Origin: Canna indica
Taxonomy: Eukaryota; Streptophyta; Magnoliopsida; Zingiberales; Cannaceae
Direction of reading: 5' to 3'
Assembly: GCA_034359265.1 (NCBI GenBank)
Contig: CP136890.1
Span: 126,501-190,500, forward strand
Length of the DNA: 64,000 bases
Shown here: positions 1-64,000 of the stretch, in pieces
Position numbering within the stretch: position 1 is the stretch's first letter
Layout of the letters: every line of letters starts with the position of its first letter
Notes under the pieces: generated by a model
What the model was told of the DNA's origin: nothing
The model's database searches: none
Seen by the model: the letters and a program-made list of their open reading frames with translations, nothing else
Made by a program: the position numbers and the translations under genes

Positions 1-597
1 AGATATTGATAAATGGTGCATGTATTGATGGACTTGAGAAAAAACTAATTCAAATGAATTTAAAACTAATATAAATGCATTTTATGGCCTTATATATTGA
101 CTTATTGGTGAAAAGAGCCATGTAGCTGTGTAGGTGACCCCTGATAATTGGTTTGTGGTTGTGGTTATATTTATGGTTTGAAATTTTGGATTGTACCGCC
201 TGATATGAGCGGGCATATTTGTCTTGCCCTGATTTAAGTTCATCCTACTACCCTTCCTGTTTAGGTCCTTGACGTTGTGGTTCCAAATGTTCCTGGAAAT
301 TCTTGCTCTTATTGGACCATTTGTATCTATATACATCAGGATCCCGATTCATGGATCCCCCGGTTCGAGAAATAAGCGGATCAAATCATTTCTTCTGACA
401 GATTGTGTATTAATCTACTATAACTATACAATACTTTATTCTCACGAGTTACTGCATTTATCCGAGTGATCCACAAACGACGAAAATCCCTCTTTTGCCT
501 GCCTCTATCTCGATGAGAGGAAGCCAAAGCTCTCATTTTCTGTTGAGTAATCGTTCGAGTAAGCTCGTCTTGCTTCTACTTTGCTTGCTTGCGCGAA
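1..597. other. AT-rich intergenic DNA, no gene recognised
   Basis: Only short open frames with no recognisable domain are seen. I see no splice-bounded exon or mobile-element signature here. Confidence 0.4.
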
Positions 598-617
598 GGT
601 TTAGGGTTTAGGGTTTA
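598..617 (+). repeat. Short plant telomere-like tract
   Basis: Nearly three units of TTTAGGG lie in otherwise unique sequence. This is the Arabidopsis-type plant telomere unit. Such short interstitial tracts are common in plant promoters (telo-box) and at repaired breaks, and nothing here decides between the two. Confidence 0.7.
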
Positions 618-1490
618 AATTTATTATTGACATGTTAGATCAAAGGGTTTGAAGTAATTAGGTTTCGTGTTCCCTATATTTTACATGAATTCATATTAGT
701 TTTTGTATCATAGAGATTTTCAATGGATACATAAGGAAATTCAACCTGTTATCTCCAAAATTTATCTTCATTTACCACTCCAGCCACTTTTATGGATTTG
801 AGTAGCAAATTATCCATATAATCACATCAAGTAGAATATTCGTCCAAACTATTAAAATAAGATCGGCTAACACACATTTGCTTAGTTTCCTGATAGAAAT
901 GTCTCTTTGTATTATTTTCTCTGTGGTCCAATTTATGCAGTGGAGAACTTCCTCTACACTCTACAGTCACTTGCTTCATTCCAGCATGTCCTATAAATTA
1001 TATTCTCCTAAATCATTTTTTCTTATGGCAAAGCCACTTATTGTCTTTTCAGTTTGATCTTTGTTTTCATCCATCTAATTTGTTGTATTACTTTTGCATG
1101 ATTCATAAACGACTTCAAGCTGTTCGCTCAGGTCTCCTTTTCTTTAATATGTTAAAGTAATTTATGTAACAAGCACTTCTTAAATTCATAGCTGAAAAGT
1201 GCTTCTTAAAGCAATCAACTCAAATACTGAAGTAAGAAAATAAAGTGGCCATAAGATGGAGCTATAGAAGCATTAGTCCTTGTGCTTACATTGCTTGTAT
1301 TTATAGGGCTTATGGGAGAAAAAGTAGTCTTCTGACCCTATCTAAAATACCAGGAAAATGGTGTCAAATACTAGAAAGCTAATCTAAAGGATACTAACCT
1401 TATCCTAAACTCAAAAATGTGGCATCATCTTTTTCTTCCACTTCATCATCATTCTCTCTAGAAACTATGCCATACTAGAACTTAGACCTG
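618..1490. other. Intergenic, nothing recognised
   Basis: AT-rich sequence without a convincing exon, repeat unit or element end. Confidence 0.35.
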
Positions 1491-2280
1491 TAATGCCCGT
1501 TTCGAAATGCCGCCTGGATCGCCTCCAACCGACAATCGTGCACAAAGTTATGCCCGTTTCCAACCAACTTTTTTCCCCCTATTTCCTCTCTCTCATTTTA
1601 ACTCCTTTTTCCCACCTCCAAATTTTATTAAATCTGGCATTTTCTCACCTAATTTTCTAAATTAACACCATCCACAACCCGCACCGTTACATATTTTTAA
1701 TTATTTTCCAAACATTTCAATAATTCAAATGACCGTATAAATCTATTTTAAAACTTTATTTCATTTTTTTTTAAATTCTACTTTTCAAAACGGGCGCAAT
1801 GCATATATAATTTGTTTTTCAATTATTTTTTTACAATAAGTTATGAATTATTCAAGTTTTCCCATTAATTCATATACATTCTCTATTCCAACTATTCCAA
1901 GGTTTCCCGGTTCATTTACCCTAAACGCCCGATCCTTTTTTTATTTTTTAGATTTTTTCCATTTTCCCGGTTCATTTACCCTATTCCTTTTTATTTTCCC
2001 GCCCGATCCTTTTCCTTTTTATTTTCCTGCCCGATCCTTTTCCTTTTTATTTTCCCGCCCGATCCTTTTCCTTTTTATTTTCCCTCCTCTTCTCTTTTCT
2101 TCTTTACCCTATTCTTCAGCGGATCGGATCGCCACCCATCCCATCCTCCCTCTTCTTCTTCTTCTCCTCCTCCTCCCCAGCCGATCCCATCGCCCCTCCT
2201 TATCCCATCGCTCCTCGCGAAGGGAGAAGAAGAAGAAAGCATGCGACCTTCTAGTTCTCATTCTATCCCAAAATCAGGTA
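1491..2280 (+). other. Pyrimidine-rich block, possible solo LTR or 5' UTR
   Basis: The block opens with TGTAATGCCCGTTTCG, which looks like the start of a gypsy LTR. It runs through an AT-rich stretch into a strongly C/T-rich leader and ends at AAAATCAG followed by GTATAG, a plausible splice donor. It could therefore be a degenerate LTR or the untranslated first exon of an unidentified gene. The long open frame across it (SFSFLFSRP-type repeats) is a by-product of the pyrimidine repeat. Confidence 0.3.
2001..2084 (+). repeat. 28-bp minisatellite, three copies
   Basis: The unit begins GCCCGATCCTTTTCC and repeats at 2001, 2029 and 2057 with almost no change. Just upstream, a TTCCCGGTTCATTTACCCT segment is also repeated 60 bp apart (about 1905 and 1965), so the whole leader grew by local duplication. 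Confidence 0.8.
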
Positions 2281-3365
2281 TAGTTCAGTTGAATTTTTAG
2301 TTAGTTAAAGATACTATACTGATAGAGTTCTTTAAAACAGATTATTTATGCTTCAAACCATAATCTACTTTACATTCATTATTCATGTCATTTAGTTACT
2401 GATACTCTACCTGCTGATTAGCTTGCAGTTTTATCCCTTAATTAATGATAATACAATTAATTAAGGTCCGGTACTTGATGTCAATTATACAGTTATGGTA
2501 CGGTACTTGCAATTTAGTTACTCATACTGATATTGAACCTGCTGATTAACTGTATAATTGATGTCAATTATACATTTATGGTACGCTACTTCCAATTATA
2601 CAATTAGCTTGCAGAAAACCTGCAGTTTGGTCTTAAGTAGTTTGATCCGATGCACAACATGTGGTGTTTTGTCACATGCTTATGCCAACTTAGTTAATTG
2701 GAAGTACCCTACCATAGTTGTTAATTGAGATCAATTATTGCAGTCATTCATAATTTGTACTTTCCTGGTTTCTTCAAATTCACATGCTTATCCGTAATTT
2801 GTAACTTTTTTCTAAATACATAGACCCCATACATAGACTTTAAATACATAATCACTTTAAATACATAGACCCCATACATGAACAATTTAAACAAACCAGG
2901 ATACACTTATTGGTCAGGGTCAATATGGATATTTTGGTGTAGACTTTAAGAAACCTTAGTGCGAGGAATGACTTTCAAAAACCAAAACAATGAGCCATTT
3001 CTTAGTCTTTGAACTCATCATTTCTTAGTCAGGGTCAATATTGGCGTCAATGTACCTAACTGCCAATTCCTTTCTTATTTTTTTTTTTTATCATTCTATT
3101 CTGTTCTATTCTGACCAGCATGGCATGTTCAATATTTTGACCAACAATAGGACCTGATCAACAATTGACCAGGTTGTTTTTCTAAACCCAGTCAGTTTTT
3201 CACTAAACTGACTGAACCAGCTAGTTCAGTATTAAAAAAAACCTGGCTCAGAAGTCAGGGTCTACTCATCAGTTGGGTAAAGAGGGCACAGGACCAATAT
3301 CGTGCACCTCTTGCCTTCCGGTAGAGTATCCCCATATTCCTCGAGTTTTAAAAATTTTATTGCCA
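2281..3365. other. AT-rich intergenic DNA with short internal repeats
   Basis: A segment containing GTCAATTATACA and TATGGTACG is present twice, at about 2480 and 2561. The phrase AAATACATAGACCCCATACA also occurs twice near 2815-2880. No gene is visible. Confidence 0.5.
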
Positions 3366-3570
3366 CTATTGACTCCTAATCTTCCTTTTTATTGCCAGTT
3401 TAAAATTGCATCCTTTCGCTACCTTTTCTCCTCTCTCATTCTTCATCCAGAATCCCAGGCCTGCCTCATTTGAAAGATTATCCCAAGCAGCATCACAATA
3501 CATAATGTAGCAATTATTAGTCTCACGATATCCTTCACCATTTGTATACTTACTGATTACTCTCTTCTCA
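3366..3570 (-). pseudogene. RNase H-like fragment of a retroelement
   Basis: On the minus strand the frame reads a plant-type RNase H (RVT_3-like) core: the CDAAWD segment with the first catalytic aspartate, then AGLGFWMKNERGEKV. This matches the start of the domain in LINE-derived RNase H modules. Only about 60 residues are recognisable. No RT frame is attached and the rest of the fold is missing, so this is a remnant, not a gene. A host RNase H-like gene fragment is an alternative. Confidence 0.5.
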
Positions 3571-3615
3571 TTTGTATGCTTCATCGATAGTGCCATGAGC
3601 AAGAAGTTGCTTGTT

Positions 3616-3720
3616 CGAATTCGCATCTCCATGGCTGATCGAAGCCCCAATTTCTCCACCTTTTACCATGGTCTTAAAATTGTTTTCTTCTTTTGGAAAT
3701 GAGTTAACTTGTTCAAATTC
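3616..3720 (+). repeat. Source or sister copy of a 105-bp dispersed duplication
   Basis: These 105 bases, beginning CGAATTCGCATCTCC, recur base for base at 5994-6098. Flanks on both sides differ. This copy overlaps the upstream part of the RNase H remnant's open frame. Confidence 0.9.
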
Positions 3721-5993
3721 AAATTTCCACATCTTATCTAGTGAACCACACTTTAGAATCACATGTTGTCTCATCTAATTTTGTCTAGCCAAAAGGTATA
3801 GAAATTTTTGGAAGTCCAAGCTAGCTAAAAGGTTGTCCTTATCTATATTTTACATCATCGGGTGCCCGAGTCGGACAAGTTAATAGCACGGAAGATTGAC
3901 AGGCATTAATAGCCCTCTTTATATATATATATATATATTTCAGGCATTTAGTATACATGATGTTTCAGCACGTACAACACCCTACTTGAGCACTGAATGA
4001 CAGCAACAATCCACATTAATCAGCATGTTTCCTGGACAATTGGTGAAGTGATGTTAGAGTCTCTTATCAATATGTTTCCTGGACAATTGTCGGTTGACAT
4101 GCACAATACTGTTTCATTTTATTTTTTGAATCATTCCTCTAGGTGAAGTGAATTTGATTTAAATAAGATAGGATGAGCAGTAATTTCTCTCAAGTAAAAT
4201 CTTTTAATTGTCAAGGCAACAATAGCTTACTCAACTAGGACATGCAAATTCTCATGTTTTATTATAGGGAAAATTGAGCAGCATTACTAATGTCAAAATC
4301 ACCTATGTTTTCTTGGTATAAAGATATTGCTTTTATCTTGTTGACATAAACATTTTTTATGCAGGAGCCAATTGAAGTTCAGGATTACCTGAGAACATCA
4401 GACAAATTTAAGCTGACTACAATCATTCATCTGCTCTAATAACTGGTGAGAGGACAATATACCTGCGAAGCTTTCTTACCTTTATTGAATTATATTCTGT
4501 TTATTATTTATGCACTAGCATGCTCTGTTTTCATGATTTAATTTGCATTAGAGATATGTCTATTATAGGAATATGTTTTCATGTTCTTTTATATAATGAT
4601 AATGACTCTGCTATATGCTTCTCATGTAACAAATATTGGATTGGGGTTCTGAATACTTAGGAAATAGGATAGGGGTTAAAAAAGAACCCTATATTTTCAT
4701 TGAACCATAGTTCATTAATAACTTTTCTGGATGTTATTTTGTCTTGTAAAATTGGTCGCTACTCGCTTGAGTCTCCTTTTTATCTTCATTTCTTCAGTTA
4801 TCTAATAGTAATTAAGTAACTACTAGATGTATAAATAATAAATCCAGTGGACTGAGTACCCAGCCCCTTATCTTCATTATAAGTGTTGTATTAGACCTTT
4901 ATGACTTTTCCAGTCCCTTATCTTTTCTTATTGGCCTCCAAGTTGATTATTGTTCTACTGCTAAACTTAGGTCTCTGTGTAGGTTCTAGGAACATGTTTA
5001 TTGTACGTTGGTGTTGCATCACGGACCACAGTGTCTCATGTGTCTCATGTACCTTGGTGACCAATGATGAGGTAAAAGAAAGACTATTAATTGCAATCAA
5101 GCAATATAGAAATAAAAGAGCACAAGGGGTATATATGCATCTAAATGGAAGTTCTTTACTTTTGTTCTTCTTCATAACCTTCTCTGCAAATTGTAAATAT
5201 GGTGAAGATAATATGAAGGCTTTTGATCATAAGCCTACATAGGATTCTAATATCTTAATGGTCTCATTCTTTGTCAACTTTGTTCCTTATTTGTTATTTG
5301 ATTCTAAAAAAGGCCTACGAATTGATTTCTGCAATTTATATAGACAAATAAATGGTCCATAGCCTCCTTGCATTTCTTCTAGCTTACATATGCTTCCCGC
5401 ATGCTATTTTATCACATCTGTTGCTTATGTATGAATGTTCACTTTCTTAATTTTATCACTATCTTCTGCAAGCTTATTTTTCCAAAATTCTTTGATGTAT
5501 TTAAGTTCCCTCTTTTAAACTAATCATTTTGTGAACTCATACATGCCTACTATGTTATTTGAATAAATAAACTCCATATGCTGTATGAATTGTTAGTTTG
5601 AATTGTATTTGCTATTTTGCCTTCAACGATGCAGTCGTGGCAAGGGCCTAGTGTAGCAATCAAGATACACAATCAAGACGGAAGGAATTGGAGGCACGTT
5701 TGGGTTTGAATTATATTTTACTATTCACTGATCTGCAAGCATCTGTTTTTTTGCTGCCATTTCGCCAATCGAGTTCAATTCATCCAGGTATGTGATATTT
5801 GAATTGTATTTAGTTACTCTTGTGCATTTGGAAAGTGTTTCAGTCAAAAACTTGAATTTAATGCTTCATTTTCCTGCTTGAGAAAAAAAAACAAGATGAG
5901 TTTATTAGGACTAGAAGTATGAGTGGTAAACAGACACAAAAGCGTTATGGCAGCTCTAGAGAGTTTTATTTGCTTTTAGTTTGAAAAGTATAA
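3721..5993. other. Intergenic or intronic AT-rich DNA
   Basis: One exon-like piece follows an acceptor at about 4364 (TTTTTATGCAG, then codons reading EPIEVQDYLRTSDKFK), but it stops soon after and has no partner exons. A short TA dinucleotide run lies near 3920. Open frames at 4901-5242 overlap on both strands and show no domain. No gene is called. Confidence 0.3.
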
Positions 5994-6098
5994 CGAATTC
6001 GCATCTCCATGGCTGATCGAAGCCCCAATTTCTCCACCTTTTACCATGGTCTTAAAATTGTTTTCTTCTTTTGGAAATGAGTTAACTTGTTCAAATTC
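5994..6098 (+). repeat. Second copy of the 105-bp dispersed duplication
   Basis: Identical to 3616-3720 over all 105 positions by eye. It lies a few bases from the telomere-like tract that starts near 6107. Confidence 0.9.
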
Positions 6099-6104
6099 TC
6101 AATG

Positions 6105-6230
6105 TAGTTAGGGTTTATAGTTTGGGTTTTGGGTTTTGGGGTTTAGGGTTTAGGGTTTAGGGTTTAGGGTTCAGGGTTTTTAGAGTTTTAGGGTTTTTAG
6201 GGTTTGGGGTTTTGGGGTTTAGGGTTACCA
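6105..6230 (+). repeat. Interstitial telomere-like array
   Basis: Perfect TTTAGGG units (about 6140-6172) are embedded in degenerate variants such as TTTTGGG, TTTGGGG and TTTTTAGGG. All are on one strand and total roughly 120 bp. This fits an old internal telomeric insertion, not a chromosome end, because unique DNA continues on both sides. Confidence 0.85.
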
Positions 6231-6355
6231 GACATACCAATTTACTGTATGCTGAAGAGATTCTCACAACCTGGTTTGATATTCCTTTCCTGGAGAACCT
6301 AATTGAGTATTATGCTGACATTAGTTATGATAAAGATGTCATTTTTGATGCAAAG
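6227..6355 (+). other. Unidentified exon-like open segment
   Basis: Directly after the telomere-like array a frame of about 43 residues reads TRHTNLLYAEEILTTWFDI, then PFLENLIEYYADISYDKD. It ends at GCAAAG followed by GTGAAC, a good splice donor. The composition is protein-like, unlike the low-complexity frames nearby. I cannot name the family, and neither an acceptor nor a neighbouring exon is visible. The telomeric array replaces whatever lay upstream, so a broken gene fragment is possible. Confidence 0.25.
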
Positions 6356-7600
6356 GTGAACTTATTTGATGTCCTTTTCTTATTGTTTTGTTTAACTGTT
6401 TTTTATTTGAGTGAATTTGACAAAAGTTTTGATGTCATGTTTGGTGTTATATTCTTATTTGATTTCCATTCTTATTTGATGTCATGTTTGGTGTTCTATT
6501 TTTCTCTTTTTGGCATTTTTTTTGTAAGAAATTGTAAATTCTACTCTTTGGATAAAGGATCAGGCCTTTGGTTGATGTCTTCATTAATTAGAAACGGCTG
6601 AAGATTAAATGGAATTGATCTTATTGTCTCTTTTACCTCTATTAATAAAAACAATTGAATAGGCAGATTATGGGTAATGCCTAAAAATTCAGTTATGAGA
6701 CATTGAGACGATTCTTGATACAAATGACCCATTTCAATGGAATTGATATCCTCTCTGGTCATAAAAACTATGTTTTTCTTTGAGTTTTCAGTGTACTCAT
6801 AGATTAGTCTAAAAATTTATAGCTTGAATGCTTGATTCTAGTTCAGGAAACACCAATATATATTGGTAGTTTGGAATACTTGCATGCATTTGTGTTCAGA
6901 ATATGGAAAACAATAGTGGAACCGTGGATTGTGGAAGGTGTGCTTGCTGAGTAAGAACATGGTCAATTTTAGTTTGTAAAGAATCTTCTGTGATAAACTA
7001 CAGCTAAATCGTACTTTGGCTAATTCTATCTATTGATTATGTGCTAATTATTTTGACATTCATGGTCATCGAGATTTCAATCCGGTATTTCACCTACATT
7101 AGTAGATCCATGTATTGCAAATTTTTCTACATTATTAGTTTCTGCACTCATATTTTATTGTTGTTGACCTTGTACACCTTCATGGACATCTGATTTGCCT
7201 TTTCTCTATATGTGTTGACTAGAAATATGTAGTATATTTATGGTTTGCCTTCTATACATATGATTTGCCATCTCTATATGCATTTACAAGAAATATGTGG
7301 ATCCATGATCAGTACTATATTCCTGCAAGAGTTTGGGTACAAGGTACTATAGGTGCTTCACATATTAGTTTTCTCTGTTTCTTCTATTTGGTAGTTAAAT
7401 AGTTCTTTTTCTATCGTTTTTTCTGTTATTATGTTTGATATAGTAGCTTCTTACTCCAATTTACCCCCATTGATTGTTTACTGTATTATTGAGGAGATGT
7501 CATGAACCTAACAAGAAAGTTAAGAGATTTTAGGAGGTATGAGTACCATATACGGATATACCTCTATTTGATCAATGTCACACTAAATTTGGGATGGATT
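6356..7600. other. Intergenic, nothing recognised
   Basis: AT-rich DNA with a few internal repeats (for example GTCATGTTTGGTGTTCTAT, partly repeated near 6440 and 6480). No exon or element end is convincing. Confidence 0.35.
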
Positions 7601-7649
7601 AGTTAGAAGGTTCGAAATCTTGTACCGGTACCATCTATGAGTGGTGGAC

Positions 7650-7981
7650 ATGGTTTGAAATATTGTACTGTACCGAGCAGGTGGTATTTATTAGTTTTTT
7701 AAGAAATCAGTACCGGCGTCTATACCAGGCATACCGAGTCTGTACTGGGCATCGCGATACAAAGCCTGTAACGGGCGGTACATGCCCAACAACTAGTTTT
7801 TCATTGTTGAGCATGTTTTATACTGGTCCCAGACAACTATTTGACCCATTGGGGCAGGTTTTTTTTGGTTGGGCGGCATGGACCTATTTGCATCGGACCG
7901 TACTGTGTATCGATATGGTACTGGTATCGATCATTCAGTGAGGTTGCCAGGTTGATACTAGTATGAGATTTTAAACCTTGG
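7650..7981. mobile_element. GTACC-rich foldback element (MITE-like)
   Basis: The left end reads GGTTTGAAATATTGTACTG. The right end, reverse-complemented, reads GGTTTAAAATCTCATACTAG, giving imperfect terminal inverted repeats about 330 bp apart. The interior is rich in GTACC, GTACCG and GCGATACAAAG motifs. Short elements of this look are widespread in monocot genomes. No coding sequence is present and no target duplication is clear. Confidence 0.55.
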
Positions 7982-8220
7982 TGGCAAAAACTGACACATA
8001 AAGTACTATATCTACATTTGGTAGTCGGGTAGAAACCGGAGTTCAATGTACTATATTTTATATTTTTATTACATTTCACACTCTAAACCACGTTTTTTCA
8101 TAGCGAACTTAATTTGAATGCTTGAAATATGCGTAATAAAGCATAATTTAATAACAAGTTATAATGAAGGGTTTGAACAATGAGAAACAGTGAAAAAATG
8201 ACCAACAACTCGAAAAATAG

Positions 8221-8392
8221 TTGTTGGGCATGCAACCGGACAATATAAGATACCAATTTGGTATACTTCTTACAAGATCTGTACCATATGGTACAGTTAG
8301 TACGGGTAATATTTTAATATACTACCGAACAATACCACTCTCAACATTGATAAATACACTGTATCAAGCGGTATGGTATTTAAAACTATGGT
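8221..8392. mobile_element. Second, partial GTACC-type element
   Basis: It ends GGTATGGTATTTAAAACTATGG, which is the inverted form of the terminus seen at 7650. The interior again carries GTACCATATGGTAC and similar palindromes. The left end is not identifiable, so this is a fragment or a diverged copy. Confidence 0.4.
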
Positions 8393-9002
8393 TGGTTGTT
8401 GTGAGTTGCAATTCCCATATAACAGCTTGTAAGTACTATTCATGGGGCCTTTGGCCCATGTGTTATTCTGGTGTCTATCATGATTAGTCCAATAACCAAT
8501 ATTTTTTTTGCAATGTCACTGAGTTTTTATAATTGATCAACTATATTTTTTAATATATTTGCAGTTGGCTGACTAAAGATTATATTTTGATTAGGTGGCT
8601 GTTTGTGTATGCATAGTACATTTAATAACTAAGTTGGCTGCTGGTAATTCTGGGAGCTTTCCCATGCCATTGGTTAAAATTATCTTTGAGATCCACAGCA
8701 AGGTTAAAATATTCTGGATTTCACTTTCCTTTTTCTATATATAGAAGTCTGATCTTACAATTTGCTTTATTAGTTTTGGCCCTTAATCTTTTCACATCTA
8801 TATGCAGTTAAAATCACATCCTGCATTTTCTTCCCTGCTGTCACGATACAGGTACGCTGGTGTGCTTCTTTAATATTTATTGCAAGTTTTCTCTACATTA
8901 TGTTGTGCACAACCTTCAGGTACTATTCTTTAGCAATCATGCTCAGTGTAGTGATCAAATCCATTCAGCGTTAACTCTTCTATAGCTCTTCTATTAGTGA
9001 TT
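8393..9002. other. Intergenic, nothing recognised
   Basis: AT-rich sequence with no supported feature. Confidence 0.35.
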
Positions 9003-9820
9003 GATGTTACTTCTTCATTGGTTATTTTTAGTCTTCATTTTGTGCTTCACTTTCCTGTCAATTTCTGCTATATCCCTGTCAATTTCTGCTATGATTAAAT
9101 TGATGTGTTTTAAGTTCTACAGGATGTAACTTGAGGATTTGTTAATGCCTTTTATTTGCAATAATTGATCACTGGCAATTTGTTTACTTTGTTCAACAAA
9201 TTTGTGGAAGAGAAAACCTGAAAAACTGGACTAGTCGGGGCTTATTTTATCAATAATAGTTAGACCTTGATGTAAATGTAAAACAGTCCCATGAAACATG
9301 TTAGTCTTGTTTTTGGTTGGGCTAAACAAGTAACATTCTTCTGATGCTCTTTGGACCACAATTTTGCATCTTTAATCTAGAAAAATCTAGAGAAGAAATA
9401 GGTTTTTACATTATCCCGAATTCCAAGTCATAAGTAAGGTAGCACTTAAATTGCCTTTTATTATGTTATATGTTGACTCTGCTCACCTTCTAATTATTTA
9501 CATGTGGTATGACTGTCTCAGTGGTACTTGGTTTTATTAAGAGGCATTTTTTGTTGCTTTAAGTTTTAGTAGTCAATTCATAGTGGATCTTATTAAGATT
9601 TTACTCAGCGATTGGAGTTTGAGTGCTACTTGTTCTTAATACTTATGCACCTTTCTCAACTGTTCACTTTGGTTTCCAAAATTGCATGTATGTAACTTTT
9701 TCTTGGTCTGTTCTACATTTGCACTTAATTAGATGTAACTTCTTCATTGGTTATTTTTATTCTTCATTTTGTTGATGTATCATGTGCTTCACTTCCCAGT
9801 CAATTTCTGTTATGTTCATT
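9003..9820 (+). repeat. Pair of dispersed direct repeats about 730 bp apart
   Basis: The phrase ACTTCTTCATTGGTTATTTT and the CTTCATTTTG, GTGCTTCACTT and GTCAATTTCTG pieces after it occur at about 9008-9095 and again at about 9737-9812. The second copy has a 13-bp insertion. It stops at a short telomere-like run (TTTTAGGGTTTGGGGTTTAG, 9819-9838). Confidence 0.65.
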
Positions 9821-10013
9821 TTAGGGTTTGGGGTTTAGAACTACCGCCTCCAAATTCTTATATAATACTAGAAATAGACGGTTGCATGGAAGGGTGGGGC
9901 GGCATATGCAAGTGGAAGAAAAAGAAAGGAGGAGAGCATCTCAACTGTTGATAGCCAATAATTCAGAGGACGATGTGTCCCAAATGAGTACCCGCACTTA
10001 ATTATTGAGCTTC

Positions 10014-10122
10014 TTTAGGGTTTAGGGTTTAGGGTTTAGGTTTTAGGGTTTAGGGTTTTACGGTTTTAGGGTTTAGTGTTTAGGGTTTTGGATTTTGGGT
10101 TTTGGGTTTAGGGTTTTTTATT
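10014..10122 (+). repeat. Interstitial telomere-like array
   Basis: At least four perfect TTTAGGG units are followed by degenerate variants (TTTTAGGG, TTTTGGG). The strand is the same as in the arrays at 598 and 6105. Confidence 0.85.
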
Positions 10123-11112
10123 CAATGTGGAGATCCTACAACTAATATTAATTGAAGTGCTTGTCATTATGTTTAAAATTATTGTATTATATTTGCTATA
10201 ATTAGTCTATGATGAAGTTGATAGCAATCGACCTAGTTGGCTGGTCACCTAAAGTCTAACCCTACCAGATAAAGTTAATTTGTCAGCTTATTGTATGCAT
10301 TGTTTAGATTGCGGTATTAATAGGGATATAGATTGGTGGTTTAAAAAGATCACATAAGATATTATTGAGATGCATGATGAACAAAAATGAACAAAATCTA
10401 GATCCTCATGATCTATCAAGTGTATTTTAACTTTACAAAAATATTATACTGGACTTACATTGGTCGGGGTTGATGATGCTCCACTAAATATATAAGTGTT
10501 CTCGCTTAAGATCGGAGGTGAGATTGAAAGTACGGCAAGTCTTTTGGTTTCTACTTGGGGTGACATGTAAAGACATTTTGTTGTTCAAGGAATTGTTCAA
10601 TGTGGTTTATGTAAGAATTGCATTTTAGAGTATACATGTGTGTTTCTCATTTGTTTTCTAAAGCAGCTTTGGGTATTCAGTGAGGATTGCTCTTAGATTC
10701 TCACGAGAATATGCTCTGAATAGGTTGATCGTCATCCCTTTGAATTCGGTGTTATTATGGTCAAATCATTGATTATAAATGCAGGATGTTATTATTCTTG
10801 TATGGTTGGGTGGAGCTCCTAGATCGAGTCATAACTGGTTTGATTCGGGTTTGGTTCACAAGTTGGGTTGCATTCGGAGTTGGTATGATCTAGCCCAAAG
10901 AGTTCGCCCAATCCAATAAGATTTGCCCCAAATCGACCACTAATATTCATTAAAAGTTGCAAAGAGATTGTTAGGATCTTCCAAAAGTGAAAAATAGACT
11001 AAGGTTGTGGATGCAAGTTCATCAACAAAATATAATATTAGACAAAAACTTTGGTAGAATAAAGTAAAATGGTCATTTTTTTTTATTTGACCTACATGTA
11101 GAGCACCACTTA
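10123..11112. other. Intergenic, nothing recognised
   Basis: A minus-strand open frame of 83 codons near 10940-11191 shows no domain I know and overlaps the tandem repeat. No gene is called. Confidence 0.35.
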
Positions 11113-11330
11113 TGTCATCACTTGGGGTTGGATCACAACAAATTATTCTCGAATGTAGGTCAACCCATAATTGCATAATACTTGTCATCACTTGGGGTTA
11201 CTTGGGGTTGGATCACAACAAATTATTCTCGAATGTAGGTCAACCCATAATTGCATAATACTTGTCATCACTTGGGGTTGGATCACAACATTTTTTTCTT
11301 GAATGTAGGTTAACTGATTGCATAATTCTT
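11113..11330 (+). repeat. Tandem repeat, three units of 70-80 bp
   Basis: The unit contains TGTCATCACTTGGGGTTGGA, then ATTCTCGAATGTAGGTCAAC, and starts at 11113, 11183 and 11263. The second unit has a 10-bp extra CTTGGGGTTA. The third diverges after about 25 bp. Confidence 0.85.
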
Positions 11331-11344
11331 GCTCACAAGATGAT

Positions 11345-11700
11345 TAACCTCTAAAAGGCGAGCGAAGAAAGAGGTTTATTCCTAATATTAGATTTTAATA
11401 AGGCTTTTGATAGTCTTAGTTATCCTACATCTCTGAGATGGCGATAAAAATGAGGATTGAGGATTTCTTATCCACTGCTAAGTCAGGTGTCCTAATTAAA
11501 GTACTCGAGTAAGGAGTTATATTCTAGGTGTTATTGTTCAAGCTTCTTTTGCATATAATTTTTTCACCTTTTGTGAGGACCAGGATTTCTCCATTCAAAA
11601 CTTGTATCTTCTCATATAGTGCTTTGAAATGACAATCAAATATCAAATCAACTCAGAGAAATTGATTAATATGCACATTAATGGGGATTGTTTGAGAGTA
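11345..11700 (+). pseudogene. LINE reverse transcriptase remnant
   Basis: One frame reads ERGLFLILDFNKAFDSLSY, matching the RT motif of plant L1 elements (normally a hydrophobic run, then LDFEKAFD with the first catalytic aspartate). About 250 bp later another frame reads TIKYQINSEKLINMHIN, which corresponds to the conserved 'GLKIN..KS' region. Stops and frameshifts separate them and no FADD box is readable. This is an old fragment unrelated to the intact LINE at 53-59 kb. Confidence 0.5.
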
Positions 11701-12399
11701 ACTGACACACTAGAGGGAGAGAGATGGGGTGAATAGTATGTTAGATGCCCAAGTAAACCCAAGTGTGTCCAACCAAACATAAAAAAGGGCTTCTGACGGG
11801 GCATTTAATCATCCCAGAGACCCTGTAGCAGTCCAAGATGATTATTTGAGATGATACTAAATTGTTAGAACTACCGTTCTAGCTAGTGTCATAGCAAACA
11901 ATCTGCGAGTTTGTTAGCTATCCTGATAATAGTAAGGATAACATTTTTTAAGATTCTAGCAGTTCTGACTTGTTCTAACATGAATATTCAAAGTACATTA
12001 TCTACTTCTTTTAACATTTAACTTCCTATGAAATTTGGCACCTCCCCATAATTCTCTATATTGTTTGGATTCATAAGAGAACAAATTAAAATAGATACTA
12101 TCAAAATTTGAAATAGTAAGTGTTAAATCAAATATCATTTTGCAATATAAATATTCATCTTCTCAAACCCTTCAAGAAGAGGACAATTCAAGGATTGCAA
12201 ATTATCTACAAGTATGTTAACTTCCTTTACACAAAAATACAATCCCAAAACAGATTTGGGGTATTACTTATTAGGAAATCATTAATCATTTCTTGATAAA
12301 TATGTGACGTATCCATGCATGATTAATGATATACTAAAACTCCAAAAATAAAAAACTATTTTGGAGCACATACCCAATTGTGGCCTAATGATTTCTCAT
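11701..12399. other. Intergenic, nothing recognised
   Basis: AT-rich sequence. The truncated left edge of the gypsy 5' LTR must lie near the end of this stretch, but the exact point is not visible. Confidence 0.3.
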
Positions 12400-13238
12400 C
12401 TATCAGATAGACTTCTATTATGTGCATTGTTGCTATGTTGTTGATCATGATGATATACCATTGTTGCACTCTTGGAGTCGAGTTGCATGGTTGTTGTCGA
12501 CCTGGAGGCTACGGCCTCGGAGAGGACTTCGGTCCCGGACCATTTTAGTGCGGTACCCTCCAGACATGGGAGAGGGTATGGATATTGACTAGTCACTTTG
12601 GGCACCTTCGGGTGTAGGGATGTCGGTTACGTCATCCATTGGGCTACCTGCTTGGTAGGGGTAGTCGCGCGGATGTCGGATCCGCCGTCCATCGGGCTAT
12701 CTGCTTGGTGGGGGTAGTCGTGTCGCCGTTGGAGCGGACGGTTGACGCCACTCTACGGGTGGTAGAGTGCGGGGTTTTTACCCAACGGTCCACACGCTCG
12801 ATGATTTGGTCGATGTTGTGTAGAAGTAGGTGTGGAGCATTTGTTGTACATCTATCGTCTTTGACTGCATCTTAGGTCATATTGTTATTTATTGTTGAGT
12901 TAACATCTTATTCCTGTTGTTGACCATATTGTGGTACTCCGACTCAGCATTTTCGCTGATTCTTATTGTTATTGCTTCAGACTTGCAGGGGAGAGTTGTC
13001 GACTGATAGACCGAGGTGTAGATAGTCGGTAGATAGCAGGTATCTGGAATTCTAATATGGCGACAATTTTTGTATCTTGTCTTGCTTTGTCGTCTTTTGA
13101 TTCTAATGATTTTGGAGCTTCGTAAATATGTAATATTAAATACTCTATTCCGCTGCGTGGGTTTCGAGTCGCCCACTGTCGCGCGTCGGAAGGGGCCCGC
13201 CTTTGGGCGTGGGGGTGGACCCGAACCGGGGCGTGACA
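12400..13238 (+). repeat. Truncated 5' LTR of gypsy element 1
   Basis: The right end GGGGCGTGACA lies 8 bp before a primer-binding site, so it is the 3' end of a 5' LTR. The expected LTR start, TGTTATATTCTG as in the 3' LTR at 18248, is not found upstream, so only the R/U5-side part survives. The left limit given is approximate. GC content rises sharply at about 12480-12880, where several hairpins are packed. Confidence 0.7.
12554..12769 (+). repeat. Hairpin cluster within the 5' LTR
   Basis: Four inverted repeats lie in tandem: TACCCTC 12554-12560 with GAGGGTA 12572-12578; CATCC 12633-12637 with GGATG 12671-12675; CCGTCC 12685-12690 with GGACGG 12736-12741; CACTCTAC 12749-12756 with GTAGAGTG 12762-12769. 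The second and third share the loop phrase GGGCTA(C/T)CTGCTTGGT. Confidence 0.65.
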
Positions 13239-13246
13239 GTATTTAT

Positions 13247-13258
13247 TGGTATCAGAGC
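13247..13258 (+). other. Primer-binding site, initiator Met tRNA type
   Basis: TGGTATCAGAGC follows the LTR end after 8 bp. This is the classical complement of plant initiator tRNA-Met used by many plant Ty3/gypsy and Copia elements. Confidence 0.9.
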
Positions 13259-13380
13259 ATAGGAGTTAAGGTTATGTTAGGCTTAAGAATTCAGGTGTCT
13301 TACCTTAACGTTAATGTTGCATGGTGTAGGAGTTAAGATTGTGAGTTTTACCCAAATTTTTTTATTCTATTTGTAGATGG

Positions 13381-14729
13381 ATGGCATCGAGGGGCAGTGT
13401 GGGGCGTGCGAGGGGTCTTGGAGACCCGGGTGCAGATCAGGATCGGGTGGCGATTCCTCGGCGAGCACGTACCACTCAGGCTGCGGCTTCGACTGTCAGA
13501 GGTCGAGGTGGGCGAGCTAGTCGGGGTGCTCGTCAGACTGGTCGCACTGCTGGAGGCAGGGGGCGCGGTCGGGGCGCTCCGGTGCGTGTTCCTATAGAGG
13601 AGGTGCATGATTTCACTCCTGGGCTGGAGTGGGAGCGGATGAGGTAGTTTCTGAGGCAGTACCGGTAGTTCCTCAGGCTGTTGGAGAGGGCTCGGCGGTG
13701 CTTGTTCCTATGGCACCCCAGCCTCAGTATGTGATGCTTGTGCCGGGACCTCATGGAGTTCTTGCTGGAGCAGAATCATGGGAGTCTCGCATGCTGAGAT
13801 TCCATCAGCTTGGCAAGGAGCGTTTTGGTAGCTTTGGGGGTAGTACTGATCCGATGATAGCTAGGAGATGGTTGGCAGGGGTGGAGGATACCTTCAAGGC
13901 ACTTAGGTGCAAGGAGGAAGAGAAGGTGGAGCTGGCCACCTTTTATTTGATTGATGGAGCCAGAGAGTGATGGAGAGTACAAGTTGCTGCCAGAGATGGA
14001 GCTGATGTTTTCTGGGCAGAATTCAGAGCTGTGTTCTTTCAGAAATACTTCCCAGTGACATTCCGCCAGCAGAAGAAGCAGGAGTTTCTCGATCTACGTC
14101 AGGGGAGTCGTACCGTAGCAAAGTACGAGGCAGAATTCGATCGTCTGTCAGAATTTTGTCCGCAAATGGTGGCTACCGAGGAGGACAAAGCAGAGCACTT
14201 CTTCAGAGGGCTGAATTTTGCTATTCAGGACCGGATGTCCAGTCATGACGACCTAGGGGACTACAGTCGGGTGGTGGCTCGAGCACTTCTAGTCGAGCGT
14301 ATTCACTCGATGATCACACAGCAGAAGCAGAAAGATCGTCATGGCCGACCGCCACTTCCACAGGCTGCAGGAGGTCAGGATAGGGGCCAAGGAAGCCATA
14401 GAGCTCAGGCCCAGCCATCTCAGAGTGGGTCCGCCAGTAGTTGCTTCAGGCAGCAGAAGAAAGCAAGGACATATTCCTCGCATGCGCAGGGACCGTCTCA
14501 GCCATCACAGGCAGTTTCAGATCATATATCAGGAGTCAGACCTGCAGATCAGATAGGAGTCCAGGCTGACCACTGTTTCAGATGTGGAGATAGCAGTCAC
14601 TTTATCAGAGATTGTCCCAGAAGTGACAATGTATGCTATCACTGCAAGCAGCCTGGCCACATCAGCAGGAGTTGCCCAGCTAGGGGGATACCGGGGACGT
14701 CACTACAGCAGTCGAGAGGATATAGCTAG
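13381..14729 (+). pseudogene. Gypsy element 1: Gag with zinc knuckles (broken)
   Basis: The open part starts MASRGSVGRARG at 13381, an Arg/Gly-rich N-terminus typical of plant chromovirus Gag. After a frame change near 13630-13650 it continues through a retrotransposon Gag core (ESWESRMLRFHQLGKERF, ARRWLAGVEDTFKALRC, FFQKYFPVTFRQQKKQEF). Two zinc knuckles follow: CFRCGDSSHFIRDC and CYHCKQPGHISRSC, both with intact CX2CX4HX4C spacing. The frame carries a TGA at 13968 where family members have Trp and a TAG at 14727. Gag and pol share one frame, so the stop at 14727 also separates Gag from protease. Confidence 0.9.
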
Positions 14730-17700
14730 GGGCAGAGACAGACCAGTCAGCAGAGACAGACCAGTCAGCAGAGGCAGACTAGTCAGACTCGTGCTCGAGC
14801 TTTTGCATTGACGCAGGAGGAGGCTCATCAGGCGTCGGGATCGGTGGTCCGAGGTATTATTTTAGTTTTTGATTTACCTACTCATGCATTGATAGATACT
14901 GGTAGCACTCATTCTTTTATATCTCCAGTTATGATTGCTAAATTGGGGAGAGAGCCTACACCAAAAACGAGTGGTTTATCTGTACTCACAGCGTCAGGTG
15001 ATGTGATGCAGTCGAGCCACGAGTTGAAGGGGTGCAGACTTAGGTTGGGAGGTGTTGAGATTTTGGTAGATCTTCTTGTGCTGGATTTCTTTGACTTCGA
15101 CGTTATTTTGGGTATGGATTGGCTTGCTGCCAACCATGCTAGAGTCGATTGTCATGAGAAAGTCGTTGTATTTTCCCCCCCGGATCAGCCTTCCTTCGAG
15201 TTTGTTGGATCGAGGGAGCTAGTGGTACCGATTATCTCAGCATTGCAGGCTAGACAATTGATGAGCCGTGGGTGCAGTGGTTTTCTAGTGTCCTTAGTCG
15301 GCACGGCTGCTGAAGAGCAGGTCCGGATCGAATATGTGCCAGTGGTTAGAGAGTTTCCTGATGTATTTCCAGATGAGTTGCCAGGCCTGCCATCGGGTTG
15401 GCAAGTTGAGTTTTGCATGGAGTTGCAGCCTGGCACAGCTCCTATTTCGAAGGCACCATACCGCATGGCACCTAAGGAACTAGAGGAGCTAAAGGGGCAG
15501 TTGCAGGACCTTCTGGATAAGGGATTTGTCCGTCCTAGTGTGTCACCTTGGGGAGCTCCAGTTCTGTTTGTGAAAAAGAAGGATGGATCTTTGAGGCTCT
15601 ACATCGACTACAGACAGTTGAATGCAGTGACTATTAAGAACAAGTACCCGTTGCCTCAGATTGATGACTTGTTTGATCAGTTGCAGGATACTTGGGTGTA
15701 TTCAAAGATTGACTTAAGATCTGGGTATCACCAGTTGAGGGTAAGAGAGCAGGATTTGCAGAAGACTGCTTTCCGTACTCCTTACGGGCATTATGAGTTT
15801 TTGGTTATGCCATTTGGACTAACCAATGCACCTGCAGCATTCATGGATCTGATGAACCGAGTCTTTTTGGAGTATTTAGACCGGTTCGTGATCGTTTTTA
15901 TTGATGATATTCTAGTGTACTCCAAGTCAGAAGCCGAGCATGAAGAACACTTAAGGATAGTGTTGGGTGTGTTGAGGAGGGAGCACCTATTTGCTAAATT
16001 CAGTAAGTGTTCATTTTGGCTCAGAGAGGTTGGCTTCTTGGGGCATGTGATTTCTGGTGCTGGTATAGCAGTGGATCCACATAAGATTGAGGCAGTGATG
16101 AGCTGACAGAGGCCAAGGACAGTCCATGAGATTCGCAGTTTCCTTGGGCTAGCAGGCTATTATCGTAGATTTGTAGAGAGCTTTTCGAAGATTGCTGCAC
16201 CTTTAACTCAGTTGACGAGGAAAGGTGTGAAGTTTATTTGGGATGGCAAGTGTGAGTCTAGCTTTCAAGAGCTGAAGAAGAGACTCACTTCTGCACCTGT
16301 ATTGGTGATTCCTTCTGGGAATGATGGTTTTGTCCTGTATACTGATGCATCCATCCAAGGTCTTGGTGCTATTTTGATGCAGAATGAGCGGGTGGTTTAT
16401 GCTTCTAGACAGCTTAAGGAGCATGAAAAGAACTACCCAGTGCATGATTTGGAGTTAGCTGCTATCATATTTGCACTTAAGATATGGCGACACTACCTCT
16501 ATGGTGTTACCTTTGAGATATTTACAGACCATAAGAGTCTCAAGCATTTGTTCACTCAGAAAGATTTAAATATGAGGCAAAGGAGATGGATGGATGTTCT
16601 TAAGGATTATGACTGCTCTATTAATTATAATCCTGGTAAGGCGAACGTTGTGGCAGATGCCTTAAGCAGGAAATCTGTGGGGATATATCAGCATCTCAGA
16701 ATTGCAGAGTCAGAGCTGATCAGACAGTTGTCAGAGCTTAGCTTGGACTTGGTGGGTCAGACTCAGAGTGGATTTCTAGTGCAGCTAATTGCACAGTCGC
16801 CGATAGTTGAGCGGATTCAACAGTGTCAGATGGAGGATCATTACCTTCGGGTTATTGCACAAGAATTAGAGCGAGGCACTCGACATGACTTCTCGCAGGA
16901 CAGTGATGGCACTTTGCGATTTCGTGGCAGGTTATGTGTTCCTGGGAAGCACCCAGTGAAGGAGGAGTTGTTGGAGGAGGTTCACAGGTCTCATTTTGCT
17001 ATACACCCAGGCGGTACGAGGATGTATAAGGATCTGCGAAAGTTTTTCTGGTGGCGTGGGATGAAGAGAGATGTTGCTAATCATGTGGCGAGGTGTTTGG
17101 TCTGTCAGCAGATAAAGGCCGAGCATTATAGACCGGCAGGGAAGCTCCAGAACCTCCCTATTCCTGAGTAGAAATGGGATCACATCACTATGGACTTTGT
17201 GTCTGGGCTTCCGAGGACTAAGAAAGGGCATGATTCAATCTGGGTGATTGTGGATCGATTGACGAAGTCAGCTCACTTTTTGCCAATTAAGAAGACTTAT
17301 TCCTTGAACAGGTTAGCTCAGTTGTACTGTACGGAGATAGTGAGATTGCATGGTGTACCTACTAGTATCAATTTCAGACAGGGATCCTCGTTTCACTTCA
17401 CGATTTTGGCAGAGTTTTCAGAGGGCTTTGGGTATAAAACTTCGATTCAGTATAGCGTTTCATCCACAGACTGATGACAATCCGAGCGCACTATTCAGAC
17501 ATTGGAGGATCTTTTACGTGCTTGTGTTCTGGACTTTGGAGGCAGCTGGGAGAGTCATCTGCACTTGGTAGAGTTTGCTTATAATAATAGTTATCATTCA
17601 GCTATTCAGATGGCTCCATTTGAGGCTCTTTACGGTCGGAGATGTAGGTCTCCAGTGCATTGGGATGAGGTGGGTGAGCGACGTCTTTTGGGACCGGAGA

Positions 17701-18210
17701 TAGTCCAGCGGGACGTCGAGTTGGTCCAGAGGATCAGGCTGAGGTTGCTTACAGCTTAGAGCCGACAGAAAAGCTATGCAGACCGTCGAAGGAGGGATTT
17801 GGAATTCTTAGTTGGGGATCATGTGTTTCTCAAAGTGTCTCCAACTAAGGGTGTAATGCGATTTGGCAAGAAAGGCAAGCTTGCACCGTGATTCATTGGT
17901 CCTTTCGAGATCTTGGAGAGGATTGGACCTGTTGCTTATCGGTTAGTATTGCCACCATCATTGGCAAGAGTGCATAACGTTTTCCATGTTTCCATGTTGA
18001 GGAAGTACGTGCCAGATCCTTCCCATATATTGCAGAAGCCAGTGTTGCATATCAGAGAGGATTCTTGACATGAAGGAACATCAACTTCGCAACAGGGTGG
18101 TCTCATTGGTCAAAGTTGGTTGGCAGCACCATCCAGATGCAGAGGCTACTTGGGAGCGTGAGGAGGATATCAGAGATCGCTTTCCTCACTTATTCGACCC
18201 TGCAGGTAAA
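14730..18210 (+). pseudogene. Gypsy element 1: protease-RT-RNase H-integrase, Tekay/Del-like, decayed
   Basis: Domains run in Ty3/gypsy order. Protease has [12 protein letters not shown] (about 14890). RT begins near [15 protein letters not shown], with the YXDD-equivalent FIDDIL at about 15898. RNase H has [13 protein letters not shown] and [11 protein letters not shown]. The integrase zinc finger follows ([34 protein letters not shown]). The integrase core has DFVSGLPRT, a shifted SDRDPRF, and QSERTIQTLED. A C-terminal part ends with WEREEDIRDRFPHLF, like the end of a chromodomain. In-frame stops lie at 16104, 17169, 17757 and 17889, and the core is briefly out of frame between about 17370 and 17475. 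The initiator-Met primer site and integrase text suggest a Tekay/Del chromovirus. The clade is inferred. Confidence 0.92.
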
Positions 18211-18233
18211 TAAATTTGGAGGACCAAATTTCT

Positions 18234-18247
18234 TAAGGAGGGGAGGA
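18234..18247 (+). other. Polypurine tract of gypsy element 1
   Basis: AAGGAGGGGAGGA directly precedes the 3' LTR start TGTTATATTCTG. It is the plus-strand primer site expected at this place. Confidence 0.85.
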
Positions 18248-18667
18248 TGTTATATTCTGTTAAGAAAAGAAAAAGGGTTTAATTATAAATTGAAAGAGTG
18301 TAGGGGGTTATTTGCAAAATAACCACCCCATCGCCTTATAGCCGTTCTCCTATGATTAGGGTCGATCGCGTGAGAAGAGGGCGAGAAAAAGAGGTGGAAT
18401 CGGCGTCGGAGGGTGAGGAATCAGCGTCGGAGGGTGAGAAATCGTAGGTCGGTGTCGTCGTCGGAGCCGGAATTTGAGGTAGGACTCTTACCTTTCTCCT
18501 TTCGTTCCGTCATTTACCCTTGTTGTTCATCGGTGGCGACTATGGAAATCGGAGGGAGAGGGAGGCCGACGGAGTCGGCCGGCGAGCGGCGGCGCTCGCG
18601 GCAGCCCAGCTGCTGCCCGCGACGCCAGGCCGCACGACCTTGGCGGCCGCTAGCAGCGGCAGCAGAC
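18248..18667 (+). repeat. Truncated 3' LTR of gypsy element 1
   Basis: It starts TGTTATATTCTG right after the polypurine tract and runs through AT-rich and then GC-rich sequence. It breaks off at CAGCAGAC, where host DNA (a 37-bp direct repeat) takes over. None of the R/U5-side sequence of the 5' LTR is found here. The two LTR remnants therefore do not visibly overlap and cannot be used to date the insertion. Confidence 0.7.
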
Positions 18668-18891
18668 TGTAATCAAGTTAAGTTGTTAAACAAATTACAA
18701 AACTTATCATCCAAATTACCCTTTATAATTATATTATGTGTATGATAGAGGAAACACCATTTCTTGCTTCTCTTCCTCACCTTGGATGGTGAAGAGAAGT
18801 ATGTTTGTATATTATCCTTTATTTTTCAAATATCCAAGTTCACATATATTATATTGTAATCAAGTTAAGTTGTTAAACAAATTACAAAACT
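18668..18891 (+). repeat. 37-bp direct repeats flanking the LTR break
   Basis: TGTAATCAAGTTAAGTTGTT and the next 17 bases occur at 18668-18704 and again at 18855-18891, identical by eye. The first copy is fused to the broken end of the 3' LTR. Confidence 0.85.
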
Positions 18892-19249
18892 AAATAAATT
18901 TCAGATAAAACATGTGAGACAAATGGAATAGTAGAGGCTCGGGCAAATTGGATTAGTTGATTAATGTCATCCTAGCTAAGAGTATAAGTAACAAGTGGTG
19001 CATAAGAGATATCAAAACTCTCGGCGATAGCAGAAACCTGCTGAACTATGGTTGGTAGCCATACTTCTAGCTACATCTTTCCTCACCATGATTAGTACGC
19101 TTGTAGTGAGGCAAGGAGGATAATTGCCTATATAACAGCCACGAACACTAGATTGACCTCCACACTCACTAAAATGTCCACCTTCTTGAACATTAGAAGG
19201 GGGACCAGTAGTAAGAGCACTTTAATCATTGGAAGAGGGTGGCACATAA
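18892..19249. other. Intergenic, nothing recognised
   Basis: No domain or element signature seen. It may be further remnants of the minus-strand Copia element that follows. Confidence 0.3.
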
Positions 19250-19640
19250 GGATCTGGGATAGGATGGTGGGTATATTTGTAATTATGCTATCAGTTAATC
19301 CATTAACTAATCTATAATGGACTAAAGGGAAGGATGCAAGCTAGATAAAAGCTTGGCATCGATAAAAGCATTATTTTGGTCTCAGACCTTGGGATCAATA
19401 GGATAAAAATGATACCGAGAATTTCGCCCCACTTGCCTTTAAGAAGAGCATAATATTTTTGTTTGTTGGATAGCAAAAAGCTCATAATAAAAAGAATAAA
19501 TATGAGATGTTTTACTGGTATGGGAACATGTATGGTGAAGAAAATCCCATGTTTCTTTGGCAATCTCCTCATAAAGAACTATAGAGACCATAGTTGGCTC
19601 CAAAATCCAAACTACTCGGCATCCAGGTGAGAACAACAAT
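19250..19640 (-). pseudogene. Copia-type Gag remnant
   Basis: On the minus strand one frame reads AKETWDFLHHTCSHTSKTSH, followed by IYSFYYELFAIQQTK. This corresponds to the UBN2/Copia Gag signature in plants (AKE.W..L...YS...N.SRIY.L..EL...QQ). In a shifted frame KGKWGEILGIIFILLI and a 'KLLSSL' stretch follow, as expected for the next Gag segment. Frameshifts and missing flanks show it is an old fragment. Confidence 0.6.
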
Positions 19641-19890
19641 CATTAGCCTTTGAATACCAGATATTTATCAAGATGTTGAGTCTTCTCATGAGATCCCATA
19701 AGTAACTGAAATGTTGGAGCCCAGAGAATAATTGATATGATTAACCAAAATCCAAACTACTCGGCATCCAGGTGAGAACAACAATCATTAGCCTTTGAAT
19801 ACCAGATATTTATCAAGATGTTGAGTCTTCTCATGAGATCCCATAAGTAACTGAAATGTTGGAGCCCAGAGAATAATTGATATGATTAAC
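19601..19890 (+). repeat. Tandem duplication of 145 bp
   Basis: The block CAAAATCCAAACTACTCGGC through ATTGATATGATTAAC is present at 19601-19745 and again at 19746-19890 with no difference that I can see. It overlaps the upstream end of the Copia Gag remnant. Confidence 0.92.
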
Positions 19891-21498
19891 TTTGATGGTG
19901 GTACTGAGAAAGCAGTCTTTGAGTTGTTAGAAAGGGAGGACGCCTTGATTGATCCAAGAGAAGTAGAAGAGAAATTCTCAAGAAGAGGGGTTTAGAACAT
20001 GAAAGAGAACTCCTTTTACTGTTTGTTTGACATGTAAGATATCAAGTTGCTATATCTTTTCATAGGTAGTCTTCTCACTCTTCAACTATTTTTCCCTCTT
20101 ATTTCTCCTTTACTCCTTTCTTCTCATAATGATTTCTTCATTATCTGGATGATGAATTATTTGTAATTCACGACTTGCTATATATATTTGGTTTCTTGAT
20201 ATATAAAATCAGATACACAACAACTTAGACCACTTTCATGATCTTTGGAATCTATTTATGATTTATTATTACACTAGTTTCACTTTCTTAGGTAGGTAAG
20301 TGAGGTTGACAATACAGTACAAATTTGAAGCAGGAATTTTCCAGATGTCCAAACTTGATTAACTGTTCTACTATCTAAGCCTGTCTACGGTGACAGGTGT
20401 AAATGTCAAAAGTATATTCAAATTAAAATTATTTCCAAGCTTTATAAGAACTAAGATATAAATCACAGTTGCAGAAAACACAATACTAAGAAACACAATT
20501 TATAGTGAATTGGCTTCTCAACAAAGCCTATACCCAATTATCCACTACCTTTGAAGTTCGAACCTTCGCTTGGATTTCAAAACAAATTTATTAACTTTTA
20601 GTTTCACTTTTCGTGAGAATTTTATGCACTAAATATTACTTCTTATTTCTAAGGAAACCTAGTAACTAGACTCATCCCTAAATCCACAAGAGTGCCACAA
20701 CCACCCTCAAGATACATAGAGAAAACTAAAATTAAAAACAAAGTGCAGACACATACTTCTCAAATACAATAACAAAAGAAAAAAACTTATTGATTTGAAA
20801 TGCTTTCCACTTATTTTTTGATCCTAGAGCATGAATGATGATCTTCAAAAGATGAGCATACTATCTTCTTAGGAGATTTGAGAGTCCAGGATGACGACAA
20901 CAGACTTATTTGATCTTTAGAATACTTGAGAATTGAACACTCAACTGATCAACTCTTGGAAGCTTATCAAGGCTTTTATGATTGGTGCATGGGTTAGGAA
21001 TACCTATTTATAAGGTTATAAAACAAGAAAAATTGAATTAAAAATGAAAAGTTGTGATAGGAAGGAAGCCTGCTTAACCTGGCAGTCTGTTTTATTGTTC
21101 AGAGAATGCTACCGACAGTTACATAGGTTGACCTATTAATCAACCCACAGTGTTCAAAAATTCACAAAAAGGTATCTATGGAAGCACCATTTGATACTGA
21201 TAAATTGGAGATGTCATGATGCTTTAGAATTATTCTAAACAAAAATAAAAACTTCGAAGTGAATTGCTTGACTTCAAAAATACTCTTTTCTTTTTCTAGC
21301 ACCTGTAGAACTAATATGTGGAACATGCAAATATACAAATGGTTGTTATCGCCAAAACAGAGATGTGCCTTTTAGGCCAACAAAACTTGCACTCATTCTT
21401 ACTTTTTTACTAAAATACTCAAGTTCAATCAATGTGTGTTTACTTTATACCAAACAAATATTACCTACGACCATCCTCATGGTTAACCCCATGTGAAC
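19891..21498. other. Intergenic, nothing recognised
   Basis: AT-rich sequence. No exon, LTR or repeat of note is visible up to the start of the hAT element. Confidence 0.35.
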
Positions 21499-24400
21499 AG
21501 GGGCGGAGCCAATGTATTGGCGGGGTAATTGTCCCCCATGAGATTGGTCCCCACGAAAATGTATATTAGTATATTACTACATTTTTCTCTTGGAAATATT
21601 ATAAAATATTCTTTTGCCTATGTAATTGCCCCTCCCCCCCCATGTGCGGTTTCAAAGAGAATTTTTTATTTTGGCCCAAAATGAAAAAGACAAGCTGCCA
21701 TGTAAATTCCCATTAAGCCCAACACATAAGCCCACCAATAAAGGCCACTACATATTAAAAGATTTCTTTTGTTAAAAAAATTAATATTTTAAGTGTTCCA
21801 TGATGATCTTCAATTCATTCTTGAGCGGGAAGACAGAGAAAATACCCCATAGAACAGAACCTGAAACGTCAATGACTAGATGAAGAAGAGTGCCACGGTA
21901 GAGGGACGGAGGGAAAGATCAGATTGCAAGTAGAGAAGTAATGAAAGTTTTTGATGTCTGATCTGTCATTCTCTAATTTCTCATACCTCCTCATTGTCCC
22001 CAAAAGTCAAAACCCCACGATCACTTCAGCGCTTTAGAGCTTTTTCATAGGTCATGTGTTTTTGTGTCTGATTCATTGGAAATTCCTTGAGCTACTGGTG
22101 CTAAGCTTGAAATTGATTGGATAACTTGTTTTGTTCTCTAAGATAATGCTAGAAATTTCATAGCTTAATTTCCTCTTTCGGTGTGTCCAATTATTATATA
22201 ACAGCTCAGTCGATCATATCAATCATCAAGTTGGAACCTTTCAATAAGGCCGATCAAGCAAACGATATCAGATTCTTGCAAGGAAGGTTCAACGAAGAGA
22301 ACGAGGTGAGGCTCTCTCTCTCTAGCTTGTTCTTGTGTAGATATCTAGTGAGTAAAGAGTTTTTTGGGTGCTTTGTTTAGATTGATTTTTTTTTCTTGTG
22401 TAGATATGGATAAGTATCTCATAAAGAAGAAATCAATAGTAGAGGAAACATCAATGGCCAGAGCGAATGATGATTGCTCAAAGAGAAGACATGTGGAAAT
22501 CAATTTGGATGATCTCCCTTCGGATCTCGGGCTAAGGAAGAGAATTTCCGATTATCATCCTAATGATCGTGATAGGATTAGAAGGCATTGTTTACAACAA
22601 GGTCCGTGTCAACCGAAAGGACATGATTTTCCTCAAAAGAAATTTGGCAATATATTTCGGCGCTTTATTCCTAAGTGATTTGAGGAGCATAAATATTGGC
22701 TAGAATACACTATTGCAAAAGATGCTGCCTTTTGTTTGTGTTGCTATCTTTATAGGTCGGACATTGGAGCGCGAGCAAGTGGTGAAGTATTTATGTCGGA
22801 AGGATATACTAATTGGAAGAAAAAAGAAAAATTCAATGAGCATGTTGGAGGTCCGAATAGTGCCAATAACAAAGCTTGGAGAAGATGTGAAGATTTGATG
22901 AATCAACAACAACATATCCAATTTCCTTTTGTGAAACAATCGGATTATCAGCTATGTAGCTCTGTTTGACTGTTTCACTTGACTGCATTCGCTTTCTTCT
23001 ATCTCAAGGTTTGGCATTCCGTGGGCTCGATGAAACAGAAGAATCGCATAATCAAGGCAACTTTCTTCAGCTCCTCTTTTCTTGCTAGTCACAACGATGC
23101 TATAAAAAATGTTGTCTTGAATAATGCTCCAGGAAATATGAAAATGATAACACCTGATATTCGAAAGGATCTTCTCCGTGCTTGCGCTATGGAGACCACT
23201 AATGCTATTCTCCATGAGCTTGGAGATGAATACTTTGCTATCTTACTTGATCAATTTTGTGATGTTTCAGTCAAGGAACAAATGGCGGTTGCTCTCAGAT
23301 TTGTCGATTCGAAAGGGTGTGTTGTTGAACGTTTTCTTGGTATTGTTCATGTTAGTGACACCACCGCTTCCTCATTAAAAGTGGCTATTGAGGTTCTATT
23401 TCTCAAGCATAATTTGAGTTTGTCTAAAGTGCGGGGGCAAGGCTACGATGGGGAAAGTAACATGCGAGGTGAATTTAATGGACTCAAAATTTTGATCATG
23501 CAAGAGAATTCTTCTGCTTATTATGTTCATTGTTTTGCTCATCAACTTCAACTAGCTTTGGTTGACGTGGCAAAGAAAAAGCCGCAAGTTGCTGCATTTT
23601 TCAACTCGGTGGCTAGCATAACTACTCTTGTTGGAGTTTCATGCAAGCGTAGAGATCTTCTTCGAGAGAAGCAACTAAACAAAGTCATGGAAGCATTTGA
23701 AAATGATGGACTCTCAATGGATAAGGGTTCAAATCAAGAGAGAAGTCTTCAAAGAGGAGGTGATACACGTTGGGGATCTCATTATAGGTCATTGATAACT
23801 TTGACTGTCATGTTCTCATCGATCATGGAAGTTCTCCAAATCATTGAGAAAGATGACTCTACTACACATCAAAGAGGTGAAGCGTTTTCCTTATCGAGTG
23901 TTATGCCAACTTTTGAATTTGCGTTCATCTTGCACTTGATGAAGACTATCTTGGGAATCACGAATGAGTTATCTCTAGCATTGCAAAGGAAGGATCAAGA
24001 TATAGTGAATGCTATGGCTTTGGTTAAAGTGACAAAACAAAGTTTGCAAGATATGCAGAATGAAGGATGGGACTCTTTGATGAGTGAAGTATCTATATTT
24101 TGTGAAGGAAATGACATTGGTATCATAAATATGAATGATATGTTTGTAGCTCCGGGACGATCGCGGCAGAAAGGCAAAGCCTTGACAAACTTGAGTTATT
24201 TCCGGTATGAGCTTTTTAACAGTGTGATTGATTGGCAGCTTCAAGAACTCAACAGTCGTTTCAATGATGTGAACATAGATTTGCTTCTATGTGTAGCTTG
24301 CTTAAGCCCAAATGATTTTTTTGCGGCTTTTGATAAGTCCAAATTGACTCAACTCGCTCACTTTTATCCTTTGGAGTTCTCTGAGATTGATATTCAGTTG

Positions 24401-24880
24401 CTTGACAATCAACTTGAGACGTACATTCTTGATATGAGATCTCATGAAAAGTTCTCAAACCTAGTGACTATTGGAGATCTTTCTCAGAAGATGGTTGTCA
24501 CAAGAAAGCATATTGTGTATCCACTGGTTTATTTGCTTATGAAGTTGGTGTTGATATTACCAGTTGCTACTGCATCAGTGGAGAGGATTTTTCCAGGGAT
24601 GAAAATCGTGAAGAACCACCTTAGTAATATGATGGGAGACTCTTGGATGAACGATTGTTTGGTTACCTATATCGAGAAAGATATTTTCTGTAACATTGAC
24701 AATGAAAGAATCTTGAATAGTTTTCAGATTATGAGACTTCGGAAGGGACATTTGTAATTATCTAGTTTTTAATTCAATGAACTTCATATCTCTCTATCGT
24801 TGTTATATTTGATATAGTTTCATATATACGTTTATTTTCGTTTTATATTTTACCCCCCCTCCCCCCCCCGGACCAGGCTT
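21499..24880 (+). mobile_element. hAT-type transposon with TTF/DUF4371 transposase
   Basis: The left end CAGGGGCGGAGCCA is the terminal repeat typical of this hAT group in plants. The right side carries the usual C-run (TACCCCCCCTCCCCCCCC, 24853-24870) followed by GGACCAGGC. The expected inverted GGCTCCGCCCCTG is not present there, so the right end is truncated or diverged and the boundary is approximate. The element carries one broken transposase gene and ends about 140 bp upstream of the ATG10 start codon. No 8-bp target duplication is identifiable. Confidence 0.75.
22406..24757 (+). pseudogene. hAT transposase (zf-TTF, DUF4371, C-terminal dimerisation domain)
   Basis: The start at 22406 follows an acceptor (TTGTGTAG) and opens MDKYLIKKKS, as in plant 'zinc finger MYM-type 1-like' proteins. 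The TTF zinc-finger segment (KYWLEYTIAKDAAFCLCCYL) comes after a TGA at about 22676 where the family has Trp. A stop near 22967 and indels around 22940-23085 break the next segment. From 22979 a 592-residue open frame holds the DUF4371/RNase H-like core (LRFVDSKGCVVERFLGIVHV, RGQGYDGESNMRGEFNG, YYVHCFAHQLQLALV, GGDTRWGSHYRSL). The C-terminal hAT dimerisation region follows (HIVYPLVYLLMKLVLILPVA, TASVERIF, GDSWMNDCLVTYIEKDIF). The protein would cut and paste the element in the nucleus. The breaks make it non-functional. Confidence 0.9.
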
Positions 24881-25017
24881 TCTTTTAGCGTTTATAACTC
24901 ATTCTTTCATTTGATTCTTATATTTTACTCTTTCTTCTCTCTCATGTTTGCTTTGAGCACTGATTTATCTTTCTTATGGGAATAGGTCATTTGCTAGTTG
25001 AGATTCAGTTAAAGATC

Positions 25018-26532
25018 ATGGCGAGCGTTTGCCATTGGGATGGAACATTGTCACCAAGTGACTTTGATTCTTCTGTTTCCACTCTTTGTGAGAGATGGAG
25101 GGAGGCTAACACTGATCTTCCCCAGTGGTTGTGGATGCCTTGTCATATGGCTGGTGCTTCATCATGCAATGTGGGTGATTCTACATATTATTTACTTATG
25201 TTTGTTGGTTTACCAATTGGTCTATTTCCAATAGCTAGCTTTGTCAAAGTATTCATGATCTTCTTTTTGTTCATTCTCAGGCAATGGGTTACTTAGCAAT
25301 GGAGAATGTGTATCACCAGAATGCAAAGGAGGTTTGTGTGGTTGGTTGGTAATGTTAGCTCCTTAAAAATAAGATTTCTAGCAGCTTATCTTGTCCATTA
25401 CATTTTTCTTCTTTAGGAAGTAAGTTGTGAGGGGAGCATATCTGGAGACATGGAGCTGGTTGATGATGCTACCTTGGTATACTTAATCAAGTACATATCT
25501 TGTACGAACTTACATATTGGATGTTCTACAAATTAGATATCATGTTACGTGCATGCATCAAAACAAATCAATGAATTATGCAAATTAGATAATAACATTA
25601 TGTACATGCTAGAGAAATACTGGCATGTGCCTTGTATTGTATGCTATGTTTGTGTATGCCTTAACCAATTTTTAACTTGCGTCAGCATCACAAAGGATGT
25701 GCCACTTGAAATTCTGTGATGCAAAATAGTTATTGCACAAATTCATACCGTGAGATGAGCAAACTTTGTGTCTAACAGACATGATTAGTCTTCTCATTGA
25801 TTCCTTCAAACCTCCTTTAATAAGTTGATATTCTTTTATTCTTGTTGCATGGTTGTTCTTACTATGATATCTTGTTTTTCCTTTGTGATTAGCTAGGCAA
25901 CTCTTTGTGATTGCTTCTGCTGATGGTTTTCTTTTTTGTTTTTGATAAATTTTGAATAACCGTGCTGGATATAACTTTTTCTTTTAGGTTAAGAGCTACA
26001 AAGATGACATGCATGTTTATGATTACCACATAGCTTACAACTTCAACTTCAGGGTTCCTGTTCTTTACTTCCGTGGATATCAATGCGGTATGAAATTCTG
26101 TTTATACATTGCCTTTTTGCATCTATTTTCCATATAATGACTAATGAGGCCTAATATTGTGTAGATGGATGTCCTTTGAAATTAGGCGACATTGAGAAAG
26201 ACCTTCCTGCATACTCTCTCAATGTACTTAGGGAATCGAAATGGACATTTATCACCCAGGAGGTATGCCCATATTTTTTTGAACACACATTTTTGATATG
26301 AATGTGGTGAAATAGGTTAAATTATTGGGAATTTTTTCAGGATCATCCGTACCTTCATCGACCATGGTATACATTACATCCTTGTGGAACTAATGACTGG
26401 ATGAAGTCTATGCTTGGACGTGATATGCCAAACAAAGACCCTCATATGCTTCATTATATATCTGCATGGTTATCCGTGGTAGGTCAGGCCGTCGGATTGA
26501 GAATTCCTCTTGGATTGTACAAGTCACTTTAG
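25018..26532 (+). CDS. ATG10: ATG10, E2-like enzyme of autophagy (six exons)
   Basis: Exons by splice signals and frame: 25018-25170, 25281-25331, 25417-25476, 25988-26087, 26165-26262 and 26341-26532. Every intron is GT-AG, and the joined frame is open for 217 residues, close to the roughly 225 of Arabidopsis ATG10. Recognisable text: WDGTLSPSDFDSSV, YDYHIAYNFNFRVPVLYFRG, then HPYLHRPWYTLHPCGTNDW with the catalytic cysteine at about residue 169 in the HPC motif, and AWLSVVGQAVGLRIPL near the end. ATG10 accepts ATG12 from ATG7 and conjugates it to ATG5 in the cytosol, which autophagosome growth requires. I chose the ATG at 25018 because it gives the family N-terminus; an in-frame ATG at 24976 would add 14 residues. 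A hAT element ends just upstream. Confidence 0.9.
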
Positions 26533-27827
26533 ATGGCTTAGCAGCAGCTGATAAGAACTAAAAAGACAAATGCATGTATATTGGTATAGTGTTTTTTGTC
26601 AACAGCTATATATGTAATTTTATATTCATAACAATAAAATAATATGCTTCTACAAATAATAGTTAATGTAAAATAAAATGAATCAAGGGGCATTTGGTTG
26701 CTAAGTGAAAACGCTTGTGCTTGCTTGGAGGTAAATATAAATCTTGCAAATAGTAATTGCAACGAATAGCTTCAATTTGCATGCTTAGATTACGGCCGCA
26801 ATTTTGATTATAATAACAATAGTGGGTAGTTTTGCTAAACGATAACACTAATATTTATCCAACGAAAATCTATTATATATAGATAGTAAAATAATTAAAA
26901 TGATAATGAAATGACTATATATTATCGTGAATTACATTGTACATTTTTATATTATCATCAAATCAACGAAGCTATCCATAAAATAATTTTAAAATAAAAA
27001 TATCTAGAAACTATTAATTTTATAATGAATTTATTTAACAGTTGGGTTTTAAAAAATATTGTAAATTAGTGATTGACATACATAATGTCATCCGAAAATA
27101 ATCACATAGATATATACGTGGAAATACGTAACTTAGCACATAAATAATCACATTGGTATACACATGGACAAATAATTTATTTAACTCATGTTTACACCCA
27201 TGTACATAGCAACAAACTTAACTCTCGATTAACAATTGTATGAATTTGTTATAAATTATTAGTTTATAAAGATTTTTGTTTAAAATTATTTTTGAATTGA
27301 TAATTAATTTGATGATAATAAATATAATTAATTATACTTCAAAACTATGAATATTTTAACCACTTAAATAATTTTGTAGCCACTTAAGGACTTTTAAGAA
27401 GCAGTAATTTTAACCACTTAAAAAAAACTAAAATACTAATATAGCTGGCTAAAAATAAGTTCATACTATGTATAACAAAAAAAACTCTATTTTGAGTCAC
27501 TTAAAAGCTTTTGAGTACATATTTTTAAGTCATTCAAAATGGAGAAAACTAAAACGAGAAATAGAGAAAAATTTAATTTCAAAATTATATTCAGCTTTAA
27601 AGAATTTCAAGAATTTATATTCGGGTTTAAGGAAATTTCTATTTTTTCAAATCTACAAAATTTTTATATATTTGTCAAATCACATTAGTTTTTATCTACT
27701 GAGATTATGCTCTTTATCTTTTAAAAAAAACATGCAACAATTTTGACCATCAGAGAACATTCGACCAGTCAGTCAATATTCAACAAAGTCAGCCTAACTT
27801 TGGTCAACAGTCACATCTACGTATTAC
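26533..27827. other. 3' flank of ATG10 and AT-rich intergenic DNA
   Basis: The ATG10 3' UTR probably lies in the first few hundred bases (AATAAAATAA near 26632). The rest is very AT-rich with no exon or repeat I can support. Confidence 0.4.
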
Positions 27828-28395
27828 AGCCCCCCGCCCGGCGAGCCCAGCAACAGCGTCGTCACCCTCAACGTAGGCGGCCAGATCTTCTAGACCACCT
27901 CCCAAACCCTCGCCCACGCTGGCCCCGACTCCCTGCTCTCCTCCTTCGCCTCCTCCCCTCCTTCTTCCGTTCCCTTCATCGATCGCGACCCCGAGCTCTT
28001 CTCCGTCCTCCTTTCCCTCCTGCGCACCGGCCGCCTCTCTTCCCGTGCTACCGCCGCCTTCGACCCTGACGATCTCCTCGCCGAAGCCCGCTTCTACTCT
28101 CTCCACCTTCTCCTCTTGTCCTTGCTGGCACACCCCTCCCTCTTCGACGCCTTCGCCCTCCGCCGCTCCCGCCTCCTCCCCCTCCCCGGCCGCGATCCCC
28201 CTTCTGCCCTCGCCCCTTCCTCCGTCGCCGACGCAGATGTCTCCCTCATCGTCGCCCATGGCGGCAAGGTCTCATCTTTCGACCCCTCCCTTCGTCGCCG
28301 TTCCACCATCCTCACCCCCCTCCCCGCTATAGACTCCCTCCTCGCCCTCGGTCCCCTCCTCACCGCCGGTGCCACTGACTTCCCAGGGCACGGTG
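27828..28395 (+). pseudogene. BTB/POZ (KCTD-type) protein fragment, At5g41330-like
   Basis: A GC-rich single exon encodes the N-terminal part of a plant BTB/POZ protein with a potassium-channel-tetramerisation fold: SNSVVTLNVGGQIF, TTSQTLAHAGPDSLLSSF, PFIDRDPELFSVLLSLLRTG, then EARFYSLHLLL. The family's linker and first WD40-like segment follow (LPLPGRDPPSAL, VAHGGKVSSFDPSLRRRSTI, GATDFPGHGD). Such proteins are thought to be CUL3 ubiquitin-ligase adaptors. The frame is clean over about 560 bp except for a TAG at 27891 where relatives have Gln. It begins without a start codon and stops after the first repeat, so most of the C-terminal WD40 region is absent. It is a truncated, inactivated copy. 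Confidence 0.8.
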
Positions 28396-28959
28396 ATACC
28401 CATCATCAACTTTCATTTAGTCTTCCGTGAGATGGTAGCGAAGCAGTAGGGTATTATAAAAAAAATTATATTATTTGGAAGAATAATAGGTATGATTAAA
28501 TGATAATAGCTATGGAGTAGAACGAAGTCTTTATTAAATTGATCAAGAATAATAAATAAAAATTTAATCTAATATAAGTATATAAATAATATAAGAATAA
28601 TTATAAATTTTGATCAATGATACTTTAAAAATAATTTTTTTTATTTCAAAAATCAACGAATCTTAAAGATCAAGAGATAATTAGACATTCTCTCGGAGGT
28701 CTCCGATCAACAAAGTTGCAAATGTTAAGCGGAAATGTTGAATTTATTTATTTGGCTTTAGATGGCAACGGGACTTAAAATAAAGTAATAAATAATCTAT
28801 ATACAACGGTACATAGACGGATCTCCACGGTTAAATTAAGTGTGTTCAAATGAACCTACTTTTTTTCCATAAAATTTTCACAATATATGTTATATATTTT
28901 CTCCATGCAACAATCACATGTCATTGCATCCAAATTCTAATTTCAAAAAATAGCGGTAA
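28396..28959. other. Intergenic, nothing recognised
   Basis: AT-rich sequence without supported features. Confidence 0.35.
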
Positions 28960-28962
28960 TTA

Positions 28963-29171
28963 GTGCATGTTTGTTTCATGGGATAAAGAAGAATATGATA
29001 AGGAATGAATTAATATTCATTATTTGTTTAATGCATATGAAAAAAATAAAAATAAATGAATATAAAATTGATATTACATCGATGTACACCGAATTTAAAT
29101 AATTCATATTCAATCCTTCATTATTTATTATCCAATCCAATTCTATCATATCCAATGAAGCAAACATACTA
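28963..29171. mobile_element. Tourist/PIF-like MITE with TTA target duplication
   Basis: A 209-bp element has inverted ends GTGCATGTTTGTTTCATGGG (left) and AGTATGTTTGCTTCATTGGA (right end, reverse complement), and TTA on both sides (28960-28962, 29172-29174). The interior is AT-rich and non-coding. A TTA target and this size are typical of PIF/Harbinger MITEs. The superfamily is inferred from the target site. Confidence 0.65.
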
Positions 29172-29174
29172 TTA

Positions 29175-29990
29175 GAGTTTCTTTCTTTCTTGTTTTCGAG
29201 TCTTCAATTCCAATATCTTCACAACACTTGAATTCATTTTAAAAGCACAATCATAAATGATATGCACATAAACACCACAACAAAAGTAATACTCATTAAA
29301 TTACTTCTTTTCATTTTTTTTATAAACATGAGATTTAAAACTAGAATGCTTAACATGAGAGGCACGATAAGAATAAGCATTCTTGAATGGAACATTTTTC
29401 TTCCTAGTGTTCTTAAAAGAAGAAATATTTTTGAAATCATTTACTTTCTTATTTAAATTCAAAATCTAACTTTTCATAACATCCATAGAGTTATGCAAAG
29501 CATACATTTGAGATTTTAACATGCAATTCTCATTTTTAATTTATGAATTTTTCAATCTCAAAGTTTCAATCTCAATCTTTGAATCATTTTTCATATCATT
29601 ATTTTTAAGCTTCAACTTTCTTTTCAAATCAACATTTTCAAGTCTCAAATTTTTAATTTCAAGACTTAATGCATTATAGCAAGGGTCAATAGAACTAGTT
29701 TTTAAATTGTCAAATTCTTTTTCAAGAGAATCATATTATGAAAGCAATGAGGCATTTTCATTTTCTAATTGAGCTTTTTTCTTTTTAAGTTCTTTAATGG
29801 ATTTTCTAACAATCCTAAATTCATCATGAAGCATATCAAGTTCATTTTCAAGTTCATCTTGTGTATAAATATTATCAAATATAGTAATGGTCGGGATTAC
29901 CTGATCATTTAAGGTCATAAGGCAAAGATTTGTCTTTTTCTTTATCGAAATCTTCCTCACTTGATGAAGGTTCACCATTATACCCAAAAA
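29175..29990 (-). pseudogene. Copia Gag remnant with degenerate zinc knuckle
   Basis: Read on the minus strand, the upstream part carries KTNLCLMTLNDQV, then DELENELDMLHDEF and KKKKAQLENENASL. This is the acidic 'NLCLMA' and coiled-coil linker common in plant Copia Gag. Further on come ENVDLKRKLKLKN-type coiled coil and a CX2C-like YFCCGVYVHIIYDCAFK in place of a CCHC knuckle. Several stops interrupt the frame. No LTR was located for it. Confidence 0.6.
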
Positions 29991-30275
29991 TCATAAATAA
30001 TATTTTATTTCTTAGCAGGGGACCGTGGGCCCGAGTTAGCGCAGATTAGCATTGAGTCGCAGAATTTAATTCGGGTAAACTTTTAAATAAAAAAAATAGG
30101 AAAAATATAATTGTTTTATTTCTATGATTTAGCATACTAGGATGATAGAGGGTCCCGAGACGAGTTCAGCATTTCAATCAAAACTCAAATCGGAGTTAGA
30201 AAAGATTAGATACGAGCTAGTTTAGTCGATTAAGTTAAGCGGGGGCATTTTGGTCATTTGGACCAAACAAAAGCC

Positions 30276-30282
30276 TATAAAA
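30276..30282 (+). promoter_or_regulatory. TATA box of gypsy element 2 LTR
   Basis: TATAAAA within AAGCCTATAAAACAG. Its position in the first part of the LTR and the GC-rich leader after it fit an LTR promoter. Confidence 0.5.
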
Positions 30283-31410
30283 CAGAACCTGGGGCGTGTG
30301 GCCAGAGGTTTTGCCACACACCACCTGAGGCTCAAGAGGAGGAGAGGAAGAGGCACCGCCGAGTGGAGGAGGAGGAGTTTCGGTGCAGAATTTCGCAAGA
30401 TCGTTGACGTTCAACATAGGAAGACCCTTAGCTTCTTCTTACTTCCCGGTTTCTCCAAAAGAGGTGAGTGGATTAACCTTCTCTCTCCTTTTTTCTTCAT
30501 CAGCCATGCCGCCCCTATGTCACGGGGTTCTTGTCATTTTTCTTCGTGTTTTTAGTAAATCGAATTGACTAATCGCATTGAGGGTTTTCCCGTGATCGCA
30601 AAAATTCTATCGGATCGATTTTTGGGAAATTGGCCGCCCTTTTTCCTTGCTGTGCCGCCCCCTTGCGTTTTCAATTCTTGATGGTTTCTTTGTGGAATCT
30701 TCATGGTTGTTGAGGGTTCTTGGTGGTTGTTGGATATCTTGAGGAAAGGAAGGGTTTTGGGGAAGAACTAGGGTAGGTCGCCCCTTTTAGGGCCCTTTTG
30801 GTGCTCTAGGGTGGTCGGCCAATTAGGGGCAGCTTGGGGGAAAATAAAAATAGGATTTTTATACCTTAGCGACATACTTTAGGGTATATTAGATCTCTTC
30901 TACACTTTAGGAAAATTGTAGAGACATACAAGTAGGAAATCGAGTGCCCTAGAGACACCTAGAGACCCTAGAATCCTAGGACGACCTTAGGGTAAGCTGA
31001 CCCTTACGGAACCCAAGGGGGGTGAACCCTCCATGCCCCTAGAGCACTCGGGTAGAGGGGTAGGTCGGCCCTAGGGTACATGGCTAGGGGAGGGCTAAAG
31101 TCGGGCTTAAACCGCGTAGGAAAATTAGGAGGTGTTGTATTGTTTACATCTTATACATGCTTATTTTTCCTACGACGTTTGGAGGTGTTGTGCCTTAATT
31201 TCATGCTCATTGTGTACGTTGTGAATTCATGATTTAAGCATCATTATATGTGTGTGTGTGTGGTTGTGATGTATTGCGGGAGGAGGCGGAGGTGAAGGTA
31301 TGCCCTAGACATACCCTTGTTATCTATTGTGCACATAATTGTTATGCTCATTTATCTATATATGTACCTGCGTGTGTGATGTTGTGATGTGTGTGTTGTA
31401 TTTTCCGAAA

Positions 31411-31610
31411 GTCTCGCTGGTGGCGGGAAGATATGTCCCAAGGAGGCAGCGTTGGCCTTATTCCAAAAGTCTGACTAGTGCAGGGAGATCATACCCCAAG
31501 GAGATAGTCCGGAGATCCGAGCAGGTGAGGGGAACGTATGCCCCAACAGGCTAGCTCGGAAGAGCCAGTGTCGGTGAGGGGAGGGCATACCCCAATAGGT
31601 TGACACTGAG
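31411..31610 (+). repeat. Array of four hairpins with a common loop in the gypsy 2 LTR
   Basis: Paired arms are: CGCTG 31415-31419 with CAGCG 31447-31451; GACTA 31473-31477 with TAGTC 31505-31509; TCCGAGC 31516-31522 with GCTCGGA 31554-31560; CAGTGTC 31566-31572 with GACACTG 31602-31608. The loops share the pattern GTG(A/C)GGGGA...TATGCCCCAA.AGG, itself holding an inner G-run/C-run stem. Arms differ in sequence between units but remain complementary. Confidence 0.8.
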
Positions 31611-32380
31611 CTGGGTGGTAGTGCGGCGGCCACCTATCTACCTACCCTATGTGGCTACATGGGACTGATGGGTCCAAAGGTGATTCATGTGGATGATTGC
31701 ATTGAGCACATGGATGATTGCATGGAGCATATTATATGTGGTGGCATTTTCTGCAAGTTGCTATATTGTTGACGAGGATGATTGCACTGCTAAAATAAAC
31801 GCTCAAAAATAAAATTATGCTTTATGTTCTTATGCTTACCTGTATGCTTTTGATTATTTCACGATTGATGATGATATAGAGGATACGAGGACTATAGATG
31901 ATACGAGGACTATAGAGGATATGAGGATTGATTACTCACTAAGTCCTAGTTGGACTTACCCCTCATTCTGTTGTTTTGAAGCACCTGAGTTAGATCAGAG
32001 AGGTACCGGGGTGCAGTAGCGCGGCTTGTGGCGGCAGGACAGCGAGTCTCGTGACATGTCGTGGTTGAGAGGGATACCAAGTCCTTTTCCTTGATTCTTT
32101 TGAGTCGTTGAGTCACGTCGACTCGGTTTACGTGTTTCCACATTTTTATTACTTGAGATGTCTTGCTTAGTAATTGAACTTTTGAAACCGATTTGAACTT
32201 TAACCATTTATTGGGTTGGTGATCTAGGGTTTATTGAAATTAAACGTTTCATTTTAAATCCTTGAGTTATTATTAAATATTCAGGTCTAGTTTATGTGTA
32301 CTTGTGGTTTGAGTTGGGTTATGCTTTGGGGTACGTGGCGTACCCTGGTCGGTCATACTGGGTTTGTGGTATGACAAAGT

Positions 32381-32392
32381 TGGTATCATAGC
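32381..32392 (+). other. Primer-binding site of gypsy element 2
   Basis: TGGTATCATAGC differs from the initiator Met primer site TGGTATCAGAGC by one base. Confidence 0.75.
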
Positions 32393-32576
32393 GGATACGA
32401 CAATAGGATAGTTGGTATTGTATGGGGCATTACTAGTGTGTCATCATATGGTATATCCTAGTCACGAGATCGACAACTGAACCTGCGTACCAACGACGAT
32501 ACGTGTTTTCTTTGGTTAATTTTATTGTTGTGTATATGTTAAAATTGTGTGGTGCTTGCTTTCTTATTTAATAGCA

Positions 32577-32835
32577 ATGGAGACATATGATGATGCCGTG
32601 ATGAGTGGAAGCAGAAGTAACTCCGCTGGCAGACGAGGTCGAGGTCGAGGTCGCAGCCGAGGCATAGGCCGTGTTACCAGCCAGGTGGTTCAGGAGGAGG
32701 CAGCGCGAAATCCCAGGGTTGCACTGCTAGAGACCCAAGTGATGGAGCTGACCGAGGAACTTCGTAGAGAACGGGACGAATTCTGTCGAGAACGAAAGGA
32801 GTTCGGTAGGGAGCGAGAGGAGCTTCGTAAGGAGT
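32577..32835 (+). pseudogene. Gypsy element 2: N-terminal Gag segment
   Basis: It opens METYDDAVMSGSRSNSAG, then an RGRGRGRSRG tract and a charged helix with repeated RERDEFCRERKEFGRERE. This matches the N-terminus of plant gypsy Gag in composition. The reading frame is cut at 32835 by the solo LTR and resumes at 35647. Confidence 0.75.
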
Positions 32836-33482
32836 TGTCATGCCCAACTCAGGATCACGTGACCGACCAGGGTATACGTGCCTATACCCCGCAGTCTAAA
32901 CCATGCACATGCCAACCCAATCAAATAATATAGTGGAAAGAAATAACAAGTTTTATTTTAATGAAAAGTGAACCAAAACAAAATTTAATTCGAGTAGCTC
33001 AAATGAAACAAAAAGTGCGGAAAAACATTTTAAGTTCAACAGTTCAAAAGTTCAAATACAATAAGACCTGAAATAAATGACATGAATGCCCTTAGGGCTA
33101 CAACTCCAAATCAAGCTAATACAAGTGCATGACTACTACCAAAGAACTCGACTATGACCCTAACTAGGATTGCTATAAGATCATGCGGCTCCTCTGTCCT
33201 CCAGCGGCGCCAAGTGCATCTGACCGACCTCACCGGTCAGGCTCTGCAAAATAGAAATCAAATAACAACGGGTGAGTTCAAAGAACTCAGTGAGCGGTTC
33301 TACCAACCCCCACAATAAACATCACAGAGATAAGCAAGAATAACATCTATCTCTACAGGAGGTAAGTCACGAAGGTGTGACTAGCTAATAGGCCAACTGG
33401 CCACTACCCGCCCGAAGGCAACTAACACCCATACGGTGAAGAACAACAGGCCTAAGCCTACCATGCCCAAAGGCAACAACAC

Positions 33483-33805
33483 ATACTAGGATAATCGGGA
33501 AGGCCCTCCGAACTTATCCTAGTATACAAAAACTCGGGAGCAATCGGGAAAAGCCCTCCGAACTTGCTCGACGAGACGAGTAGGGACAATCGGGATTCGC
33601 CCATCCGAACTTGTCCCTTTAAGATATTATAGGAGTAATCGGGAAAGGCCCTCCGAACTTACTCCTAAAAGATATCACATGAATAATCGAGACCCTCCGA
33701 ACATATTCCTTAACACCATATCAGGAATAATCGGGTAGGCCCTCCGAACTTATCCCACGAGGCTGAACCAGAACAATCGGAAAAGACCCTCCGAAATTGT
33801 TCTGC
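33483..33805 (-). repeat. Tandem array of seven co-varying hairpins in the solo LTR
   Basis: Each unit has a nearly fixed loop (plus strand TCGGGAAAGGCCCTCCGAAC) between unique complementary arms: 33483-33494 with 33514-33525 (12 bp, ATACTAGGATAA); 33538-33543 with 33564-33569 (GAGCAA); 33582-33589 with 33611-33618 (AGGGACAA); 33630-33638 with 33659-33667 (TAGGAGTAA); 33681-33685 with 33704-33708 (GAATA); 33724-33730 with 33750-33756 (GGAATAA, one A-C mismatch); 33769-33777 with 33796-33804 (CAGAACAAT). All arms keep A-A next to the loop on the left and T-T on the right, while the outer bases differ freely. Another hairpin without this loop (AGGTTGG...CCAACCT) follows at about 33806. Confidence 0.9.
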
Positions 33806-35279
33806 AGGTTGGGAATTTGTCATCCAACCTCCCGGGCTTAGCCCGCAATCCGGCTCCTCCATGAGCCTCTCTGTCATTCATAAATATATGGCGCACCATG
33901 ACCTAAGTCATGACTCCCCTACGGTGTCTTAGGGGTGATCCTATTGGAAAGTGTCTCAACACTCCAAAACCCGACCCCAACTTCTAGACCCGTAATGCCA
34001 TGAACCCGTGTCGTTTTATTTCATACATACTTTATAAATTGGTTCATAACAGATTATGTTCACTCTTAACCCAATTTTAATTATGTAATTAAAATTTAGA
34101 TCACCAAGATTAGGGTTTTGTTTTAGCTTACTGCTCTATCCTGTACTAATGAATCTAACCCGAATCTAGTCTCCAAAGTGTTTCATATATTTCCAAATTA
34201 TGTTTTCTGATCGAAACGATAGGTTACACAACTATATTCGCAGAAACACACACACCACAGCAAACAAACTAAAATCAGCACAGATTCATCATCTCAGCAT
34301 AAAATTCCAACAACATACAACTTTCAGCATACTACGAAATAAATTCCAAAAATTAAGAAAAATTAACCCCTAAATTATCATTAGGATAGAATACTAATCT
34401 CAAGATTTAATTCACAGAAATCATACTTTTAATTAAGATTAACAAGAATCTACAACACTTAAATCAAGAAGCAAGCATTAAGATCAAGAACCCCCTTCTC
34501 AAGAATCCCTAAGGCATCAATACAAAGATCTTAATCCTACCACATGATTTTTACCCAAAAATCCCAGATTTAATTCTATGCATGCAATCCACAAATCAAG
34601 AACCCAAATTAGGAGAATAGATCAAGATTTGCATATCAAGGAAATAAGAAAACTCATTCGGGCTTTTCATCGAACACCTTGAGGGCGACTCCGGTTTCTC
34701 CCTTGGCTGAGCACCCCAAGGTTTTCCCTAGGTCTGCCGAGCCCCCTAGGGGAGAGATTCGGGTCTTCCCAAGCACAAATTCCGAGAATCATGACAAAAA
34801 CTCAAAGAATAAATCAAGAATAAAGCATAAATACCAAGCCGTCAAGAACGGCTTCAAGAATCCGATTAAAATTCCGAAGAGAGAGGATAAACCACTCACC
34901 TTAATTGGAAGAAAGATTAAAGAAGAAATCCCAGACGACGGCCCTCGAATCCAGCTTCAAAAGGGTGGCGGCTCGACTCAAGAAAATGGGACAAGGGTGC
35001 GACAGTTCACTCTAAGCCGCCGACTTGGAGAGAGGGAGAGAGGGGAAGGAGAGGGGCTGGCTTCAGCTGGCTCCTCTCGGCTCGGCTCCAAAGGAAAGGA
35101 AGGAGGAGAGGAAGAGAAAGAGGAAGAGAAAGCAGGCGGCTCGGCTCGGCTCTGGATGGCAGCGGCTCCAAGAAGAAAAGGGAAAGGGGGCTGGCGGCTT
35201 GGCTTGGCTTGGCGGCGGGCTCCCTTTCTCAATTCTTTGGGTGGCTCCAAAATAGAAGCCACAAGCCATGAGGAGGGGG

Positions 35280-35286
35280 TTTTATA
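35280..35286 (-). promoter_or_regulatory. TATA box of the solo LTR
   Basis: The minus strand reads GGGAGTATAAAACCCCC, a strong TATA context about 360 bp from the LTR start. Transcription would run leftward through the hairpin array. Confidence 0.55.
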
Positions 35287-35646
35287 CTCCCTCCTCAACC
35301 CTAACCCCTTAAACACCTTAATCCAAAATCTGCATCCATCTTAAGCCAAAACCAAATCCGCTAACCCGATAGACTTAATTAATTTAATTAAACATATTCT
35401 AATAAATCACAAGCATTTAATTAAATACACTCACATGAATATAATTAATAATTATGCACACACAACATCAAATTAAATAATTTTAACTACCCAAGCCTAA
35501 AATTTATAAATTCATATCCTACTTACCCGAGCTCACAAGTTCGCTCCGGACCATGAGTCGACTTGGCTCGACCACGAACTAGTCTGCTAGGCTGACAAAC
35601 ACACATACGAGGAAAAATAATAATTTTAAATATCTAGGATATTACA

Positions 35647-36600
35647 AGTGTGGGAGCTAGCGTATCAGCGAACCCCACATGTACCACTAGTGGCACTCGC
35701 AGAGACTGAGTCGGTCAAGCCGGTTCAGTCTAGATATGTGGAGGAGGTCCGATAAGAACCAGTGGTACGTAGCTCGTTGTACATAGATTTTGTGAAGCTG
35801 AAGCTACCAGTATTCACAGGCACGGATCAGGCAGTGGAGGTGACGACGTTCCTAAATGACTGCACAGAGTTATGCTCAGTCTTGGAGTGTTCCTCTGAAG
35901 CGATGGCGCACATCGTTGGGCTACAGCTTAGGGGCCCAGCGAAGGAGTGGCACCAGTCATGGAGGGCATTTCGGGGGACCCATACACCAGCCCCTACGTG
36001 GGGGGAGTTCTAGACGGCTCTCATTGAAAAGTACCTACCTAGGAATGTCCACGATAGGCAGGCTAGGTAGTTCGAATAGATTCACTAGACGGACACCATG
36101 ACGGTGTCGGAATACAAGATCGAGTTCACACGGCTATCCCGTTACCACCCATCTCTGGTGGTGACCGAGATGGACCGAGTGAGGCGATTTGTGGAGGGTC
36201 TGAGGGTATAGATTGGTAGGCTCATACATTACACCGAGGACACTATCTTTGTTCAGATGGTGGACAAGGCGATGCGAAAGGAGGCCATGGTACATACCGA
36301 TCGACAGGACGGACCAGCCCGAAAGAGGTTCAGGCAGTACCGCCAAGGGGACAGGCGCACCCAATCTGAGGGTGTCGGCCTTGGAACGGCGTGCCCGCAG
36401 AGCCTGGTCAGGGAGATTTCAGAGGTCGTGCACCGATGGGACCATCGACGGCTGCCCAGAGTACCATAGTACCAGAAGGATAGAGGAGCGATGCGCCAGA
36501 GTGCGAATAGTACGGGATGAGGCACAGAGGAGCGTGCTACAGTTCGAGTATCTGCTTTGGGTGCGGCCAATCATGTCACATTAGGAAGAACTGCCCTATA
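35647..36600 (+). pseudogene. Gypsy element 2: Gag core and zinc knuckle
   Basis: After the nested LTR the frame resumes WELAYQRTPHVPLVALAET and continues LKLPVFTGTDQAVEVTTFLN, GPAKEWHQSWRAF, LIEKYLPRNVHDRQAR and SEYKIEFTRLSRYHP, the Retrotrans_gag core. Stops lie at about 35752, 36013 and 36067-36087. The C-terminal CCHC knuckle CFGCGQSCHIRKNC (36553-36594) has its four ligands but sits in another frame, so indels lie between. Confidence 0.85.
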
Positions 36601-36938
36601 GGCAGTCAAGCAGCAACACCACCTAGAGGGAGAGCACCGATGTCGACAGCCTCAGTGGCGCAGTGGACTCAAACTCAGGGGACCGAACAACAACGCACAG
36701 CAGGCCCCGGGAGGCCTTTTGCTCGTGTCTTTGCACTGACTCTTGAGGGTGCAAAGGCGTCCAATGCAATAGTGACAGGTATAATCTCAGTTAGTTCGTT
36801 ACTTGCTTACACATTGTTTGATCCAGGTGTTACTCATTCATTCCTATCCGAGTTGCTGGCATTGAGGTTGGGAAAAGATAAGAGTTGGTTAGCTAAATCA
36901 TTAGCAGTGTCTACACCTACGACAGTACTATTATTGCA
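36601..36938 (+). pseudogene. Gypsy element 2: aspartic protease segment
   Basis: RPFARVFALTLEGAKASNAI is followed by LLAYTLFDPGVTHSFLSELL. This is the plant gypsy protease with the D-x-G-x-T-H-S-F motif (here DPGVTHSF, a common plant variant). The sequence stops being gypsy-like after VLLLQ, where Copia integrase text begins. Confidence 0.75.
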
Positions 36939-38795
36939 AGGACGGTCTAACTGATGCGGTCCATGCTTTGCTTTACTGATCTCCCGATTTCCTTTTGGGC
37001 ATATGCGCTTGAAACAACTATCTACCTTTTAAATATGGCTCCCACAAAGTCTGTCTCTGGTACACCATATGAGATATGGAGTGACAAGATACCAAGTCTG
37101 AGGCATCTGAAGATTTGGAGTTGCCCCGCATACGTTAAGAAATTAGAGTTAGATAAGCTTTATGCTAAATCAACCAGGTTTGTGGGGTATCCTAAAGAGA
37201 GTTTATGGTATTATTTCTACTCGCCAACTGAACAAAAGGTGTTTGTCAGTAGGCATGCCACTTTTTTAGAAAAAGAGTTTATCGAGGAAAGTGGGGGCGG
37301 GAGAGATGCTGAGCTTTATGAAGTTCATCAACCACAAGCAAAATCGCAACCACCCGTTGGAAAGTCCACTAGAAGAACCAATCATAAAAACCCTACCTCC
37401 CACCACTCTTCGAAGATCAGAGAGATTGTGTAGACAACCTGAAAGATTATTTCTGACCATTGAGAATGACCAGAAATTCATTGATCCGCAATCCTATGAT
37501 CAAGCAATCAAAGATGTTGATTGTAAATAATGGCAGGAAGCAATGCAATCCGAAATGGACTCTATGTTCACAAACAAAGTTTGTACTTTGGTTGACTTAC
37601 CCGAAGGAGTTATTCCTATAGGGTGTAAGTGGATCTTTAAAAGAAATATTAGAGCTGATGGCCAGGTGGAGACCTATAAGACTAGGCTAGTAGCAAAAGG
37701 TTTAACTCAAAGGCAAGGTCTTGACTATGATGAAACTTTTTTTTCTCCTATAGCCATGCTCAAGTCCATTAGGATAATGCTAGTCATTATTGCATATCAT
37801 GACTACGAGATCTGGCAGATGGATGTCAAGACTTCATTCCTCAATGGTGAACATGAGGAAGAGGTCTATATGACCCAGCCAGAAGGATTCGTGTCTCCGG
37901 TAGGACCGAAGAAGGTATGTAAATTGCAAAGATCCATTTATGGACTCAAGCAAGCCTTGAGGAGTTGGAACATCTATTTTGATGAGACAGTCAAAGAGTT
38001 TGCTTCATCAAAAATGTAGACGAACCTTGTGTCTATAAAAAGAGTAGTGGCAGCGCCGTTGTGTTTATTGTGCTATATGTCGATGACATACTGCTCATGG
38101 GGAATGATATTCCTCCAGTCAGTGAAAGCATGGTTATCCAAAAACTTCTCCATGAAAGACTTGGGTGAAGCATCCTACGTACTCGGTATTTAGATCTATA
38201 GGGATTAGTCTAGAAAGATGCTTGATTTCTCCCAGTCTCGGTATATTGATACTATGCTAAAAATATTTAGCATGGAAGGCAGTAAAAGAGGTTACTTGCC
38301 TATGAGTCATGGTATCACTCTTTCCAAGAAGATGTCTCCTAAGACACTTGAGGAGAGAAAAAGGATGAGCGAGATTCCTTATGCATCGGCAGTAGGATCC
38401 ATCATGTATGCTATGCTTTGCACTCGGCCTAATGTCGCTTATGCCCTAGGGGTAACTAGCAGATTTCAGGCAGATCCTAGAGAGGAACATTGGAAAGCCG
38501 TAAAGAACATTCGTAAGTACTTGAGAAGGACTAAAGATGTTCTCCTGATTTATGGTGGGTCGGATTTTAAACTAGAGGGCTACACAGATTCTAGTTTCCA
38601 ATCAGACCTGGTTGATAGTAAATCCATTTGTGGGTATGTATTTACTCTGAATGGTGATGCAGTATGCTGGAAAAGTTCCAAGTAAGGAACTGTGGCCGAC
38701 TCGGTGACAGAAGATGAGTACATCGCTGCAAGCAAAGCCGCAAAAGAAGGAGTGTGGATAAAGAAATTTATCTCTGAGTTGGGAGTCCTAGCGTT
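36939..38795 (+). pseudogene. Ty1/Copia pol fragment: integrase C-terminus, RT, RNase H
   Basis: It starts inside integrase (a broken RT.LM, then RSMLCFTDLPISFWAYALET, YEIWSDKIPSLRHLKIWSCP, FVSRHATFLEKEFI). The RT follows (IPIGCKWIFKRNIRADGQVE, MDVKTSFLNGEHEEEVYM, VCKLQRSIYGLKQALRSWN, and the catalytic YVDDILLMGND at about 38074). The Copia RNase H comes last (SAVGSIMYAMLCTRPNVAYA, EGYTDSSFQSD, DEYIAASKAAKEGVWIKKFI). Stops and frameshifts occur at 37431, 37528, 38017, 38190-38210 and 38683. Neither Copia LTR, gag nor protease is present. It abuts gypsy protease on the left and the AAGCC satellite on the right. Confidence 0.9.
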
Positions 38796-40345
38796 GCCCA
38801 ACCAAGCCAAGCCCAGTCAAATAGATAGGCTCAGCATGGCTTGGCTCGGCTTGGCTTTGTTGGGTTTAGCTAGACTCAGCTTGGCTAGGCTCGACTTGGC
38901 TCAACTAAGCTCAGCTTGGCTTTGCTCAATTGAGCTTGGCTCGATTTGTCTCACTTAGCTAAGCCCAGCCAAGCCATGCCAAGCCCAGCCAAGCCAAGCC
39001 AAGCCGAGCCAAGCTGCGCCTAGCCAAGACAACCTCACATCATGCGTAGAATTGGCTGGGCTGGGCTGGGCTTGGCTGAGCAACGCTAGGCTCAGCTTGG
39101 GTAGGATCGATTTAGAGAGGCTAAGCCGAGCCGAGCCGAGCTGAGCCTAATCGAGTCTTTGACAGAGCTGGTTCGAGCAAAGCTAAGCTGAGCCAAACCG
39201 AGCCGAGCCAAGGCAAGCCAAGCCAAGACAAGTCTAGCCAAGCTAAGCGTAGCCAACCCAAGCCCAGCCAAGCCAAGCTGAGTCAAGCCAATCCCAACCA
39301 AGCCAGCCAACCAAGGCAAGAGTTTAATTGCAAAAATAAATATATAATGAATTTTAAAAATTAGCAAAGCCCCACTAAAATTCTACTCTGTGAGTCGGTT
39401 TCAACTATGTGCAGTTTGCTGAATCAAGCCAAGTTGAGCAAAGCTGGTTCGAGCAAACCTAAGTTGAGCCAAACCAAGCCAAGCTCAGTTCAGCCAAGCT
39501 AAGCCAAGCTCAATCAGGCTAAGCCCAGCCAAGCCAAGTCAAGCCGAGCTAAGCCCAACCAAGCCAACCTCACATCATGCGTAAATTCTTAGGAATCATG
39601 ATTTTCCTAACTATTTTTCAAAAATTATTCTGACAGAACTGAAAATGGAGTTCATGATTTCAAAAAAAATTCTATGCATGATGTGAGGTTGGCTTGTCTA
39701 GGCTTGGCTTGGTTCAGCTTGGCTGGGCTTGGTTTGGATGGGCTTGGCTCGGCTTGGCTTGACTTGACTTGGCTTGGCTTGGTTGAGCTTGGCTCGACTC
39801 AGCTTGGCTGAACTGAGCTTGGCTTGGTTTAGCTCAAATTAGCTATGCTCGAACCGGCTCAGTTTAGCTTAGCTTGGCTCGAATTGGCTCATGTTGGCTC
39901 GGTTAGGCATGAACGGCTCGGCGTAGCTTAACAAATAGATAATCTAAGCCGAGAGGAGTGGAGCTGAGCCAAACCGAGCAAAGCTCAGTTTAGCCGAGCC
40001 GAGTCGACCCAAGCTCAGCCTAGCTAAGCCCAGCCAAGCCAAGACCAGCCAAGCCAAGCCAAGCCAAGCCAAGCCAAGCCAGCCCAGCCAAGCCAAGCCT
40101 AATCGAGTCTTTAACAAAGCCGGTTTGAGCAGAGCTAAGTTGAGCCAAACCGAGCCAAGCTCAGTTTAGTCAAGCCGAGTCGAGCCGAGCTATGCCAAGC
40201 TCAGCCTAGTTAAGCCTAGCCAAGCCAAAACCAGCTGAGCCAAGCCAACCTCACATCATGCGTAGAATTTTTTTCGAATTCATTTAAACTCCGTTTTCAG
40301 TTCTGTCAAATCCTTTGGAACCATGAGCCAAGTCAAGCCAAGCCA
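38796..40345. repeat. AAGCC pentanucleotide satellite with strand switches
   Basis: The tract consists of degenerate AAGCC/GGCTT units (variants AGCTC, AAGCT, GAGCC). It reads GGCTT at about 38828-38955, AAGCC at 38957-39310 and 39420-39565, GGCTT at 39685-39925, and AAGCC again at 39945-40345. The phrase AACCTCACATCATGCGTA marks block edges at about 39031, 39566 and 40248, and in inverted form at 39674-39690. Pieces of the 293-bp satellite are interleaved (39325-39415, 39590-39665). Confidence 0.9.
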
Positions 40346-43300
40346 AGTCAATTCCAGAAATAAAATATATAATGAATTTTAAAAATTAGCAAAGTCTCCC
40401 ACGAATATTCTACTCTACAAACCAGTTTCAACCATGTGTGGTTCGCTGAAAACGGACTCCGTATGAATTAGTTATGATTTTCCGAATCCGATATTGCTTA
40501 CAGAATTTTTCCAGTGCTCATTTTAACTCCGAATCTAGTTCTATCAAGTCCCCTGCGAGCATGATTTCTTGGCCATTTTACAAGACTGACTGCGTATTTT
40601 TCGGACGTCGTTTCATATTTTTCGTGCCTCCTGAAAGAGTTAAATTCCAAAAATAAAATATATAATGAATTTTAAAAATTAGTAAAGTGTCCCACGAATA
40701 TTCTACTCTGTAAGCCGTTTTCAACCATGTGCGGTTCGCTGAAAGCGGACTCCGTAGTTATGATTTTCCGAACTCGATATTACTTCTAGAATTTCTCCAA
40801 TGCTCATTTTAACTCTGAATCCAATTCTGTCAGGTGCGCTGCGAGCATGATTTTCCTAGCCATTTTACAAGATTGATTGTGTATTTTTTGGATGCAATTT
40901 CATATTTTTCGTGCCTTGTGAAAAAGTTAAATTGCAAAATTAAAATATATAATAATTTATAAAAATTAGCAAAGTGTCCCACGAATATTCAACTTTGCAA
41001 GGTGGTTTTAACCATGTATGGTTCACTGAAAATGGACTATGTATGAATTAGTTATGATTTTTCGAACTTGATATTGTTTTTAGAATTTTTCTAAAGCTCA
41101 TTTTAACTTCGAATCCAATTCTGTTAGGTCCGTTGCGAGCGTGATTTTCCTGGCCATTTTACAAGATTGATTGTGTATTTTTTGGATGCAATTTCATATT
41201 TTTTGAGTCTTCTCAAAAAGTTCAATTGCAAAAATAAAATATATAATGAATTTTAAAAATTAGCAAAGTATCCCACAAATATTCTACTCTGCAAGCCGGT
41301 TTAAACCATGTATAGTTCGCTGAAAGCGGACTCCGTATGAATTAGTTATGATTTTCCAAACTCGATATTGCTTTCAAAATTTCTCCATGGCTTATTTTAA
41401 CTCCGAATCCAGTCAGGTCCGCTGCGAGCATGATTTTCCTGGTCATTTTACAATACTGATTACGTATTATTCGAACGTCGTTTCATATTTTTCATGCCTC
41501 CTCAAATAGTTAAGTTACAAAAATAAAATATATAATGAATTTTAAAAATTAGCAAAGTGTGCCACAAATATTCTACTATGCAAGAAGGTTTCAACTATGT
41601 GCGGTTCGCTGAAAGCAGACTCCGTATAAATTAGTTATGATTTTTCAAATCCGATATTATTTCCAGAATTTTTGCATGGCTTGTTTTAACTTCGAATCCA
41701 GTTCTGTCAGGTCCGCTGCGAGCATGATTTTCCTAGTCATTTTACAAGACTGATTGCGTATTTTTCGAATGTCGTTTCATATTTTTCATGCATCCTCAAA
41801 GAGTTAAATTACAAAAATAAAATATATAATAAATTTTAAAAATTAGCAAATTATCCCACAAATATTCTACTCTGCAAGGCGGTTTCAACTATATATGGTT
41901 CGCTGAAAGCAGACTCCGTATGAATTAGTTATAATTTTTCGAACTCGATATTAATTCTAGAATTTATTCAGGGCTCATTTTAACTCCGAATCCAGTTCTG
42001 TCAGGCCCGCTGTGAGCATGATTTTCTTGGCCATTTTACAAGACTTACTGCATATTTTTCAGATGCAGTTTCATATTTTTTGTGTCTCCTAAAAGAGTTA
42101 ATTACAAAAATAAAATATATAATTATTTTTAAAAATTAACAAATTGTCCAACGAATGTTCTACTCTGCAAGACGATTTCAACCATTTGTAGTTCGCTGAA
42201 ATCAGACTCCGTATGAATTAGTTATGATTTTCTAAATCCGATATTACTTTCAGAATTTCTCTAGAGCTCATTTTAACTCCGAATCCAGTTCAGTCAGGTC
42301 TGCTGCAAGCGAGATTTTCCTGGTCATTTTACAAGATTAACTTTGTATTTTTCGAATGCAGTTTCATATTTTCGTGTCTCCTGAAAGAAATAAATTACAA
42401 AAATAAAATATATAATAAATTTTAAAAATTAGCAAAGTATCCCACAAATATTATACTCTGAAAGCCGGTTTCAACCATACATGGTTCGCTAAAAGCAGAC
42501 TCCATATGAATTAGTTATAATTTTTCAAACTCAATATTACTTTCCAAATTTATTCAGGGCTCATTTTAACTTTGAATCCAGTTCTGTCAGGTCCGCTGCG
42601 AGCGTGATTTTCTTGGCCATTTTACATGACTAACTGCATATTTTTCAGATACCATTTCATATTTTTAGTGCCTTCTGAAATAGTTAAATTGCAAAAATAA
42701 AATATATAATTATTTTTAAAAATTAGGAAAGTATCTCATGAATATTTTACTCTACAAGCCGATTTCAACCATATGTGGTTCGCTGAAAGCGAACTTCGTA
42801 TGAATTAGTTATGATTTTTCGAATCCGATATTTTTTACAGAATTTCTCTAGGGCTCATTTTAACTCTGAATCTAGTTCTATCAGGTCAGCTACGAGCATG
42901 ATTTTCCTGGCTATTTTACAAGACTAACTGCATATTTTTCGAACACCATTTCATATTTTTCATGTCTTTTGAAATAGTTAAATTACAAAAATAAAATATA
43001 TAATAAAATTTAAAAATTAGCAAAGTCTCCCACGAATATTCTACTATGCAAACCGATTTCAACCATTTGTGGTTCGCTCAAATCGGACTCCGTATGAATT
43101 AGTTATAATTTTTTGAATCGGATATTAATTCTAGAAATTCTCCAAAGCTCATTTTAACTCTGAATCCAGTTCAGTCAGGTCCGCTGCAAACGCGATTTTC
43201 TTGGCCACTTTACAAGACTCACTTTGTATTTTTCGAACGCAGTCTCATATTTTCATGCCTCCTAAAAGCGTTAAATTATAAAAATAAAATATATAATGAA

Positions 43301-43740
43301 TTTTAAAAATTAGCAAAGTGTCCCATAAATATTCTACTCTGCAAGTCGATTTCAACCATGTGCGGTTCGCTGAAAGCGGACTGCATATGAATTAGTTATA
43401 ATTTTTCGAATCCGATATTACTTCTAGAATTTATTCAGGGCTCATTTTAACTCCGAATCTAGTTTTGTCAGGTACTCAGGTCCGCTGCGAGCGTGATTTT
43501 CCTGACCATTTTACATGTCTGACTGCGTATTTTTCCAACATCGTTTCATATTTTTTGTGCCTCCTGAAATAGTTAAATTACAAAAATAAAATATATAATA
43601 ATTTTTAAGAATTAGGAAAGAAACCCACGAATATTCTACTCTGCAAGTCGATTTCAACCATATGCGGTTCGTTGAAAACGAACTACATATGAATTAGTTA
43701 TAATTTTTCAAATCCGATATTTCTTACAAAATTTCTACGT
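40346..43740 (+). repeat. 293-bp satellite array, about twelve monomers
   Basis: The anchor AAAATATATAAT recurs with its preceding T at 40361, 40654, 40941, 41235, 41524, 41818, 42111, 42404, 42698, 42992, 43285 and 43588. Spacing is 287-303 bp and mostly 293-294. Each monomer carries CTCTGCAAGCCGGTTTCAAC, GGTTCGCTGAAAGC, TTCTGTCAGGTCCGCTGCGA and TTTTACAAGACTGACTGCGT, with 10-20 percent divergence. There is no coding potential. The last monomer fades at about 43740. The length resembles some plant satellites, but I cannot say whether this array is centromeric. Confidence 0.93.
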
Positions 43741-44824
43741 AAAGTAGCTTAAACCTACTTTAAAATTATATAAGTTAATTTCATGCAAATCCAAGCATAT
43801 ATTCTTGAGTAGCTTTTCTTTGGCTACTAGCTCCAAACTTTTATTTTTAAAAAATTATTTTTATAACATAGTATAAAAATATATAGGTAAAAATATACGC
43901 AAAGCATATTAAAAAACGTACACCGTACATAGAGATTAAAATAGACGCAAAAAAATGTTACAACTAAAATTAATTATATTTAAGCTACTGGTGAGTCAAC
44001 AAACTTCTGCTTTCTTTAACTAAGCTCACCAAACACACGTGTATTTTGCAGTTTTCAATTAAAATTCATTTTCAACATTTAGAAACATCAAAAATATTTT
44101 TGATATATATATTATATTCGATCTCTAACAAAAACTGGAACTTAAATAAAATTAAGAAAAAAATACTTAAATATATCATGTGCCTGGACTTTTGTATAAA
44201 TTATGATTTACATACAACTTAAACAAAATTAAGAAAAAAATACTTAAATATATCATGTGCCTTGACTTTTGTATAAATTATGATTTACATAGTACTAAGA
44301 TATTTGTATTAATTATGATCTACCATTTAATTATTTAGTTAGGATAACTAATTAATTAGTACCTCAATTATCATTAAGGTTGATTTTGTGGTACAACCTG
44401 ATATGCAAATTATAACTATTAATTGTTTGTTAATATAAATGTCCCCAAAAAAATCAGACATATAGATAATGATGCATGCATCGATCATCGAATGTATATA
44501 CACATCTATATATGTAATTAATTATGGGAATTAATTTAAAACCAAACCAATTGAACTAAACAATATAGGGTAGATCGGTCTTAGCTAAATATATGAATAT
44601 TAATGGGCAATAAGTAATTAATTAATTCTCTCTAACAAGGTACCGGCATTATATATATATCGTACTTAATTAAGCTTTCTAAATTGCGTTTGCTAGATAA
44701 CAAAACATATACATAAATATATTCGGATCCAATTAATTAAGTCTTATTAATTTATTTTCATGTAGCTAGCTAGCTAGCTAGCAAGCAAGCGAGTTATACC
44801 ATCATCACTAATAATTGTATCAGT
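43741..44824. other. AT-rich intergenic DNA downstream of the LBD exon
   Basis: It holds a 77-bp tandem duplication (44141-44217 and 44218-44294, beginning CTTAAATAAAATTAAG) and a (TAGC)n run at about 44764-44783. No gene is visible. Confidence 0.6.
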
Positions 44825-45281
44825 TCACAAGCTGCTCTCTTCTCCTTTTATGATATGATCTCCACTTGTATGAATATCGATGTCGTTGCGTTGATCATTA
44901 GTACCTGAAAAGATGTTGGTGCACGTCGACCATGGCGGAGGATAATTAGGCGGTGCAGCCTGCACCATGGACGACGACGACGACGACGAAGCGTGATGGG
45001 ACGTTGTCAATGGGTCTCCTCCACTGTATAAGTTATTAGGAGGAAGGGGCAAGCCCATGTTGGCATAGCGGAGGAGGTGGGCGTTGGCGGCATCGAGCTC
45101 CTTCTGAAGCTTTTGGAGGTGGCGTTGGAGGACTGAGATGGCACTGACGCAGCCGTAGACGGGGTCCTTCACCCGGGCTTCCGCCTCGTAGGCCAACGAG
45201 TTGACGGCGTCCTCCCGCTGGTGAGGCAGCAACTCGTTGAGCAGCTTGGCCACATTGCTGGCACCGAAGGGCAGGAAGCTA
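44825..45281 (-). CDS. LOB-domain (LBD/AS2-like) transcription factor, 3' exon only
   Basis: The frame encodes the C-terminal half of the LOB domain: the GAS block FGASNVAKLLNELLPHQRED, then AVNSLAYEAEARVKDPVYGC and the leucine-zipper-like coil SVLQRHLQKLQKELDAANAH. A Ser-rich tail ends GEESSL. LBD proteins are plant-specific DNA-binding factors acting in organ-boundary and lateral-organ development. The domain text is closest to AS2/LBD6- and LBD25-type members. The exon seems to start after an acceptor (CGCACGCAG) at 45282; an ATG further up at 45337 gives unrelated residues. The N-terminal CX2CX6CX3C zinc finger should lie in an upstream exon, but none is seen before the MITE at 45371 or as far as 47.5 kb. 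Either exon 1 is displaced or this is a gene fragment. Confidence 0.8.
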
Positions 45282-45370
45282 CTGCGTGCGGCGAGAAACA
45301 CTGGATCTATGACACCAATTTCGGTCACTTTATGCACTATAGTATCTAGTATCTAGAAATTTCGGTCACC

Positions 45371-46016
45371 TTTGCTAAAAAACGGGGGACTGGACTAGAC
45401 ATCCGCCTATATCCCCCGTTTGGTTTGCAAAAGAAGCTTCGGGACAAGGACTTCTCCTTGTCCGGGACAGGATTTCCATCCGTTTTGGTGTACCGAGAAA
45501 TTTCTCGATACACCGAAATCGGGTGGAGGACAAAGGCTGCAATTGTCAAAATTACCCCTTGATCGTAGAATCGTCGGATCGAGTCGAGGTGAATACCAAA
45601 GTTGTAAATTTTCACGTGCTGAACATGATGGTGGTTTCAGATTTCAGATTGGAGATTGTTTGGTATGATTTTTATATTTTTCGGTATTATCCTATTGTTA
45701 TACTTTTAGGTTAATTGAAAATTAGTTGAAAACTTATTAGTTAAACTAAAACTTCTTATTGTATTAAAGTATTTGATACTATATATTAATATTTTTTTAC
45801 ATATTAATTAATTTTAATACTAATTTACAAGGGTATTTGAGTCATTTGTCATGTATAGTACTTTGTTATAGCGAAACAAACGCAGGACAGGACGGAATAT
45901 CGTGTCCTGTTCTTGACAAAACAAACACGGTATAGCTATTGTCCCAGGACATCTGATGTCTTGTCCTTGTCCCTGTCTGGTGTCCTGTGATGAGCAGTTT
46001 GCGAACCAAACGGGCC
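45371..46016 (-). mobile_element. MITE copy 1 (GGGCCCGTTTGGTT ends)
   Basis: The right end CGAACCAAACGGGCCC and the sub-terminal text GGACAAGGACAAGACATCAG (read inward on the minus strand) match the left side of the element at 50342. The left end, near GCTAAAAAACGGGGGACTGG, matches the right side of that element but has lost its outermost terminal repeat. The interior shares the CACGTGAAAATTTACAACTT and CGACTCGATCCGACGATTCT blocks (minus-strand reading). It lies about 90 bp upstream of the LBD exon, in opposite orientation to copy 2. Confidence 0.75.
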
Positions 46017-46020
46017 CTCA

Positions 46021-46260
46021 AGGTCCTAAGCATGGGGGGTATTCTTTGTTGTATGTGTTCATTTATTTTATTTGATTTTAAAAATTGAAACTAAAAGTTG
46101 ATTGACTGAATGAGAGAATTTTACTCGTTTAAAACACTTAAGGTCCTAAGCATGGGGGGTATTCTTTGTTGTATGTGTTCATTTATTTTATTTGATTTTG
46201 AAAATTGAAACTAAAAGTTGCTTGACTGAATGAGAGAATTTTACTCGTTTGAAACTAAAA
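46021..46260 (+). repeat. 120-bp tandem duplication beside the MITE
   Basis: AGGTCCTAAGCATGGGGGGT begins both 46021 and 46141. The two units differ at only a few positions (for example GTTGATTGAC against GTTGCTTGAC). Confidence 0.9.
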
Positions 46261-47920
46261 TGAAGTCAATGCTTATATGCATTGATCAAAGTGGTAACTC
46301 TGCAGAATGACATATTTTATCAAGGAACTAATAAACCAATTGTCTAATTGAAGTTGTCCAAGGAATTTGAAAACTTATGAGAACCACTGTCCAATGCTCC
46401 ACTTTGAAGTTTTTATCGTTTCATGGTATACTGGCTTAATTGAATGGTAAAATAGTTTTTCTTTGAATCTTTTGAAATTTGAGTATTAATATATAATTGG
46501 AAGTTTCGGATTAAAAGTACGGATATGGTCTATAATCTACATTCATGTTGAAAACTTTAAATTAGGGAACTTAATTGTCAATATTTTCAGTAGGTAATGG
46601 GATGTTATGGTTAGGTCAGTTAGTCAGTAACTTTTTCACCTAAATGTTTAGGTTTCCTCAGAATTTCCTTAAAGCTTTTGGGAAATGCCAATCTCTTCAG
46701 TTAGAAAGTCTCGCTTCATGAACCATAAATCCATATTGGAATGGTAGTTCAAGGAGATTTAAATCCAACTACCCAACTACCCAAGTATCACGATAAATCC
46801 ATATTGGAATGATAGTTCAAGTCTGTGTTTGTCACATAGATAGAAAATTTTCTACTAACTTTTCGGTGTTATGATAATGAGCAATTTATTGTTACATGCA
46901 AATAATAGATTTGAGTTTTTCAATGCCATTTACTTTGTATGAAAGTAAGGAGATTTAAATGCACTTAGTACAGCTCTAGATTTGTCCTTACTGCTTACAC
47001 AGAACTGTATGATGGGTAAAACCCATCTAATTGACTCCACCTTGTTGGGACTTTATGTTACATTTGTGCACGAGGCATATGACATCCTATGGCTGTTATA
47101 CCACAGAATGTGCATGGTTTAGTTTTGGCTTCCAGATAATGATATACTCATTGCACAACAAAGTTATTTTCCTTCCTTCATCATCATAGTTCAGATAAGA
47201 ACTTAACTGTATGCCCTAGACTCCACCGCCGTCGCCGCCTCCACCATCACCACCACCTCCACGACGGCGGCGACGGTGGAGTCTAGGGTAAGGGGAGGAG
47301 TGTAGGTAGGTGAGGGATGAGTAGAAGAAGTGATGGTCGTCGGATGAGATGGAGGGTGGAGATTACTGCCACGTGGCACTGATCGAGGAGGGGGGTTATG
47401 CGCACATGGGAGTTTTACTGTTAAGTTACTAACGGACGGGCTAACAGAGGAGAGTTATTGGAACAAAGAGTATAGTCGCGGGGGATTCTGTGCACACTTA
47501 GTAGTTTAGGTAGTCTTTGCGCACATTGACTATAGTCGAGGGGGGCTTCGTGTAATTTACCCAAGAAAAAATCTCCCACCTCAATTAATTGGATCCACTT
47601 GTTGGGCATGGGTCAATCTCCTCAAGTTCACCCACTCACAATTGAGGGGTGTGTTAAGAACATAAATACATAGATTGGTCTCTTTCCTAAGAGCTTAAGT
47701 TTTTAGGAAAGTTTGTCATCCAATCCAATTCAACAATATCTTACTTTCATTGGGTTGAATAAATTGATTTTGCTAGAAAGAAAAAGAATTAATTATTATG
47801 AATAGTTTCATGTCAAAGAATTATGGCCCTTGGTGCTTGTGTTATTGTGTATTTGTCGAACTTTGGGATACATCAACATACATGTTCCTGGTCATGACTG
47901 AGTTCTAACTTTTATTGCAG
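46261..47920. other. Region before the first visible RST1 exon
   Basis: No earlier RST1 exon could be recognised. A GC-rich hairpin lies at 47214-47288, followed by a GC-rich, promoter-like stretch to about 47480 of unknown origin. The rest is AT-rich. Confidence 0.35.
47214..47288. repeat. GC-rich inverted repeat
   Basis: The left arm starts CCCTAGACTCCACCG (47214-47239) and the right arm ends CGGTGGAGTCTAGGG (47266-47288). The arms pair over about 23 bp with one 3-base bulge around a CCACCATCACCACCACC-rich loop. It could be the end of a foldback element. Confidence 0.75.
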
Positions 47921-48009
47921 GAAAGCTTGAACTTAATGAGTTACCTGGTGCAGCTTTACTAACCCTTGTTTTTACTCCTAAGGAATTGAGCACCCCACCA
48001 ACAACAAAT
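47921..48009 (+). CDS. RST1: RST1 exon (KLELNELPGAALL)
   Basis: It begins after TTTTATTGCAG. The frame needs one base from the previous exon. The phase fits an end at AAT (48009), but the next bases are GCACGA, a GC instead of a GT donor. Confidence 0.65.
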
Positions 48010-48091
48010 GCACGATATTAATACTTCAGCTTTGTCTCTTATGTTAACTCTAGATATTGAGTTATTTTTTTTCATTTGTTATTGACTATAG

Positions 48092-48304
48092 GATTTGCCT
48101 AAATTACACACTGCATATGAGAATGCTCTCTTGGAAATATTGGAATCACTTTATGTATCAAGAAACATTTTCATCGCACTTCTTGTACTGCAATCATGGA
48201 AGCCTTTCATGCATCGTTGGTTTAGAGCAGTTGTTGTGCTTGCTGAAGCTAAATCATCTTCAAAATCTGACAAGAGCTCGAAGGCTGCTAATGATATCTT
48301 GAAG
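48092..48304 (+). CDS. RST1: RST1 exon (LPKLHTAYENAL...NDILK)
   Basis: Acceptor TATTGACTATAG, donor GAAG/GTCCAT. It holds 71 codons in phase 0 at both ends, with strong text match (LQSWKPFMHRWFRAVVV). Confidence 0.85.
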
Positions 48305-49639
48305 GTCCATGTCTACTCAAGTTGGCATTACATAGTGGAAAAAAATACTTGTTGTTTATAGTTATGCTTGTTGGAGCATTTATAGCTTGTGGTTCCTTAT
48401 TTGTAAGTCTGAAAAATCTCATAAATGCTTGGGTAAATACCTCATTTTTATGTTTCTCAGTTGGACACTTGGACTAGATAATAGTTAATTGCTTATTATC
48501 TTGCAATTGAAGCAGGCCAAAGTAATATATTCTTGCTTGGTTGGGGCTTGATTAAAGGCAAGAACTGAATGGCTTTATCTAACTACTCTTATCAAAATGC
48601 TCTATGCAGTGCAAAACAATATGCACGGTTTTGTGCTAGAATTATAGGATAACTTACACTGAAGATCCTTGGACTATAATACTTTCACAAGCCATGTGTT
48701 TTCACCTCCTCCTCCTTCTTATCCTTCTTCTCCTAGAAATATGTAATCATCTTAAGTTCCTTTATAATGTATATTTGCATCATTATCATGATGTTAAGAT
48801 GGTTTCTTGGATTCTAAGGTTTGAACTATTTTCATCTTTTCTTGCTCTTGGGATCTGCTGAGGTAATGCTGTTACATGTCAGTATGGTACGCTCACCTTC
48901 TCTCTGAAATGTCTGAATAGAATAGATCTCTTGCATAACACATGATGACACCTTGGTCCCACGAAGAAGCAAATCTATTTTAAGTAAATTTCACTTTGTT
49001 CTATTGTGATTTTTGTTTGATGTAAATTTAGATGCTTATCTATTGTCTTGCTTTCCATTTTAGAGCTTGCATGCACTTATTTTTTTATACCTACTAATCT
49101 GTTCCCCCCAGTTATATCCAATATTTGTTCATTTGTTTTATGCTCTGGTTCCGTCTTGCATGTAATATTTGTTGCAACTTACGTGTGTGAAAAATGCATC
49201 CATTTTGGAGACCATTTACAACAAATATCAACTCTCGCCTCCCAGAACAGCAATTAATATGATAAACAATAGGTTTGTTTTGAACTATCGGATCTGAACA
49301 TGGAAGGTCTTCATAGTTGTTTCTGGAAGGTGCAAATTAATTTGATTGATACACAAATGAGAGGAAACAAATTATACAGAGTTATGCACAACAATTGCCA
49401 ACTCTGAGCTCCCAGAAGAACAGTTATCATAATATTTTCTTCTGCCATTACTTGTAGTAGAAAGTAAACATCTGTCCCTTGCAACCATGACCAAACTTTG
49501 CCATGTGTTAAGTTCTGTCATTTGCATTTCTATTCCTTTTACTCAGTTTAGTTTCCTGCATTTAGATTACCCTATATTTTTTGAATAACAATTGAACTAG
49601 TTTATCTACTTCTGATTGCCAATATTTCTTGCTATGTAG
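48305..49639. other. RST1 intron
   Basis: AT-rich intron. The phrase GCACAACAATTGCCAACTCT and a related one near 49217 suggest small internal repeats. No further exon is recognised. Confidence 0.5.
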
Positions 49640-49717
49640 AGGTTGTGCAGAATTGCAGCGGAGTCTATTCCTCGTATTTCTTCAAATGTTGCATTTGCTA
49701 TTGCTGCCCTATGCATG
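49640..49717 (+). CDS. RST1: RST1 exon (RIAAESIPRISSNVAFAIAA)
   Basis: Acceptor GCTATGTAG, donor ATG/GTGAGA. It holds 26 codons in phase 0 and fits between the NDILK exon and the VLPSSAHMV exon. Confidence 0.75.
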
Positions 49718-50341
49718 GTGAGAATTTGAATCATGTTTCTCCATTTACAACAACTAGAAACAGCAGAAATGTTTCCACTGTTTTTTCATCTTTTACATGG
49801 ATCTTTGCTAGAGAATATTGTTTGTTAACTAAGCCTAGCAAAATTTCTTTTTAACAGTTCTAATAAAGTTTTCTGACAACTTGTTTTGACTAACCAACAT
49901 ACCTACCACTATTTTTCCATCATTTACATGGATCTTTGCTGGAGAATATTATTTGTTAAACAGTCATCTTAAACATTTTTCTATCATTTTATTCTCTTAA
50001 GGTTTGCACCTAGTTTTTGTATCTATTTTATTTTAACTTTCTATTTCTGTCAATATTTGAACGTACCTCAATAAATCATAGATAATTTATAACAACCAGA
50101 TACCTGCCTCACAATAACCTCTATCAATCTTTGTTATTCATTGAAAAAATAAATAAATAAATAATTGACCCAAAGTGCTTACAAGGACTAGTTTCTTCCA
50201 TCTTACCCACTTCCTCATTTTTTCTTAACTTAATGGAAATTGGAATTCATTTGTCTACTTTGGTCTTAGTCCGGTAACTTTTAGCTTCTAATGCTTGTCT
50301 CAGTAAATGAGATTTTGAACTAATCCCGTGTAAGACTCTTT

Positions 50342-51631
50342 GGGTCCGTTTGGTTCGTAAATTGCTCGTCACAAGACACCAGACAGGGACAAGGACAGGA
50401 CATCAGGTGTCCTGGAACAGTAGCTATACCGTGTTTGTTTCGTCAAGAACAGGACACGATATTCCGTCCTATCATGCGTTTGTTTCGCTATAACAAAGTA
50501 CTGTACATGGTAAAATGACTAAAATACCCTTGTAAATTAGTCTTAAAACTGATTAATACGTAAAAAATCTTAATATACAGTATCAAATATTTTTCAACTA
50601 ATATATAGTTTAACTAATAAGTTTTCAACTAACCTAAAAGTATAATAATAGGATAATATCGAAAAATATAAAAATCATATCAAATGATCTCCAATCTAAA
50701 ATCTGACACCACCACCGCGTTCAGCACGTGAAAATTTACAACTTTGGTATTCACCTCGACTCGATCCGACGATTCTACAATCAACTACAAAAATACTCCA
50801 ATAATTCATAAATTAACCCAATTTCATATGATACAGCGTTATTCTCTAAACACTATTCATATCCCACCACTCGTCTCCCTCTCCCCTCACCCCTCGCGCT
50901 GCCCCTTGCCCTTGCGCCCGACGCCACCTCCCTGCTCCGCTCGAACCCACGCCGGCCAGCCCTCCCGGCCGCCGACGATCACCCCGACGGTGACGTCGCC
51001 TCTCCCGCAACTCCTGACGCCGGCGGGACGCCCTCTCTCTCTCTTTCTCTCTCTTTCCTCCCGCAACCTCGACGTGGCAGTCCGCAGCCACTACACGCGG
51101 CCGCTGCGTGCGACATCCGGCACCGGCACCGGAGGAGGAGAGGGTGGTGCGGGAGGCATGGTTGACGGTGACGCTAGAGACGGAGGTCGCGCCGGCGGGG
51201 AAGGAAGTAGGCTCGGCGGCGGACCCTCACTCGTCTCCCTCTCCACCCGACGCCCGCCCGACGCCCGCCCGAGCCCCGCCTTCAGTCAGGGGGCTGTTCT
51301 CGCTGGCTCCGCCGCATCAGAGCATCGACGGCGAGTGGGGCGCCAACGAGGAGAACGCGCTGCCGTGCCGGCGTGGGCGGCATGTTTCCTGGAGCTTGCG
51401 ACAGCCGGGTGAGAGGCGAGAGCAACGGGCGAGGGCATTGAGGTCTTTTTGCATCAATGTCCTTCGCCCTGTTTTGATGTCCCGAGAATTTTCTCGGTAC
51501 ATCAAAAGGGTCCAAAATCCTGTCCCGAACAGGAATTAAAATTCAGTCCCTCCCACTTTTTGCAAAACAAACGGGGGACAAGAGCCAAAATCCAGTCCAG
51601 TCCCCCGTTTTTTAACGAAACAAACGGGCCC
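50342..51631 (+). mobile_element. MITE copy 2 with GC-rich cargo
   Basis: The left end GGGTCCGTTTGGTTCG and the right end CGAAACAAACGGGCCC are inverted repeats flanked by TTT on both sides. About 450 bp at the left and 210 bp at the right match copy 1 at 45371-46016 in reverse. Between them, about 50795-51420 is a GC-rich block absent from copy 1. Its open frames (for example SPLPQLLTPAGRPLSLFLSL) have exon-like composition but no domain I can name. A captured gene fragment is likely. The element lies in an RST1 intron. Confidence 0.75.
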
Positions 51632-52095
51632 TTTCAATGAATTTTTTTTGTACCAGATAATAGTTGAATTAGTTGTAAAATAGTTTAACAATATTATACA
51701 CTTTTACACTTATCTAATATACAACAAGAGGAAGCACTAACATCCCAACTTTACATGGATCTTTTCCCATCAGTCAGCTCTCTGTAAGTAAAATCTATGG
51801 TTATATAAAAGCATTTAAAATACATTTTATTGTTCAGCTTAAAATACTCCAATTGATAATGAACCTTTAAAATGAAGGTTGCATGAACTTTGATCTTTAT
51901 TAGGATATATTCACCATCTCTTATTGATGCATTCTAAGTTCCTGATCAGTTTTTAGAATTTATAATTTCATATACATGTTCCCTTGATCTTTTTCTTCTT
52001 GAAGCTACCTTTAACTTTCAAATTCAACCAAGTTCTTATCTTGTTCTCTTGCAAAGGTGTCTTATGCATGCATATTATCATGCTGTTCTAGTACT

Positions 52096-52652
52096 TCTTT
52101 TTTTTGAACTTTGAATACCTGGAATCTTATTCAAGAGAGTTGAAAAGATTACAGGTGAGGGGGAGAAGGGATAAAAGAAGTCTAAAAACGAAAAAATATA
52201 GTATGGCCATAGGCCTACAACCTAATGTCAGGAAAGACATTTGATACAACAATCAAGGTAACTTGCAGCCGCAGCAGCCAATGATTGAGGGGTAGATCCT
52301 CGCTCTTCGAATATCTGCGAGTTGCATTCGAACCATATGAACCAACACCATATCAGAGTTAGCTTCAATTTGTCTCGGAAGAGGGATGAACTCGAGCAGT
52401 TTCTAGAGCATTGAACGGGTGTGAAGATATGAAAGAACGGAATATGTAGACCCGAAAGGAAATAAGTCCATCCAGTTGAAGTGAAATCGCATTCTGAGAA
52501 AAGATGAAGATGTGGTTCTTTGTTCCTAGAACAGAGTGGGCAGTCTTCATCCAATATTATACACCATTTTGCAACGCGATCGCGAGTCGGCATCCTGTTC
52601 CGCATCCATAACCACCCAAATGTGGAGATTTTGCAACGCGAACGCGAGTCGG
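52096..52652 (-). mobile_element. 5'-truncated copy of the LINE family, with target duplication
   Basis: The minus-strand frame reads ISTFGWLWMRN-type zf-RVT text and LDEDCPLCSRNKEPHLHLFS, nearly the same as the end of ORF2 of the full LINE. The poly-T end is at about 52096-52105. The 17-bp target CATGCTGTTCTAGTACT flanks it perfectly (52079-52095 and 52653-52669). The 5' junction contains an extra TTGCAACGCGAACGCGAGTC that echoes sequence about 60 bp away. Confidence 0.9.
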
Positions 52653-53301
52653 CATGCTGTTCTAGTACTAAAGCCATGTTTAAAAAAATACTAACATATC
52701 CGAATGAAGAATAGCTATTTTTACTACCTTTCGGTATTTAACTCGTGCTCAAATAAATGGAACTAAATACATACGTCATTTTCTTCTTGTTTTCATTTTC
52801 CTCGGAGTTTGTTTAGTTGCCGGAAAACATCAATTTTTGGTGTTGTCTACAGACTACCAACTAGTTAATTGTGGTTAAGATGAAGGCTTACTTATATAAT
52901 TCGATGATACATGCACATCGAAACTGACTGTTCATGATTTTATGCACTTCTTTAATGCACTGCATTGGAGAAAGTTTAGAACTACAAGTAACTTGCACAA
53001 GTTCAAGAGGATTTTATGTAGAACTTCAGAATTCCAGATGATTTTTGACTCATTTTATCTTTCAAAAACTTGTTGTTATGACACTAAACTGGCGAATGGA
53101 CAAATATCATACTATCATCAATGTATCTCTATATCTATCAATATCATGCTATCTTTTGGTGTTAAAGGGTCAACGAAATTGCTCTTTTATGTTGTTGACA
53201 ATCAACAAAGTTACTTCACAAAAAAAAAGACAGTACATTTTCTTTTGCAATTTTTGTTGTACTGATTTGCAGTTGGCCCTCTTTTTTTCTCATAAATGCA
53301 G

Positions 53302-53434
53302 GTCTTGCCTTCATCAGCCCATATGGTTGTGTCTTCTGCATCAGAATTCCTTTCTAAATGGTTGTTTGAATATGAGAATGAACACCGACAGTGGTCTGCT
53401 GCAATTTCGCTTGGTATAGTGTCAACTTGTTTTT
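53302..53434 (+). pseudogene. RST1: RST1 exon, 5' half, interrupted by the LINE
   Basis: It follows CATAAATGCAG and reads VLPSSAHMVVSSASEFLSKW, then LFEYENEHRQWSAAISLGIV and STC. It is cut where the LINE poly-T begins. The same frame continues at 59606. Confidence 0.85.
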
Positions 53435-53569
53435 TTTTTTTTTTTTTGAACTTTGAATACCTGGAATCTTATTCAAGAGGGTTGAAAAGATTACAGGTGA
53501 GGGGGAGAAGAGATAAAAGTAAGTCTAAAATCGATAATTATAGTATGGCCATAGGCCTACAACCTAATG

Positions 53570-56500
53570 TCATGAAAGACATTTGATACAACAATCAAGG
53601 AAACTTGCAGCCGTAGCAGCCAATGATTGAGGGGAAGATCGTCGCTCTTTGAATATACGGGAGTTGCGTTCGAACCATATGAACCAACACCATATCAGAG
53701 TTAGCTTCAGTTTGTCTCGGAAGAGGGATGAACTCGAGCAGTTTCTAGAGCATTGAGCGGGTGTGAAGATATGGAAGAACGGAATATGTAAACCCGAAAG
53801 GAAAAAAGTCCATCCAGCTGAAGTGAAATCGCATTCTGAGAAAAGATGAAGATGTGATTCTTTGATCCCAGAACAGAGAGGACAGTCTTCATCCAATACT
53901 ATACACCATTTTGCAACACGATCGCGAGTCGGCAACCTGTTCCGCATCCATAACCACCCAAAAATGGAGATTTTTGGCGGAAGTTTAATTCTCCATAGAA
54001 TCGCAGATGAGTGTGAAGTGATCCCGCGGAAGGTGAGGATTCGATATATACTGCTGGTGGAATATATGCCGTCAGAAGACCATCTCCAGCCGATACAATC
54101 ATCTGCCGACGATGAGCAAAGCCTATTTAAATCTTCTGTAAAATGGGAAAGGGACTCCGCATCTACAGGGTAGCTGAAGGATAAGTTCCAGCCATCGAAT
54201 GTGCCATCTTCAAGTGTGTTTCTGGCTTCGAATATGGAGCAGCTCCGGTTCGTTGAGAAGGAATAAAGATTAGGAAATTTGATCATAGGGCAGTATCCAT
54301 CGAGCCAAGGATCCGTCCATAGGCGCACCCGATGACCGGCCCCAACCTTAATGGAAGTACCCAATCTGATCAACTCAAGAAAGGGGATCATATCTCGCCA
54401 AATTGGGGAGGCAATACGATAAAAAGAAGAGCTGCTCCATGAGCGATAATCTCCATATAATCTCTCCATAATTTGAACCCAGCATAAATCTGCACTTTGA
54501 ATGATCTTCCATATCCAGCCACCTAAACGGGCGCAATTATGGGCATGGATATCAAGTATACCGAGGCCTCCCTCATTGCGAGAGCAAGTAAGATGATCCC
54601 ATCGAACCAGAGATTTACCAGCAGGCGAACGACCAAGAGAGCCAGTCCAAAAAAAAGCACGACGTCTAGAGTCAATCTCCTTAAGAACCCAAGCCGGTGC
54701 TTTAAAGATGGAGAGCATATATGCTGAGGTGCTTGTAATCGAGCTATTTATGAGAGTTAAACGCCCCCCTCGAGAAAGAAGTCGACCTTGCCAGGAGTTT
54801 AGCTTTGCATCCAACTTGGTAATCAAATTATACCAATCAGATCTGTTAGGCCGGCCCACCTTCAATGGAAGGCCTAGGTAGCGAAGTGGGAGTTCAGCGG
54901 CGTGGCATCCCATGAAAGAGGCCACTTGTTCGGCCACGGGGAGACCACCAAGGAGACTGGTAACAGAGGATTTGTTTGGGTTAATGTGAAGGCCAGAAGC
55001 AAGATCAAAACATCTCAATAATAATCGAAGATTTTCTAGGGAGAACGCCGAGTTTGAACAGAATATAATCAGATCGTCCGCAAATAAGAAGTGATGGATT
55101 CCACCCTGGATCCGTTGATGAAGAACCCCCTGAATGAGATTGTTCTGAGCAGCAGAGGCCAGAAGCCGAGAGAGACAATCAGAGGCGAGTATGAAAAGGA
55201 ATGGAGAAAGGGGATTACCCTGTCTCACACCGGATTTGTGGCGAAATGGAAGACTCCTAAGACCGTTAACAATGATAGTGGATTCTGTCTCCAATATATG
55301 CTTGATCCATAAGCGCCATATTTGCGAGAAACCGCGAGCCTCAAGCATATCCATAATGAAACTCCAACCAATCGAGTCAAATGCTTTCGCAAAGTCGATT
55401 TTAAGGAGGATTCCATCTTCATGAGATTGATGACAGCCCCATACCGTTTCGTGGACCCCCATGAAGCAGTCAAGAGTGCTACGGTGAGCCATGAATGCAT
55501 TTTGATTGCCACTAACCAAGCAGTGAATGAATGGCTTTAGTCGGGTGGAGAGGATCTTGGAAAATATACGAACAATCATCGACTCCAGGCTGATAGGTCT
55601 ATAGTCAGATATATGAGAAGCTCCATCAAACTTCGGGATCAATACTATGAAGCCCGAATTGAATCTTCTTAATAACTCAGGCTTGAGATAAATTTCATGA
55701 AAAATGCTATAGAGATCGAGCCGCAAAGTCTCCCAGAAAGCAAGAAAAAATTCGGAGGAGAGGCCATCGGGGCCTGCCGCTTTATTTCGACCAAGATCTT
55801 GAATAGCAGCCTTGATCTCAGATACAGTGAAAGGTGAGTCCATGACCAAGCCAGCCGTCTCAGGTAATGTCGGCATCGCAATCAATGACCAGTTGAGCTT
55901 CAGTAAGGGCTTACTATAGTGACCGAGCAAGTTTTTGAAATGGGCACGAAATGCCTCTGTAATCTCGATTGAGTCATATAAAATTCCAGACTCAGTCATA
56001 ATGTGATGGATCCAATTTTTTCTTTTCTTAATAGAAGCCCATTGATGATCTTGAATTTTGATCGCCATCTTTCATCCAACGAATTTTTGCACGTTGACGC
56101 CAATATGCAGCCTCATCATGGTAGAAGTCATTTAATTCGGACTTGTGAGATTTCAGCAGGAGAAATTCCTGATGAGAGAGGTCCATCAACTCTGCCTTAC
56201 TGTTGAGATGGTCAATTTCGGCCTCAAGAGAGATCTTTTTTATTTTATTTTCTTTTTTGATTATGGCAGACCATTGCAATATAGTGCTACGGAGCCGCTT
56301 CCAGCGAGAAATCCAGGAAGAGCAAGCTGAGGAGGAAGAAGGAGGCTCCGACCATGCTGCATTGATAATTCGCCGAAAATGAGCCTTGCTTAGCCACCAA
56401 TTTTCAAGTCGGAACCATCGCCCATTATTGGAGGAGGGAATACCGGCTCGGAAGAGGAGAGCGTTGTGGTCCGATAGCCTTCTTTCTCCGCCGATAACAG

Positions 56501-57218
56501 CAGCCAAGGGGAGAGAAATAGAAGTAGGCAAAGAAATTAATACGCGGTCCAGCCGAGCAAGGCGGGGAGAAGGTTGATTATTCGACCAAGTGAATTGGCG
56601 GCCAGAGATCGGTAGATCGATCAATTCAAAATCAGCAATGAGCTTGGAGAGCAAGGCCGAGTCGGAGGCGGAGCCTTGACAGTTACGACGCTCATGTTGG
56701 AAGCGCGTCACGTTGAAGTCCCCACCAATAATATAACGAGCTGCTGGGTCGGACAGTAGAGCACCCAGATCAGAAAAGAAAGCTCTTCTACCCGCCCGGC
56801 GAGGAGGACCATATATACTAATGAAAACCAATGTCTGATTTGAGCGGCGCTGCTCAAGCTTGACCATCAGATAGTGATCACCGACACATGACGACAATGG
56901 GATCCACAATGATTCCTCCCATATAAGTATTTGCCCGCCGGAAAGCCCGACTGCATCGGCGACAATGAAGCCCGGATGACGGAAGCCAGTAAGCTGCTTG
57001 GCGCAAGAGGAGGATATATTGGCCAGCTTAGTCTCTTGTAAAGCAACTACCGAGCATTTCCCTTCCATTACACAACACTTTACCATATATCGTTTAGCGC
57101 TGCGATTTAATCCACGGACGTTCCAAAATAATGCTGAGAAATTTGAAGTCATGGAAAATAAAAGATCACAATCTCCGATAGAACATATAGCATCATCTAT
57201 TACGCCCAGGCGCACCAT
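53570..57218 (-). pseudogene. LINE ORF2: endonuclease and reverse transcriptase, one frameshift
   Basis: It starts MVRLGVIDDA at 57218 inside the end of ORF1. The apurinic-type endonuclease shows FWNVRGLNR, LQETKLA, GGDFNVTRF and LSDHNALLF, with all main catalytic residues. After a single-base slip near 56040 (KDGDQNS on one side, SIKKRKNWIHH on the other) the RT follows: GRNKAAGPDGLSSEFF, DYRPISLESMIVRIFSKIL, LKIDFAKAFDSIGW, GVRQGNPLSPFLFIL and the catalytic FLFADDLIIF. The C-terminal zf-RVT region has LPPKISIFGWLWMRNRLPTR, DEDCPLCSGIKESHLHLFSE and ends DCCIKCLS. No RNase H is attached. Without the slip the protein would have about 1,215 residues. Confidence 0.92.
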
Positions 57219-59466
57219 TCAAAGAAGAGTCCGCGATCGCCGAAAGGACCACAGCTGCAGGAGCATCCAAGTTAAAGCCCAGAGCTTCAATATTCGCTAG
57301 AAGAGATAGCTCCGCAGACGAGGTAACCGCGGATATAAGATGGCTGCCGAGAGGAGATCCAGAATCGAGAAAAGATGAAGAAGGGGAAGAAGGGAGGGCT
57401 GAGGAGGAGCCACGGCCTCCGGCACCGGCATGAACTTCATTAAGGAGGGCTTTTCGGTGCTCTGCTCTCTGCGCGCAGGAGGTAGAGGATAGGTAAGTGG
57501 ACCGCAATCGGCAGCTTCGACGAACCACATAACCGGGCCCTCTACGGGTCATCCTGGAGTATACATTCTTGAATCGAGATGAGCTAGGGGAGCTCGGTAC
57601 ATGGGGTAAGACAGGATCCGACATGGAGGTAGAAGATCCGACATTTGAAGACGGATCGGATAACATCAATTGGGAGCAAGCAGGACCCGTGTGCCCGATA
57701 GATAGAAGGCCCTCTCCCCTAATAGCCATATATATCATATTGTCCACTGGAGTCCCGGGTGGACCCATACGGATATGAGAACCACCAACCCAATATGCGA
57801 GCAACCTGCATAATAAGTCCAATGTAGAAGCAGATGGAAATGAATGAAACCTGCTGACATCGCAGAGATCCGATGTACAATCAGTGCACCAGTATCGAGC
57901 GGAATAAGCAAGAAGATGGCATGCCAGGCTTGCAGACGCCGAAAGGGGAGAGGAGGAGATCCGGATCGGGAAGGTGGCAGAGCGGATACGCCGATCATGC
58001 AGGACTGCCAAGTGATACGCTCTGCCAACAGCAGGACGATCGTCCTCGGGAGCCGAGCGCGGCCCAGCAACCTTGATGGAGACGACTCCTACACCGTCCA
58101 CCGGCACCACCGCCGATGATGATGACGGGGAGGTAAGCAGGGGGGGAGGCGGCGAAGAGGCTGGCTGAGGGGCCGTCTCCGACGAAGGCTCCGGAGGAGG
58201 GCTGGCGTCAAGGTCATCCTCCAGATCAGGCCCACCCGAGTCGAAGCCCGTCAGAGGAAGACCATCATTGTCACCGAAGATCCATCGGAACCAAGAGATG
58301 CGGAGCAATACCGAGTATCTACGACCGTCCGCGATCGCCAATATTTTTCGAGGAATCTTGTCGAGGGAGCGAACACGGATGCGGACGCGACAGGCCTCAG
58401 ATTCCGACCATCGCAGAGACCGAGCATCAATCGCATCGAATGCACCAAAGGGGCTGGTGAGCAATGCGAGAGCTTCCTCGTTCCAATATATCAGAGGAAG
58501 TCCTTCGAGAACAAGGCCGACGCTCATCTCATAGTCAGGAACTGGCTCAAAAGATTCGTCGCTGGACCAGTCCTCAATGCGGAGCGAAGCGTCACCCCAC
58601 CTAATGGACCTCCGCTTGATCAACGCAATTTTGTAATAAGAATTACGCTCCACCGGAGTAGTGATCAGGTATCTACCGTCTTTGAGAGATCGTTGACGCC
58701 ATTGATTCCGGTGAGATGCAGCATCTCGGAAACACGAAGCAAGAAAACCAGCAATATCCGAACGGACACGAAGCCGACCAACGATCGACACCACCACACA
58801 TCTTTCATGGAGATATCCAACCCGGTTGAGCGTAGAAGCGGAGGGGTGCAAGTGGAGCTCGACCGAGTCAGGACGGTCCGCCTCAGAGCACCCTGAAGAC
58901 GAAGACCCAAGGAGAGACACTGAAGGAGGAACATCTTGCTGAACAGAGGTACCGACAAATCGAGATGGAGGAGGCGGTGGGTGCAACAGCGATGAGGGAG
59001 AAGGAGGGGCGGGTGGGGCCGAAGACGAGGACCGAGAAGATAGAGAAGAGCCGCGATGCGAGGAGGAAGAGCAACGGCTAGCACGATGACCGGGAATCTT
59101 ACATAAGTAGCAGACCGCAGGGGCGTGACATCGAAAACTGGGGTGACCAATACGACAACAGTTGAAACATTTCCCCGAGCGTCGGAGCTCATCAACAATG
59201 ACAGATATCTTCAAAGAAGCAGGTGGAGCAGAGGAAGAAGGAGCAGGACGGGAATGGCGAATATGCGGCGGAGGTGAAACAGGGTGAGATCGAACCACAT
59301 CGGCGAAGGAGCGAGAGGGAACCCAATACGATGATGATGGCCGCGGGGCCACAGCGAAAGTAACACGACGGCGACCGCGCCTAGGAGTGACCATCGTCCA
59401 GTCCTCATTGCCTGAGGAGTAGGATAGACCACCAGGTCTAGACGGAGAAGCCGTTTCTTGCTTCAT
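57193..59466 (-). CDS. LINE ORF1 protein (DUF4283-like domain, two zinc knuckles)
   Basis: 757 codons from the ATG at 59466 (MKQETASPSRPGG); earlier in-frame codons run into RST1 exon sequence. A basic, Ser/Pro-rich N-terminus leads to two CX2CX4HX4C knuckles, CFNCCRIGHPSFRC and CYLCKIPGHRASRC. A fold with LVLEGLPLIYWNEEALALLT, like plant DUF4283, comes next. A long Pro/Ser-rich C-terminal part ends NGAPGRNR. The protein would bind LINE RNA in a ribonucleoprotein. The knuckles lie before the DUF4283-like part here, while many plant LINE ORF1 proteins have the reverse order; I judged this by eye. The frame is fully open. Confidence 0.88.
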   Translation of the reverse strand: MKQETASPSRPGGLSYSSGNEDWTMVTPRRGRRRVTFAVAPRPSSSYWVPSRSFADVVRSHPVSPPPHIRHSRPAPSSSAPPASLKISVIVDELRRSGKCFNCCRIGHPSFRCHAPAVCYLCKIPGHRASRCSSSSHRGSSLSSRSSSSAPPAPPSPSSLLHPPPPPSRFVGTSVQQDVPPSVSLLGSSSSGCSEADRPDSVELHLHPSASTLNRVGYLHERCVVVSIVGRLRVRSDIAGFLASCFRDAASHRNQWRQRSLKDGRYLITTPVERNSYYKIALIKRRSIRWGDASLRIEDWSSDESFEPVPDYEMSVGLVLEGLPLIYWNEEALALLTSPFGAFDAIDARSLRWSESEACRVRIRVRSLDKIPRKILAIADGRRYSVLLRISWFRWIFGDNDGLPLTGFDSGGPDLEDDLDASPPPEPSSETAPQPASSPPPPLLTSPSSSSAVVPVDGVGVVSIKVAGPRSAPEDDRPAVGRAYHLAVLHDRRIRSATFPIRISSSPLSASASLACHLLAYSARYWCTDCTSDLCDVSRFHSFPSASTLDLLCRLLAYWVGGSHIRMGPPGTPVDNMIYMAIRGEGLLSIGHTGPACSQLMLSDPSSNVGSSTSMSDPVLPHVPSSPSSSRFKNVYSRMTRRGPGYVVRRSCRLRSTYLSSTSCAQRAEHRKALLNEVHAGAGGRGSSSALPSSPSSSFLDSGSPLGSHLISAVTSSAELSLLANIEALGFNLDAPAAVVLSAIADSSLNGAPGRNR

Positions 59467-59605
59467 CGGATGTGCCCTAGCCAAAAGAGCGGCGATATGC
59501 GGTGAGGTGCGCCGGGCAGCGAGATGCGGCAAGGGGCAGTAAGGGGCGGTAAGGAGCAGCAGGATCAGGCGAGAGGCAGCGAGGAGCCTAGTGTCAACTT
59601 GTTTT

Positions 59606-59656
59606 GATGTGACTGATAGAAAGCAACGGTTCAAAGTTATAAATGGGCTTCTCAAG
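59606..59656 (+). pseudogene. RST1: RST1 exon, 3' half, after the LINE
   Basis: The codons resume as DVTDRKQRFKVINGLLK and end at CTCAAG/GTAAAA, a good donor. Together with 53302-53434 and the shared target sequence they form one open exon. Confidence 0.8.
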
Positions 59657-60573
59657 GTAAAATTCTTTGTTGATCTAATAGTGACAATGTAAAGCAAATC
59701 TATGTCATAGCATAGGGAGCTTAAATTGTGGAGGAAATCCAAGCTGGAATTGCATAATATTTATTTCTTGTTGATTGGAAAATACAAAGGATTTGTAGCA
59801 AATTTTGGGTATTTTTGACGCAAGGAACTCATGAATCTTGATATGGTTTTGAAAAAAAAAAGTTGTCATTATCCAAGCAACCTGAATTTGTACTATAGGT
59901 GGATATATGATGTATAAATTAATTTCTAGAGCTTCAACTTTTGGTTTTTTGTATTTTCATTTGTGAACTGGTTGCTCTAAGAGGTGGCAGAAGAGCTTAG
60001 GTTAGAAAAGAAAAGAGTAGGCAAACTTATTCTGTGCTTTTCTATTAAGAAAAAAAATGCTGCCTATAGCTAACCATTGCATTGTTGTTTCCCATCTTGC
60101 TGCAGTATTTGCTATTCTTGATTCCATAGGTTGGAGGAGGACAAGTTATTGAAAGGGAAATGAAGAGCAGAAAATATCTAGCATTTTAAGAAAAAAAATA
60201 TTCCTTCATAGAGAAAATAAATGTCAAGGGATTTAAAATTTTAAAAATAGCTAACCTTTTATGAATCTATGCCATGTACTTAATTTAAAAGTTAAATATT
60301 TTATAGATTGTTTCTTCTTTTTTTTGTATTTTTCAAGGTATTTTCATAGTTTTTCTATATGTTTTAACATTCAAGTTATTTTCTTGTTCAACCGTGGTGG
60401 TTTAATCTGACTGAATCGAACCAAGTTTTCTGAACCATTCTTGGGAGTACAAAGACCCTACTTATGCTAGTTATCTGTAATATGCCGTTATCCGGATACT
60501 TTTTGGAAGTTCTCTAACTTTTCTGGTGGACCATTGTGATCGGCATGGAATAGATTGTTTCACCATGGCGCTT

Positions 60574-61444
60574 TTTTTTTCTTTTCTTTTTTTTTGAAAT
60601 AGAAACCTGCTTCCATTCAAGAGTAAGGAAGAGTAACGAAGAGTTACAAGTATTGGGAGTGGATAGAGGAAAACATGAAACAAATAAAATACGCTAGACA
60701 TGCCATCACCATAAAATTAACATGATTACATCCCATTGGACATCTGGAAAATTGGGTATCTTCTTATGAATGCATCAGCGGCAAAAGCAGTAAGAATGAA
60801 GGTGGAGTGAGAGTTCTGAAAGATGCGAGAGTTTCGTTCATGCCAAATAAACTATCTCCAAGTGAAAGAAAAAAGATTCAGAGAATCTCGACTGTTGTAT
60901 CTCAGCCCATACCACCCAGATGAAAGCAGAGGAACAGGTCTATGATGCCATAATCGGAGAAGATATAGCCATCCCCGAGTGACAAAGGGGCAAGAGACGA
61001 ATAGATGGTGATGAGATTCCAGGCCATTTGGACAGAGAACACAAGATGTATCTGGAGAGATCCCCCATCTAGCCAAGCGATCACGAGTGAGAAGTTTTCG
61101 CTTAATCCATAGCCATCCAAATATTGCAACCTTAGGCGGTAGCTTGAGAGACCATAGGCGTCGGAGTTGGAGATCCAGTGATCCTCGGAAAGAAAGAATC
61201 CGATATAGACTGCGAGCTGAGAATGATCCATTGTTCTCCCATTTCCATAGAATTGAGTCGTCAAGGGAACCGTGTCTTACCATGTCCAAGTCCCAATGCA
61301 AAGAATCTAATGAGCCTGCATCCACCAGAGCGAAGAAAGAGAGGTCCCATCCTATGCATGAGCCAATAGGGTCAAATATTTTGACATCTGAGATGAAGCA
61401 TGAAGGTTGATTAGAGAGATGAAATAATTCTGGGTATTTCTGAG
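60574..61444 (-). mobile_element. 5'-truncated LINE of another family
   Basis: The minus-strand frame at 60852-61448 reads WKWENNGSFSARSLYRILSF, then LKLPPKVAIFGWLWIKRKLL and CVLCPNGLESHHHLFVSCPF, the zf-RVT end of ORF2. It is clearly diverged from the LINE at 53-59 kb. Poly-T is at 60571-60595. A probable target duplication is CCATGGCGCTT (60563-60573) against CCATGGCTCTT (61445-61455), one mismatch. It lies in the RST1 intron. Confidence 0.85.
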
Positions 61445-61473
61445 CCATGGCTCTTGCTATGTTTTGTTGATAG

Positions 61474-61902
61474 GTACTCTGTAGTAGTAAAAGCTATCTT
61501 GCTAAAGGAGCTTGTGGAGTGGCATTGGGATTTGCATGTCAAAATCTTTTTAACGGGACTAAAGTTGGTGGTGATCTTGATTTGGAAGGTGAAAGAACTG
61601 GGATTATTGAAACCTCATTACTCCAAGATATCATTGGTACCTTGTCTGTAATTATATGTGAGTTATGTCCTTCTGTAACTGGGTCTTTCAAGAATCTTAA
61701 TGATAGCTTCCGATTTAGTGGTCAGTCCTTGAGTTCAGAATTGCTTCTTGGAGATCCTAACTTGGAGGATGTTTGGGGCGTTGCTGGCCTTGTACTTGGC
61801 TTGGATTACTCTGTTGTTGCACTATATCATTTTGGATTCTATGATGCTGTGATTAAAATAAAGGACCTATTAATTAATTTCATGGATCTCATATGATTCC
61901 TC
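61474..61902 (+). pseudogene. RST1: RST1 exon cut by a Copia LTR
   Basis: Acceptor TTTTGTTGATAG. The frame reads SYLAKGACGVALGFACQNLF, then IIGTLSVIICELCPSVTGSF and VWGVAGLVLGLDYSVVALYH, and ends ...KIKDLLINFMDLI with TGA at 61894. Six bases later the Copia LTR starts. The exon therefore has no donor of its own. Confidence 0.75.
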
Positions 61903-62381
61903 TGTTAGAATATTTTTATTTATATTCTATATTTTCATTCTTCATATGTGGGCTACAATCAATTGTAATGTTTTGATTTAATAAAAACGGGTTTGATCTT
62001 ATGATTCATTATTGAGATGCTTGTTAGCTCATGTGATCTTGATCCATGTGATTTGAGCTTGAAACACTTAGTCATGATTGATGTGATTAATCAAGTGTAG
62101 GCCCGATTAATGAAGCCCGTGATGGACGGACCCATATAATCAGTTATAAATAGAGGCTAGGTCCCCTCGATACACCGTGTGGAAAAACCCTAGCTCATAG
62201 TTGCTTTCCCCATCAAAAGCAGAGCATTTTAGGCGGTGTTGAGGAGGAAGACCCAGCTTTCCTTGGAGATCCAGAAGTTTGTTCCGCTGCAAATATGTCG
62301 TCATCAAGTAAGATCTTATCTTACTAATTTATTATGATATTCTTATATTCATGAAATACTTGTTGAAAGATTTGTCTTACA
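61903..62381 (+). repeat. 5' LTR of a Copia element (479 bp)
   Basis: It begins TGTTAGAATATTTTTA and ends GTCTTACA, followed two bases later by a primer site. The 5-bp target would be TCCTC on the left. The 3' LTR lies outside the window. It is inserted in the RST1 exon ending here. Confidence 0.8.
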
Positions 62382-62383
62382 AT

Positions 62384-62395
62384 TGGTATCAGAGC
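62384..62395 (+). other. Primer-binding site of the Copia element
   Basis: TGGTATCAGAGC, complementary to initiator tRNA-Met, two bases after the LTR end. Confidence 0.9.
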
Positions 62396-64000
62396 AACTT
62401 TTCATGAATTTAAGAATTCGTTTATGATAATTTTAATATGATGAATAATCTGTTTAAATTTTGATTCATCATGTTTGAAAATTAAAATTAATTTTTCTGT
62501 TCGAATCAATTTATTATTCTTTGAATATTATATATTTTTATTGAATTGTGCTTTTATCCATTGGTTCTTTCTCTTCATGGTGTAATTTTATTTGGAGTAT
62601 TATATTATCATCTGGATCTTGTACAGTAAAACATGATTTAATTTTTAAGGCTGCGGTTGTACAATAAAATTCTTGTTCAAAAATAAAGCTCATGCTACTG
62701 CAAGCTTTTTCCGCCTCGGCGACCGCGCCGCGCAAGGCGAGCGAGCGCGTCGCAGCGGTCAGCGGCGTGCTGGAGTCACCGCGTCAGCAACGCGCTCGAC
62801 GAGGCGAGCGAGCGAGCGCGTCGCTCGCATCCTGGGCATGCTCGCCGTCTCGTCAGAGGCGTGCTCGTCAAGGCCTGCTGGCGTCACCGCGTCAGCAGCG
62901 CGCTCGACGAAGCAGGCGGGCGACACCCGACTGACCGCAGGCGGCGCCCGTGTCTGTTGTGCCCTAACGGGCACGCGGGCGTCGCCCGTCTGTTAGCTGG
63001 TGGCGCCCGCACCCCTGCAGCCGATCCGCATCGGTTGCTGGGCTAGGCTGGCTGGGTCGCTGGGCTGGGCTGCTGAACCCAGCACTACTGACCCAATTCA
63101 CAGCAAATAAATAAAGAAATATATATAATATTTTTGAAAAAAATTGCCCAATAAAATTTTAGACCAGAATTATTCCTTCTGCATATATTTAGATTTTTAT
63201 GCTATAATGATTCAAAATTTGAACATTATAAATGCCAATATATAGATTTAATCATGCTTCAATTGACTTGATTTATGAATTATTGTTGTAATTAAATTGC
63301 TATGATTTGATTAAAATTCATGTTATATTTTTGCATAATTATTTATTTTTTATTTATGCAAATTTTATACATGTCAATATATTATTGTAATAGATTTAAT
63401 CATATTTCAATTGACTTGATTTATGAATTATTGTTGCAATTAAATTGCTATGATTTGACTATAATTCATGTTATATTTTTGCATAATTTTTATTTTTTAT
63501 TTATGCAAATTTTATACATGTCAATTTATTATTGTAATATATTTAATCATATTTCAATTGACTTGATTTATGAATTATTGTTGCAATTAAATTGCTATGA
63601 TTTGACTATAATTCATGTTATATTTTTTGCATAATTACTTATTTTATTTATGCAAATTTCATACATGATAATTTATTATTGTAAATTGTGTTATCTTTTA
63701 TAAAAACCTCAAACCTAATATCGTGACAATTAGGTGTAGAGCTTGACATAATTTATAAATAAATATAAATAATTTAAAGGGCATAATATTGATTCCTGAT
63801 GAGTTTTTTCATTAGTTATTATTTGTAATTACCACCAAAGTGGGATTACTTATAATGAGTGGTGTATTTTCTCATCATATGTGGAATACTGAAGATTAAT
63901 TCATTCAATAGTTTTTCCCAAAGAATAATTATTGAGTGTTTTAATTGGAGGTCTTATTAAATGAAGTTATTAGGATGTGCATTGGTCTAGAGATCTGTCT
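62396..64000 (+). mobile_element. Copia element leader, no coding start reached
   Basis: No gag is recognised before the window ends. The leader is made of very different blocks: AT-rich to 62695, a GC-rich block (62700-63080) with 108-bp imperfect tandem repeats starting at about 62769 and 62877 (TCACCGCGTCAGCA.CGCGCT), then an AT-rich tandem repeat. The GC-rich block may be a separate insertion. Confidence 0.55.
63240..63690 (+). repeat. 147-bp AT-rich tandem repeat, three units
   Basis: CAATTGACTTGATTTATGAA recurs at 63260, 63408 and 63555 (spacing 148 and 147 bp), with the rest of the unit (TATTTTTGCATAAT, TTTATGCAAATTTTATACAT) also conserved. Confidence 0.92.

What the first reader, a model, noticed from the sequence alone, without database searches (positions are those of the whole stretch)
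33483..33805. Seven tandem hairpins with a constant loop and co-varying stems in a plant LTR
Seven units share the loop core TCGGG..GGCCCTCCGAAC, but their stem arms are different in every unit (for example ATACTAGGATAA, AGGGACAA, TAGGAGTAA, CAGAACAAT). The other arm is the matching complement in nearly every position, five units perfectly. Simple duplication would copy the arms. Random drift would destroy pairing. Differing yet paired arms mean either compensatory selection on structure or a generating process that writes a new arm and its complement together. The array lies downstream of the LTR TATA box, so it should be in the RNA. Possible roles are RNA dimerisation or packaging, blocking small-RNA targeting, or long-leader translation control.
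Basis: seen in the sequence. Interest (0 to 1): 0.88.

Follow-up and report, generated by a model that had tools for sequence, protein, structure and literature searches.

The report
Matched-stem hairpin belt in plant LTRs
In this likely plant DNA, two jumping-gene ends each carry a row of hairpin-forming repeats whose loops stay alike while their stems differ yet still match, and a third carries a looser cluster of them; the rows lie in what is predicted to be an intron, so they would mark only the uncut copy of the RNA, likely as its packaging label.

Summary
Seven tandem units at 33483-33805 share a loop core, and 50 of 56 inner arm positions are Watson-Crick paired; 2 of 5,040 arm re-pairings, the true one included, do as well. 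The LTR's sense strand is minus (TATA box at 35286), so the array lies about 1.5 kb downstream of it. The arms are diverged copies of one arm, changed mostly by A-U/G-C swaps, not written anew. New here: a second LTR (about 30003-32376, +), alignable to the first only in short stretches, has its own four-unit array with a different constant loop and again matched, different stems. A third LTR (ending 13238) has a hairpin cluster with three C(UNCG)G tetraloops. The first two LTRs share the rare splice-donor word AGGTGAGTGG. The LTR1 and LTR3 elements have acceptor-like sites just before the presumed gag ATG. The arrays would then sit in a leader intron and occur only in unspliced, genomic RNA. 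My best reading is a psi-like identity or packaging signal kept by compensatory selection. Stem repair by template switching is not excluded, and strand evidence is mixed. No copies outside the window could be examined.

The parts
32836..35646 (-). LTR2: the LTR that holds the array; TG...CA ends; sense strand minus; apparently a solo LTR inside another element
   Evidence: Sequence; its 3' end shares CCCTGGTCGGTCA...GGYATGACA with LTR1; 5-bp target duplication not found (GGAGT against AGTGT)
35278..35289 (-). TATA box of LTR2 (GAGTATAAAACC)
34892..34901 (-). predicted splice donor AG|GTGAGTGG of LTR2
   Evidence: This 10-mer occurs twice in the window counting both strands: here and in LTR1; blastn local match of LTR1 and LTR2 around it
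33769..33804 (-). hairpin unit 7 (first in the sense RNA)
33723..33757 (-). hairpin unit 6 (imperfect arm)
33679..33710 (-). hairpin unit 5 (short loop, imperfect arm)
33630..33667 (-). hairpin unit 4
33582..33618 (-). hairpin unit 3
33536..33571 (-). hairpin unit 2
33483..33525 (-). hairpin unit 1 (12-bp perfect arms)
33366..33475 (-). six further small inverted repeats picked by eye, one a C(UUCG)G tetraloop hairpin
   Evidence: Located; fold of 33290-33482 in sense only z -1.5, 7 of 100 shuffles as good
33273..33289 (-). hairpin TGAGTTC-TTT-GAACTCA, 27 nt before an acceptor-like CAG (AG at 33245-33244)
   Evidence: Aligns with the LTR1 hairpin; pairs counted by eye: 7 of 7 in both, 2 compensatory; positions
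30003..32376 (+). LTR1: second LTR of like plan (5' end uncertain), TATA 30276, followed by a primer site
30462..30471 (+). predicted splice donor AG|GTGAGTGG of LTR1
31413..31608 (+). four-unit hairpin array of LTR1 with a different constant loop and different, paired stems
   Evidence: Units 31413-31453, 31471-31511, 31516-31560, 31566-31608
31940..31958 (+). hairpin TAAGTCC-TAGTT-GGACTTA in LTR1
32381..32392 (+). primer binding site TGGTATCATAGC (tRNA-iMet type; label recalled)
32573..32574 (+). predicted splice acceptor AG, two bases before the presumed gag ATG (32577)
   Evidence: T-rich tract; top 0.93% of all AGs by a simple home-made score
12440..12990 (+). hairpin cluster of LTR3: C(UNCG)G hairpins at 12505, 12524, 12603; two-copy 53-bp tandem 12618-12720
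13375..13376 (+). predicted acceptor TTTTTTTATTCTATTTGTAG directly before an ATG in the LTR3 element
   Evidence: Top 0.28% of all AGs by the same score

Best explanation
The array is a row of seven inverted repeats with a shared loop and different but matching stems, predicted to fold as RNA hairpins, in what is likely a Ty3/gypsy-type plant LTR, and it is predicted to lie in a leader intron, so that only unspliced (genomic) RNA would carry it, where it likely serves as a psi-like identity or packaging signal. Shown: the array; its covariation; a second array of the same plan in LTR1; a hairpin cluster in LTR3; a shared donor word in LTR1 and LTR2; and acceptor-like sites before the presumed gag ATG in the two elements that keep that region. 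Inferred: splicing from the donor to the gag acceptor. In the LTR1 element this would remove about 2.1 kb with 44 ATGs, the array and the primer site. The short-leader product would be the Gag mRNA and the uncut RNA the genome. Untested: that Gag or a host protein reads the repeated loop. In this view the stems hold each loop up. They need only pair with themselves, and unlike stems limit mispairing between neighbours, so they drift by compensatory change while the loop is held fixed.
For: Covariation: LTR2 94% of stem cells paired, 11 double-change cells, covariation score above all 500 shuffles. LTR1 87%, 7 double-change cells, score above all 500. Own-arm against cross-arm pairing: 2 of 5,040, and 1 of 24, the best possible, for LTR1 with fixed-length flanks outside cores set by eye. 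LTR1 and LTR2 align only in short stretches, yet both have such an array in the 3' half of the LTR and a compensated hairpin after it (pairs counted by eye). Local-fold z (span up to 50): LTR2 -3.8 and LTR3 -3.9 in sense, 0 of 100 shuffles each; two control LTR stretches -0.5 and +0.5. LTR3 has 3 C(UNCG)G hairpins in sense and none in antisense; 0 of 3,000 shuffles have 3 (motif chosen after seeing it). Double changes are mostly the transition type: 9 of 11 in LTR2, 5 of 8 in LTR1. AGGTGAGTGG occurs in the window only in the two LTRs; with an assumed start 30 nt after TATA, exon 1 has 0 ATG in both (158 and 356 nt), against 44 from donor to gag. In HIV-1, the stretch from the major splice donor to gag was found essential for packaging (PMC7599994, passages). 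Barley BARE keeps separate RNA pools for translation and packaging (PMC3735527, passages including the abstract).
Against: No transcript, splicing, packaging or probing data. Antisense strands fold further below their shuffles than sense strands in LTR2 (z -7.0 against -3.8) and LTR1 (-2.6 against -1.8); LTR3 is the reverse (-2.8 against -3.9). In the unrestricted sense fold some middle units pair across units. The LTR1 array folds no better than shuffles unrestricted (z +0.27, 116 of 200 as good) and only weakly with the span limit (belt z -1.8, 4 of 100; array alone z -1.8, 5 of 100). Two of five covariation measures for LTR2 do not exceed shuffles. The invariant A-C apposition next to the inner stem would be a G-U pair in antisense RNA. 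The lack of ATG in exon 1 is not beyond its dinucleotide content (both ATG-free in 909 of 5,000 shuffles), and an ATG lies 13 nt before the assumed start of LTR2. The LTR1 acceptor-like site inside the LTR is weak (top 2.97%). In Rous sarcoma virus the packaging signal is in spliced and unspliced leaders alike (PMC7599994, passage). Seven and four units cannot carry a tree-based null.
Confidence: 0.4

Rival explanations
1. The stems are kept paired by mutation, not selection: during DNA replication or reverse transcription the growing strand folds on a hairpin and copies one arm from the other, which corrects stems and leaves the loop unchanged. The array would be a by-product of hairpin-prone tandem repeats.
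For: Monttinen and Loytynoja report that template switching can make and repair stems, and suggest that hairpin-primed events fix the stem and keep the loop (PMC8794818, abstract and Discussion read). This fits constant loops with differing perfect stems. Their two-step path through G-U can also give transition-type changes. Reverse transcriptase switches templates readily (general knowledge).
Against: Changes at neighbouring pairs occur in independent combinations (alignment) and mostly as transitions, where block copying would carry runs. It does not by itself explain why LTR1 and LTR2 hold arrays at a like place with unrelated loops, nor the C(UNCG)G loops in sense orientation only in LTR3. 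None of these excludes it.
Confidence: 0.25
2. The belt is a selected RNA structure with another task: helping or limiting splicing of the leader intron, aiding nuclear export of unspliced RNA, or stopping ribosomes on the genomic RNA.
For: Position between predicted donor and acceptors; a compensated hairpin 21 nt (LTR1) and 27 nt (LTR2) before acceptor-like sites; a structured plant pararetrovirus leader is reported to recruit export factors (PMC12786077, passages).
Against: Splicing itself is only predicted; a repeated constant loop points to a repeated ligand more than to a plain barrier (inference).
Confidence: 0.2
3. DNA-level dyads: the repeats bind a DNA-binding protein or form cruciforms and act on transcription.
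For: Sirevirus LTRs carry clustered palindromic motifs (PMC2829016, passages). The pairing evidence in LTR2 is not specific to the sense strand.
Against: Those motifs are described as upstream of the TATA box, most with a CGG-CCG core. Here the array lies about 1.5 kb downstream and the stems vary, which would ruin a sequence-specific dyad.
Confidence: 0.08
4. Chance or alignment artefact.
For: Few units; the LTR1 arms are short.
Against: Permutation, slide and shuffle controls.
Confidence: 0.02

Closest known systems
Retroviral psi packaging region (HIV-1 SL1-SL4)
   Same: Several local stem-loops between the (predicted) major splice donor and gag, so that part would be present only in unspliced RNA
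   Different: Here the loops are one repeated sequence, the row has up to seven units, it lies within the LTR hundreds of bases before the primer site, and no Gag binding is known
BARE separate RNA pools (barley Ty1/copia)
   Same: Idea of separate RNAs for translation and packaging, with splicing involved
   Different: BARE uses two TATA boxes and a 104-nt intron near the gag/pol boundary; here one predicted leader intron in a likely Ty3/gypsy-type element
Sirevirus palindromic repeated motifs
   Same: Clustered dyads in a plant LTR
   Different: Upstream of TATA, mostly a constant CGG-CCG core, likened to transcriptional activators
Template-switch-made stems (Monttinen and Loytynoja 2022)
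   Same: Perfect stems changing together with the loop preserved
   Different: A mutational process, not a function; not shown for tandem arrays in LTRs in the sections I read

Membership tests
Retroviral-type psi packaging signal | Located between the major splice donor and gag, absent from spliced RNA | tested here: inconclusive
   Sequence positions fit in the LTR1 element; LTR2 is apparently a solo LTR without its own gag; splicing is only predicted
Retroviral-type psi packaging signal | Cluster of local stem-loops | tested here: met
   By prediction: (LTR2 strong, LTR1 weak by energy)
Retroviral-type psi packaging signal | Needed for packaging; bound by Gag/NC | not testable with these tools
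   Wet-lab only
Ty3/gypsy LTR retrotransposon of the long-LTR chromovirus kind (Tekay/Del; label recalled) | TG...CA LTR ends | tested here: met
   LTR2: TG...CA read directly; the 5' end of LTR1 is uncertain
Ty3/gypsy LTR retrotransposon of the long-LTR chromovirus kind (Tekay/Del; label recalled) | Primer site and retroviral protease | tested here: inconclusive
   Primer sites follow LTR1 and LTR3; RVP_2 in ORF 36517-36954 of the element around LTR2 (E 5.8e-12); LTR2 itself has no internal part in view
Ty3/gypsy LTR retrotransposon of the long-LTR chromovirus kind (Tekay/Del; label recalled) | RT before integrase, chromodomain | not testable with these tools
   The pol pieces seen next in the window are copia-type (RVT_2), so this element's own pol is not in view
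Sirevirus palindromic motif cluster | Repeated palindromes with one core upstream of TATA | tested here: not met
   Array is downstream of TATA with varying stems
Any Rfam family | Match at the gathering score | tested here: not met
   0 matches in the whole window, both strands

The most novel reading that the evidence does not exclude
Long-LTR plant Ty3/gypsy elements mark their genomic RNA with an intron-borne belt of hairpins: one loop repeated many times for the reader protein, on stems that are deliberately unlike so that each folds alone. Each family has swapped in its own loop while keeping the plan, a fast-evolving genome tag that would keep related elements from packaging each other's RNA.
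Probability: 0.27. Interest if true: 0.82.

Novelty: new variant of a known kind. Interest (0 to 1): 0.6.

Why it matters
How plant LTR retrotransposons choose genomic RNA over mRNA is little known. A repeat with constant loop and covarying stems, in a predicted leader intron of two diverged LTRs, gives a concrete, easily tested candidate signal. It is also a natural test case for whether paired stems are kept by selection or by template-switch mutation.

Tried and rejected
Looking for more copies: pattern scans of viral contigs (0 stretches, 10, 0) and bacterial/archaeal genome contigs (17 stretches). Each of the 27 stretches held a single match, as chance would give; I treated all as chance and did not study them. 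A locus search with a 93-aa protease piece confirmed none of 53 pattern stretches, and a protein search with the 145-aa ORF scored none of 45 candidates. Rfam: none at the gathering score. Covariance models R1 and R2 find only their own 7 and 4 units in the window.

Fold z-scores alone do not single out the array: in a scan of 798 windows of 160 nt it ranks tenth by the better strand (33521-33680, z -5.4 on +, -1.7 on -). Strand evidence from G-U against A-C states is small. In the two arrays there are 5 against 1, or 3 against 0 if only pairs with a Watson-Crick majority count. With three differences that I read by eye in the LTR3 tandem copies it is 8 against 1 (binomial 0.02), chosen after the fact. 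I do not rely on it.

The + strand as sense was rejected: LTR end, TATA and donor all read on minus. The claim that exon 1 avoids ATG beyond composition was rejected. An array of the same design inside LTR3 was not proven: its 53-bp copies are tandem duplicates and its tetraloop hairpins are few. The hairpin of LTR3 at 12941-12962 is offset from the other two and was not counted as the same one. My first score of the LTR3 in-LTR acceptor was taken one base off; rescored, AG at 12979 is in the top 0.93% and AG at 12987 in the top 11.6%. The first test of LTR1 arms used arms chosen for pairing and is replaced by that.

Papers: ten searches; two returned nothing and three listed only part of their hits. 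Among the titles and abstract beginnings shown I saw none describing such an array. Absence from print is claimed only for those listings. PMC10578108 (passages) treats stem-loops and tandem repeats from transposable elements in enod40 RNA, not LTR arrays; PMC2832683 (passages) gave nothing relevant.

Full report
What was checked. The window at 33483-33805 holds seven copies of a core near CCCTCCGAAC, spaced 44-50 nt, all in one orientation and, at one mismatch, nowhere else in the 64 kb. Taking as arms the bases outside TCGG...CCGAAC, 50 of 56 positions over the inner 8 are Watson-Crick. The stems run 12, 6, 8, 9 and 8 bp without a break in units 1, 2, 3, 4 and 7; units 5 and 6 are imperfect. 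All 5,040 ways of re-pairing 5' arms with 3' arms were scored, and two, the true one included, reach the observed value. Duplex energies give 2 of 5,040 on + and 3 of 5,040 on -. On the aligned units 94% of 84 stem cells pair and 5 of 12 pairs carry double changes in 11 cells. Percentage paired, cells with double changes and covariation score beat all 500 shuffles; the number of pairs with a double change (70 of 500 as high) and the number of further pair types (401 of 500) do not. Sliding the partner by up to 3 columns leaves at most 53% paired. These shuffles ignore relatedness of units, as the tool warns. A detector with no motif built in (neighbouring 5-bp hairpins with like loops and unlike arms) reports nine pairs, all in units 1-4 of this array, and none in 20 shuffled windows.

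How the arms differ. They are variants of one arm (sense, by eye: RGGANNAA). In LTR2, 9 of 11 double changes exchange A-U with G-C in the same orientation; in LTR1, 5 of 8 (which counts against the commonest Watson-Crick pair, so its LTR1 total differs from the 7). So duplication followed by paired change explains them, without a process that writes new arms.

Where it lies. The LTR is 32836-35646 (LTR2), but its sense is minus. The minus strand has TATAAAA at 35286, and its 3' end shares CCCTGGTCGGTCA and GGYATGACA with the end of another LTR (LTR1, +, ending 32376), which is followed by a primer site TGGTATCATAGC at 32381. After LTR2 the window continues with an ORF holding a retroviral protease (RVP_2) and, by eye, a CCHC knuckle. 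LTR2 therefore appears to be a solo LTR nested in the LTR1 element. A 5-bp target duplication was not found. The ORF at 32547-32933, which I take for the start of gag by position only, has no Pfam match. That the window is from a plant is inferred (telomere-like TTTAGGG arrays, element types).

A second and third case. LTR1 has four units at 31413-31608 with a different constant loop (a GGG(G)...CCC(C) inner stem within fixed flanks) and stems CGCTG, GACTA, TCCGAGC and CAGTGTC, each with its complement. With flanks of fixed length outside cores set by eye, the true pairing is the best of all 24 re-pairings at three flank lengths, although single 5' arms sometimes pair better with unit c than with their own partner. 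87% of 46 cells pair, 5 of 12 pairs have double changes, and 0 of 500 shuffles reach the covariation score. By energy the LTR1 array is unremarkable (z +0.27 unrestricted; -1.8 with span limit). LTR3 (ending 13238, primer site 13247) has a hairpin cluster at 12440-12990 with z -3.9 under the span limit (12440-12800 unrestricted -2.3, 1 of 100), three C(UNCG)G hairpins in sense and none in antisense (0 of 3,000 shuffles have three; the motif was chosen after seeing it), and a two-copy 53-bp tandem of hairpins. The whole window has 8 such tetraloop hairpins of 4 bp or more on both strands together. LTR2 has one after its array (141 of 3,000 shuffles have one) and LTR1 none. Downstream of the arrays LTR1 and LTR2 share a hairpin, TAAGTCC/GGACTTA against TGAGTTC/GAACTCA, with 7 of 7 pairs in each and two compensatory differences, counted by eye.

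A leader intron. The best local matches of LTR1 and LTR2 include one that holds AGGTGAGTGG. This 10-mer occurs twice on both strands of the window, in these two LTRs. Between an assumed start (TATA + 30) and this donor there is no ATG in either LTR (158 and 356 nt); in LTR2 an ATG lies 13 nt before the assumed start. From donor to the presumed gag ATG in the LTR1 element there are 44, and 44 from donor to LTR end in LTR2. The lack of ATG is within what dinucleotide content gives, so it is not proof of selection. Just before the presumed gag ATG stand T-rich AGs in the LTR1 element (32573) and the LTR3 element (13375), in the top 0.93% and 0.28% of all AGs by a simple score of mine. Acceptor-like AGs inside the LTRs score top 0.18% in LTR2, 2.97% in LTR1 and 0.93% in LTR3 (12979). 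A splice from donor to gag ATG in the LTR1 element would remove 30464-32574, with the array and the primer site. This is a prediction. The 5' part of LTR3 with its donor was not found.

Mechanism. If this splicing occurs, the spliced RNA is a short-leader Gag mRNA that lacks the primer site, and the unspliced RNA, burdened with many upstream ATGs, is the genome. A row of identical loops present only in the genome RNA is placed as HIV-1 psi is: residues from the major splice donor to the gag start codon were found essential for packaging (PMC7599994, passages). The same review notes that Rous sarcoma virus carries its packaging signal in spliced and unspliced leaders alike, so the logic is not universal. 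Barley BARE separates RNA pools for translation and packaging (PMC3735527, passages). Unlike stems would let each hairpin fold alone: own partners are best for 5 of 7 sense 5' arms in LTR2, and in the span-limited sense fold I see all seven units as local hairpins, while the unrestricted sense fold pairs some middle units across. Whether Gag binds the loops is untested.

The main rival. Template switching during replication can make and correct stems while sparing the loop (PMC8794818, abstract and Discussion). Independent transition-type changes and the recurrence of the plan in LTR1 and LTR2 lean towards selection, but with seven and four units I cannot exclude it. Antisense strands folding further below their shuffles than sense strands in LTR2 and LTR1 also count against a simple sense-RNA story.

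Limits. Novelty is claimed only within the listings of ten searches of open papers. The lineage label (Tekay/Del) and the tRNA-iMet label are recalled.

Noticed in passing
window 12440-12990: LTR3 hairpin cluster with three C(UNCG)G tetraloops within 110 nt and a two-copy 53-bp tandem whose differences I read by eye as keeping pairing through G-U in sense
   Followed up: partly
window 36517-38700: Protease ORF of a likely Ty3/gypsy-type element is followed directly by Ty1/copia-type pieces (RVP_2, then SH3_retrovirus and RVT_2): nested or recombined elements
   Followed up: no
window 38826-40250 and 40350-43736: Long stretch of AGCCA/TTGGC pentamer arrays followed by about 11.5 copies of a 294-bp tandem repeat
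   Followed up: no
window 6108-6226 and 10014-10116: Interstitial telomere-like TTTAGGG arrays
   Followed up: no
window 61905-62395: By eye, a likely Ty1/copia-type LTR ending just before a primer site TGGTATCAGAGC at 62384
   Followed up: no
window 44825-45337 (-): ORF that by eye resembles a plant LOB-domain protein (label recalled, not searched)
   Followed up: no
window 22979-24757 (+): ORF with DUF4371 and hAT dimerisation domains: a hAT-type transposase
   Followed up: no
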